Shown here: piece by piece, positions 1-46,349 of the stretch
Numbering within the stretch: position 1 is the first letter of the stretch
How the letters are laid out: each line of letters starts with the position of its first letter
Assembly (NCBI RefSeq): GCF_013299175.1
Contig: NZ_JAAFKF010000018.1
Span: forward strand, 1-46,349
DNA from: Sphaerotilus sp.
GTDB taxonomy: Bacteria; Pseudomonadota; Gammaproteobacteria; Burkholderiales; Burkholderiaceae_C
Direction of reading: 5' to 3'
DNA length: 46,349 bases
The notes under the pieces: generated by a model
Told to the model about the DNA's origin: nothing
The model's input: only the letters and a program-made list of their open reading frames with translations
Databases searched by the model: none
Position numbers and translations under genes: made by a program

Positions 1-1231
1 GATCGCCACGCTGTCCAAGGTGCTGCAGCAGCAGTCCGTGTTCACGCAGGAGGACCGCGACACGGACATCCTGGCGGTGAAGGTGCAGGGCGGGCGGGCC
101 TGCGTGAACCTGGCGATGGTGCGCGGTGGGCGGCACCTGGGGGACCGGGCGTACTTTCCGGCGCATGTCGAGGACGCGGTGGCGGTGGACGTGGGCGACG
201 AGGCGGACGATGCGGCGCTGGAAGCACCACAGGACACGGTGGCAGACGAGGCCCGCCCCGTCGAGGTCCGGGTGCTCGAAGCTTTCATCGCGCAGCACTA
301 CCTCGGTGCTGACTGCCCGCCCGTGCTGGTGACGAGCCACCCGGTGGCGCGCGAACTGATCGCCGCGCTGACCGACCACCGCGGCCACAAGGTCAGCGCC
401 CAGCACCAGCCCCGCGACAACCGCCGCGCCTGGCTCGACATGGCGATCAAGGGCGCAGAGCTGGCGTTGGCGCGGCTCTTGTCCGAAGAGGGTTCGCAGC
501 AGGCGCGCACGCGGGCGCTGGTCGAAGCCCTCGATCTGGCGCCGGAGGGCATCGACACCGGGCTGGACGGCCTGCGCATCGAGTGCTTCGACATCAGCCA
601 CACGGCGGGCGAGGCGACACAAGCGTCGTGCGTCGTGTTCGAGGGCCACAAGATGCAGCCCGGCCAGTACCGCCGCTACAACATCGCCGGCATCACCGGC
701 GGCGACGACTACGCCGCGATGCGCCAGGTGCTCACGCGGCGCTACGCCAAGCTGGTGGACGCGGTGCAGCAGGGCACGGGGCGCTTGCCCGATCTGGTGC
801 TGGTGGACGGCGGGCGCGGCCAGATCGGCGTGGCGCGCGAGGTGTTCACCACGCTGGGGCTGAACCTGTCGCTGCTGGTCGGCGTGGAAAAGGGCGAGGG
901 CCGCAAGGTCGGGCTGGAAGAACTCGTCTTCGCCGACGGGCGGGAGAAGGTCTACCTCGGCCACGACTCGGCCGCGCTGATGCTGGTGGCGCAGATCCGC
1001 GACGAGGCACACCGTTTCGCCATCACCGGCATGCGGGCCAAGCGGGCCTCAGTTCGCACCGGGGGCAGCCGGCTGGAGGACATCGCCGGCGTCGGGCCGA
1101 AGAAGCGGGCGCGGCTGCTGCAGCGGTTTGGTGGCGTGCGGGGCGTGGCGGCGGCGTCGGTGGAGGATCTGGCGGGCGTGGAAGGCATTTCGGCGGAACT
1201 GGCCGAGGAGATCTACCGGGCCTTGCGCTGA
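1..1231 (+). CDS. uvrC: UvrABC system protein C, 3' part (N-terminus outside window)
   Basis: Excinuclease subunit that makes both incisions during nucleotide excision repair. The frame is open from base 2, so about 409 C-terminal residues are visible out of the roughly 600 usual for UvrC; the GIY-YIG nuclease lies off the left edge. Visible parts are the region after the UVR (UvrB-binding) motif, then the RNase H-like 5'-incision domain with FDISH, LVDGG and AHRFAI (family catalytic Asp/Asp/His), then the terminal helix-hairpin-helix pair ([14 protein letters not shown] and [12 protein letters not shown]). It ends 78 bp before pgsA on the same strand, the frequent proteobacterial uvrC-pgsA pairing. 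Identification is secure; only the 5' end is missing. Confidence 0.97.
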
Positions 1232-1309
1232 CCCTGCGTGGAGGGGTGCGGCCGTGTACCTGCGGGGACCGAACGCCCGGCGTTTCGTTACACCATGCAC
1301 AATGCGCGC

Positions 1310-1876
1310 ATGTTCTGGACCCTCCCCACGCTGCTGACCTGGGCGCGCATCGTCGCCATTCCACTGATCGTCGGCATCTACGAGTTGCCGATCGACATGC
1401 CGACGCGCAACCTGATGGCGACCGTGCTCTTCGTCGTGGTGGCGCTGACGGATTGGCTCGACGGCTGGCTGGCGCGAAAACTGAACCAGACCTCGTCGTT
1501 CGGCGCCTTCCTTGACCCGGTGGCGGACAAGTTCCTGGTCTGCGCGGCGCTGCTGATCCTGCTGCAGCTCGACCGGGTGAGCGCGATGGTGGCGCTGGTC
1601 ATCATCGGCCGCGAGATCGCCATCTCGGCGCTGCGCGAGTGGATGGCCCAGATCGGCGCGTCCCGCAGCGTTGCCGTCCACATGATCGGCAAGCTCAAGA
1701 CGACGGCGCAGATGGTGGCGATCCCCTTCCTGCTCTACGACGGGCGGCTGTTCGGCGTGATCCCGACGCGGCTGTGCGGCACGGTGCTGATCCTGATCGC
1801 GGCGGTGCTGACGATCTGGTCGATGGTGTACTACCTGCAGAAGGCGCTGCCCGAGATCCGTGCCAAGGCGCACTGA
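1310..1876 (+). CDS. pgsA: CDP-diacylglycerol--glycerol-3-phosphate 3-phosphatidyltransferase
   Basis: Committed step of phosphatidylglycerol synthesis in the inner membrane: CDP-diacylglycerol plus glycerol-3-phosphate gives phosphatidylglycerophosphate. The 188-aa product carries the full CDP-alcohol phosphotransferase signature D-x2-DG-x2-AR-x8-G-x3-D-x3-D, starting at DWLDGWLAR (residues 48-56) and ending at the Asp of DPVAD (about residue 73), with several hydrophobic helices around it. I chose ATG 1310 because family members usually begin MF-T-PT-LT; an in-frame ATG at 1295 would add five residues. There is no Shine-Dalgarno sequence, and a CACAAT hexamer lies 6 nt before the start, so the message may be leaderless. 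Confidence 0.93.
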   Translation: MFWTLPTLLTWARIVAIPLIVGIYELPIDMPTRNLMATVLFVVVALTDWLDGWLARKLNQTSSFGAFLDPVADKFLVCAALLILLQLDRVSAMVALVIIGREIAISALREWMAQIGASRSVAVHMIGKLKTTAQMVAIPFLLYDGRLFGVIPTRLCGTVLILIAAVLTIWSMVYYLQKALPEIRAKAH

Positions 1877-1899
1877 AGCCGGGTACCGGGCAGCTCTCC

Positions 1900-1905
1900 T
1901 AGAAT
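1900..1905 (+). promoter_or_regulatory. Putative -10 element (TAGAAT) for the HU gene
   Basis: TAGAAT lies 34 nt before the GTG start of the HU-family gene, in the short gap after pgsA. A transcript from here would have a leader of about 28 nt containing AGGGG at a sensible ribosome-binding distance. No convincing -35 hexamer is visible. Confidence 0.4.
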
Positions 1906-1939
1906 CCGTTCCCTTCCCACCAGGCACCAGGGGTTCCGC

Positions 1940-2212
1940 GTGAACAAGACCGAACTGATCGAGCACATTGCGCTGCAGGCCGACATTTCCAAGGCCGCCG
2001 CTGCCCGTGCCGTGGACGCCATGATCTCCGGGGTGTCGCAGTCGCTGAAAAAAGGCGAGCCGGTGGCGCTGGTCGGTTTCGGCACCTTCGTCGTGTCCAG
2101 CCGTGCCGCCCGCGAAGGCCGCAACCCGCGCACCGGCGCCCCCGTCCACATCCGCGCAGCACGCATTCCCCGGTTTCGGCCCGGCAAGGTGTTGCTCGAC
2201 GCGTTGAGCTGA
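1940..2212 (+). CDS. hupB: HU-family nucleoid DNA-binding protein
   Basis: Small histone-like protein, expected to act as a dimer that bends and compacts DNA. The 90-aa length is standard. It opens with MNKTELI, has the conserved core GFGTF at about residues 46-50, and the DNA-binding arm GRNPRTG followed by a terminal segment ending in PRFRPGK. It starts with GTG, preceded by AGGGG. HU and IHF subunits share this fold; the arm and length fit HU rather than IhfA or IhfB, but the exact paralogue (hupA or hupB) cannot be settled from sequence alone. It sits just upstream of tRNA-Val. Confidence 0.9.
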
Positions 2213-2245
2213 TACAGTTGCGGACTCGCCGGACGGACGGTACCC

Positions 2246-2321
2246 GGGTGCTTAGCTCAGTTGGTAGAGCGGCGCCCTTACAAGGCGTAGGTCGGGGGTT
2301 CGAGCCCCTCAGCACCCACCA
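2246..2321 (+). tRNA. tRNA-Val (anticodon TAC)
   Basis: 76 nt including encoded CCA. The acceptor stem GGGTGCT pairs with AGCACCC, the D-arm is GCTC/GAGC, the anticodon stem is 2272-2276 with 2284-2288, and the loop CTTACAA places anticodon TAC at 2279-2281. The T-arm has the TTCGAGC loop. It lies 33 nt after the HU gene, and a perfect inverted repeat follows at 2374. Confidence 0.97.
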
Positions 2322-2373
2322 CACGGGTTCCTGTCATGTGTTCCGCCGCGACGGGTTGCGGTCATTTCTCTTC

Positions 2374-2397
2374 AAAGGCGAACCCCGGTTCGCCTTT
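2374..2397 (+). terminator. Inverted repeat, likely intrinsic terminator after tRNA-Val
   Basis: AAAGGCGAAC, a CCCG loop and GTTCGCCTTT form a perfect 10-bp hairpin. The flanking A and T runs are only three bases long, so it is a modest terminator that would read similarly on both strands. It separates the tRNA from the ppiD-like gene. Confidence 0.65.
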
Positions 2398-2442
2398 GTC
2401 GTGTCTGGCGCTGTTGCTTGCAGTGCTCCCTAGGAAGCTCAG

Positions 2443-4380
2443 ATGTTCGATTTTTTCCGTCGCCATACCCGCGTCCTGCAGTTCCTGCTGCTGCTGCTGA
2501 TCGTGCCGTCCTTCGTGGTGTTCGGCATCCAGGGCTATGACAAGTTCTCGCAGGGCAAGGACGAGGTCGCCAAGGTCGATGGCCAGTCCATCACCCGCGG
2601 CGAGTGGGACCAGGCCCACCGCAACCAGATCGAGCGCCTGCGCGCCCAGATGCCCAACGTCGATGTCAAGCTGCTCGACACGCCGGACGTGCGCAAGCGC
2701 GTGCTCGACGACCTGATCCGCCAGCGCGTGCTGTTCGCCGCGTCGCGTGACCTGCACCTCGTGCCCACCGACGAGCGCCTGAAGCGCCTGTTCGAGACCG
2801 ATCCGCAGTTCGCCAACCTGCGCAATCCGGATGGCACGGTGCGCAAGGAACTGCTGGCTGCCCAGGGCATGAATTCGCAGCAGTTCGCCTCCCGCCTCAG
2901 CCAGGACATGGCGCTGAACCAGGTGCTGCTGGGCGTGGGGGGGACGGCGGTGGTGCCGAACGCCGTGGCCCGCAGCGCGGTGGACGCGTTCTACCAGCGC
3001 CGCGACGTGCGCGTGCAGACCTTCGCCGCCAAGGACCATCTGGCCAAGGTACAGGCCAGCGACGCCGATCTGCAGGCGTACTACGACGATCCGAAGCACG
3101 CTGCGCGCCTGCAGTCGCCCGAGTCGGCGAGCTTCGAGTACGTGGTGCTTGACCTGCCGACGATCGCCCGCGGCATCAGCGTGCCCGAGGACGACCTGCG
3201 CAAGTACTACACCGAGAACGCTGCCCGCTACGAGCAGCCGCAGGAACGCCGCGCCCGCCACATCCTGATCAAGGTGGATGCCGGTGCGCCTGCCGAGGCG
3301 AAAGCCAAGGCCAAGGCCCGCGCCGAGGCGCTGCTGGCCGAAGTGCGCAAGAACCCGGCCGGTTTCGCCGATCTGGCCAAGGCCAATTCCGAAGACTCCG
3401 GCTCGGCCAAGCAGGGCGGGGATCTGGACTGGTTCGGCCGCGGTGCCATGGTCAAGGTGTTCGAGGACACGGCCTTCGCGCTGAAGAAGGGCGAGGTCAG
3501 CGGTGTCGTCGAGAGCGATTTCGGCTTCCACATCCTCAAGCTCGATGACCTCCGGGGTGGCGACAAGCGCAGTTTCGAGTCGGTCAAGACCGAGATCGAA
3601 GCGGAAGTGCGCAAATCGCTGGCGCAAAAACGCTATGCCGAAGTGGCGGAGCAGTTCTCGAATCTGGTCGAGCAGGAAGACACGCTGCAGCCGGTGGCGG
3701 ACAAGCTCAAGCTGACAGTGCAGCGCGCCGAGCGGTTCACGCGCGGATTCAAGGCCGAGCCGGGCAGCGCGCTGGCCAATCCGAAGGTGGCTGAAGCTGC
3801 GTTCCTGGCCGACAACCTGCGCAGCAAGCGCAACACGCTGGCGGTGGAGATCGGCGCCAACCAGTTGCTGTCGCTGCGTGTCACCGAGCACCAGCCGGCG
3901 CGCAAGCAGGCGCTGGCCGAGGTGCGCGAGCAGGTGAAGGCGGGCGTGCTGCAGGCCAAGGCGGCGCAGGCGGCACGGGACGAAGGCGCGGCCAAGCTGG
4001 CGCTGTGGAAGACGCAGCCAGCGGCGGCCGGTGCGCTGCCCGCGGCGGTCACGCTGTCGCGCGTCAAGACGCAGAATCTGCCGCGTGCGGTGGTCGAGGC
4101 GGTGCTGAAAGCGAAGGCGGATGCGCTGCCGGCCTGGGTCGGTGTCGATCTGGGTGACGAAGGCTACGCGGTGGTGGTCATCGAGAAGGTGCTGCCGGCC
4201 GATCTGGCCGAGGCGGGTTCGCTCGACAAGGCGCGCGAGCAGGTCGCGCAACTGTGGGCGCAGGCCGAGAGCGAGGCGTATTACACCGCGCTGCGCACGC
4301 GCTACAAGGCCGTGGTCCTCGACAGCGCGAAGGCCAAGGCGACCGAGGAGTCGGCCGCCGCGTCGTCCTCAGCGAAGTGA
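2443..4380 (+). CDS. ppiD: PpiD/SurA-type periplasmic folding chaperone with PpiC domain
   Basis: Inner-membrane-anchored periplasmic chaperone acting on newly exported envelope proteins. The 645-aa product has a short cytoplasmic start, one membrane anchor at about residues 13-31, a SurA-N/PpiD-like helical chaperone region (about 40-180), a parvulin PpiC domain (about 268-368, from RRARHILIK to FGFHILKLDD), and a long C-terminal region ending in an Ser/Ala/Lys-rich tail. Length and architecture match PpiD. AGGAAG lies just before the ATG. The parvulin fold looks complete, but isomerase activity cannot be read from sequence, and E. coli PpiD itself has little. It lies between two tRNA genes. 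Confidence 0.92.
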   Translation: MFDFFRRHTRVLQFLLLLLIVPSFVVFGIQGYDKFSQGKDEVAKVDGQSITRGEWDQAHRNQIERLRAQMPNVDVKLLDTPDVRKRVLDDLIRQRVLFAASRDLHLVPTDERLKRLFETDPQFANLRNPDGTVRKELLAAQGMNSQQFASRLSQDMALNQVLLGVGGTAVVPNAVARSAVDAFYQRRDVRVQTFAAKDHLAKVQASDADLQAYYDDPKHAARLQSPESASFEYVVLDLPTIARGISVPEDDLRKYYTENAARYEQPQERRARHILIKVDAGAPAEAKAKAKARAEALLAEVRKNPAGFADLAKANSEDSGSAKQGGDLDWFGRGAMVKVFEDTAFALKKGEVSGVVESDFGFHILKLDDLRGGDKRSFESVKTEIEAEVRKSLAQKRYAEVAEQFSNLVEQEDTLQPVADKLKLTVQRAERFTRGFKAEPGSALANPKVAEAAFLADNLRSKRNTLAVEIGANQLLSLRVTEHQPARKQALAEVREQVKAGVLQAKAAQAARDEGAAKLALWKTQPAAAGALPAAVTLSRVKTQNLPRAVVEAVLKAKADALPAWVGVDLGDEGYAVVVIEKVLPADLAEAGSLDKAREQVAQLWAQAESEAYYTALRTRYKAVVLDSAKAKATEESAAASSSAK

Positions 4381-4467
4381 TGGTGGTGGTAGTGGTAGGT
4401 CAGTGGTGGGTCAGAAGGGGCAGAAAATAAATACGCCAAAAACTGGCATGCCCAGAATGTTCTGATC

Positions 4468-4473
4468 TACAAT
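4468..4473 (+). promoter_or_regulatory. Putative -10 element (TACAAT) for tRNA-His
   Basis: TACAAT ends 12 nt before the mature tRNA-His, in a locally AT-rich stretch. A weak TGGCAT lies 18 nt upstream as a possible -35. Position and sequence fit a sigma-70 tRNA promoter. Confidence 0.5.
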
Positions 4474-4485
4474 AGCAATCTCTGC

Positions 4486-4562
4486 GGTGGCTGTAGCTCA
4501 GTTGGTAGAGTCCCAGATTGTGATTCTGGTTGTCGTGGGTTCGAACCCCATCAGTCACCCCA
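4486..4562 (+). tRNA. tRNA-His (anticodon GTG)
   Basis: 77 nt with encoded CCA and the extra 5' G (position -1) typical of tRNA-His. The 7-bp acceptor stem contains one G-U pair. The anticodon loop TTGTGAT gives GTG at 4520-4522, and the T-loop is TTCGAAC. It is followed by a strong terminator. Confidence 0.97.
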
Positions 4563-4572
4563 CTTGATGCAG

Positions 4573-4606
4573 AAAAAAGCCAGCTCCTCACCGGGCTGGC
4601 TTTTTT
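4573..4606. terminator. Strong bidirectional intrinsic terminator
   Basis: AAAAAAGCCAGC, a 10-nt loop and GCTGGCTTTTTT form a perfect stem with T runs on both strands. It ends tRNA-His transcription on the plus strand and can also end the convergent response-regulator gene, whose stop is at 4634. Confidence 0.9.
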
Positions 4607-4633
4607 CATGGGCGAAAGGCAGGGTGTAACGGA

Positions 4634-5332
4634 TCAGGTGTCCGTCTGGCGCCCGACCTGCAGACCCTCCTCCGGCGTGCTGGCCAGGGCGATCTTGCGG
4701 TAGACCACGCGGATGTGGTCGTTCACTGCCTGCCACTTGATGCCCATGTGGCGCGCGATTTCCTTGATCGTGTAGCCCTTGCTGAGGTAGGTCAGCACCT
4801 CGTTCTCGCGCGCATTCAGGCTGTCCGACAGCGTGCCTTCGAGCGCACCTGGTCCCGTCTCCAATGGGGAGAACCGGCTGTCGTGCTGGCGGAAATGCCC
4901 CAGCAGGCGACGCGCCATCGCGGGCGACAACGGCGGCTGGCCCCGCACGATGCGCTGCAGCTCCTCCACCAGCACCTCGAACCGGTCTTCCTTGAGCAGA
5001 TAGCCATTCGCGCCGCAGAGCAGGGCGGGGAAGAGGTGCTCGTCGTCCGAGTGCAGCGTGGTGGCGATCTTGATGGCCGGGTAGTCGCTGAGTTGTGCCA
5101 GCAGCTCCAGCCCGGCGCTGTCGGGTTGTTCCAGATCACACAGGATGAGGCGGAAGCTGTCCGCGTCGGCGCGTGCGCGCTCGCCTGCGCCGATGCCGAG
5201 CAGCGCGCGCGCCGACTCCAGATCGCTGGCTTCGCTGAAGCGGATCTCGTCGCTGAAACTCTCCCGCACGACACGGGTCAGGAAACTGCGGGCGACGGCG
5301 TTGTCTTCAACGATCAGCGCACGGATGGACAT
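4634..5332 (-). CDS. Orphan NarL/LuxR-family response regulator
   Basis: DNA-binding regulator of 232 aa. The N-terminal receiver domain (about 1-140) has the acidic pair E9/D10, the probable phospho-acceptor D66 in LILCDLEQP and the conserved Lys in GYLLKED. The C-terminal LuxR-type helix-turn-helix (about 165-225) begins LNAREN and continues through YTIKEIARHMGIKWQAV. AAGGA lies 8 nt before the start, supporting it over longer frames. No sensor kinase is adjacent, so the input partner is unknown. It is flanked by the tRNA-His terminator on one side and divergent surE on the other. Targets cannot be inferred. Confidence 0.88.
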   Translation of the reverse strand: MSIRALIVEDNAVARSFLTRVVRESFSDEIRFSEASDLESARALLGIGAGERARADADSFRLILCDLEQPDSAGLELLAQLSDYPAIKIATTLHSDDEHLFPALLCGANGYLLKEDRFEVLVEELQRIVRGQPPLSPAMARRLLGHFRQHDSRFSPLETGPGALEGTLSDSLNARENEVLTYLSKGYTIKEIARHMGIKWQAVNDHIRVVYRKIALASTPEEGLQVGRQTDT

Positions 5333-5463
5333 GGATGGGATCCTTGACGGGGGATTTGGTGCCCGATTATCAGGGCTGTGCGCCGTGTCCGTTGCCCTTG
5401 GTACCAGGGGCCGGGCCGCGAAAGAAGGTGGTCGGTGGGCACGCGCCTGCGGGGCACACTGCC

Positions 5464-5469
5464 TACAAT
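5464..5469 (+). promoter_or_regulatory. Putative -10 element (TACAAT) directly before surE
   Basis: TACAAT is followed by only 7 nt before the surE ATG, which would put the transcription start at or next to the start codon. No Shine-Dalgarno sequence is present. This suggests a leaderless surE message. Confidence 0.5.
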
Positions 5470-5476
5470 CGACCCG

Positions 5477-6235
5477 ATGCACATACTCGTAGCCAATGAT
5501 GATGGGTACCTTGCACCGGGTCTGCTGGCCCTGGCCCAGGTGTGCCGCGAATTCGCCGATGTCGATGTCGTCGCCCCCGAACAGAACGCCAGTGGCACCT
5601 CCAACGCCCTGTCGCTGCACCGCCCCCTGTCGGTGTGGACGGCATCCGACGGCGTGCGGGTGGTCAACGGCACGCCCTCGGATTGCGTCCATGTGGCGCT
5701 CACCGGCCTGCTGGACCGCCGTCCGGACCTGATCGTGTCGGGCATCAACAACGGCGCCAACCTGGGCGACGACACGCTCTACTCCGGCACCGTGGCCGCC
5801 GCCACCGAGGGCTATCTGTTCGGCGTCCCGGCGATCGCGTTCTCGCTGGTCGAGCACGGCTGGCAGCACCTGGACGCTGCCGCGGCCGCCGTGCGGCGCT
5901 TGCTGGCGGAGGTGCTGCTGCGGCCTCCGGCGGCGGCACCCTGGCTGCTGAATGTCAACATCCCGAGCCGGGCCGACGCCGCGACCTTGCCGGTGCAGGT
6001 CACGCGCCTCGGCCGGCGCCACGCCAGCGAGCCAGTGGTGCGCCAGCTCAGCCCGCGTGGCGATCCGCTCTACTGGATTGGCGCACAAGGCGATGTGCGC
6101 GAAGCGGGTGTCGGCACCGATTTCCATGCCACCGCCCATGGCCACATCTCGATCACGCCGCTGCAGATTGACCTGACCGACCACGCTGCGGCCCCACAGT
6201 GGGCGCGCTGGGTCGCATCTGCTGCGGGCGGTTGA
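5477..6235 (+). CDS. surE: 5'/3'-nucleotidase SurE (survival protein)
   Basis: Metal-dependent nucleoside monophosphate phosphatase of the cytoplasm, linked in other bacteria to stationary-phase survival. The 252-aa length is standard. Family motifs are clear: the metal-binding NDDGY near the N-terminus, [16 protein letters not shown] and [19 protein letters not shown]. The start at 5477 ([10 protein letters not shown]) matches the family N-terminus; the frame is open upstream but lacks family similarity. It heads the surE-pcm-nlpD-rlmD run, with pcm beginning 17 bp after its stop. Confidence 0.96.
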
Positions 6236-6252
6236 GACCGGCGCGCGTCGCC

Positions 6253-7119
6253 ATGTCCGATTCGGCCACGCGCAAACCCCGCTCGGGCCACTCCCGGCAC
6301 TGGCCCCTCAGCCTGGACCGGATGGAGCGCCCGACCAAGGCTGCGGGCATGCGCGCCATGACCACCGCCGATGCGCAAACCCTGCGCCCGCAGCGGCCCC
6401 TGTCCGACGCGCTGCGCGAGGCCAACCGGGTGCGCTCGGCCCCGGCCAACCACAGCGATCTGCAGGCATTCCGGCAGAACATGGTGCTGCGGCTGCGCCA
6501 GGCAGGGTGCCGAGACGAGGGGGTGCTGGCGGCCATGAACGCGGTTCCCCGGCATCTGTTCGTGGACAGCGCACTGGCCACCCAAGCTTACGAGGACACC
6601 AGCCTGCCCATCGGCCTCGGCCAGACCATCTCCAAGCCGTCGGTCGTGGCGCGCATGATCGAGCTGCTGCGCCAGCGGCCCGGTGGTCTGGCGCTGGAGC
6701 GCGTGCTGGAGATCGGCACCGGCTGCGGCTACCAGGCGGCGGTGCTGGCGCATGTGGCGGGCCGCACCATCAGCATCGAGCGTCTGCGCGGACTCCACGA
6801 CCGGGCACAGCGCCAGCTCGCCCCCCTGCAACTGCCCGGCATCACGCTGGTCTACGGCGACGGGCGGCTGGGTCACGCGCCCGCTGCCCCCTATGACGGC
6901 ATCATCGCTGCTGCGGGTGGCCGAGACCTGCCCGGTGCCTGGCTGGAACAGCTTGCCCGTGGCGGTCGGCTGGTGGCGCCGGTGCAGGATCCGGCCCTCG
7001 GCACGCAAGTGCTGATGGTCATCGACAAGCTCGCCGATGGCAGCATCGTGCAACGCATCCATGAAGCGGTACGGTTCGTCCCTTTAGAATCCGGCACTAG
7101 CGATTTCGGACTTTCCTGA
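6253..7119 (+). CDS. pcm: Protein-L-isoaspartate O-methyltransferase
   Basis: Uses S-adenosylmethionine to methylate L-isoaspartyl residues in damaged proteins, starting their repair. The 288-aa product has an N-terminal extension of roughly 70 residues rich in Arg and Pro relative to the compact E. coli enzyme. The conserved core follows: [11 protein letters not shown], then [15 protein letters not shown], and the SAM-binding motif [12 protein letters not shown]. The start at ATG 6253 is the first ATG after the surE stop; later in-frame ATGs (for example 6322) are possible, so the extension length is uncertain. Its place between surE and nlpD is conserved in proteobacteria. Confidence 0.94.
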
Positions 7120-7177
7120 GGTGATGCCCACCACCCCGTCCGACCCCACCTGAGGCTGCGGGCCTTCCCGATACTCC

Positions 7178-8104
7178 ATGACGACTCCCCCCTACCAGGC
7201 ACCTGGCTTCAGGCTGCTCCTCAGTGCCGTGCTGGCGATCACGCTGACCGGCTGTGCGTCCCATCTGCGCCCCCCGGCGCCGGTCGATAACCGTGCGGGC
7301 GCGACCCGCCCAGCGGTGACGACCGAACAACCCGAGCGCGTGCTGCCCGGTGCCGAGAACGCCGGCAAACCGGGCTACTACACGGTCAAGGCCGGTGACA
7401 CGCTGATCCGTGTCGGTCTGGAATCCGGTCAGAACTGGCGCGACATCCAGCGCTGGAACCAGTTGGACAACCCCGACCTGATCGAAGTGGGTCAGGTGCT
7501 GCGCGTGGTGCCACCCGGCCAGGATGCGACCCAGGTGGCGACCCGCCCGGTCGTGACCCCGCGCATCGAGCCACGGCCCATCGACACCAAGCCGGCGCCT
7601 GCCGCCACGGCAACGCCACCGGCTTCCGCGACCGGTGCGGCTTCTGCCGCAGGCAGTGCCGCCGCCGCATCGGCCCCGGCCCCCACGCCCGCGCCGGCTG
7701 CTGCCACCACCCCCGCACCGGCCCGCGAAGGCGACGACAACGTCAACTGGATGTGGCCCGCACAAGGCAGCGTGATCGGCTCCTTCGAGGACACCCGCAA
7801 CAAGGGCGTGGCCATCGGCGGCAAGCTGGGCGACCCGGTCTACGCTGCGGCCGACGGACGCGTGGTCTACGCCGGCTCCGGCCTGCGCGGCTACGGCAAT
7901 CTGGTCATCATCAAGCACAACGAAACCCTGTTGACGGCCTATGCCCACAACCAGGCGTTGCTGGTGCGCGAGGACCAGGTCGTGCGCCGTGGCCAGAAGA
8001 TCGCCGAAATGGGATCGAGCGACACCGACCGCGTGAAGCTGCATTTCGAGGTGCGCCGCCGTGGCAAGCCGATCGATCCGACCAAGGTGCTGCCGGCCCG
8101 CTGA
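7178..8104 (+). CDS. nlpD: NlpD-type lipoprotein: LysM plus LytM (M23) domain
   Basis: Predicted envelope lipoprotein that activates cell-separation amidases. The 308-aa product has a lipoprotein signal (LTGC, Cys26), a LysM peptidoglycan-binding domain (about 67-112, [10 protein letters not shown]), an Ala/Pro/Thr-rich linker (about 115-185), and a C-terminal LytM domain (about 195-300). The LytM domain looks catalytically dead: the first zinc-ligand region reads NKGVAIGG, without the H-x3-D of active M23 enzymes, and the H-x-H motif is reduced to LHFEV. Loss of catalysis is typical of NlpD/EnvC-type activators. It follows pcm as expected, but the next gene is rlmD rather than rpoS. Confidence 0.93.
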
Positions 8105-8121
8105 GACGCTCCCGAGACTCC

Positions 8122-9558
8122 ATGACCGATATCAACGAATGGCTGACGGTTGACGCACTCGACCTCGACGCCCAGGGCGTGGCCCGCAATGCCGAGGGCA
8201 AGGTCGTCTTCATCGACGGCGCGCTGCCCGGCGAGAAGGTGCGGGTCCAGACCGGCCGCCGCAAGAACAACTGGGAACAGGCCGCGCTGGTCGAGATCCG
8301 CCGCGAGAGTGCGCAGCGTGTCACGCCCGGTTGCCCCAACTTCGGCCTGCACGCCGGTGCCTGTGGTGGCTGCAAGATGCAGCATTTCCACCCGGCGGCA
8401 CAGGTCGCCGTCAAGCAACGCACGCTGGAGGACAACCTCTGGCACCTCGCCAAGGTCCATCCCGAGCGCGTGATGCGGCCGATCGAGGGGCCGACCTGGG
8501 GCTACCGCTACCGGGCGCGGCTGTCGGTGCGGCATGTGGTCAAGAAGGGTGCCGTGCTGATCGGCTTCCACGAACGCAAGTCGCGCTACGTGGCCGACAT
8601 GACCGAATGCCGCGTGCTGCCGCCGCACATCAGCGCGATGCTGGTGCCGCTGCGGGCGATGGTCCTGTCGATGGACGCCCGCGAGCGGCTGCCGCAGATC
8701 GAGCTGGCGCTCGGCGAATCCCCGGACGGGCTGGTCAACGCCATGGTGCTGCGCCACATGGATCCGCTGAGCGCGGGCGATGTGCAGAAGCTGCGCGACT
8801 TCGCGGCCGTGCATGCGGTCCAGTGGTGGCTGCAGCCGAAGGGGCCGGACACGGTCCACCTGCTGGAGACGGGCGAGGCGGCCGGTCCGGTGCTGGCCTA
8901 CACGCTGCCGGAGTTCGGCGTGGCGATGCCGTTCAAGCCGACCGATTTCACGCAGGTGAACCACCACATCAACCGCGTGCTGGTGGCGCAGGCGCTGAAG
9001 CTGCTGGAAGCGCGGGCGGACGAGCGCGTGATCGACTGGTTCTGCGGCCTGGGCAACTTCACGCTGCCGATCGCCACGCAGGCCCGCGAGGTGCTGGGCA
9101 TCGAGGGCAGCGAGACCCTGGTGCAACGCTCACGCGAGAACGCGGCCCTCAACGGGCTGGCTGCCAAGACGAGCTTCGAGACGCGCAACCTGTTCGAGAT
9201 GGCCGCGGCCGATCTGGCGGCGCATGGTTCGGCGACGCGCTGGCTGGTCGATCCGCCGCGCGAGGGTGCCTTCGCACTGGTCAAGGCGCTGGCCGAAGTG
9301 CGCCAGACGCCGATCGAGGGCTACACGCCGCCGCAGCGCATCGTCTACGTGAGCTGCAGCCCGGCCACGCTGGCGCGGGATGCGGGGCTGCTGGTCCACC
9401 AGGCGGGGTACCGCTGCGTCGCGGCGGGCGTGGTCAACATGTTCCCGCACACGGCGCATGTCGAGTCGATCGCGGTGTTCGAGCGGGTCGATGGCTGGAC
9501 GCTGCCGGTGGTGGTGACGCCAGCGGTGCCTGTGGCCGAGGACGCGTCCGCTCAGTAG
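8122..9558 (+). CDS. rlmD: 23S rRNA (uracil-5-)-methyltransferase RlmD
   Basis: Iron-sulfur, SAM-dependent enzyme that methylates a uridine of 23S rRNA (U1939 in E. coli). The 478-aa product has an N-terminal TRAM domain (about 1-60). Four cysteines probably hold a 4Fe-4S cluster: C71, C81, C84 and C163. The C71-C81 spacing is four residues longer than in E. coli ([10 protein letters not shown]). The Rossmann methyltransferase domain has [11 protein letters not shown], the nucleophile C412 in [12 protein letters not shown] and the general base E448 in HVESIAVF. The gene begins 17 bp after nlpD, and its last 7 bp overlap the convergent ppsR. Confidence 0.95.
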
Positions 9559-10373
9559 ATCAGCCGATCCGGCCGGATATCCCGCAGGATCGTCGTCGCG
9601 ATTTCCTCGATCGACTTGTGCGTCGAGGACAGCCACGCGATCCCCTCGCGCTTCATGATCCGCTCGGCCTCGTTGATCTCGGCGCGGCAGTTCTCCAGCG
9701 CGGCGTACTTGCTGCCCGGCCGGCGCTCGTTGCGGATCTGGCTCAGGCGATCCGCGTCGATGGTCAGGCCGAAGCACTTGCGCTTGTGCGGCTTGAGCAT
9801 CGAGGGCAGGCTGTCGCGCTCGAAGTCCTCGGGGATCAGCGGACAGTTGGCGGCCTTGATGCCGTGCTGCATCGCCAGGTAGAGCGAGGTCGGCGTCTTC
9901 CCGCAGCGGCTCACGCCCACCAGGATCACGTCCGCCTCGGCCAGGTTGCGTGCCGACTGGCCATCGTCGTGCGCCAGCGAGAAGTTGATCGCCTCGATGC
10001 GGTCGTGGTACTCCTGGCTCTTGGCCACGTCCGAGAAGCGCCCGATGCGGTGGTTGCTCTTGACGCCGAGTTCGACCTCGATCGGTTCTACAAACGTGCG
10101 GAACATGTCCAGCACCAGCGCGTTGCACTGTGCGCTCACCATGTCGCGCACGTCCTCCTTGGCCAGCGTGATGAAGACGATCGGGCGCTGACCTTCCTGG
10201 AGCGCGAGCTGGTTGATCTCCTGGACGACGTGCTCGGCTTTTTCCTGGGTGTCGATGAAGGGCCGGCGGATCTGGCGGTGTCCGGCGGGGAATTGGGCCA
10301 TGATGGACTTGCCGAAGGTTTCCGCGGTGATGCCGGTGCCATCGGAGACGAAGAAGACGGTGCGATTGGACAT
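9552..10373 (-). CDS. ppsR: PEP synthase regulatory protein (bifunctional kinase/pyrophosphorylase)
   Basis: DUF299-family protein that inactivates phosphoenolpyruvate synthase by ADP-dependent phosphorylation and reactivates it by phosphate-dependent dephosphorylation. The 273-aa length is standard. The N-terminus [17 protein letters not shown] and the P-loop GVSRCGKT (residues 153-160) are family hallmarks. It is transcribed divergently from ppsA, its target, about 210 bp away, which strongly supports the assignment. I chose ATG 10373 because family proteins begin near TVFFVSD; the frame is open further upstream. The 3' end overlaps rlmD by 7 bp. Confidence 0.95.
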
Positions 10374-10442
10374 GGAGGAAGGTGCGTTCAAGATGCGCAG
10401 GAAATGGGTACAAGCTGGGTACATCATAGGCCGGCCTGCCCC

Positions 10443-10448
10443 TAGAAT
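10443..10448 (+). promoter_or_regulatory. Putative -10 element (TAGAAT) for ppsA
   Basis: TAGAAT lies in the ppsR-ppsA divergent gap, 134 nt before the ppsA start. No good -35 is visible. On the other strand, TATGAT (about 10424-10429) could serve ppsR. Both are weak single-hexamer calls. Confidence 0.3.
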
Positions 10449-10582
10449 GGCACCCAATCGCTTCTCGCCATGCCACGCCCGATCCCCCTCTCGCACCAAC
10501 AACCACCACAAAGCGGGTGGGGGATGACGGCTGGCGTTCGCCGCAGGGAAGCCCCGGATTTTTTACATCACGGAGCTTTGTC

Positions 10583-12985
10583 ATGTCTTTCACCTCTCTG
10601 GCGACCCCCCTGGTAGTTCCCTTCGAGCACCTGCGCATGACCGATGTCGAATCGGTCGGCGGCAAGAACGCTTCCCTGGGCGAAATGATCAGCCAGCTCG
10701 CTGCCTCCGGCGTCCGGGTGCCTGGCGGTTTCGCGACCACCGCCCAAGCCTTCCGCGAGTTCCTCACCGCCAGCCACCTGACCGAGAAGATCAACGCCCG
10801 CCTCGACGCACTCAACACCGACGATGTGCGGGCGCTGGCCGAGGCGGGTGCCGAGATCCGTGGCTGGGTCGAGGCTGCGCCGTTCCCGGCCGAGTTCGAG
10901 GCGCAGATCCGCGCCGAGTTCATCAAGCTCACCGAGGGCAATCCCGGCGCGTCGTTCGCCGTGCGCTCGTCCGCCACCGCGGAAGACCTGCCGGACGCCT
11001 CGTTCGCCGGCCAGCAGGAGTCTTTCCTCAACGTCGTGGGCATTGACAGCGTGCTGCACAAGATCCGCGAGGTGTTCGCGTCGCTCTACAACGACCGCGC
11101 CATCTCCTACCGCGTCCACAAGGGCTTCGCGCACGCCGATGTCGCGCTGTCGGCCGGCATCCAGCGCATGGTGCGCTCGGACCTGGGTGCAGCGGGCGTG
11201 ATGTTCACGATGGACACCGAGTCCGGTTTCAAGGACGTGGTCTTCATCACCTCCAGCTACGGCCTGGGCGAGACGGTGGTGCAGGGTGCCGTGAACCCGG
11301 ACGAGTTCTACGTCCACAAGCCGACGCTGCGCAACGGCAAGGCCGCCGTGATCCGCCGCAACCTTGGCTCCAAGCTGATCCGCATGGAGTTCGCGACGCC
11401 GGAAGAGAAGGCCGCCACCGGCAAGCTGGTGCGCACCGTGGACACGCCGCCGGAGATGCGCAACCGCTATTCGCTCAACGACGCCGACGTGACCGAACTG
11501 GCCCGCTACGCACTGATCATCGAGCAGCACTACCAGCGGCCGATGGACATCGAGTGGGGCAAGGACGGCAGCGACGGGCTGATCTACATCCTGCAGGCGC
11601 GTCCCGAGACCGTGAAGAGCCAGATGGGCGGCAAGGTCGAGCACCGCTACAAGCTCAAGAACAGCACCGACCGCACCATCGTCGCCGAAGGCCGTGCCAT
11701 CGGCCAGAAGATCGGCACCGGCCCCGTGCGGCTGGTCCACTCGATCGCCGAGATGGAGCGTGTCCAGCCCGGCGACGTGCTGGTCACGGACATGACCGAT
11801 CCGAACTGGGAGCCGGTGATGAAGCGCGCCGCCGCCATCGTCACCAACCGCGGCGGGCGCACCTGCCACGCGGCGATCATTGCGCGTGAACTGGGCATCC
11901 CGGCGGTGGTCGGCTGCGGCGATGCGACCGAGTACCTGAAGGATGGCCAGCTCGTCACGGTGGCCTGCTCGGAAGGCGACACCGGCTACATCTACGACGG
12001 CCTGCTCGACATGGAGGTCAGCGAGGTGCAGCGCGGCGAGCTGCCGTACTCGCCGGTCAAGATCATGATGAACGTGGGCAACCCGCAGCTCGCGTTCGAT
12101 TTCTGCCAGATGCCGAACTCGGGTGTCGGTCTGGCCCGCCTCGAATTCATCATCAACAACAACATCGGCGTCCACCCGAAGGCGATCCTCGACTACCCGA
12201 ACATCGACTCCGACCTGAAGAAGGCGGTCGAGTCGGTGGCGCGCGGCCACGCCAGCCCGCGGGCGTTCTACGTGGACAAGCTGGTCGAGGGCATCTCCAC
12301 CATCGCCGCGGCCTTCTGGCCCAAGCCGGTGATCGTGCGCCTGTCGGACTTCAAGTCGAACGAGTACCGCAAGCTGATCGGCGGCAGCCGCTACGAGCCG
12401 GAGGAAGAGAACCCGATGCTGGGCTTCCGCGGCGCGGCGCGCTACGTCAGCGCCGAGTTCGGCGAGGCGTTCGCGATGGAGTGCGAGGCGATGCGCCGGG
12501 TGCGCCACGACATGGGGCTGACCAACGTCGAGATCATGGTGCCCTTCGTGCGGACGCTCAAGCAGGCCGAGCGGGTCGTCGGCATGCTGGCGGACCAGGG
12601 TCTCAAGCGTGGCCAGAACGGGCTGCGGCTGATCATGATGTGCGAGATCCCGAGCAATGCCATCCTCGCCGAGCAGTACCTGGCGTTCTTCGATGGCATG
12701 TCCATCGGCTCGAACGACCTGACCCAGTTGACGCTGGGGCTGGACCGTGATTCCGGGCTGGAGATCCTGGCCGCCGATTTCGACGAACGCGATCCGGCGG
12801 TCAAGGCGCTGATCTCCCGCACGATCGCCGCCTGCCGGGCGCACGGCAAGTACATCGGCATCTGCGGCCAAGGCCCCAGCGACCACCCCGACTTTGCCGA
12901 CTGGCTGGCGCAGGAGGGCATCGTGTCGATCTCGCTGAACCCGGACTCGGTCGTCGAGACGTGGCAACGTCTCGCCAAACGCTGA
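10583..12985 (+). CDS. ppsA: Phosphoenolpyruvate synthase
   Basis: Converts pyruvate, ATP and water to phosphoenolpyruvate, AMP and phosphate, for gluconeogenic growth. The 800-aa product has the usual three parts: an N-terminal ATP-binding domain ([11 protein letters not shown] near residue 28), a central swivelling phosphohistidine domain with GGRTCHAAI (catalytic His429), and a C-terminal PEP/pyruvate TIM barrel with [11 protein letters not shown] and a terminal Cys in GICGQ (C761). GGAG lies about 8 nt before ATG 10583. The divergent ppsR encodes its regulator. A clear terminator follows at 13030. Confidence 0.97.
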
Positions 12986-13029
12986 CCGGATCCACCACGC
13001 GCGGCGCATCGGCCGCCGTTTCCTCCCCT

Positions 13030-13061
13030 GCAGCCCACCCATTCCGGTGGGCTGCTGCTTT
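13030..13061 (+). terminator. Intrinsic terminator after ppsA
   Basis: GCAGCCCACC and GGTGGGCTGC form a perfect 10-bp stem with a 6-nt loop, followed by TGCTTT. The T run is short but the stem is strong, and it lies 45 bp past the ppsA stop. Confidence 0.75.
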
Positions 13062-13146
13062 GCATGGTTCACCTTGGTGTCAATCCCGTGGCGCAGTGGG
13101 CAGCGGCTGCGCACAATTCCCGCCAACGCACGCCCAAGGTGACTGC

Positions 13147-13428
13147 ATGGACCAGAAGACCCCCGACCTTCCCCCCGAGACCCGCTACTGGCGCCGCGTG
13201 TGCCTGTGGACCTTGCTGGGGTTGGTGCTGTGGTTTGCAGTCACGTTCGGGGTGTCGTGGTGGGCCCACGCGCTGGATGTCTGGCATGTCGGGCGGATGC
13301 CGGCGGGCTACTGGTGGGCGACACAAGGGGCGATCGGGGTGTACCTGCTGATCATCGTGGTCCATGGCTGGGGCATGGACCGGCTGGAGCGCAGGGTGCT
13401 GACCGAGGCCGACGAGCGCCATGGCTGA
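13147..13428 (+). CDS. Sodium/substrate symporter small subunit (DUF4212)
   Basis: Small inner-membrane protein of 93 aa with two hydrophobic helices (about 18-42 and 55-76). The family motif region includes RYWRR and W-F-VTFGVSWWA. In known two-component solute:sodium symporters this small subunit precedes the large SSS-family permease, and that is the arrangement here: the large-subunit ATG lies 8 bp inside this gene, implying translational coupling. Substrate is unknown; relatives handle short-chain carboxylates such as acetate. Confidence 0.88.
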   Translation: MDQKTPDLPPETRYWRRVCLWTLLGLVLWFAVTFGVSWWAHALDVWHVGRMPAGYWWATQGAIGVYLLIIVVHGWGMDRLERRVLTEADERHG

Positions 13429-15526
13429 TCCGGTGCTCGGGGCTTCCGAGGAGACGCGGGCCTTCACGCGGGTGCTGGGGCGGCGCTATGGTTACTACAC
13501 GCTCGGCGTGCTGGCCTTCATCCTGGGGCTGGGGGCGATGGAGCGCCTGGGCTGGCCGCGGGGCTGGATCGGCGGCACCTTCCTGATCGCGACCGTGGCG
13601 GTGTACGCGGCCATCGGGCTGATGTCGCGCACGACCGACGAAGCCGAGTACTACGTCGCCGGCCGGCGCGTGCCTGCCATCTTCAACGGCATGGCCACCG
13701 CCGCGGACTGGATGTCGGCCGCGTCCTTCATCGGCACGGCGGGCGTGCTCTACCTGCAGGGCTTCGCCGGGCTGGCCTACATCCTCGGCTGGACGGGCGG
13801 CTACTGTCTGGTGGCGCTGCTGCTGGCCCCCTACCTGCGCCGACTGGGGTGCTTCACGATCCCCGAGTTCCTGGGCGCACGCTACGGCGGCGAGTGGCCG
13901 CGGCTGGTCGGCGTGGTGGCGGTGACGCTGGTGTCGTTCGTCTACGTGGTCGTGCAGATCTACGGCGTCGGGCTGATCACCTCGCACCTCACCGGCTTCA
14001 GCTTCGAGATCGGGATCTTCGTCGGGCTGGGCGGGGTGCTGGTGTGCTCGTTCCTGGGCGGGATGCGGGCCGTGACCTGGACGCAGGTGGCGCAGTACAT
14101 CATCCTGATCCTGGCCTACCTGACGCCGGTGGTGTGGCTGTCGCTGAACCAGACCGGCAATGTGTTCCCGCTGTTCTCGTATGGACAGCAACTGGAGCAT
14201 GTCACGCAGCGCGAGGAGGAACTCAAGCGCGACCCTGCGGAACTCACCGTGATCCGCCAGTTGCAGGTGCGCGCCGACGACGCCTTGCGCAAGCTCGACG
14301 ACGTGCGCCAGGCCATGGTCGATGATGCCGAGACACTGGCAGCACAGGTGCGGGCCCTGCAGACGGCGGACACCTCCCCGGCGCGGGTGCAGCAGGCCGA
14401 GCGCCGCCTGCTGAGCCGCCCGCAGACCGAAGACGTGGCCCGCACCGCCTACCAGCAGGAATACGACGATGCCCGCCAGCGTGCGCTGCCGCTGGGAGGG
14501 ATGCCGCCGCAGGCGCAGCCGATCGCGGCGGGCAATCCGCTCGGGGATGCCTCGGCGCGCGAGGCCTACGAGGTCGGCCGCCGCAACTTTCTGGCGCTGG
14601 TGCTGTGCCTGATGCTGGGCACGGCCGCGATGCCGCACGTGCTGACGCGTTACTACACGACGCCCTCGGTCAGCGAGGCGCGGCGCTCGGTGGCGTGGTC
14701 GCTGTTCTTCATCGCGCTGCTCTATCTGGCGGCGCCGGCGCTGGCGGTGATGGTCAAGTACGAGGTCTTCACCAACCTTGTCGGTACACCCTTCGATCAG
14801 TTGCCGGGCTGGATCCGGCGCTGGTCCAAGCTGGATCCGACGCTGGTGTCGGTCGAGGACATCAACGGCGATGGCCTGCTGCAACTGGCCGAGCTGCACC
14901 TGGGCGGTGACGTGATCGTGCTGGCGGCGCCGGAGATCGGCGGGCTGCCGCTGGTGGTGACGTACCTGGTGGCGGCGGGCGGGCTGGCGGCGGCGTTGTC
15001 CACGGCGGACGGGCTGCTGCTGACCATCTCGAACGCGCTGTCGCACGACCTGTATTTCCGCCTCATCAACCCGCGGGCGCCGGCCATGCGGCGCGTGATG
15101 CTGTCCAAGTTCCTGGTGCTGGTGGTGGCGCTGCTGGCGGCGTTCATCGCCTCGATGCGCTTCGCCGACATCCTGCAGTTCGTCTCTGCGGCGTTCTCGC
15201 TCGCGGCGGCGACGTTCTTTCCTGCGCTGGTGATGGGAATCTTCTGGCGGCGCGCCAACCGGACGGGCGCGGTGCTGGGCATGCTGTCCGGGCTGGGCGT
15301 GTGCAGCTACTACATGGTGACCAACCATGAGCTGCTGCGCCGGCTGTTCGGCGTCACCCGGCCGCTGCACGACTGCGCGTGGTGGGGCATCGAGCCGGTG
15401 GCGGCGGGGGTGTTCGGGGCGCCGGCCGGGGCGCTGGTGCTGGTGATCGCGAGCCTGCTGACCCGCCCGCCCGGCCCCGCCGAACAGGCCGTCGTCGATC
15501 GGCTGCGCACGCCGACGTGGTCCTAG
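13421..15526 (+). CDS. Sodium:solute symporter large subunit (VC_2705-like) with soluble insertion
   Basis: SSS-family permease, probably sodium-driven uptake of a small organic acid. At 701 aa it is about 150 residues longer than ActP-type permeases. The N-terminal half is typical: DEAEYYVAGRRVP, ATAADWMSAASFIG and the following helices. Between two membrane helices lies a hydrophilic, partly coiled-coil insertion (about 255-385, rich in Glu, Arg, Gln). A later extramembrane loop holds an EF-hand-like sequence, DINGDGLLQLAE (about 480-491). The core resumes with AAALSTADGLLLTISNA. From memory it fits the large-subunit subfamily paired with DUF4212 proteins. It overlaps the small-subunit gene by 8 bp. 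Confidence 0.9.
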   Translation: MADPVLGASEETRAFTRVLGRRYGYYTLGVLAFILGLGAMERLGWPRGWIGGTFLIATVAVYAAIGLMSRTTDEAEYYVAGRRVPAIFNGMATAADWMSAASFIGTAGVLYLQGFAGLAYILGWTGGYCLVALLLAPYLRRLGCFTIPEFLGARYGGEWPRLVGVVAVTLVSFVYVVVQIYGVGLITSHLTGFSFEIGIFVGLGGVLVCSFLGGMRAVTWTQVAQYIILILAYLTPVVWLSLNQTGNVFPLFSYGQQLEHVTQREEELKRDPAELTVIRQLQVRADDALRKLDDVRQAMVDDAETLAAQVRALQTADTSPARVQQAERRLLSRPQTEDVARTAYQQEYDDARQRALPLGGMPPQAQPIAAGNPLGDASAREAYEVGRRNFLALVLCLMLGTAAMPHVLTRYYTTPSVSEARRSVAWSLFFIALLYLAAPALAVMVKYEVFTNLVGTPFDQLPGWIRRWSKLDPTLVSVEDINGDGLLQLAELHLGGDVIVLAAPEIGGLPLVVTYLVAAGGLAAALSTADGLLLTISNALSHDLYFRLINPRAPAMRRVMLSKFLVLVVALLAAFIASMRFADILQFVSAAFSLAAATFFPALVMGIFWRRANRTGAVLGMLSGLGVCSYYMVTNHELLRRLFGVTRPLHDCAWWGIEPVAAGVFGAPAGALVLVIASLLTRPPGPAEQAVVDRLRTPTWS

Positions 15527-15560
15527 CGCGTCCGGTGGCCGGTCCGCATCGGAATCGGGC

Positions 15561-15566
15561 TATAAT
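15561..15566 (+). promoter_or_regulatory. -10 element (consensus TATAAT) for the rpsF operon
   Basis: A perfect TATAAT lies 79 nt before the rpsF start in a GC-rich background. A transcript from here would have a leader of about 70 nt. The -35 region is poor, so dependence on other factors or an extended element is possible. Confidence 0.75.
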
Positions 15567-15644
15567 CGTGGGCTTTTCTCTTGCTGCACCCGTTTCTTGA
15601 CGCGACGGGGCAGCTTCCGCAACCGGAACCCATGAGGAGTCTCC

Positions 15645-16013
15645 ATGCGTCACTATGAAATCGTGCTGCTGGTCCATCCGGACCAGAGCGAACAAGTTCC
15701 AGCCATGCTGGAGCGTTACAAGGCTCTGGTGGCCGCGTCCGGTGGTCAGATCCACCGCGTCGAAGACTGGGGTCGCTTCCAGTTGGCTTACCTGATCAAC
15801 AAGCTGGCCAAGGCGCATTACCTGTGCCTGAACATCGAATGCAGCAAGGAAACCCTGGCTGAAATCGAAACCGGCTTCCGCTTCAACGACGCAGTCCTGC
15901 GCCACCTGACGGTTCGTCGCGACAAGGCCGAAACCGGCCCTTCGTCGATGATGAAGCGCGTGGAAAAGGAAGAAGCGCGCAAGTCGTCGTCCCAGCAGGA
16001 AACGAGCAACTGA
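15645..16013 (+). CDS. rpsF: 30S ribosomal protein bS6
   Basis: Small-subunit ribosomal protein that pairs with bS18 on the platform. The 122-aa product begins [18 protein letters not shown] and contains [20 protein letters not shown], both hallmarks of bS6. The Lys/Glu/Ser-rich tail is variable in the family. GAGGAG precedes the ATG. Its TGA shares one base with the priB ATG. First gene of the rpsF-priB-rpsR-rplI operon. Confidence 0.97.
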
Positions 16014-16351
16014 TGTCGGCAGACGCCTGCCACGCTCCGGTGGTCAACCAGGTGCTGCTCGCAGCCCAGGTCATCGAGCGTGCGGCCATGCGCTATACCC
16101 CGGCAGGTCTGCCGGCGCTGGATGTGCGGCTGGCTCACGCCTCGCAGATCGAGCACGCCGGACACCCCAGGCAGGTCAGCGTGGAAATCCACGCGACTGC
16201 TCTTGGGGACACTGCCCGCCAGCTCGAAAGACTGGCGATCGGCGAATCCGCAGTGTTCAGCGGATTCCTGGGCAAGCAGCGCAGCGGTCGAGGCGTCATG
16301 TTTCACATCAGTCAGCTCGACACCAGTCCCAACGTTCCAGCATTGACTTAG
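16013..16351 (+). CDS. priB: Primosomal replication protein N (PriB)
   Basis: Single-stranded-DNA-binding OB-fold protein that helps PriA restart stalled replication forks by reloading DnaB. The 112-aa product shows NQVLLAAQVIERAAMRYTP, then the SSB-like strands ending in GFLGKQRSGRGVMFHI. Its position between rpsF and rpsR is the conserved betaproteobacterial one. The start overlaps the rpsF stop (TGATG), so translation is probably coupled. Confidence 0.93.
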   Translation: MSADACHAPVVNQVLLAAQVIERAAMRYTPAGLPALDVRLAHASQIEHAGHPRQVSVEIHATALGDTARQLERLAIGESAVFSGFLGKQRSGRGVMFHISQLDTSPNVPALT

Positions 16352-16360
16352 GAGGTTGTC

Positions 16361-16645
16361 ATGCCCCCGCCACGTGGTAAGTTTTCCAAGGACCGCAAGG
16401 TCAAGCGCAACCAGCAATCCCTGCTGTTCAAGCGCAAGCGTTTCTGCCGCTTCACCGTCGCCGGTGTCGAATCGATCGATTACAAGGATCTCGACATCCT
16501 GCGTGATTTCGTCGGCGAAAACGGCAAGATCACCCCGGCCCGCCTGACCGGCACCCGTGCGATCTACCAGCGTCAGCTGACCACCGCGATCAAGCGTGCG
16601 CGCTTCCTCGCGATGCTGCCGTACAGCGACCAGCACAAGGTCTGA
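16361..16645 (+). CDS. rpsR: 30S ribosomal protein bS18
   Basis: Small-subunit ribosomal protein binding next to bS6. The 94-aa product has the family core [13 protein letters not shown] and [10 protein letters not shown], ending with [25 protein letters not shown] lies 5 nt before the ATG, one of the strongest ribosome-binding sites in the window. The N-terminus is the longer, basic form usual in betaproteobacteria. Confidence 0.97.
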
Positions 16646-16655
16646 GGAGTCCGGT

Positions 16656-17108
16656 ATGCAAGTGATCCTGCTCGAAAAAGTGGCCAACCTCGGCACCCTG
16701 GGTGACGTGGTCAAGGTCAAGGACGGCTACGCCCGCAATTTCCTGATCCCCAAGGGTGCTGCACGCCGTGCCACCGAAAAGGCCCTCAAGGAATTCGAAG
16801 TCCGCCGTGCCGAACTCGAAAAAGTGCTGACCGACAAGCTGGCTGCCGCACAGGCCGAAGGCGAAAAGCTGGCTGGCAAGACCGTCACCATCGCCCAGAA
16901 GGCTGGTGTCGATGGTCGCCTGTTCGGATCCGTCACCAACGCCGACGTGGCCGAAGCCCTCAAGGCGGCTGGTTTCACCGTGGCCAAGGCCCAGGTCCGC
17001 ATGCCCAATGGCCCGTTGAAGGTTGTTGGCGCACAGACCGTGGCCGTTGCACTGCACCATGACGTCGTGGTCGATGTGACCATCGCTGTCGTCGGCGCCA
17101 CGGACTGA
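16656..17108 (+). CDS. rplI: 50S ribosomal protein bL9
   Basis: Large-subunit protein with two globular domains joined by a long helix. The 150-aa product opens [17 protein letters not shown], followed by the family signature [16 protein letters not shown], a charged connecting helix (about 45-75) and a C-terminal domain with [14 protein letters not shown] precedes the start. It is the last gene of the operon and a terminator follows 46 bp later. Confidence 0.97.
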
Positions 17109-17153
17109 TTTCCCAGTCCCAGCGTCTGCGCCGTGCTCGCCACGGCGCTCCCC

Positions 17154-17178
17154 AAGGCCGGCTCATGCCGGCTTTTTT
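17154..17178 (+). terminator. Intrinsic terminator of the rpsF-rplI operon
   Basis: AAGGCCGGC, a TCAT loop and GCCGGC are followed by six T residues. A compact GC-rich stem with a good T tract, between rplI and dnaB. Confidence 0.88.
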
Positions 17179-17238
17179 CATGCTCCCCTGGCGCGCAGGT
17201 CTCTGGCTTGTCCGCTGTCCACCGCCCACCTGCCGACC

Positions 17239-17244
17239 TATCAT
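17239..17244 (+). promoter_or_regulatory. Putative -10 element (TATCAT) just before dnaB
   Basis: TATCAT lies 6 nt before the dnaB ATG, with no Shine-Dalgarno sequence between. The spacing suggests a leaderless message, as for surE and parE. Confidence 0.4.
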
Positions 17245-17250
17245 CGAACG

Positions 17251-18669
17251 ATGTCTTCCTTGTCATCCGGATCCATGATGCCGTCCTCCCGTGGCGGTGA
17301 CGACGAGGTGGCGCGCCTGCGCGTCCCTCCCCATTCGGTCGAAGCCGAGCAAAGCGTGCTGGGCGGTCTGCTGCTCGACAACAGCGCCTCCGACCGCGCT
17401 GGCGACCTGCTCACCGACAACGATTTCTACCGCTACGAACACAAGCTGATCTACGCGGCCATCATGGCCCTCATCAGCGGCAACAAGCCCGCCGACGTGA
17501 TCACGGTGTTCGAGCACCTGCAAAGTCTGGGCAAGTCCGACGATGTGGGCGGCCTGGGCTACCTGAACGCCCTGGCCAACAGCGTGCCCGGTGCGGCCAA
17601 CCTGCGCCGCTACGCCGAGATCGTCCGCGAGCGGGCCATCCTGCGCAAGCTGGTCGAGACCAGCGACGAGATCGCCACCAAGGCGCTGAACCCGCAGGGC
17701 ACGCCCGTGTCGATCATCCTCGACGAGGCCGAGAGCAAGATCTTCAAGATCGGCGAGGAAGGCTCGCGCAACAAGCAAGGCTTCCATTCGCTCGACAACC
17801 TGGTCGTCTCGCTGATCGACCGCGTGCAGGAACTGGCCGACAGTGGGGCTGGCGAAGTGACGGGCGTGCCCAGCGGTTTCATCGACCTCGACCGCATGAC
17901 GGCGGGGTTCCAGGGCGGGGATCTGATCATCCTGGCGGCGCGGCCCTCGATGGGGAAGACCGCATTTGCGCTCAACATCGCCGAACACGTCGCCGTCAAG
18001 GAGCGCAAGCCCGTCGTCGTGTTCTCGATGGAAATGGGTGCGTCGCAACTGGCGCTGCGGATGGTCGGCTCGCTGGGCCGCATCGACCAGCAGCACCTGC
18101 GCACCGGCGCGCTGAATGACGACGAGTGGGGACGGCTGTCCGAGGTGCTGGACCTGTTGCACGGCGTTCACCTGTTCATCGACGAAACGCCTGCGCTGAC
18201 GCCGGGTGAAGTCCGTGCCCGTGCCCGCCGGCAGGCGCGCCAGTTCGGGCAGCTCGGGCTGATCGTGGTGGACTACCTGCAGCTCATGAGCGGCTCCGGC
18301 TCCAGCAGCGGCGAGAACCGGGCAACCGAGATCAGCGAGATTTCACGCGGTCTGAAGGCGCTGGCGAAGGAGTTGCAGTGCCCCGTGATCGCGCTGTCGC
18401 AGCTCAACCGGTCGGTGGAAACACGGACCGACAAGCGGCCGATGATGAGCGATCTTCGCGAATCTGGTGCTATTGAGCAGGATGCAGACGTAATTATGTT
18501 CATCTACCGAGATGATTACTACAACAAGGAGTCCAAAGAACCGGGTGTCGCCGAGATCGTCATCGGCAAGCAGCGAAACGGCCCGGTCGGCACGGTGAAG
18601 CTCGCCTTCATGAAACCGCTGACCAAGTTCGAGAATCTGGCGCCGGGCAGCTACGGCGGTGAGTACTAA
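17251..18669 (+). CDS. dnaB: Replicative DNA helicase DnaB
   Basis: Hexameric 5'-3' helicase that unwinds DNA at the replication fork. The 472-aa product has the N-terminal helical domain (HSVEAEQSVLGGLLLDN), the linker, and the RecA-like motor with Walker A RPSMGKTAFALN (near residue 232), Walker B LIVVDYLQLM and the late motif SDLRESGAIEQDADVIMF. It is intein-free. Codon use switches abruptly to A/T-ending codons at 18451-18516, inside that late motif, then returns to normal. ATGs at 17275 and 17278 are alternative starts. It lies downstream of the rplI terminator. Confidence 0.97.
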   Translation: MSSLSSGSMMPSSRGGDDEVARLRVPPHSVEAEQSVLGGLLLDNSASDRAGDLLTDNDFYRYEHKLIYAAIMALISGNKPADVITVFEHLQSLGKSDDVGGLGYLNALANSVPGAANLRRYAEIVRERAILRKLVETSDEIATKALNPQGTPVSIILDEAESKIFKIGEEGSRNKQGFHSLDNLVVSLIDRVQELADSGAGEVTGVPSGFIDLDRMTAGFQGGDLIILAARPSMGKTAFALNIAEHVAVKERKPVVVFSMEMGASQLALRMVGSLGRIDQQHLRTGALNDDEWGRLSEVLDLLHGVHLFIDETPALTPGEVRARARRQARQFGQLGLIVVDYLQLMSGSGSSSGENRATEISEISRGLKALAKELQCPVIALSQLNRSVETRTDKRPMMSDLRESGAIEQDADVIMFIYRDDYYNKESKEPGVAEIVIGKQRNGPVGTVKLAFMKPLTKFENLAPGSYGGEY

Positions 18670-18746
18670 ACCAGCGCACGTTGGCAGGGACCGGCGCGGC
18701 AAAGGTAAAGTGCGGGGTTTCGCCTTTTCTCGACAGGACCATTCCC

Positions 18747-19160
18747 ATGAAGACCAAGCCCGTATTGACGCTGGACGACACCCGCCGCATCGCCCAGGCC
18801 GCTGAAGCCGAAGCCGCACGCAACCAGTGGGCCGTGACGATCGCGATCGTCGATGACGGTGGGCATCTGCTGTGGTTGCAGCGCCTGGATGGTGCCGCCC
18901 CGCTGTCCGCCCACATCGCGCCCGCCAAGGCCCACACCGCCGCCCTCGGCCAGCGCGAGTCGCGGGTCTACGAAGAAATGATCAACCAGGGCCGGGTCTC
19001 GTTCCTGAGCGTGCCGGCGGTGGCGGGCTTGCTGGAAGGTGGCGTGCCGATCCTGGTGCAGGGTGTCTGTGTCGGTGCCGTGGGGGTCAGCGGCGTCAAG
19101 TCCAGCGAAGATGCACAGGTCGCACGCGCCGGCATCGCGGCACTCGCCACCGGAGCCTGA
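18747..19160 (+). CDS. GlcG/HbpS-family protein
   Basis: Small alpha/beta protein of 137 aa from the GlcG/HbpS family (DUF336). Members include heme-binding HbpS and GlcG of the glycolate operon, but most have no proven function. Family features seen are LTLDDTRRIAQAAEAEA at the N-terminus, VAIVDDGG-like AIVDDGGHLL, and the Gly-rich C-terminal half GGVPILVQGVCVGAVGVSG. There is no signal peptide, so it should be cytoplasmic. The dut GTG start follows 3 nt after its stop, so the two are probably cotranscribed. Confidence 0.85.
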   Translation: MKTKPVLTLDDTRRIAQAAEAEAARNQWAVTIAIVDDGGHLLWLQRLDGAAPLSAHIAPAKAHTAALGQRESRVYEEMINQGRVSFLSVPAVAGLLEGGVPILVQGVCVGAVGVSGVKSSEDAQVARAGIAALATGA

Positions 19161-19163
19161 GCG

Positions 19164-19646
19164 GTGTTCGGGCCGGATGTCGAGGTCAAGGTGCTGGATG
19201 CACGGCTGCAGACCTGGGGGCTGCCGCGCTACCAGAGCGAGCAGGCGGCGGGCATCGACCTGATCGCGTGTCTGGATGCGCCGCTGGAGATCCATCCGCA
19301 GGCCCCCGCCCAGCTCATTCCCACCGGGCTGGCGCTGCACATGAACAGCGCGGGCTTCTGCGCCGTGATCGTGCCGCGCTCGGGTCTGGGGCACAAGAAG
19401 GGGCTGATCCTGGGCAACAGCATCGGGGTCATCGACGCGGACTACATGGCCCAGTGCTACGTGAGTGTCTGGAACCGCAACCCCGCGGGTGAACCCATCG
19501 TCATCCAGCCAGGCGACCGCATTGCGCAGATGCTGTTCGTGCCGATCCTGCGGCCGCGGCTGGTCGTCGTGGACGAGTTCGCGGCCAGCAGCGAGCGGGG
19601 CGTGGGTGGATTCGGTTCGACCGGTGTGACCAGCGCGCCCGCCTGA
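19164..19646 (+). CDS. dut: Deoxyuridine 5'-triphosphate nucleotidohydrolase
   Basis: Trimeric dUTPase that removes dUTP and supplies dUMP for thymidylate synthesis. All five family motifs are present: AAGIDL, PRSGLGHKKGL, GVIDADY, GDRIAQM and the mobile C-terminal RGVGGFGSTG. The 160-aa length is usual. It starts with GTG right after the GlcG/HbpS-like gene; the first residues (MFGPDVEVKVLDARL) match the family N-terminus, so no longer start is needed. Confidence 0.96.
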   Translation: MFGPDVEVKVLDARLQTWGLPRYQSEQAAGIDLIACLDAPLEIHPQAPAQLIPTGLALHMNSAGFCAVIVPRSGLGHKKGLILGNSIGVIDADYMAQCYVSVWNRNPAGEPIVIQPGDRIAQMLFVPILRPRLVVVDEFAASSERGVGGFGSTGVTSAPA

Positions 19647-19674
19647 GCGCGTGGTGTGAACCGGGCAGGGCCAG

Positions 19675-20211
19675 TCAGTGCAGGGTGGTTCCGGGTGGCA
19701 CCACGCTGAACAGACCCCCTTCGCCCGCACCGTCGCCGACGCTGCCCTGGGCGATCTCGGCCTCGGTGGCCTCGCGCACGCCGCGGACCTCCAACTGCAG
19801 CACCAGCGCCACGCCGGCCAGCGGGTGGTTGCCGTCCAGCACGACGTGGGTGTCGTAGACCTCGGTGACGGTGTAGATCACGTCGGCGGGCATGTCGGGG
19901 GTGGCGCTGCCGGGCGGTGGTCCCTCGAACTGCATGCCGGGGGACACCTCGTCCGGGAAAATGGTGCGTTCTTCGAAGAAGACCAGCTCGGCGTGGTATT
20001 CACCGAAGGCGTGCTCGGGTTCGAGGTGGAGGGTGTTCTGGTATCCGACACCCTGGCCGGTGAGGACTTCTTCGACCTTGGCGAACAGGTCGTCGCCACC
20101 GAAATAGAACTCGACCGGATCGCCAAGATCATCGATCAATTGGCCGTGGGCGTCTTCGAGTCGCCAGGTCAGGCTGACGACACAAGGGGCTGAGATTTGC
20201 ATGGGCGACAT
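19675..20211 (-). CDS. FKBP-type peptidyl-prolyl isomerase, SlyD/SlpA-like
   Basis: Predicted cytoplasmic prolyl isomerase and chaperone of about 178 aa. The FKBP domain is interrupted by the insert-in-flap typical of SlyD: DDLGDPVEFYFGG, then YQNTLHLEPEHAFGEY at the junction, and the returning strands NHPLAGVALVLQLEVRGV. The His-rich metal-binding tail of E. coli SlyD is absent; the tail is acidic and Gly-rich. Three close starts are possible (20214, 20211, 20202); the last gives MQISAPCVVSLTW, nearest the family N-terminus. It is divergent from the cupin gene at 20268 and convergent with dut. Confidence 0.87.
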   Translation of the reverse strand: MSPMQISAPCVVSLTWRLEDAHGQLIDDLGDPVEFYFGGDDLFAKVEEVLTGQGVGYQNTLHLEPEHAFGEYHAELVFFEERTIFPDEVSPGMQFEGPPPGSATPDMPADVIYTVTEVYDTHVVLDGNHPLAGVALVLQLEVRGVREATEAEIAQGSVGDGAGEGGLFSVVPPGTTLH

Positions 20212-20267
20212 CATCGCATGTCGCGCGCGCCCGCGAGCCGGTGCCAGCGGGCCGGCACAATGTGGGG

Positions 20268-21479
20268 ATGAACCCACTTTCCGGCCTCCCGTTGCGGCAA
20301 CACCCCGATGCCGCCGTCCCTTCGCTCGACCAACCCGCTGTGCTGCTGGGTGGTCTGAGTCCGTCCGACTTCATGCAGCAACACTGGCAGCGCGCACCGC
20401 TGCTCGTGCGCCAGGCCCTGCCGGGTGTGCAGCCGCCGCTGACGCGTGCCGAGCTGTTCAAGCTGGCCGAGGGCGAGGAGGTCGAATCCCGGCTCGTGAC
20501 GCGCCGCGGCCGTGGTGCCGACGAATCGTGGCAGCTTGAACGCGGCCCGCTGGCGCGGCGTCGCCTGCCGCCGCTGAAGCAGCCGGACTGGACCGTGCTC
20601 GTGCAAGGGCTGGAGCAGCACCTGCCGAGTGCGCAGGCGATGCTTGCTCAGTTCCGCTTCATCCCGCAGGCCCGGCTGGACGATCTGATGATTTCCTGGG
20701 CAGCGGAGGGCGGCGGAGTCGGGCCGCATTTCGATTCCTACGACGTGTTCCTGATCCAGGTGCAGGGCCAGCGCCGCTGGCGCATCGGTCGCATGGCGGA
20801 TGCACGCATCCGCCCGGACCTGCCAGTGAAGATCATCGAGAACTTCCAGCCGGAGCAGGAATGGGTGCTCTCGCCGGGGGACATGCTCTACCTGCCGCCG
20901 GGCTGGGCACATGACGGCGATGCGGTGGACGGCGAGTGCATGACGTGCTCGGTGGGGTTCCGCTCTCCGTCGCAGGCCGAGCTGGCCCGTGAAACCTTGC
21001 TGCGTCTGGCCGACGCTGTCGAGGACGATGATGCGCAAGAGGGCGCCCGCCCCGCCGTCTATGCCGATCCTGGACAGACGGCCACCGCCGAGCCCGGGCG
21101 CATTCCGGCTGGGCTGGTGCGGTTTGCAGCCGACGGGTTGCGGCGTGTGCTGGAAGAGCCTGGTGCGCTGGAGCGGGCCTTGGGCGAATACCTGAGCGAG
21201 CCGAAACCGAGCGTGAGCTTCGCGTTCGGTGATCCGCTGCCCGCCGGCTGTGGGGTCGTGCTGGATGCACGCAGTTGTCTGCTGTATGACGAGCACCACA
21301 TCTTCATGAACGGCGATGCCTGGCATGCGGCAGATGCGGATGCCCAGGTGCTGCGGCGGCTGGCGGATGCGCGTCAACTGGATGCGGTGGAGATGGCAGC
21401 GGTCAGCGATGTGGTGCGGGCGCTGCTGGAGCAGTGGTGTGACGACGGTTGGGTACACCCTTTGGCGTCGCGTGGATGA
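20268..21479 (+). CDS. JmjC/cupin ribosomal-protein oxygenase (RoxA/YcfD-like)
   Basis: Fe(II)/2-oxoglutarate-dependent oxygenase. E. coli YcfD/RoxA hydroxylates an arginine of ribosomal protein uL16. The 403-aa product has the iron-binding facial triad H154-x-D156 (GPHFDSYDVF) and H215 (PPGWAHDGD), the strand DVFLIQVQGQRRWRIG, and a C-terminal helical/winged region as in YcfD. It begins near MNPLSGLPL with LSPSDFMQQHWQRAPLLVRQA, a strong family motif. A CACAAT hexamer lies 6 nt before the ATG without a ribosome-binding site. Substrate identity is inferred from the family. Confidence 0.9.
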   Translation: MNPLSGLPLRQHPDAAVPSLDQPAVLLGGLSPSDFMQQHWQRAPLLVRQALPGVQPPLTRAELFKLAEGEEVESRLVTRRGRGADESWQLERGPLARRRLPPLKQPDWTVLVQGLEQHLPSAQAMLAQFRFIPQARLDDLMISWAAEGGGVGPHFDSYDVFLIQVQGQRRWRIGRMADARIRPDLPVKIIENFQPEQEWVLSPGDMLYLPPGWAHDGDAVDGECMTCSVGFRSPSQAELARETLLRLADAVEDDDAQEGARPAVYADPGQTATAEPGRIPAGLVRFAADGLRRVLEEPGALERALGEYLSEPKPSVSFAFGDPLPAGCGVVLDARSCLLYDEHHIFMNGDAWHAADADAQVLRRLADARQLDAVEMAAVSDVVRALLEQWCDDGWVHPLASRG

Positions 21480-21646
21480 CACACTCGTGGGTGGCACGGC
21501 TGCAAGCGCGTCAGGCTGGGCACGCCAGCGCGGTAGCATGATTGCCGCATAGCAGCCGGGCCGCACCATCCTCTAGTACGGAGTGGAGGCGGTCCGGCGC
21601 TCTTGGACTGACCGGGGCCGTAAGAAGCCGCAATGGTTTCGTTATG

Positions 21647-21652
21647 TATAAT
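21647..21652 (+). promoter_or_regulatory. Putative -10 element (TATAAT)
   Basis: A consensus TATAAT with transcription expected near 21659. It could drive the candidate short peptide at 21665 and the lipoprotein at 21788. No clear -35 at 16-18 nt spacing. Confidence 0.5.
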
Positions 21653-21664
21653 GGAAGGCTGGGT

Positions 21665-21757
21665 ATGGAAATGCTCGAGCTTTTCATTCCCGTGAAGGCG
21701 CTTGATGACTGGATGCTGGCTAAGCAACTCGTCAGAGAGGCCGTCAATTACCGGTAA
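21665..21757 (+). CDS. Candidate 30-aa peptide
   Basis: ATG 21665 opens a 30-residue frame beginning MEMLELFIPVKALDDWML and ending VNYR, with alternating hydrophobic and charged residues that could form an amphipathic helix. A TATAAT lies 12 nt upstream. An in-frame ATG at 21644 would make it 37 aa but would fall in the -10 box. Its stop codon lies inside the 21745-21760 palindrome. I do not recognise it; it may be chance in a regulatory region. Confidence 0.3.
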   Translation: MEMLELFIPVKALDDWMLAKQLVREAVNYR

Positions 21758-21760
21758 TTG
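21745..21760. promoter_or_regulatory. Perfect 16-bp palindrome, possible operator
   Basis: CAATTACCGGTAATTG reads identically on both strands. It lies 27 bp before the lipoprotein ATG, where a repressor or activator dimer could bind. Its AT-rich arms stand out against the GC-rich genome. No known regulator consensus is recognised. Confidence 0.5.
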
Positions 21761-21787
21761 TTAGACTCTTTGACTGAGGAATAAATC

Positions 21788-22039
21788 ATGAACAAGTCGC
21801 TCCTGATGGCCGCCGTGATCGCTGCTGTTGCCCTGGCCGCTTGCGGCAAGAAAGAAGAAGTTGCTGCTGCTGCCGCTCCGGCTGTGGACGCCGCTGCTTC
21901 GATGGCTGCTCCGGCTGCATCGGCTGTTGCTGACGCTGCCGCTTCGGCTGCTGCCAGCGTGGCTGACGCCGCTTCCGGCGCTGCTGCTGCTGTGGCGGGT
22001 GCCGCTTCGGCCGCTGTGGACGCTGCTGCTTCCAAGTAA
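21788..22039 (+). CDS. Ala-rich small lipoprotein
   Basis: Predicted envelope lipoprotein of 83 aa. The signal peptide MNKSLLMAAVIAAVALAAC has a lipobox LAAC (Cys19) followed by GKKEE. The mature part is almost entirely Ala with Val, Ser and Asp in irregular repeats (VADAAAS, VAGAAS), probably one long helix, and it ends in Lys. Alanine is often encoded by GCT here, unlike the GCC/GCG of most neighbours but like the ribosomal genes, which hints at high expression. GAGGA lies 7 nt before ATG. A strong terminator follows, so it is probably a monocistronic, abundant message. Function unknown; size and terminal Lys recall Lpp/OprI-type proteins. Confidence 0.8.
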   Translation: MNKSLLMAAVIAAVALAACGKKEEVAAAAAPAVDAAASMAAPAASAVADAAASAAASVADAASGAAAAVAGAASAAVDAAASK

Positions 22040-22056
22040 GCAACCGTCCGCACATG

Positions 22057-22084
22057 AAAAAGCCGCCGTGAGGCGGCTTTTTTT
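22057..22084. terminator. Strong bidirectional terminator
   Basis: AAAAAGCCGCC, a GTGA loop and GGCGGCTTTTTTT. It ends the lipoprotein message on the plus strand and can also end the dapA-bamC transcript, whose last stop is at 22133 on the minus strand. Confidence 0.9.
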
Positions 22085-22132
22085 CGTTTGCATGGAGCTT
22101 GGATGCGGCGCGGGGTCGCGCCGCCAGAAACC

Positions 22133-23326
22133 TCAACGCAACTCGTTGACCAGTAACTGGACAATATGGCGTGCGCCCTCATCCTTGGTGGTTGCAGCCT
22201 TGTCGTCGAGTATCGAAACCGCCGTGGTGGTGCTGCCGTCGGCTGTCAACTTGAGACGGTACCGCGTGCCCCTGAGGTCTTCCTTGCGTGCGCCACCGAA
22301 TACCCGCGAGAAGAAGCCCGGGTCTTCCTGGCCAGCCAGCTTGGGATCGACGTAGCGCACCAGATACACGTTTTGTGCGCGGTCACGCTCTTCCACGGTG
22401 AAGCTGCCACGGTCCAGCGCGAGGCCGACCCGGCGCCAGCTCCGCTCCAGGTTGTCGTCAATTTGCAACGATGCACCCGGTGCAGCGTCCAGCACCCGTG
22501 CCCGCGGTGCGGCCGATGGTGTTGCACTGACGGCACGGGTGGCGGACTCCACGGCTTGGGCGCTGCTTGACTTGCCCATGTCTTCCGCGCCCGTCAGCTT
22601 GAGCATCAGCCGGGCCAGCATCTCGGCTTCGAGGCTGGGATCGCTGGGTCGGCCTTGCCAGCGCAGGGATTCGCCTGTGCGTTCGATGCTGCCGACCTGC
22701 TCCATGCCACGGTGGCTGATGTAGATCTCGGTCACGTCGCCATTGCGCTCGACCCGCGTGCGGTAGCGGTCGCGTTCGCCCGTGTCGCGCAGCTTGTCGA
22801 ACACCTTGCCAACAGTGCGGCTGATGACATCATCGGGCAGCTTGGCGCGATTTTCGGTCCAGTCGGTTTCCATCACGCCGACCTGCGGCGTATCGACGGT
22901 CAGCGCAAAGCCGCTCTCTCGCCAGAAGGTGCGCAGCGTGCCCCAGACCTGGTCGGGCGTCTGGCGCACCACGAGCCAGCGCTGGTTGCCCGAGCGTTCG
23001 ATGCGGACCTCGTCGCTGGCCCGCGGTGCCGTGGCGGGGCTGGCGCTTGTCGCAGCGAGTGGCTGGGTGGATTCAGCCGCCTGCATCGCATTGGCGCTGA
23101 TGGCGCCGCCTGCGGGGGGCTGGTAGCGCGGGTCGCTCGACAACTGGGTCAGATCTGGCGGTACCTGCAGCGTGGGCGCGGGGGTGGCTGCCGCCGAGCG
23201 GTAATCGATCTTGCGCGATGTGAAGGAGTCCGACACGGCCGTGCAGCCGCCCAGGCCACAAGCGAACAGGGCTGCGGCCAGCGAGGCACGCACAGGGTGA
23301 CGCATGAACATCGGGTGGCTTTTCAT
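22133..23326 (-). CDS. bamC: Outer-membrane assembly lipoprotein BamC
   Basis: Accessory lipoprotein of the BAM complex that inserts beta-barrel proteins into the outer membrane. The 397-aa product has a lipoprotein signal ending LGGC (Cys28), an unstructured segment with DYRSAAATPAPTLQVPPDLTQL (the part that binds BamD in E. coli, here loosely similar), and two helix-grip domains (WLVVRQTPDQVWGTLRTF; and LERSWRRVGLALDRGSFTVEERDR). The start at 23326 lies one base after the dapA stop; internal ATGs at 23311 and 23305 are possible. The dapA-bamC order is conserved in proteobacteria. Confidence 0.92.
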   Translation of the reverse strand: MKSHPMFMRHPVRASLAAALFACGLGGCTAVSDSFTSRKIDYRSAAATPAPTLQVPPDLTQLSSDPRYQPPAGGAISANAMQAAESTQPLAATSASPATAPRASDEVRIERSGNQRWLVVRQTPDQVWGTLRTFWRESGFALTVDTPQVGVMETDWTENRAKLPDDVISRTVGKVFDKLRDTGERDRYRTRVERNGDVTEIYISHRGMEQVGSIERTGESLRWQGRPSDPSLEAEMLARLMLKLTGAEDMGKSSSAQAVESATRAVSATPSAAPRARVLDAAPGASLQIDDNLERSWRRVGLALDRGSFTVEERDRAQNVYLVRYVDPKLAGQEDPGFFSRVFGGARKEDLRGTRYRLKLTADGSTTTAVSILDDKAATTKDEGARHIVQLLVNELR

Positions 23327-23327
23327 C

Positions 23328-24209
23328 TCAGAGCAGGCCGGCTTCGCGCATCGCGCCTTCGAGCGGCTGGATCAGGCTGTCGGACATCGGCACCATCGGC
23401 AGGCGCAGCGCACCACCGCACAGGCCCATGCGCTGCATCGCCCACTTGACCGGCACCGGGTTGGGTTCGGCGAACAGCAGCTTGTTGAGCGACAGCAGCT
23501 TGAAGTGGATCGCGCGGGCGGTATTCGCATCGCCCGCGACCGCCGCGGCGCACAGGTCTGCCATGGCACGTGGAGCGATGTTGGCGGTGACGCTCACGTT
23601 GCCCTGGCCGCCCATCAGCATCAGCGCAATCGCCGTGCCGTCGTCGCCGGAGTAGACGCCGAAGCCCTTCGGGGCGTGCTTGACCAGCCAGCAGGCGCGC
23701 TCGATGTTGCCGGTCGCTTCCTTGATGCCGATCACGCCGGGCAGCTTGGCCAGACGCAGCGCCGTCTCGGGGAGCATGTCCGCAACCGTCCGGCCGGGCA
23801 CGTTGTAGAGCATCACGGGGATGTCCACGGCTTCGGTGATGGCCTTGAAGTGCTGGAACATGCCTTCCTGCGAAGGCTTGTTGTAGTAGGGGACGACGCT
23901 CAGCGTGCAGTCGGCGCCGACTTGCCGGGCGAACTTCGACAGCTCGATGGCCTCGCGGGTCGAGTTGCCGCCCGCGCCGGCCATCACGGGCACGCGGCCG
24001 GCGGTCTGCTCGACGGCGACGCGGATGATCTCGCAGTGCTCTTCCACCGACACGGTGGGGGACTCGCCGGTGGTGCCGACGACGCCGATGCAGGCCGTGC
24101 CTTCGGCGATGTGCCAGTCGATCAGGCGGCGCAGGCTGGGGTAGTCCACGCTGCCGTCTTCATGCATCGGCGTGACGAGTGCGACGATGCTGCCAATGAT
24201 CGGGTTCAT
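23328..24209 (-). CDS. dapA: 4-hydroxy-tetrahydrodipicolinate synthase
   Basis: Condenses pyruvate with aspartate semialdehyde in the first committed step of lysine and diaminopimelate synthesis. The 293-aa TIM-barrel protein shows GTTGESPTV, the catalytic Tyr135 in LYNVPGRT, and the Schiff-base Lys163 in GIKEATG. AAGGA lies about 10 nt before the ATG. The methyltransferase gene ends 28 bp upstream and bamC follows by one base, so the three are probably one transcript. Confidence 0.97.
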
Positions 24210-24237
24210 GTGAAATAGTCCTTGTGGTCTCGGGATT

Positions 24238-24816
24238 CTAACTGGCGTGCAACGGCCACCGCACCGGCTTGGCTGACGCATCGGCTGGCGCCGGGCGCAC
24301 GGCGGCGATGCGCTGCACGAAGCGCGCAGGGGTGTCGAGGAAGCCGTCCTCGTAGGCGATGACGCGCAGCGCCGGGCGCACCGCATCGAGCAACTCGCCC
24401 GGTTGCAGCAGGAAATCCGGGCGCGACGGCTTGCCCACACTGGCGTTGCCGTGGGCGAAGGTTTCGCAGAGCAGCACGCCGCTGGGCGCGACACTGGCCA
24501 CGATCCTGGGCAGCAGCGGGCGCCACAGGTAGTTCGTGACGATGACGGCGTCGAAGATCCGCCCGTCCAGCGGCCACGGCCCGGCCTCGATGTCGGCGAC
24601 GATCACCTCGGCCGCCACGCCGCGCAGGGTGTCCAGTGCCGCTGCGTCCCGGTCCACCGCCGTGACTTGGGCGCCGAGTGCGGCCAGGAAGCGCACATGC
24701 CGGCCGGAACCACAGGCCAAGTCCAGCACACGGGCTGGGTGGGCATCGTGTGCTGAACCGGGGATCAGGCCGGCATGGCGAACAATCCAGGGCGAGGCGT
24801 TCAGAAGCAGCTCCAC
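24238..24816 (-). CDS. Class I SAM-dependent methyltransferase
   Basis: Small methyltransferase of 192 aa. Motif I is [19 protein letters not shown], motif II includes VTAVDRD, and the downstream strands include [16 protein letters not shown]. It resembles TehB/UbiE-like small enzymes; the substrate cannot be told. It probably starts with GTG 24816, inside the end of the 42-aa membrane-protein gene, giving a 16-bp overlap. It lies directly upstream of dapA. Confidence 0.82.
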
Positions 24817-24929
24817 AGGCGGTTGCCCAGATCGACGATCAGCGCCGGTTGCAGGTAGGCCGCGAACACCAGCCCCAGCGCCACCGCTGCCACGGCGCCC
24901 ACCAGCGCATGGCGCACGGTCGGCCTCAT
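24801..24929 (-). CDS. 42-aa single-pass membrane protein
   Basis: A short frame beginning MRPTVRHALVGAVAAVALG and ending NRLWSCF, with one strong hydrophobic segment (about 8-29). Its ATG overlaps the MFS stop (ATGA) and its 3' end overlaps the methyltransferase start, so it fills the gap exactly. That packing, plus the clean transmembrane profile, makes it a likely real gene that length cut-offs would miss. Function unknown; it may assist the MFS transporter encoded upstream. Confidence 0.6.
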   Translation of the reverse strand: MRPTVRHALVGAVAAVALGLVFAAYLQPALIVDLGNRLWSCF

Positions 24930-26161
24930 GCCGGTTGCCCCATCGGGCGGGCGATGGCGGTCTCGCGCACCGGCAGGTTCACCACCGCGGCGAACACGCC
25001 CAGCGCCACCGCGATGCCCCACACCACGTCGTAGCTGCCGGTGCGGTCATAGAGAACACCACCCAGCCAGACACCCAGGAACGAGCCGATCTGGTGGCTC
25101 AGGAACACGAAGCCGCCCAGCATCGACAGGTGCTGCACCCCGAAGATCTGCGCCACCACCGCGTTGGTCGGCGGCACCGTGGACAGCCACAGCACGCCCA
25201 TCACGGCGGCGAACATGTAGACGCTCATCGGTGTCAGCGGTGCGGCGAGGAAGGCCACGATCACCACCGAGCGCGCGAGGTAGATCGCCGCCAGGATGTG
25301 CCGCTTGGCCATGCGCTGGCCGAGCGAGCCGGCCGCGTAGGTGCCCACCACGTTGAACAGGCCGATCAGCGCCAGCGCCGTCGTGGCCACCTCGGGCGCC
25401 ATGCCGTGGTCCTTCAGGTAGCTGGGCATGTGGACGCCGATGAACACCACCTGGAAGCCGCAGACGAAGTAGCCCGCCATCAGCAACTGGAAGCTGCGGT
25501 AGCCCATGGCCTCGCGCAGCGCGGCGCCGATGCTCTGCTGCGGGCGCGTCGGGCCGCCGGGCAGTTGCGGTTCACGCAGACCCCAGGCCAGCGGAATGAT
25601 GACCAGCGCCGCGCAGCCCAGCACCACCAGCGCCTGCTGCCAGCCGAGGTGTCCGATCAGCCAGTTCTCGACCGGCACCATCAGGAATTGTCCGAACGAA
25701 CCGGCCGCCGCCGCCACGCCCATCGCCCAGGAGCGTTTCATCGGGTCGATCTGGCGGCCGATCACGCCGTAGACCACCGCGTAGGTCGTGCCGGACTGCG
25801 CCATGCCGATGAGCAGGCCCGTGCTGGCGATGAAGGCCGGCCCGGTGGTGGACAGCGACATCAGCACCAGCCCGCCCGCGTAGAGCAGGCTGCCCCCCAT
25901 GAGCACCCGGAAGGCGCCGAAGCGGTCCGCCAGCATCCCGGCGATCGGCCCGGCCAGACCCCATGAGAGGTTCTGTACCGCCATCGCGAAGGCGAAGGTC
26001 TGGCGTGTCCAGCCGCGCTCCATCGTGATGGGGGCCAGCCACAGGCCGAAGCCGTGGCGGATGCCCATCGACAGCGTGACGATGAGCGCGCCGCACAGCA
26101 GCACCTGCACCATCGACAGGCGGGCAGGGGCTTCGGCAGGCAGGGGTGAGGAGGCGCGCAT
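24926..26161 (-). CDS. MFS transporter
   Basis: Major facilitator permease of 411 aa with about 12 predicted membrane helices. The helix 2-3 loop carries GMLADRFGAFRVL, the family A-like motif. The N-terminal motif GIRHGFGLWLAP and overall pattern resemble monocarboxylate/oxalate-formate-type or cyanate-type MFS proteins; the substrate is unknown. Start ATG 26161 lies 51 bp from the divergent parE ATG, so promoters must overlap. The stop is coupled by ATGA to the 42-aa membrane protein. Confidence 0.88.
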   Translation of the reverse strand: MRASSPLPAEAPARLSMVQVLLCGALIVTLSMGIRHGFGLWLAPITMERGWTRQTFAFAMAVQNLSWGLAGPIAGMLADRFGAFRVLMGGSLLYAGGLVLMSLSTTGPAFIASTGLLIGMAQSGTTYAVVYGVIGRQIDPMKRSWAMGVAAAAGSFGQFLMVPVENWLIGHLGWQQALVVLGCAALVIIPLAWGLREPQLPGGPTRPQQSIGAALREAMGYRSFQLLMAGYFVCGFQVVFIGVHMPSYLKDHGMAPEVATTALALIGLFNVVGTYAAGSLGQRMAKRHILAAIYLARSVVIVAFLAAPLTPMSVYMFAAVMGVLWLSTVPPTNAVVAQIFGVQHLSMLGGFVFLSHQIGSFLGVWLGGVLYDRTGSYDVVWGIAVALGVFAAVVNLPVRETAIARPMGQPA

Positions 26162-26198
26162 CCCGCAGACTGTAGCGAACTTCGCGGACCACGGTCCC

Positions 26199-26204
26199 TA
26201 CAAT
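26199..26204 (+). promoter_or_regulatory. Putative -10 element (TACAAT) directly before parE
   Basis: TACAAT is 8 nt from the parE ATG, in a 51-bp divergent gap with the MFS gene. No Shine-Dalgarno sequence is present. The same spacing is seen before surE. Confidence 0.5.
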
Positions 26205-26212
26205 CCGCCGCC

Positions 26213-28210
<1,998 letters not shown>

Positions 28211-28231
28211 GGGTTCTGGCTGGCGCCGGGA

Positions 28232-28252
28232 CGGGGATCGGGGATCGGGGAT
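28232..28252 (+). repeat. Three tandem copies of CGGGGAT
   Basis: A 7-bp unit repeated exactly three times between the parE stop and the next ATG (28259). It occupies the ribosome-binding region of the downstream membrane-protein gene. Confidence 0.8.
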
Positions 28253-28258
28253 AGAGCG

Positions 28259-29488
28259 ATGGATCAATTCAGTGGTGTGTTGGGTTCGGTGGCGAGTGGT
28301 CTGGGGCCGTATGCGCCCAAGGTGATCGGCGCGCTGGTGATGGTGCTGGTCGCGTGGATCGGCAGTCGGCTGGTGCGGACGGCGATCGGGCGGCTGTGCC
28401 AGACGCGCGGGCTGGACGAGAAGCTGCAGTCACCGGGTTTCTCGGCGATGCTGGCCAATGTCGGCGTCGGCGTGGTGTGGCTGTTCACGCTGCCGGGGCT
28501 GCTGGAGACACTCGAACTCAAGGGCCTGCTCGACCCGGTCAACGTCATGGTGTCGCGCATCATGGGGTTCGTGCCGAATCTGGTCGGCACCATCGTGGTG
28601 TTCGGCATCGGCTTCCTCGTGGCCCGGATCGTGCGGCAGATCACCACCGGCATGCTGCGCGCCGCCGGCTCCGAGAAGGTGGCCGAGCGCATGGGGCTGG
28701 CCGCGTCGCTGGGCGAGGGCGGGCTGGCCGGGCTGGTTGGCGCGGTGGTGTTCTCGTTCATCATGCTGCCGGTGCTGGCCGCGGCGCTGGAGCCGCTCGG
28801 GCTGGACGCCGTGACCAAGCCGGTGAGCAACCTGCTGGACACCGTGATCGCGCTGATCCCGAAGGTGACGGCCTCGACCATCATCATCGCGGTGGCGGCG
28901 CTGATCGGGCGGGCGGTCGCCGGCATCGTCACCGGCGTGCTCAGCGGCATGGGCTTCAACAAGCTCTCGCAACACCTCGGGCTGGGCAGCACCACCCGCG
29001 CCGGCGCCCGCACCCCCTCGGAGCTGGCCGGCTCGGTCGTGATGTTCTCCATCGTGATCGTGGCGGTGATGCAGGCGTGCGAGGTGCTCGGTTTTGCCAT
29101 CCTGACGAAGCTCGTGGTCAATCTTGGCGCGGTGCTGGCAGGGGTGGCCGTGGCGGGCGTCGTGATGATTGGCGGGTTGTGGCTGTCGAACTGGGTGGCC
29201 GGACTCATCAAGGCGGGATCGGCCGCCAATGCCCCCGCGCTGGCCAATCTGGTGCGCGGCGCGATCCTGTTCTTCACGGCGGCGCTGGCGCTGCGCCAGG
29301 CGGGGCTGCCGGGCGACATCGTGGGCATCGCCTTCGGTTCGGTGGTGGGGGCGATCGCGGTGGGTGCGGCGGTGGCCGTGGGTGTCGGAGGTCGGCATGT
29401 GGCAGGGCGTCTGCTCGAAGAAGCCGTGGAGGCCCTGCGCACCACGCCGCCCGATACCGACACCCCGCCGATCCAGTTCCCCGACTGA
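28259..29488 (+). CDS. Multi-pass membrane protein, mechanosensitive-channel-like (TM_helix repeats)
   Basis: Inner-membrane protein of 409 aa with about nine hydrophobic helices. Repeated segments such as MGFVPNLVGTIVVFGIGFLV and IPKVTASTIIIAVAALIG match the conserved TM-helix repeat of CmpX-like and MscS-related proteins. It lacks an obvious MscS beta-domain at the C-terminus, which instead ends in a short acidic/Pro tail. Role may be in envelope stress or ion flux, by family analogy only. The next gene, a sensor kinase, starts 18 nt later, so they may be cotranscribed. Confidence 0.8.
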   Translation: MDQFSGVLGSVASGLGPYAPKVIGALVMVLVAWIGSRLVRTAIGRLCQTRGLDEKLQSPGFSAMLANVGVGVVWLFTLPGLLETLELKGLLDPVNVMVSRIMGFVPNLVGTIVVFGIGFLVARIVRQITTGMLRAAGSEKVAERMGLAASLGEGGLAGLVGAVVFSFIMLPVLAAALEPLGLDAVTKPVSNLLDTVIALIPKVTASTIIIAVAALIGRAVAGIVTGVLSGMGFNKLSQHLGLGSTTRAGARTPSELAGSVVMFSIVIVAVMQACEVLGFAILTKLVVNLGAVLAGVAVAGVVMIGGLWLSNWVAGLIKAGSAANAPALANLVRGAILFFTAALALRQAGLPGDIVGIAFGSVVGAIAVGAAVAVGVGGRHVAGRLLEEAVEALRTTPPDTDTPPIQFPD

Positions 29489-29506
29489 GTGCGGGTGGAG
29501 CACGGC

Positions 29507-31096
29507 ATGTGGGTCCGACTGCGCCGCCGCCATTTCGACAGCCACTCGCTGGTGTGGCAGTCCGTGGCCGTGATCCTGCTGCCGGCGCTGCTGGCGGCGG
29601 CCGGGTTGCACTGGGGTGGACGGGTCTCGCCCGAGCTGGTCGGGACGATGCTGGTCACCGCCACCCTGTGCGCCGCTGCCAGCGCCGCGCTGGCCTACCG
29701 GGTGAGCCATTCGCTGCGGCAGCTCATCGCGGCGACCCAGTTGGTGCGGCGCAGCGAGCCGGTCGATGACATCAACCTGCCCCTGCAGACTGGCAGTTCG
29801 GAGCTGCAGCGCGCCAGCGCGGGTCTGCGCCGGCTGATCGAGGTCTGGCGCCGGCGTCAGCGCGATCTGCTGGCCCAAACCGAGTCGCTGGGCCGCCGGC
29901 TGGCCCTGCGCACGCACGAACTCTCCACCTTGCAGGATCTCTCGATCGGGCTGGCCAGCAAGACGGAGCTGCACGAGCTGGTCGCCGAAGCCCTGAGCGC
30001 GCTGGAGCAGACCATGGCCTACACCAGCGCCTCGGTCTGGTCACGCACCGCCCGCGACGAGGGCGGCCAGGTCGTGCTGATGGGCTACAGGCAGAACGAC
30101 GACGCCAGTCAGGCACCCGAGGATGACCTGACCGGCATGCGTCTTTCGCGCTCCAACCTGCAACATTACGAGCACATCGAGCGCGAAGGTGAAGCCATCG
30201 TCGAGAACCGCGTGCGCCAGAGCCTGTTGTCGTGGCTGTTGTCGTGGCTGTCGGACGATGCGCGCACCTCGGGGTTGTACCGGGGCACGAAGGCATGGAT
30301 GGCCGTGCCGCTGAAGTCACGCGAGGCGGTGATGGGCGTGCTGCGGGTGGACCACGAAGAGCCTGACTTTTTCGACGCGGAGCGCATTCGCCTGCTCACC
30401 GCGGTGGGCAGCCAGACGGGACTGGCGATGCGGCACGCGCAACTGCTGGCCCAGCAAAAGGACCAGGCGGTGGTGGCCGAGCGCAACCGCATCGCGCGCG
30501 ACCTGCACGACGCGGTGTCGCAGACGCTGTTCGCTGCCAACGTGATCGCTGGCACGCTCGGCCGGCTGGCGGCGCGGCTGCTGGAGGGCGAGGACGCCTG
30601 TGCGGCGGCGGCGCTGCAGCAGCAGGCCGAGGCGCTGGAGCGGCTCAACAAGGGCGCGCTGTCCGAGATGCGGCTGCTGATGTTCGAGCTGCGGCCGGAC
30701 GCGCTGCAGCACCTGCCGCTGGCCGATCTGCTCCAGCACGCCATCGACGCGCTCGCCTGCCGTGGCGCGATCGACGTCACCCACCGGCTGGCCCGCGAAG
30801 ACCGCCTGCCCAGCGCCACGCGCATCCAGATCTACCGCATCGCCCAGGAGGCGCTGTCCAACATCGCCCGCCACAGCGGCGCCAGCCACGCCGTGATCGA
30901 ATGGATCGTGCCCGAACAGGGGCGGGGCGGGCGGCTGCGCATCGCCGACGACGGGCATGGTTTCGACCCCGGTGTGTCGCCGCCGGGCCATTTCGGCCTG
31001 AGCAACATGGCCGAGCGGGCCGCCGAAATCGGCGCGACCTGGCTCATCACCTCGGGACCGGACGAGGGCACTGACATCCGGCTGGAACTCACATGA
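29507..31096 (+). CDS. NarX/LiaS-type sensor histidine kinase
   Basis: Membrane sensor kinase of 529 aa. It has two N-terminal membrane helices with a very short periplasmic stretch between them, a HAMP-like segment, a coiled coil, and a GAF domain (about 145-310). The HisKA_3 dimerisation domain carries RIARDLHDAVSQTLF (phospho-acceptor His334) and is followed by a HATPase_c domain with EALSNIARHS and ADDGHGFD. GGAG supports ATG 29507; a GTG at 29489 directly abuts the previous stop and is a possible alternative. Its stop overlaps the regulator start by ATGA. The signal is unknown; the GAF domain suggests cytoplasmic sensing. Confidence 0.92.
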   Translation: MWVRLRRRHFDSHSLVWQSVAVILLPALLAAAGLHWGGRVSPELVGTMLVTATLCAAASAALAYRVSHSLRQLIAATQLVRRSEPVDDINLPLQTGSSELQRASAGLRRLIEVWRRRQRDLLAQTESLGRRLALRTHELSTLQDLSIGLASKTELHELVAEALSALEQTMAYTSASVWSRTARDEGGQVVLMGYRQNDDASQAPEDDLTGMRLSRSNLQHYEHIEREGEAIVENRVRQSLLSWLLSWLSDDARTSGLYRGTKAWMAVPLKSREAVMGVLRVDHEEPDFFDAERIRLLTAVGSQTGLAMRHAQLLAQQKDQAVVAERNRIARDLHDAVSQTLFAANVIAGTLGRLAARLLEGEDACAAAALQQQAEALERLNKGALSEMRLLMFELRPDALQHLPLADLLQHAIDALACRGAIDVTHRLAREDRLPSATRIQIYRIAQEALSNIARHSGASHAVIEWIVPEQGRGGRLRIADDGHGFDPGVSPPGHFGLSNMAERAAEIGATWLITSGPDEGTDIRLELT

Positions 31097-31758
31097 CCCC
31101 ACACGCTACCCACGCTACTCCTTCGGCGCGCATCAGCGTCTTCATCGTCGATGACCACCCCATGATCCGCGCCGGTCTGGTGGGGATGATCATGGGCGAG
31201 AGCGACTTCCACTGCGTCGGCGAAGCCGGGCACGGCGCGGATGCCGTGCGGATGATCCCGGCGCTGCAGCCCGATGTCGTGCTGATGGACCTGCTGATGC
31301 CCCAGATGGACGGCATCGAGGCCATCCGGCAGTTGCGCCCGCTGGCGCCGCAGACGCGGTTCCTCATCCTGACCAGCCTGACCGAGCCGGGCGAGGTGCA
31401 GCGGGCACTGGCGGCCGGGGCGGTCGGCTACCTGACCAAGACGGCGTCGGCGCACGAGCTGGTCAACACGATCCGCGCGGCGTATGGCGGGCGGCGCGTG
31501 TTGTCCGCCGAGGCGACCGAGGCGCTGATCAGCGTGTCGCAGAACGCCGCACCGGGTGCCGACCTGACCCAGCGCGAGCGCGGGCTGCTGGCGCTGATGG
31601 CGCGCGGCCTGAGCAACCAGGACATCTCGGACCAGCTCGGCATCGCGCTGCCCACCGTCAAGTTCCACATCACCAACATCCTCAGCAAGCTGGGGGTGAG
31701 CAACCGCACCGAGGCGGTGCTGCTGGCGCTGCGCCACAAGCTGGTGCCACCCAACTGA
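31093..31758 (+). CDS. NarL/LuxR-family response regulator
   Basis: Partner of the upstream kinase (4-bp ATGA overlap). The 221-aa product has a receiver domain with D20/D21, phospho-acceptor D66 in VVLMDLLMPQMDG and the conserved Lys in GYLTK, then a LuxR-type helix-turn-helix (about 157-215, LTQRERGLLALMARGLSNQD and LPTVKFHI). Targets unknown; the first transcription unit downstream in the same direction is the repeated RNA element and secreted-protein gene. Confidence 0.93.
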   Translation: MTPHATHATPSARISVFIVDDHPMIRAGLVGMIMGESDFHCVGEAGHGADAVRMIPALQPDVVLMDLLMPQMDGIEAIRQLRPLAPQTRFLILTSLTEPGEVQRALAAGAVGYLTKTASAHELVNTIRAAYGGRRVLSAEATEALISVSQNAAPGADLTQRERGLLALMARGLSNQDISDQLGIALPTVKFHITNILSKLGVSNRTEAVLLALRHKLVPPN

Positions 31759-31778
31759 GTCCCGACTTAGGTCTGGGT

Positions 31779-31807
31779 CCGCACCCACCCTTGGGCTGGC
31801 GGTGCGG
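31779..31807 (+). terminator. Possible terminator hairpin after the two-component genes
   Basis: CCGCACC and GGTGCGG form a perfect 7-bp stem around a 15-nt centre that can pair partly itself. There is no T run, so it may act only with Rho or be incidental. Confidence 0.3.
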
Positions 31808-31832
31808 CCGAGGCTCCCGCCTACCATGCTGT

Positions 31833-31923
31833 CTGCGAGCTGCAATGTCCTCCCCCCCGCGGACGGCTCGCAGGGAACATAACTGGCAGGGAGGAATTTT
31901 TTCAAACAACAGGAATCTGCCAG
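31833..31923 (+). ncRNA. Structured repeat element, copy A (candidate leader RNA or sRNA)
   Basis: First of two similar elements (see 33247). Stem 1 is CTGCGAGC (31833-31840) with GCTCGCAG (31866-31873); its loop carries TCCTCCCCCCC. Stem 3 is CTGGCAG (31883-31889) with CTGCCAG (31917-31923); its loop carries GGAGGA and a T6 run. The two loops can pair (TCCTCCC with GGGAGGA), giving a kissing or pseudoknot fold. A TACCAT hexamer at 31822-31827 would start transcription at stem 1. The next gene begins 84 nt after it. I match it to no known RNA family. Confidence 0.55.
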
Positions 31924-32007
31924 ATTCTCGCTTCGGGTTCTCGGGGCAGTGGCGATGGATCGATACTGGGTGATCGATGTCTCCACCCGGCTGCTGCCGC
32001 TCTGCCC

Positions 32008-33138
32008 ATGTCTGTCCATCCGTTTTTCCGCTCCGCCGTGCTGGCCGCGTCCAGGGTGCTTTGCGCACTGACCCCGCTGCTCGCACCGGCCGCGCAGGCC
32101 GCACCGGCCCTCGCCGGCTGCGAACTCTTCCCCCCCGGTGCCATCTTCAGCCAGCGCATCGACGATGTGCAGCGTTTCCCGCCCCACGCCCGCAGCACCG
32201 CCTGGCTCGGCTCCATCGGCCCGGGCCGCAAGCTGCACGCCGACTGGGGCCGCACCGTCGATCCCCTGCAGACCGAGCGTTATTACGGCATCCCCGTCAA
32301 CGTGGTCGATGGCACCCCCGCCACCACCCGCTGGCCGCTGGTGAGCCACGGCATCCAGGATGTGCGCGACTCCAATGGCCAGGGCGTGCCCGCCGAGAGC
32401 GACTGCGCCGTCGGCGACCAGGGCACGCCGGCGATCCTGCGCGGCTGCGATGGCGTGATCCCGACACGGCGGCGCTTTCCCTATCCGCTCGACGCCTTGC
32501 TGAAGGCCGAACGCGGCGCCTGCAACGACCCCGCCACCTGCGGTGACCGCCATGTGCTGGTGCTGGAGCAGGGCGCCTGCCGCCTCTGGGAAAGCTACTT
32601 CAGCTACCAGGTCAACGGCCGCTGGAGCGCCTACGCCACCGCCGCCTGGGACTTGAAGTCGATGGAGATGCGCCCGGACGGCTGGACCTCGGCCGACGCG
32701 GCGGGCTTGCCCATCCTGCCGCTGCTGGCGCGCATCGACGAGGTGGAGGCGGGCGTCATCCCCCATGCGCTGCGCGTGACCTTCCGCGATGCCGTGCTGG
32801 ACCGCCGCCACACCTGGCCCGCCAGCCACTCCGCCGGCACGACCCGCGCCGACGGCATCCCCTTCGGCGCGCTGCTGCGGTTGCGGGCGGACTTCGACAT
32901 CCCGTTCTGGTGGACGGCACAGGCCAAGGTGCTGGCGCGCGCGATGCAGAAATACGGCCTGTACGTGGCGGACATCGGCTCGGACTTCTTCGTGCAAGGC
33001 GACCCGGACGAACGCTGGAACCCCCTGACGGTCTGGCAGATCCAGCACATGAAGCTCAACGACTTCGAGTTCGTGGACATCGGCGCGATCACGCGGCACC
33101 CGCGCTTCAACCCGCGCTCGTACCAGGCAGCATGGTGA
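32008..33138 (+). CDS. Uncharacterised secreted protein
   Basis: 376 aa with a signal peptide (cleavage probably after AQA, residue about 31). The mature part has CELFPPGAIFSQRIDD, GDRHVLVLEQGACRLWE, WTSADAAGLPILPLLARIDE and YGLYVADIGSDFF. From memory these recall a widespread family of secreted proteins of unknown function common in Actinobacteria; it is unusual in this gene context, so acquisition is possible. It contains several cysteines that could form disulfides in the periplasm. No ribosome-binding site precedes the ATG. It lies between the two copies of the structured element. Confidence 0.75.
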   Translation: MSVHPFFRSAVLAASRVLCALTPLLAPAAQAAPALAGCELFPPGAIFSQRIDDVQRFPPHARSTAWLGSIGPGRKLHADWGRTVDPLQTERYYGIPVNVVDGTPATTRWPLVSHGIQDVRDSNGQGVPAESDCAVGDQGTPAILRGCDGVIPTRRRFPYPLDALLKAERGACNDPATCGDRHVLVLEQGACRLWESYFSYQVNGRWSAYATAAWDLKSMEMRPDGWTSADAAGLPILPLLARIDEVEAGVIPHALRVTFRDAVLDRRHTWPASHSAGTTRADGIPFGALLRLRADFDIPFWWTAQAKVLARAMQKYGLYVADIGSDFFVQGDPDERWNPLTVWQIQHMKLNDFEFVDIGAITRHPRFNPRSYQAAW

Positions 33139-33440
33139 GGTGAGGTGTGGTGTGGTTTGGTGGGCGAGGGTTGTCCAGACCAAAGTCTTGGCGCCGACCG
33201 GACCTCTGCCCGGTACTGTGCAGAACAGGGCCACCTACCATCCATTGGCGAGCTGCACATCCTCCCCCCCGCGGATGGCTCGCAGGTAACGACAACTGAC
33301 AGGGAGGGTCTTTTTCCAGAACAACGAGAAAGACGACTGTCGGGGGATGGAAGCTGATGCGCAGACCGCGGTGTGAATGCGGCAGTGTCAGTGGCTACAG
33401 CACCAACACACACACCTACACACGCAGGGGAACACTGCAC
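33139..33440. other. Intergenic region holding element copy B
   Basis: About 300 bp. It opens with a GGT/GTG-rich low-complexity stretch just after the secreted-protein stop (to about 33170), then a TACCAT hexamer (33236-33241), element copy B, and about 100 bp without recognisable signals before the next start. Confidence 0.6.
33247..33340 (+). ncRNA. Structured repeat element, copy B (candidate leader RNA or sRNA)
   Basis: Second copy of the element at 31833. The 27-nt core from TCCTCCCCCCC through GGCTCGCAGG differs at one base from copy A. Stem 1 is GCGAGC (33248-33253) with GCTCGC (33278-33283). Stem 3 is GACAG (33298-33302) with CTGTC (33336-33340), where copy A has GGCAG with CTGCC: a G-C pair replaced by A-U. 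GGGAGGG (33302-33308) and a T5 run follow as in copy A. It precedes a membrane-protein gene by 100 nt. Confidence 0.55.
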
Positions 33441-33974
33441 ATGGAACTCGGTACCGCCTCGATCTTGGCCCAACTGCTGCTCATCTTTGTCCTCGTGACC
33501 TTGTTCGCCGGGCAGCGCCACCTGAAGGCCCGGCGCGAGCAGCGCAACCAGCACCCTGGCAGTGCGGCCCTGCTGCCGGTTGCCGCCATGGGTGTGCCCA
33601 TGCCCCGCCCCTCGCTGCCGTCTGTGCCCGTTCTGGCCGAGCTGCCGCCGACGGTGGCCCGTCCGCCGAGGCAGTTGTCCGCCGACAGCCTGGTCTGCGA
33701 GGACTTGCTGCCGCCGTGTTTCGCGGACACCTGTGCCGACTGGGCGCAGGTCGCACCGGCCACCGGCAAAGCGCCCGACACCCGCTTCAGCCTGTCCGAC
33801 TGGTCGGCCCAGACCGACCACGTTGCGCTGGACAGCACGCCCGATCCGGTGGACCTCGGCTGGGCGATCGACGCACCGGTGCAGACCCCGCGCGTGGTGC
33901 GGCCCACCCCGCTGCGGGCGATGGCGGCGGCAATGTCCTGCACAATCGTGCCGCAGGCGCATCCCTTTGCCTGA
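33441..33974 (+). CDS. Uncharacterised single-pass membrane protein
   Basis: 177 aa. One N-terminal membrane helix (about 7-24, ILAQLLLIFVLVTLFAG) is followed by a basic patch (HLKARREQR) and a long, Pro- and Ala-rich, mostly disordered tail with an acidic Cys-containing segment (CEDLLPPCFADTC). The positive patch after the helix suggests the tail is cytoplasmic. I recognise no family. It lies downstream of element copy B and 60 bp before parC. Codon bias matches the neighbours, which supports a real gene. Confidence 0.6.
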   Translation: MELGTASILAQLLLIFVLVTLFAGQRHLKARREQRNQHPGSAALLPVAAMGVPMPRPSLPSVPVLAELPPTVARPPRQLSADSLVCEDLLPPCFADTCADWAQVAPATGKAPDTRFSLSDWSAQTDHVALDSTPDPVDLGWAIDAPVQTPRVVRPTPLRAMAAAMSCTIVPQAHPFA

Positions 33975-34034
33975 CGTGACCCGTGCCGGTTTCCGCTGAG
34001 GCGGCGGGTCATGCCGTGACCCGACTGCCGCAAG

Positions 34035-36392
34035 ATGGACCAGACCACGATCGATTTCTCTTCCGCGCCCGCCCGCCACCCTGGCCCCGGCGATGACGCC
34101 CTGACACTCGCGCACTACGCCGAGCGTGCCTATCTGGAATACGCGCTCAGCGTCGTCAAGGGCCGGGCACTCCCCGATGTGTGCGACGGACAGAAGCCCG
34201 TGCAGCGCCGCATCCTCTACGCGATGCAGCGCATGGGTCTGACCACCTCGCGCAGCACCAGCGGCCAGACCAGCGGCGCCCGGCCGGTCAAGAGTGCCCG
34301 TGTCGTCGGTGACGTGCTCGGCCGCTACCACCCGCACGGCGACACCGCGGCCTACGACGCGCTGGTCCGCATGGCGCAGGACTTCGCGCTGCGCTACCCG
34401 CTCATCGACGGCCAGGGCAACTTCGGTTCGCGCGATGGCGACGGCGCCGCGGCGATGCGCTACACCGAGGCGCGGCTGGCCCCGATCTCCCGCCTGCTGC
34501 TCGACGAGATCGACGAGGGCACGGTCGAGTTCATCCCCAACTACGACGGCTCGACCGAGGAGCCGCGCCAGTTGCCGGCCCGCTTGCCGTTCGTGCTGCT
34601 CAACGGTGCGTCCGGCATCGCGGTCGGGCTGGCCACGGAGATTCCCAGCCACAACCTGCGCGAGGTCTCGGCCGCCGTGGTGGCGCTGATCCGCGACGAG
34701 CACCTCGGCGACGACGCGCTGCACGCCCTGCTGCCCGGCCCGGACTACCCCGGTGGTGGCCAGCTCATCAGCAGCGAGAGCGACATCCGCGACGCCTACC
34801 GCACCGGCCGCGGCTCGCTCAAGGTGCGCGCCCGCTGGAAGATCGAGGATCTGGCGCGGGGGCAGTGGCAGTTGGTCGTCACCGAACTGCCGCCCGGCGC
34901 CAGCAGCCAGCGCGTGCTCGAAGAGATCGAGGAGCTGACCAACCCGAAGGTCAAGACCGGCAAGAAGGCGCTCACCCCCGAGCAGGTGCAGCTCAAGACG
35001 ACGGTGCTGTCGGTGCTCGATGGCGTGCGCGACGAGTCGAGCAAGGACGCGGCCGTGCGGCTGGTGTTCGAGCCGAAGAGCCGTGCCATCGACCAGCAGG
35101 AGCTGATCACCACGCTGCTGGCGCACACCAGTCTCGAAAGCTCCGCCCCGGTCAACCTCACCATGGTCGGCGCGGACGGCCGCCCGACGCAGAAGAGCCT
35201 GCGTCAGATGCTTGCCGAGTGGATCGGCTTCAGGCTCGCCACCGTGCGCCGACGCACCGAACACCGGCTGGCCCGCGTACACGACCGGATCCACATCCTC
35301 GAAGGGCGGCAGACGGTCCTGCTCAACCTCGACGAGGTGATCCGCATCATCCGCGAGAGCGACGAGCCGAAGGCGGCGTTGATCGAACGCTTCCGCTTGA
35401 GCGACCGGCAGGCCGAAGACATCCTGGAGATCCGCCTGCGCCAGCTCGCCCGTCTGGAGGCGATCAAGATCGAGCAGGAGCTGTCGGAGCTGCGCACCGA
35501 GCAGGGCAAGCTCGACGACATCCTCGGCAACCCGAATTCGCTGCGCCGGCTGGTCATCCGCGAGATCGAGGCCGACACCAAGCAGTTCGGCGACGACCGC
35601 CGCACGCTGATCCAGGCCGAGAAGAAAGCCGTCGCCGAGGTGAAGGTGATCGATGAGCCGGTGACGGTGGTGGTGAGCCAGAAGGGCTGGGTGCGGGCGC
35701 GTACCGGCCACGGGCATGACGCGGCGGGTTTCGCGTTCAAGGCGGGCGACGGGCTGTACGGGACGTTCGAGTGCCGCACGGTCGATCCGCTCATCGTCTG
35801 CGGCAGCAACGGGCGGGTGTATTCGGTGCCGGTCAGCGCCTTGCCGGGGGCGCGGGGCGATGGTGCGCCGATCACCTCGCTGGTCGAGATGGAGTCGGGC
35901 ACGCAGATCCTGCATTACCTGGCGGGGTCGGCCGACCGGCTGCTGCTGCTGGCCCACAGCGGCGGCACGGGCTTGCTGGCGAAACTCGGCGATCTCGTCA
36001 CGCGGCAGAAGGGCGGCAAGAGCTACCTCGCGCTGGAGGCGGGCGAGCAGTGGTTCCCGCCGGTCGCGGTGGAGCCGAAGCACACGCAGGTGGCCTGTTT
36101 GTCCGCAGGCGGGCGGTTGCTGGTGTTCGGGCTGGGTGAACTCAAGCACCAGCCCAACGGTGGTCGCGGGCTGACGCTGATGGAGGTCGATGCCGCCGAT
36201 CCGCTGCGCATGGTGGTGCCGTTTTCGACCGGATTGCGGGTCAGCGGTGTCGGGCGCGGCGCCAAGGCCCGCGACGAGGATTTGCGGCCGGCGGCGCTTG
36301 CTGCCTATGTGGGCCGGCGTGCGCGCAAGGGCCGCGCCATCGACACCACGATGAAGGTGCAGGCGATTTCTGCACCCTCGCCAGCAGTTTGA
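34035..36392 (+). CDS. parC: DNA topoisomerase IV subunit A
   Basis: DNA-cleaving subunit of topoisomerase IV, partner of ParE. The 785-aa product has the winged-helix cleavage domain with active-site Tyr143 in [10 protein letters not shown], the tower and coiled-coil arms, and a C-terminal beta-pinwheel that is shorter and more degenerate than that of GyrA. No GyrA box is seen. The quinolone-determining segment reads [12 protein letters not shown], with Thr104 where many enzymes have Ser. No ribosome-binding site precedes ATG 34035. The stop is followed by an AT-rich gap. Confidence 0.95.
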
Positions 36393-36497
36393 TTAAGCGA
36401 GTACCACGATTGGGATGGATTTTGATATTACGGGCGCTGTAACTGATAAATCGCCGATTTGGTTAATCTTCGTTAAGGTGGTCTGTGTAGGCTGCTG

Positions 36498-36526
36498 TTG
36501 GTTTCACGCGCATTGTTGTGTTAAAT
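36498..36526 (+). promoter_or_regulatory. Putative sigma-70 promoter
   Basis: TTGGTT (36498-36503), a 17-nt spacer and TTAAAT (36521-36526). Transcription would start near 36533, ahead of the two hairpins. Confidence 0.45.
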
Positions 36527-36532
36527 TCGTAA

Positions 36533-36631
36533 CTGTCGTGAATTTAGTTTGATTCTCCAGTTCCCCCGCACCGTGCCACTCCGGTGGCGCGGGCTTTCAG
36601 GCCCGGCCCATTTTGGTCGGGCCTTCTTTTT
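36533..36631 (+). ncRNA. Candidate small RNA ending in a strong terminator
   Basis: About 99 nt from the predicted start to the T tract. The 5' part is AT-rich and probably unpaired, followed by a hairpin at 36571-36592 (9 bp, one G-U, TCCG loop) and the terminator hairpin. No reading frame of note and no known family recognised. It could instead be just the parC 3' end with two hairpins. Confidence 0.4.
36599..36631 (+). terminator. Strong intrinsic terminator
   Basis: AGGCCCGGCC and GGTCGGGCCT form a 10-bp stem (one G-U pair) with a CATTTT loop, followed by TCTTTTT. It stops parC or the candidate small RNA before the response-regulator operon. Confidence 0.88.
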
Positions 36632-36708
36632 GTTTCAAACTAAGGCCGCCTTCATTCCCAGCCGGTACCATCGGGGCATTCACCGAGACTGAGGGATATT
36701 TTCAAATC

Positions 36709-37428
36709 ATGCGATTGCTGCTGGCGGAAGACGACCCCTTGCTGGGCGATGGTTTGCGCGCCGGGTTGAAAGCCCTGGGCTTCCAGGTCGATTGGGTGCG
36801 CGATGGGGTGGCCGCCGAACGGGAGCTGCTGAACCAGACCTACACCGCGGCAATCCTCGATCTGGGCCTGCCCCGCGTCGATGGCATGGACGTGCTGCAC
36901 AACCTGCGCACCCGCGGCGTGGCGACCCCCGTGCTGGTGCTGACGGCGCGCGACGCCGTGCCCCAGCGCATCCAGGCGCTCGACCTCGGGGCAGACGATT
37001 ACGTGGTCAAGCCCGTCGATCTGCATGAACTTGCCGCCCGCCTGCGCGCTCTGGTGCGCCGCTCGCATGGACAGGCCCAGGACCGCCTGAGCTGCAACGG
37101 CGTCGATCTGCAACCCGCGTCCCGTGAAGTCTGGGCGGACGGCGAGGTGGTCAAGCTCTCCAGCCGCGAGTTCAGCCTGCTGCATGTGCTGATGCTGCGC
37201 CCCGGCCGGGTGCTCACCCGCGAGCAGCTCGAAAACCACCTCTACGGCTGGGGCGAGGAAGTCGGCAGCAACACCATCGAGGTCCACGTCCACCACCTGC
37301 GGCGCAAGCTCGGCTCCCACCGCATCCGCACCGTGCGCGGTGTCGGCTACGCGTTTGCCGCCCAGTCCAGCCCGGCAGGCACGGGCGACACCGTCACCGG
37401 CACCGACAGCGGTCTCGCACCGCTGTGA
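36709..37428 (+). CDS. OmpR-family response regulator, QseB/PmrA-like
   Basis: 239-aa transcription regulator. The receiver domain has E7/D8/D9, phospho-acceptor D51 in AAILDLGLPRVDGMDVL and the Lys in DDYVVKPVD. The C-terminal winged helix contains LSSREFSLLHVLMLRPGRVL and IEVHVHHLRRKLG, close to QseB/PmrA/BasR. A poorly conserved tail of about 20 residues follows. Start ATG 36709 matches MRLLLAEDD of the family. Its TGA overlaps the GTG start of the kinase (GTGA). Confidence 0.93.
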   Translation: MRLLLAEDDPLLGDGLRAGLKALGFQVDWVRDGVAAERELLNQTYTAAILDLGLPRVDGMDVLHNLRTRGVATPVLVLTARDAVPQRIQALDLGADDYVVKPVDLHELAARLRALVRRSHGQAQDRLSCNGVDLQPASREVWADGEVVKLSSREFSLLHVLMLRPGRVLTREQLENHLYGWGEEVGSNTIEVHVHHLRRKLGSHRIRTVRGVGYAFAAQSSPAGTGDTVTGTDSGLAPL

Positions 37429-38882
37429 CCACCCGCGTGGCCAGCAGCTCGCTGCGCACGCGGCTGCTGCGGCGGGTGCTGGCGGGAGTGTCGCTGCTGT
37501 GGTTGCTGGCGGCGGTGCTGGCCTGGGCCGACACGCGCCGCGAACTCGATGACCTGCTTGACGGCCACCTGGCGCAGTCGGCGGCGCTGCTGGTGGCGCT
37601 GCAGTTGCAGGACGGTGGCGAAGTGCTGCTGCCGCCGGCCAACAACCTGCACCGGTACTCGCCGCGGGTGGCCTTCCAGGTCTGGCGAGCGGGCCAGCTC
37701 GACCTGCACTCGTGGAACGCGCCGGCCGAGCCGCTGGCGCCCCTGCAACCCGGTTTCCACGCCACACGGCTGGCCGGACGGGACTGGCGTGTCTTCGCGG
37801 CGCGGCCCAGCCAGTCCGACGTGATCGTGCTGGTCGGCGAGCTGAGCTATTCGCGGGCCGAGATCCTCCAGGCGGTGCTGCGCAGCTCGCTCCTGCCGTT
37901 GCTGGTGGCGCTGCCGCTGCTGGGGTTGAGCGTGTGGTGGGCGGTGCGGCTCGGGCTGGTGCCGCTGGACCGGCTCGGCAAGGAGCTGGCGGGCCGCGAC
38001 CCGGCCGCGCTCGACCCCATCCAGATGCACGACGCCCCCACCGAGCTGCTGCCCCTGGTGAGCGCCCTCAACGAGCTGTTCGACCGGACGACCGCGCTGC
38101 TGGCGTCCGAGCGCCGCTTCACCGCCGACGCCGCGCACGAGCTGCGCACGCCGATCGCCGGCATCCGCGCCCAGGCGCAGGCGGCGCTGGCCGTCCACGA
38201 CCCGGCTGCGCGCCGCCATGCGCTCCAGGCCACGCTGGTCGGCTGCGACCGGGCCACGCGGCTGGTGCAGCAGTTGCTCACGCTGGCCCGCCTGGAGGCC
38301 GAGCCGCAGGCGCGCCTGGGCCATGTCGATCTGGTGGTGCTGGCGCGGGACGAAGTGGTCGAGATCGCCTCGTGCGCCTTCGACGAAGGGCAGGAGCTGC
38401 AGCTCGACGCGCCGGAGGACGTGGGCTGGCTGCAGGTGCGGGCCGAACCGACGCTGCTGGCAGTGCTGCTGCGTAACCTGATCGACAACGCGCTGCGCTA
38501 CAGCCCGCGGGGGGCGACGGTGCGTGTTTCCGTGGTGCCGGTGATGCCGGACTGGGTGATGCTGGTGGTCGAGGACAGCGGCCCCGGCTTGCCGCCCGAA
38601 CACCTGGCGCGGCTGGGCGAACGCTTCTTCCGCGCGCTGGGCAACGAGCGGCCGGGCAGCGGCCTGGGCTGGTCCATCGTGCGCCGCATCGCGCTGGCGC
38701 TGCACCTGTCGGTGGAGGTGGACCGCTCGCCGGAGCTGGGCGGCCTGCGGGTGCAAGTGGGCATGCGGCTGGCGGGTTCCGACCCCGACGAGCCGACCGA
38801 CACCGCGCCTCAGGGTGTGGCGGCGCCTGCGTCCGCCGCCCTGTCGCCCGCCAGATCCACAGCGTCCCGGTCCCAGACATAG
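37425..38882 (+). CDS. Sensor histidine kinase, QseC/PmrB-like
   Basis: Membrane sensor of 485 aa, partner of the upstream regulator. It has a first membrane helix (about 15-34), a periplasmic sensor region (about 35-150), a second helix (about 152-175), and HisKA with FTADAAHELRTPIAG (His238). The HATPase_c domain has NLIDNALRYSP, VVEDSGPGL and GSGLGWSIVRRI. It starts with GTG inside the regulator stop. The last 30 residues or so extend past the ATPase domain and are Ala/Ser/Pro-rich; they overlap a convergent minus-strand gene by 73 bp. Confidence 0.92.
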   Translation: MTTRVASSSLRTRLLRRVLAGVSLLWLLAAVLAWADTRRELDDLLDGHLAQSAALLVALQLQDGGEVLLPPANNLHRYSPRVAFQVWRAGQLDLHSWNAPAEPLAPLQPGFHATRLAGRDWRVFAARPSQSDVIVLVGELSYSRAEILQAVLRSSLLPLLVALPLLGLSVWWAVRLGLVPLDRLGKELAGRDPAALDPIQMHDAPTELLPLVSALNELFDRTTALLASERRFTADAAHELRTPIAGIRAQAQAALAVHDPAARRHALQATLVGCDRATRLVQQLLTLARLEAEPQARLGHVDLVVLARDEVVEIASCAFDEGQELQLDAPEDVGWLQVRAEPTLLAVLLRNLIDNALRYSPRGATVRVSVVPVMPDWVMLVVEDSGPGLPPEHLARLGERFFRALGNERPGSGLGWSIVRRIALALHLSVEVDRSPELGGLRVQVGMRLAGSDPDEPTDTAPQGVAAPASAALSPARSTASRSQT

Positions 38883-39634
38883 CGGCACAGCGTCTTGCTT
38901 TCGGGCAGCAGGTAGATCACCTGGGTGGACTCGGTCGGCGGTGGCGCAGTGTCGGCGTGGTCGCTCTGTGCCCAGACCGGGCGCAGGCTGCGGCCCTGCG
39001 GCGTGCGCGCAAAGGCCCGCAGGCGGCGATCGAGCGTGGCCGCATCGCCCGGATCGAACCGCTCCCACAGCAGGTCCACCGGCAGCCCGTCGATCAGGCG
39101 GATCAGCGTCGCCCCCTCGTCGCGCAGCAGCACCAGCACGGCGTCCTGGTCACGGATCTGGTCGCGCAGCCGCTGCCATTCGTCGAACAGCATGGGCTGC
39201 ATGTCCGCCAGGTACACCCCGGACTGCGAGAGCGCATCCGTCCAGGCCGCCAGATCACTGGTGTTGATGGCGCTGGCCAGCCAGCGGTGGCGCTTGCGGC
39301 CCAGCGGCAGCAGCATCACGTGGCGCTCGCCCGGCCCGAGCGCCTGGTCGAAGTGGGCACGGGCCTGCGCGAGCACCATGGCCCGCGAGCCTTCCCCCTC
39401 GATCAACCGGTGCAGCACGTATTCGTCGGCGACGCGCAGCCGGGCGATGGAGGGCAGCGTGTCCACGTCGGCCAGCCGCAGCGCCGCCAGCGCAGCGGAG
39501 AGGGCCGCACCGCCACTGCCGCCGGCGCTGGCCGAGGCCTGGCTGTGCGCTGTCCAGCCCGCGCCCAGCAACTGCGCCTGGCAGCCCCGCATCCGCAGCT
39601 CCAGCAGCAGCTCAGACCGCCAGCGCAGCGACAC
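38810..39634 (-). CDS. Uncharacterised protein, possibly GspL/MshI-like cytoplasmic domain
   Basis: 274 aa, starting with GTG 39634 inside the end of the upstream ATPase gene (23-bp overlap); an ATG at 39592 is the alternative. No signal peptide or membrane helix. Strand patterns such as SELLLELRMRGCQAQLLGAG and HVMLLPLGRKRHRWLASAIN, followed by LSQSGVYLADMQPML, recall the actin-like cytoplasmic domains of GspL/MshI/PilM, but this is weak. Pairing with a GspE-like ATPase supports the idea, since GspL binds GspE. The 3' end overlaps the convergent kinase gene by 73 bp. Confidence 0.5.
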   Translation of the reverse strand: MSLRWRSELLLELRMRGCQAQLLGAGWTAHSQASASAGGSGGAALSAALAALRLADVDTLPSIARLRVADEYVLHRLIEGEGSRAMVLAQARAHFDQALGPGERHVMLLPLGRKRHRWLASAINTSDLAAWTDALSQSGVYLADMQPMLFDEWQRLRDQIRDQDAVLVLLRDEGATLIRLIDGLPVDLLWERFDPGDAATLDRRLRAFARTPQGRSLRPVWAQSDHADTAPPPTESTQVIYLLPESKTLCRYVWDRDAVDLAGDRAADAGAATP

Positions 39635-41207
39635 GTTGCGCTTCCTCCCGCGACACCAGCCCGGCGGTGACCCAGTCGAGCGCGGCGTCGTGCAGGCCGG
39701 TGTAGCCGTCCCGTGCCGCGGCGGCGTTCCATGCCTGCGGCGAGGCGTGCGTGGCGAGCAGGTCGGCCAGCAGCGGCGTCACGGTCAGCCAGCGGCTCAC
39801 CACCTGCCGGCCGATCTGCCCGGTGTGGTCGCAGTCCGCGCAGCCTGCGCCGCGCACCGAGGGCGGCTGCCCGGCCCGTGCCGGCGCCACCGGGCGGCTG
39901 CACGACGGGCAATTCAGGCGCAGCAGACTCTGCATCAGCACCCCGCGCAGCGCACTCGCCAGCAGCGGTGCCGGCCAGCCCTGGCGCTCCAGCCGCACCA
40001 GCGCCGACCACGGGTCCGGCGCCGCCACGCACAGCACCACCGGCCGGCCCCGCAGCACCTCGTCGGCCAGCCGCACCGCCGACACCGGCCCGTCCAGCTC
40101 GTCGATGAGCAGGAGATCCAGATCCTGCGCGAAGGCCGCGTCCAGCACGTCCGGGGTCGGTTGCGGCAACAGCAGCACCCGCTGGCCGGCCGCTGTCCGC
40201 TCGCGGGCCAGCGCCTGCAGCGTCTCGGACTTGCCTGCACCAGGCGGCGACACCAGCAGCCACAGGCCATGTGCGCGTTGCAGGGCGCTGCGCAGCCGGT
40301 CGAGCGTGGAGCTGTCGTGGCCGAGCGCGTCGAGGCTGGGGGTGTGGTCCGCCGCAACGTGCGTCGGCAGGCGCAGCACGGCCGCCCGTTCGGTGCGCCC
40401 GTCCGCCGTGTCGCGGGACAGCACGGTGATCTGTGCCGTCAACTGCCGTCCGGCGTGGACGACCGGCAGGTGCCCGTCCCGCGTCGCCGCCGACTGCAGT
40501 GCGTCGAACACGGCGTTGAACGACGGTGCCGATGCGTCAAGATCGGCGGCGGCGGCGGCGGGGGGCGGTGCGCGGTGCAGCACGCCTTCGACGCGCATCC
40601 GCCATGTGCCAGGTGCCTCGCGGCCGGTTTCCCCCGCTTCAGCCTGCAGCCAGTGGACATGGGTGGCGCGGGCGCTCAGGGCCTGGCGCAGCACGCCGTT
40701 GATGTGGCGCAGCGCGTCCGATTCGGCCGGCACGTCACGACCGGGCCGGCGCACGCCCGTGTGGCGGGCCTCGTCGGCGAGGCGGGTGTGCTCGATGCGG
40801 TCCACGAAGCCGAGCAGTGCCTGTACTGGCGTGACATACCAGCGCGTGCGCGGGTGGCCGGCGTCGCGCAGGCGGGCTTCGAGCCAGAGGCGGTGGTCGC
40901 GGTCGAAGGGGTCGGCCAGCACCAGGGCGACCGCGCCATCCGCTGCCCGCAAGGCCACGCACAGGCGCTGTCGGCTGACCTCCAGGGGAATCAGGCGGGT
41001 ATCGACCTGCGCGACCGTGGCCCGGCTCAGCTCGGCCGGGGGCATGCCGCTGGCGAGTCCCAGCCAGTCGCGGAAGGCGCTGTCCTGCGCGGACGGCGGC
41101 ACGGGGCGGTGGGTGTCGGCGCTGTAACGCCGCATCAGGCGCTGGACGACCCGTTCGGCCTGTTCCTGCGCCAGTGCTCTGGTCTGTTCCTGCTCGCTCT
41201 CGCTCAT
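39612..41207 (-). CDS. GspE/PilB-type secretion ATPase, degenerate
   Basis: 531-aa protein of the type II secretion/type IV pilus ATPase superfamily. An N-terminal GspE-N-like region (about 40-130) is followed by a core with Walker A SPPGAGKSETL and a C-terminal four-Cys cluster, CPSC and CADCDHTGQIG, as in GspE/PilB. Other motifs are eroded: the Walker B region reads LLLIDELDG rather than the usual GEIRD-ET, and the His-box (usually TLHTNDA) is AAPDPWSAL. It may be a low-activity or regulatory ATPase. No other secretion or pilus gene lies in the window apart from the possible partner downstream. It starts 7 bp after dsbB. Confidence 0.75.
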   Translation of the reverse strand: MSESEQEQTRALAQEQAERVVQRLMRRYSADTHRPVPPSAQDSAFRDWLGLASGMPPAELSRATVAQVDTRLIPLEVSRQRLCVALRAADGAVALVLADPFDRDHRLWLEARLRDAGHPRTRWYVTPVQALLGFVDRIEHTRLADEARHTGVRRPGRDVPAESDALRHINGVLRQALSARATHVHWLQAEAGETGREAPGTWRMRVEGVLHRAPPPAAAAADLDASAPSFNAVFDALQSAATRDGHLPVVHAGRQLTAQITVLSRDTADGRTERAAVLRLPTHVAADHTPSLDALGHDSSTLDRLRSALQRAHGLWLLVSPPGAGKSETLQALARERTAAGQRVLLLPQPTPDVLDAAFAQDLDLLLIDELDGPVSAVRLADEVLRGRPVVLCVAAPDPWSALVRLERQGWPAPLLASALRGVLMQSLLRLNCPSCSRPVAPARAGQPPSVRGAGCADCDHTGQIGRQVVSRWLTVTPLLADLLATHASPQAWNAAAARDGYTGLHDAALDWVTAGLVSREEAQRVAALAV

Positions 41208-41214
41208 GGCGCCA

Positions 41215-41784
41215 TTAAGCCCCAGTCTGGCGGCCCGCAACGCCCCGTGCCCACGGGTCCGCATCCCCAGGCTCCGGGGCAAGGACGGCCCACACCAGCC
41301 CGGCCGACAGCCCCGCCACCAGCCCGAACAGCGCCGCACTCCACAGCTCGAACGGCACGCCCAGCAGCGACACCGCCGCGTCCGCGCACGACGAGCGCAC
41401 CTCGAACACCTCGGGTTGCCACGCATCCAGCCCGAGGCCCGAGACGATCCGGTCGGCCAGCGTCATGTCACAGGAGGGCAGCTTGGCGGCGACCAGGTTC
41501 TGGTAGAGCGCCGCGGCGACCCCCGCCAGCCCGAGTGCGGCCATCAGCACCGCGGACAGCGCCGTCGAGACACGCCCCGCGCTTCTGGCCGGCAGTGCGG
41601 CGGCCAGCAAGGCCACGGCGGCGATCGCCAGGTACAGGATGCGCTGCAGGATGCACCACGGGCACGGCTCCATCCCGTGGACATGCTGCGCGTAGAGCGC
41701 GCCACCCACGCTGGCCAGACACGCCAGCGCGACCAGCGCCAGGGCGAGCCGGGTGTGGCGCTGCAACAGGCGGATCGGGGTCAT
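41215..41784 (-). CDS. dsbB: Disulfide bond formation protein B
   Basis: Inner-membrane quinone reductase that reoxidises periplasmic DsbA. The 189-aa product has four membrane helices, the first catalytic pair C41-x2-C44 in EPCPWCILQRI, and the second periplasmic pair C105 (PSCD) and C133 (SSCADA), followed by GVPFELWS. Start ATG 41784 overlaps the ridA stop (ATGA). The terminal 25 residues after the last helix are variable. Confidence 0.93.
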   Translation of the reverse strand: MTPIRLLQRHTRLALALVALACLASVGGALYAQHVHGMEPCPWCILQRILYLAIAAVALLAAALPARSAGRVSTALSAVLMAALGLAGVAAALYQNLVAAKLPSCDMTLADRIVSGLGLDAWQPEVFEVRSSCADAAVSLLGVPFELWSAALFGLVAGLSAGLVWAVLAPEPGDADPWARGVAGRQTGA

Positions 41785-42248
41785 TCGGTGTCGGCGATCT
41801 CGGCGATCAGCTCGATCTCGACGCAGGCGCCCAGCGGAATCTGCGCCACACCGAAGGCGCTGCGGGCGTGGGCGCCGATCTGGTCGCCGAAGACCTGCGC
41901 GAAGAGCTGCGACGCGCCGTTGGTGACGAGGTGCTGCTCGGTGTAGTCGCCGGTGCTGTTGACCAGGCTCATCACCTTGACGATGCGGCGCACGCGGCCC
42001 AGATCGCCCACGGCGGCTTGCAGCGTGCCGAGCAGGTCGATGGCGATGGCGCGGGCGGCCTGCTGCCCCTCTGCGGTGGTCATGGTCTTGCCGAGCTGGC
42101 CGACCCAGGGCTGGCCGTCGCGCTTGGCGATGTGGCCGGACAGGAAGACCAGGTTGCCGGTCTGCACGAAGGGCACGTAGGCAGCGGCGGGGATGGCCAC
42201 GGGCGGCAGCGTGATGCCCAGGTCCTGGAGGCGTTCGGAGATGTTCAT
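41781..42248 (-). CDS. RidA-family (YjgF) protein
   Basis: 155-aa RidA/YjgF-fold protein. The core has GNLVFLSGHIAKRDGQPW, TTAEGQQAARAIAIDLLG and the conserved Arg in HARSAFGVAQIPLGACVEIEL. RidA itself hydrolyses reactive enamines from PLP enzymes. This is the longer subgroup found in many proteobacteria, whose function is less sure; it has an N-terminal extension (MNISERLQDLGITLPP). First gene of a minus-strand run ridA-dsbB-ATPase, divergent from comEC. Confidence 0.88.
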   Translation of the reverse strand: MNISERLQDLGITLPPVAIPAAAYVPFVQTGNLVFLSGHIAKRDGQPWVGQLGKTMTTAEGQQAARAIAIDLLGTLQAAVGDLGRVRRIVKVMSLVNSTGDYTEQHLVTNGASQLFAQVFGDQIGAHARSAFGVAQIPLGACVEIELIAEIADTE

Positions 42249-42354
42249 GGCAGTGGGGAAGAGGAAGGGAATGGAATGGAATGCTGAAAATGAAAAAAAC
42301 TACAGTGGCCATGGTGTGCCATCTGCACGATCCTACACTGGTCGCAGCTCAATC

Positions 42355-42384
42355 GAACTGAGCGGAACTGAGCGGAACTGAGCG
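42355..42384. repeat. Three tandem copies of GAACTGAGCG
   Basis: A 10-bp unit repeated three times, 15 bp before the comEC start, in the 150-bp ridA-comEC divergent gap. The ten-base period equals one helical turn, so it could be a repeated protein-binding site or a slippage product. Confidence 0.8.
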
Positions 42385-42398
42385 GAAGGGCAGGACGG

Positions 42399-44912
42399 AT
42401 GCGGGCGTCAGACCGGGGGAGCGGTGGGGTCGTGTGGGCCGGGGCCGGGGGCTTGCTCGGCACGGCGTGGCAGTTGCAGCAAGCCACGCTGGCCGGCCCG
42501 GATGGGCGCTGGCTGGCGGTCAGCGTGGCGCTGGGGCTGGTGGTGGCGGGCAAGGTGTCGGGCTGGACGGCCGGATGGCGGGCCGCGGTGTGGACCCTGC
42601 TGGCGGCGGCTCTGCTCGCGTGGTCGCTGACCGACTGGCGCGCCGGGCAGCGGCTGGCCGACCGGCTGGACCCGGCGCTGGAGCTGCAGACGCTGTCCGT
42701 CACCGGTGTGGTGTCCGGTTTGCCCGTGTGGCGGCCGGATGGCGTGCGCTTCGATCTGGTGGTCGATGCGGCCGATCCGGTGCCACCCCAGGGCGTGCCG
42801 TCTCGCCTGAGTCTGGCGTGGTATCCCGCAGGCGATGGGGCGGGCTTCACCGCGAAGACCATGCCGCGGGCGGGCCAGCGGTGGCGCCTGTCGGTGCGGC
42901 TGCGCCTGCCGGACGGGCCGGTCAATCCGCACGGGTTCGACATGGTGCTGGCGCTGTTCGAGCGCGGGGTGGGGGCGGTGGGCACGGTACAGAACGCCGT
43001 GCTGCTGGCGGAAACCGGCCGTGAACCCATCGATCGGTTGCGCCAGAACCTGCGCGACCGCCTGCGCCAGACGCTGGGCGACACCCCGGCGGCGGGGCTG
43101 CTGGCCGCGCTCGCGGTGGGCGACCAGGCGGCGATCGAGCGCGGGGACTGGGCCGTGTTCCGCACCACGGGTGTCGCGCATCTGGTGTCGATCAGCGGGC
43201 TGCACGTCACGCTGCTGGGCTGGCTGGGCGGGCTGGTGATCGGGCGGTGCTGGCGGCTGCGCAGTGCGTGGCTGCTGGTGCGGCCGGCACCGGTGGTGGC
43301 GCGCTGGGGCGGGCTGGGGGTGGCGGTGGGGTATGCCCTGCTGGCGGGCTGGGGCGTGCCGGCGCAGCGCACGGTGGGGATGCTGGCCATCGTCGTGGGG
43401 CTGCGCAGCGGGGCGTGGCGCTGGTCGGGCGGGCGCATCCTGCTGGCGGCGGCCGTCGGCGTGGTGACGCTGGACCCGTGGGCGCTGCTGCAGGCGGGGT
43501 TCTGGCTGTCCTTCGTCGCGGTGGCGCTGCTGATGCTGGGTGGCACGGCGCCGTCCGACACGGGCACGACAGCGAGGGCCCTCGGTTGGCGTGGACGCGC
43601 CCTGGCCGAGCTGCGCAGCCTCTGGCGCACGCAGTGGGTGGTCACGGTCGGGCTGGCGCCGTGGACGCTGCTGTTCTTCCAGCAGGTGTCGCTGGTGTCG
43701 CTGCTGGCCAATGCGGTGGCGATTCCGGTGGTGACGCTGCTGGTCACGCCGCTGGCCTTGCTCGGGCTGGTGTACGCGCCGCTGTGGGGCTGGGCGCTGC
43801 CGGTGGTCGAGGGCTTGATGGCGGTGCTGCAGACGCTGGCGGCGTGGCCCTGGGCGAGCGTGCATCTGCCGGCGGTGCCGCTGTGGGCGCAGGCGCTGGG
43901 TGTCGCGGCTGCCGCCTTGCTGGTGGCGCCGCTGCCGCTGGGGTGGCGGCTGGCGGGGTTGCCGCTGCTGCTGCCGATGGGGTGGCCCGTGTTGCCGGTG
44001 CCGCCGCAAGGAGAATTCGAGCTGCTCGCCGCCGACATCGGCCAGGGCAACGCCGTGCTCCTGCGCACCGCACACCACACCCTGCTCTACGACACCGGCC
44101 CCGCCTATGGCCGCCATGGCGAGGCGGGCAATGCGGGGGAGCGGGTGCTGGTGCCGCTGCTGCGGGCACTGGGCGTGCGCAGGCTAGACCAGATGGTCAT
44201 CACCCACCGCGACACGGACCACAGCGGCGGCGCAGCGGCGGTGCTCCAGGCGCTGCCGGTCGGCCTGGTGCAGAGTTCGCTGGAGCCGGGCCACCCGCTG
44301 CGCCAGCACGCGCCGCACCAGCGTTGCACCGCCGGCACGCGCTGGGTGTGGGACGGCGTGGCCTTCGAGTTCCTGCACCCCGAGGCCGCTGACCATGACC
44401 GGCCGGGCATCGCCGTGCTGCGGCCCAACGCGGTGTCGTGCGTGCTGCGGATCGCGTCGGCCCGCGGGCGGGCGGCGCTGTTGACGGCCGACATCGGCAT
44501 CGACCAGGAGCTGCGCCTGGTCATCCGACAGCCGGAGCGCCTGAAGGCCGAGGTGCTGCTGGTGCCGCACCACGGCAGCGGCTCCTCCTCGACGGTGCAT
44601 TTTCTCAAATCGGTGCAGCCGACCTGGGCTATCGTGCAGGCGGGGCGGCACAACCGCTACGGGCATCCGGCGCCTGCGGTGATGGCGCGTTACGGCGCAC
44701 AAGGCATCGCGGTGGTTCAGACGCCCCATTGTGGTGCATGGCACTGGCGCAGTGCCGATGGCGCCCAAGACTGCACCCGCAGGCAGCGTCCGCGCTACTG
44801 GCAGCGACCCGAGTCGGTGCCCGTGGTGGTGGAGGCGCTGAAGGATGGCCCTGATATTGCTAAGTCTTCTTCCACCGGCTCCAACGCTTTCAACGATCCA
44901 CCACCCCCATGA
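42399..44912 (+). CDS. comEC: DNA internalisation protein ComEC/Rec2
   Basis: Inner-membrane channel for uptake of transforming single-stranded DNA. The 837-aa product has an N-terminal membrane/OB-like region (DUF4131, about 20-190), the central competence helices (about 225-500, including VAHLVSISGLHVTLLGWLGG), and a C-terminal metallo-beta-lactamase domain (about 535-780) with ADIGQGNAVL, HRDTDHSGG and VPHHGSGSSST. All key metal ligands look intact, so natural transformation is plausible. A short Ser/Pro tail overlaps the next gene by ATGA. Confidence 0.95.
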   Translation: MRASDRGSGGVVWAGAGGLLGTAWQLQQATLAGPDGRWLAVSVALGLVVAGKVSGWTAGWRAAVWTLLAAALLAWSLTDWRAGQRLADRLDPALELQTLSVTGVVSGLPVWRPDGVRFDLVVDAADPVPPQGVPSRLSLAWYPAGDGAGFTAKTMPRAGQRWRLSVRLRLPDGPVNPHGFDMVLALFERGVGAVGTVQNAVLLAETGREPIDRLRQNLRDRLRQTLGDTPAAGLLAALAVGDQAAIERGDWAVFRTTGVAHLVSISGLHVTLLGWLGGLVIGRCWRLRSAWLLVRPAPVVARWGGLGVAVGYALLAGWGVPAQRTVGMLAIVVGLRSGAWRWSGGRILLAAAVGVVTLDPWALLQAGFWLSFVAVALLMLGGTAPSDTGTTARALGWRGRALAELRSLWRTQWVVTVGLAPWTLLFFQQVSLVSLLANAVAIPVVTLLVTPLALLGLVYAPLWGWALPVVEGLMAVLQTLAAWPWASVHLPAVPLWAQALGVAAAALLVAPLPLGWRLAGLPLLLPMGWPVLPVPPQGEFELLAADIGQGNAVLLRTAHHTLLYDTGPAYGRHGEAGNAGERVLVPLLRALGVRRLDQMVITHRDTDHSGGAAAVLQALPVGLVQSSLEPGHPLRQHAPHQRCTAGTRWVWDGVAFEFLHPEAADHDRPGIAVLRPNAVSCVLRIASARGRAALLTADIGIDQELRLVIRQPERLKAEVLLVPHHGSGSSSTVHFLKSVQPTWAIVQAGRHNRYGHPAPAVMARYGAQGIAVVQTPHCGAWHWRSADGAQDCTRRQRPRYWQRPESVPVVVEALKDGPDIAKSSSTGSNAFNDPPPP

Positions 44913-46349
44913 GACCGATGTTCGACGAAATGAATTCCACCGATGCCGAGGCCGCAGCCAGTGGCGCTGCGGTGCGGGAACACTATCGGACCTATGCGCG
45001 CTGGCTGGCCCAGCAGCCGCCCGAGGTGATGCATGCACGGCGCGAAGAGGCGGAGATGATCTTCCGGCGCGTCGGGATCACCTTCGCCGTCTACGGCGAC
45101 AAGGATTCCGGCGAAGGCACCGAGCGGCTGATCCCCTTCGACCTGATTCCGCGCGTCATCCCCGCCCACGAGTGGCGCGAGATGGAACAGGGGCTGAAGC
45201 AGCGGGTCACGGCGCTCAACCGCTTCATCCACGATGTCTACCACGGGCAGGAGATCGTCAAGGCGGGCATCGTGCCGGCCGACCAGATCCTCTCCAACGC
45301 GCAGTTCCGCCCCGAGATGATCGGCGTGGACGTGCCCGGCGGCGTGTACTCGCACATCTCCGGCATCGACATCGTGCGGGCGGCCAACCCGGATGGCAGC
45401 GGCAACTACTACGTGCTGGAGGACAACCTGCGCGTGCCCAGCGGCGTGAGCTACATGCTCGAAAACCGCAAGATGATGATGCGGCTGTTCCCGGACCTGT
45501 TCGCCAACCACCGCATTGCCCCCGTCGCGCATTACCCCGACCTGCTGCTGGAGACGCTGCGCGAGGTCGCCCCGAACGGCGTCAACGACCCGACGGTCGT
45601 GGTGCTGACCCCCGGCATGTACAACTCGGCCTACTTCGAGCACGCCTTCCTGGCCCAGCAGATGGGCGTCGAGCTGGTCGAGGGCCAGGACCTGTTCGTG
45701 AAGGACAACTTCGTCTTCATGCGCACCACGCGCGGCCCGAAGCGCGTGGATGTCATCTACCGCCGGCTGGACGACGACTTCCTCGATCCGTTGGTGTTCC
45801 GCCCGGACACGACGCTGGGTTGCCCGGGGCTGCTGTCGGTCTACCGGGCCGGCAACGTCACGCTGTCGAACGCGGTCGGCACGGGGGTCGCCGACGACAA
45901 GTCGATCTACGCCTACGTGCCCAAGATGATCGAGTTCTACCTCGGGGAAAAACCGATCCTGAACAACGTCCCGACCTACCTTTGCCGTGAGAAGGACGAC
46001 TACCAGTACGTGCTTGACCACCTGCACGAGCTGGTGGTGAAGGAGGTCCACGGCGCGGGCGGCTACGGGATGCTGGTCGGCCCGGCGTCCACCAAGGCCG
46101 AGATCGCCGCCTTTCGCGCGCAGCTCGTCGCCAACCCGAGCAACTACATCGCCCAGCCGACGCTGAGCCTGTCCACCTGCCCGACGTTCGTCGAGTCGGG
46201 CGTGGCGCCGCGTCACATTGACCTGCGACCCTTCGTGCTGTCGGGCAAGTCGGTGCAGATGGTGGCGGGCGGCCTGACCCGCGTGGCCCTCAAGGAAGGC
46301 TCCCTGGTGGTCAACTCGTCGCAGGGCGGTGGCACCAAGGACACCTGGG
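44909..46349 (+). CDS. Circularly permuted ATP-grasp protein, 5' part (truncated by window)
   Basis: At least 480 residues of a circularly permuted type 2 ATP-grasp protein (DUF404/DUF407), open to the right edge. Family motifs are visible: FIHDVYHGQEIVKAGIVP, YYVLEDNLRVPSGVSYMLEN, VVLTPGMYNSAYFEHAFLA, KEVHGAGGYGMLVGP and HIDLRPFVL. Members are thought to ligate peptides or amines, usually beside alpha-E (DUF403) and transglutaminase-like genes, which here would lie beyond the edge. ATG 44909 overlaps the comEC stop; ATG 44918 (MFDEM) is a good alternative. Confidence 0.92.
   Translation, partial: MRPMFDEMNSTDAEAAASGAAVREHYRTYARWLAQQPPEVMHARREEAEMIFRRVGITFAVYGDKDSGEGTERLIPFDLIPRVIPAHEWREMEQGLKQRVTALNRFIHDVYHGQEIVKAGIVPADQILSNAQFRPEMIGVDVPGGVYSHISGIDIVRAANPDGSGNYYVLEDNLRVPSGVSYMLENRKMMMRLFPDLFANHRIAPVAHYPDLLLETLREVAPNGVNDPTVVVLTPGMYNSAYFEHAFLAQQMGVELVEGQDLFVKDNFVFMRTTRGPKRVDVIYRRLDDDFLDPLVFRPDTTLGCPGLLSVYRAGNVTLSNAVGTGVADDKSIYAYVPKMIEFYLGEKPILNNVPTYLCREKDDYQYVLDHLHELVVKEVHGAGGYGMLVGPASTKAEIAAFRAQLVANPSNYIAQPTLSLSTCPTFVESGVAPRHIDLRPFVLSGKSVQMVAGGLTRVALKEGSLVVNSSQGGGTKDTW

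Follow-up and report, generated by a model that had tools for sequence, protein, structure and literature searches.

The CcsR or cuckoo RNAs of the alphaproteobacteria are repeated short RNAs with C-rich loops, and paired RNAs that are activated by a two-component regulator are known from the OmrA/OmrB and GacA-Rsm systems. For the alpha-r14 family of the Rhizobiales, passages from two reports describe an ultraconserved C-rich loop directed against Shine-Dalgarno (SD) sequences on stems that diverge, with several copies per genome and transcription that is tied to a regulator (PMC10746234, PMC3927594). In Neisseria, NgncR_162/163 are described, in the passages considered, as adjacent paralogous sRNAs that mostly repress their targets by obstructing the ribosome-binding site (PMC9973317). 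The locus of Sphaerotilus that is compared here with these systems carries two copies of a hairpin element with a C-rich loop.

The window, that is the whole stretch of DNA that was analysed (46,349 nt), belongs to a Sphaerotilus-like genome of 4.0 Mb in 201 contigs (G000). The genes around the elements are ordered parE, an MscS-like channel, a GAF/HisKA_3 kinase, a NarL-type response regulator, element A, P376, element B, SP and parC, where P376 is a protein of 376 amino acids lying between the two elements and SP is a short membrane-type protein between element B and parC. P376 has no known domain, with no match in Pfam, NCBIfam or PDB sequences; its AlphaFold model is poor (mean pLDDT 57.1), and a plasmid comparison of positions 31740-33440 gave two weak matches, both within its coding region. 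The two element copies of the original prediction were found on the sequence, each preceded by the TACCAT hexamer that had been reported (Table 1); a pattern search of the own genome gave exactly these two, and a repeat finder returned a 31-nt direct repeat of 94% identity (31848-31878 and 33260-33290). Their positions had been given correctly, but the start of the functional unit lies about 70 nt upstream of that stated, because the conserved promoter dyads described below belong to the element unit.

Table 1. Positions in the window of the element copies, their parts and promoters, and the adjacent two-component genes
Feature	Position	Strand	Evidence
GAF-HisKA_3-HATPase sensor kinase, proposed partner	29489-31096	+	Pfam
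NarL/LuxR-type response regulator, proposed activator	31093-31758	+	Pfam Response_reg plus GerE; orthologue in 7/7 element genomes
Copy A promoter, distal dyad CCGACTTAGGTCTGG	31762-31776	+	Starts 66 nt before end of -10 hexamer; consensus score 13/13
Copy A promoter, proximal dyad	31785-31799	+	Starts 43 nt before hexamer end; score 10/13; 23 bp from distal dyad
Copy A -10-like hexamer TACCAT	31822-31827	+	A at position 2 and T at position 6 in 13/13 copies
Element copy A: stem 1, C-rich loop, linker, CAGGGAGG, T run	31834-31902	+	Covariance model 86.0 bits, E 7.2e-23 for the genome; copy in training set
Copy A stem 1 hairpin	31835-31871 (31835-31841 with 31865-31871)	+	91/91 cells paired over 13 sequences; 5/7 pairs changed on both sides
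Copy A C-rich stretch TCCTCCCCCCC (anti-SD-like)	31848-31858	+	At least 5 consecutive C in the hairpin, 13/13 copies
Copy A outer stem 3	31883-31923 (CTGGCAG 31883-31889 with CTGCCAG 31917-31923)	+	7/7 pairs in 6/6 A copies, invariant; 19-29/300 shuffles as good
Copy A CAGGGAGG plus T run (31897-31902)	31887-31902	+	CAGGGAGG, then 4-7 T after 1-3 nt, 13/13
Palindrome GAATCTGCCAGATTC, alternative to stem 3	31913-31927	+	CTGCCAG kept in 6/6 A copies; palindrome partly broken in G004
Copy B promoter, distal dyad CAGACCAAAGTCTTG	33176-33190	+	Score 10/13; register as in copy A
Copy B promoter, proximal dyad CGGACCTCTGCCCGG	33199-33213	+	Score 10/13; register as in copy A
Copy B -10-like hexamer TACCAT	33236-33241	+	Hexamer conservation across copies
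Element copy B: stem 1, C-rich loop 33260-33270, CAGGGAGG 33300-33307, T run 33311-33315	33247-33315	+	Covariance model 80.6 bits, E 3.3e-21; copy in training set
Copy B stem 1	33248-33254 with 33277-33283	+	Part of element copy B
Copy B outer stem 3	33296-33343 (CTGACAG 33296-33302 with CTGTCGG 33337-33343)	+	7/7 pairs, one G-U; 2/300 shuffles as good

Thirteen copies of the element were collected from the neighbourhoods of the response regulator, P376 and parC. A covariance model (R1) was built from 12 of them (A4, 7 pairs); the B copy of G003, which had been misplaced in the first alignments, was left out and was recovered by R1 at 46.7 bits. Among 13 genomes of the genus, the covariance model finds the 13 copies in seven, all at E 1.1e-10 or better and with the next match at E 0.08, and hence the element is not a chance occurrence. 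Both A and B are present in G000, G008, a Sphaerotilus MAG (G004), S. sulfidivorans D-501 (G005), Sphaerotilus natans ATCC 13338 (G010) and Leptothrix sp. C29 (G001), while S. hippei DSM 566 (G003) has B alone. The same model found no copy in the six genus genomes G002, G006 (68% complete), G007, G009, G011 and G012. A Blast query with copy B gave convincing copies in four relatives. The copies A and B are paralogues within genomes, and the 13 copies are therefore not mutually independent. As far as can be judged from sequence, the element is a conserved RNA family, which bears out the claim of a conserved structured RNA: stem 1 covaries, and both a C run in the loop and the stretch CAGGGAGG recur in 13/13 copies.

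Stem 1, which had been proposed to enclose TCCTCCCCCCC and does so, is well supported, about as far as the present sequences allow. In the model-based alignment, slid controls reach only 25-39% pairing against the complete pairing of the true register. The covariation score is reached by 0 of 500 shuffles, in an alignment that was fitted to the structure and among related sequences whose kinship inflates covariation counts, and the number of further pair types is no higher than in shuffles (242/500). The arms include GCGAGC/GCTCGC, GCGGGC/GCCCGC, GTCGGT/ACCGAC and GCCGGTGAT/ATCGCCGGC, and in the B copies of G001, G005 and G010 they are wholly replaced, an observation that is independent of the fine alignment. 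A search of the 13 genus genomes for the stem-1 pattern was uninformative, the reversed control being equally common or commoner in most of them.

In all 13 copies, the -10-like hexamer ends 5-7 nt ahead of stem 1. It matches TATAAT in at least four of six places in 12 of the 13, compared with a background of 0.7% of window positions and 1.7% of those in the two intergenic regions. At the -35 position, no copy exceeds a 3/6 match, and a plus-strand sigma-70 promoter with a -35 box was found at neither window copy, either by the scan tool or by direct check; the scan would miss the element promoters because they have no -35 box. The sole promoter-like site that the scan reported lies on the minus strand within copy A (31905-31876, 9/12, 0.1 expected).

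Upstream of the hexamer, two dyads with the consensus CNGACYTWGGTCNGG were recognised. In 13/13 upstream regions, including that of the B copy of G003, where the hexamer is shifted by one or two bases, the top-scoring dyad match is found 66 or 43 nt before the end of the hexamer. At this register, the distal dyad scores at least 9/13 in ten copies and the proximal dyad in 12; both are recognisable in nine copies and one in the remaining four (proximal only in A of G005, G010 and G001, distal only in B of G001). Mean scores are 10.3 (offset 66) and 9.6 (offset 43) of 13, where 96 offsets average 4.1 (sd 1.3), with a consensus derived from the same sequences that were scored. Palindrome counts that use no consensus have their two highest values at both dyad offsets for lengths of 14 and 16 nt but not for 15 nt, which has an odd centre. 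When a promoter matrix without G008 (13 training promoters) was run over 1.2 Mb of G008 on both strands, the G008 copies ranked first (37.6) and second (23.7) of 2,391,840 positions, the third scoring 18.0; this ranking is not independent of homology, since the training promoters included those of the close relatives G000 and G004. If transcription started at the base of stem 1, the dyad centres would fall near -65 and -42, where activators usually bind. Genome-wide, the dyad pattern by itself shows no enrichment: its reversed control is commoner in 13/13 genomes, so that a single dyad does not predict a regulon.

The dyads are associated with the response regulator. Orthologues of it (E 1e-58 or better) were found in 9 of 60 genomes, namely the seven with the element plus G011 and G012, and within the genus element copies occur only alongside a regulator orthologue. 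No kinase match at E 1e-60 was found in G005 and G010, where the regulator follows parE directly, without channel or kinase between, and where both elements are kept. In the element-free G011 and G012, the sequence behind the regulator can be aligned gap-free with the two dyads plus a hexamer (TACCCT or TAAGCT) ahead of short open frames, as placed by eye and with best dyad scores of 9 and 10; hence, the promoter design seems to follow the regulator and not the RNA. Conserved dyads in a fixed register thus co-occur with the regulator, as would be expected of a promoter under its control, and it is natural to infer that the element promoters are directly activated by this adjacent NarL-type protein. 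The twin-dyad promoter, the link to the response regulator and the start-site-like position at the base of stem 1 are new beyond the original prediction.

This gap-free register of dyads and hexamer across A, B, G011 and G012 would also be expected if the locus held a DNA-level feature only, that is, duplicated regulator promoters with a hairpin and no functional RNA. Such a reading is hardly credible, as stem 1 covaries despite a full change of sequence in three B copies and the loop remains C-rich, which indicates selection on RNA structure downstream of the promoter.

While the stems turn over, three features stay constant in 13/13 copies: a loop run of at least five C, the invariant 8-nt stretch CAGGGAGG and the 4-7 T that follow it. 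The loop stretches read TCCTCCCCCCC, CTCCCCCC, TTTCCCCCCCC and similar. The C-rich loop had been predicted to be complementary to GGGAGG, and duplex energies of -13.4 and -12.8 kcal/mol in the two window copies agree with this. Over the 13 copies the complementarity ranges from -8.6 to -13.4 kcal/mol, with GGGAGG free of variation and with interruptions of the pairing in the B copies of G004, G001, G005 and G010. As GGGAGG never varies, this pairing has no support from covariation, and complementarity of a loop to SD sequences is in itself unspecific. A leader open reading frame after GGGAGG was rejected, there being no start codon at a constant place (judged by eye).

The reading that we favour, with confidence about evenly divided, is that of regulator-activated twin short RNAs with anti-SD-like loops, acting mainly in trans. 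The elements would be paralogous RNAs of about 65-72 nt, each with its start at the base of stem 1 and with a promoter of its own that lacks a -35 box, and the adjacent NarL-type regulator would activate each promoter by binding two dyads 23 bp apart. Stem 1 would present the C-rich loop, which could then pair with G-rich SD regions of other mRNAs and thereby reduce translation from them. The invariant GGGAGG before the T run would pair with the C-rich loop of the same RNA, and this pairing may serve as a lock (an H-type pseudoknot), as the 3' arm of a terminator helix ending the RNA at the T run, or as both.

The invariance of CAGGGAGG in 13/13 copies also invites the opposite assignment of roles, in which GGGAGG and the U run would carry the function, as a decoy that captures the 30S subunit or a GGA-binding protein such as CsrA/RsmA, and the C-rich loop would only be its lock. 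A NarL-type regulator with paired RNAs does recall GacA and the Rsm RNAs, but the regulator lies far below the NCBIfam UvrY/SirA/GacA cut-off (136 against 280 bits) and likewise below those of the other response-regulator equivalogs listed. Each RNA, moreover, has one such site, and a GGA-binding protein would not require the entire CAGGGAGG. A decoy of this kind is therefore quite improbable.

Folding from the element to the T run brings in a further alternative. The minimum free energy (MFE) fold abandons stem 1 in five of the six A copies, four of which adopt a fold closed by CCUCCC/GGGAGG and the fifth (G001) a related one, with margins of 0.8 to 4.4 kcal/mol relative to the hairpin alone. 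The two folds of the A copies being close in energy, the element might be a cis leader or attenuator, in which regulator-activated transcripts would run into P376 (from A) and into a DUF481 or short membrane protein gene (from B), and the choice between stem 1 and the CCUCCC/GGGAGG helix plus T run would set read-through or termination. This is a serious alternative, albeit one that we consider less probable than the trans reading. It is in keeping with the T run behind GGGAGG in every copy, but stem 1 survives in the MFE fold of A of G010 and of 7/7 B copies. The T run is universal, yet most copies have no compact hairpin preceding it. A promoter and terminator scan found no intrinsic terminator at either window copy, and it would miss the putative one of copy A because 34 nt separate the proposed terminator arms.

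Sequence beyond the T run bears on the same question. A stem 3 around GGGAGG and the T run had been proposed and is present in both window copies, as is the change from a G-C pair in copy A to an A-U pair in copy B, but over the family it is complete in only 8 of 13 copies, namely the six A copies and the B copies of G000 and G008 (matched by 2 and 0 of 300 shuffles, respectively). In the other five B copies it is unconvincing, the best pairing being matched by at least 75 of 300 shuffles, and the A arms are invariant; stem 3 was hence rejected as a general or core feature. Its 3' arm in the A copies is contained in a palindrome, GAATCTGCCAGATTC or GAAATCTGCCAGATTTC, which could form a hairpin of its own in place of stem 3. 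The conservation of CTGCCAG past the T run in the A copies, which a leader would explain, is a hint that the A transcript extends beyond the T run.

Gene context is likewise divided on the leader. In 7/7 genomes, a gene of the same orientation lies downstream of each element, as it should for a leader, and A always lies before P376 (6/6). The first gene after B is not constant: in G008, G004, G005 and G001 it encodes a DUF481 barrel, whereas G000, G010 and G003 lack the barrel gene and have that of the short protein in this place. On comparing G000 with G008, it was found that the A unit is conserved up to the palindrome and is followed by a poorly conserved spacer and then by a conserved -10-like block with TCGATACT before P376. 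This block is present in six of the seven P376 loci tested, including that of G006, which has neither element nor regulator, so that P376 has a conserved -10-like block of its own; this, together with G003, where P376 lies elsewhere without an element, argues against a leader. The block is missing in G004, where P376 may consequently depend on promoter A, as a leader would have it. A mixed case, that is a short RNA with some read-through, is compatible with both the trans and the leader readings.

Returning to the twin trans-acting RNAs, a more specific version would make them self-limiting: the GGGAGG strand would be at once a mimic of the SD target of the loop, the lock on that loop and the 3' arm of a pseudoknot-type terminator, in twin copies driven by one regulator. 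We regard the conjunction of all these roles as unlikely. If it were true, a two-component signal would release a burst of ribosome-binding-site blockers that need a target mRNA to open.

Searches beyond the genus returned nothing that was accepted. At gathering score, Rfam 15 gave only two tRNAs over the whole window, both elsewhere; with the threshold relaxed to E 10, the stretch 31740-33440 had four matches, each to a eukaryotic family and far short of its gathering score. R1 was run against 399 genomes of the family (six of them of the genus) and 399 of the order (among them the genome under study, and in part the same as in the family set), and searches over 40 genomes used stricter filters, by which weak matches are lost. 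Outside the genus this gave 40 family matches at E 0.1 (best 9.4e-5) and 15 order matches at E 0.01 (best 3.6e-4), with E calculated per genome. Loci were available for 30 of these 55 matches, one of them at a contig end and without usable sequence, and none of the other 29 holds a run of five C followed by GGGAGG. A 14-nt motif had one match outside the genus in 200 family genomes (G158, L037), which was rejected for want of a C-rich hairpin. A stricter motif, which also misses the diverged B copies, was scanned over genome contigs and gave 22 stretches, five of them from Sphaerotilus or Leptothrix sp. C29; among the other 17, L050, L052 and L053 have no upstream C-rich hairpin and the remaining 14 were presumed to be chance matches. 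The covariance-model search thus did find further homologues, all accepted ones lying within the genus, and the element appears so far to be restricted to one genus. No account of this RNA family, nor of small RNAs in Sphaerotilus, was found among the open-licence papers listed.

The RNA family, absent from Rfam 15, belongs to a genus of filamentous sheathed bacteria and comes with a regulator hypothesis, exact promoter boxes and a covariance-supported stem. It raises the question of whether a hairpin loop paired with an SD-like strand before a T run can terminate transcription and also lock an anti-SD loop.

In comparison with the known systems, the element differs from the CcsR or cuckoo RNAs in bacterial class, promoter type and context, the comparison of the RNAs themselves being by Rfam scans. 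OmrA/OmrB and the GacA-Rsm systems are, to our knowledge, unrelated to it in sequence and structure, and what they would share is an activation that for the element is presumed. The likening to anti-SD RNAs in the original prediction proved apt, as alpha-r14, in the passages considered, likewise keeps its C-rich loop on diverging stems (PMC10746234, PMC3927594). This combination of a conserved loop and a variable stem, described there for alpha-r14 and NfeR1 (SmelA075/A099), is also true of the Sphaerotilus element. According to the same passages, alpha-r14 RNAs have three or four hairpins with CCUCCUCCC in each, whereas the Sphaerotilus element has one hairpin, and its loop is a C run with a variable 5' part, unlike CCUCCUCCC. 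Furthermore, alpha-r14 occurs in another class of bacteria, those passages describe no GGGAGG-U tail, and the element matches no Rfam family. The Neisseria siblings, as described in part of their report, have three stem-loops and 78% identity and lie side by side, whereas the element has one stem-loop and its copies are separated by an intervening gene in six genomes (PMC9973317). By anatomy, the element thus stands outside both alpha-r14 and the Neisseria sibling sRNAs, and its likeness to them may lie in a shared mode of action.

The interval between parE and the response regulator gene contains neither the sensor kinase nor the MscS-like channel gene in two relatives, G005 and G010 (stretches L153 and L154), and the regulator of both genomes is an apparent orphan. 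Both RNA elements are retained there despite the absence of the two genes from the locus. In two other relatives, G011 and G012, the twin-dyad promoter design (two dyads 23 bp apart with a -10-like hexamer, proposed to be regulator-activated) does not stand in front of the RNA element; small open frames are found there instead, and their starts look signal-peptide-like by eye.

Features at the locus and in relatives' genomes (L, stretches from relatives)
Feature	Position	Strand	Details
Sigma-70-like site inside copy A	window 31905-31876	minus	TTGAAA, 18, TATGTT
Conserved TCGATACT block	window 31960-31967		upstream of P376; also at loci of G008, G005, G010, G001, G006
P376	window 32008-33138		376 aa; predicted secreted, judged by eye
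Twin-dyad promoter design	L152 and L155 (G011, G012)		3' of response regulator; precedes small open frames
DUF481 outer-membrane-type gene	L033:3050-3871, L108:3401-4201		3' of element B

The minus-strand site scored 9/12, with 0.1 expected in shuffles, and an antisense transcript could start from it. In G001 and G006, a hairpin-like stretch (GCGAAG...TTCGC) was noticed by eye between the TCGATACT block and the P376 start codon.

In four genomes element B is followed by the DUF481 gene, whereas three genomes have no such gene at the locus. In the P376-parC spacer of G006 (L102), directly 5' of parC, the short membrane-type protein seems, by eye, to survive only as its C-terminal codons, which suggests that this protein was lost along with element B.

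Relatives of P376 occur in 23 of the 100 genomes searched, many aligning over approximately residues 158-360 only. Searches of Pfam, NCBIfam and PDB sequences gave no match for the protein; DNA comparison with plasmids gave weak matches to one Streptomyces and one Kitasatospora plasmid.
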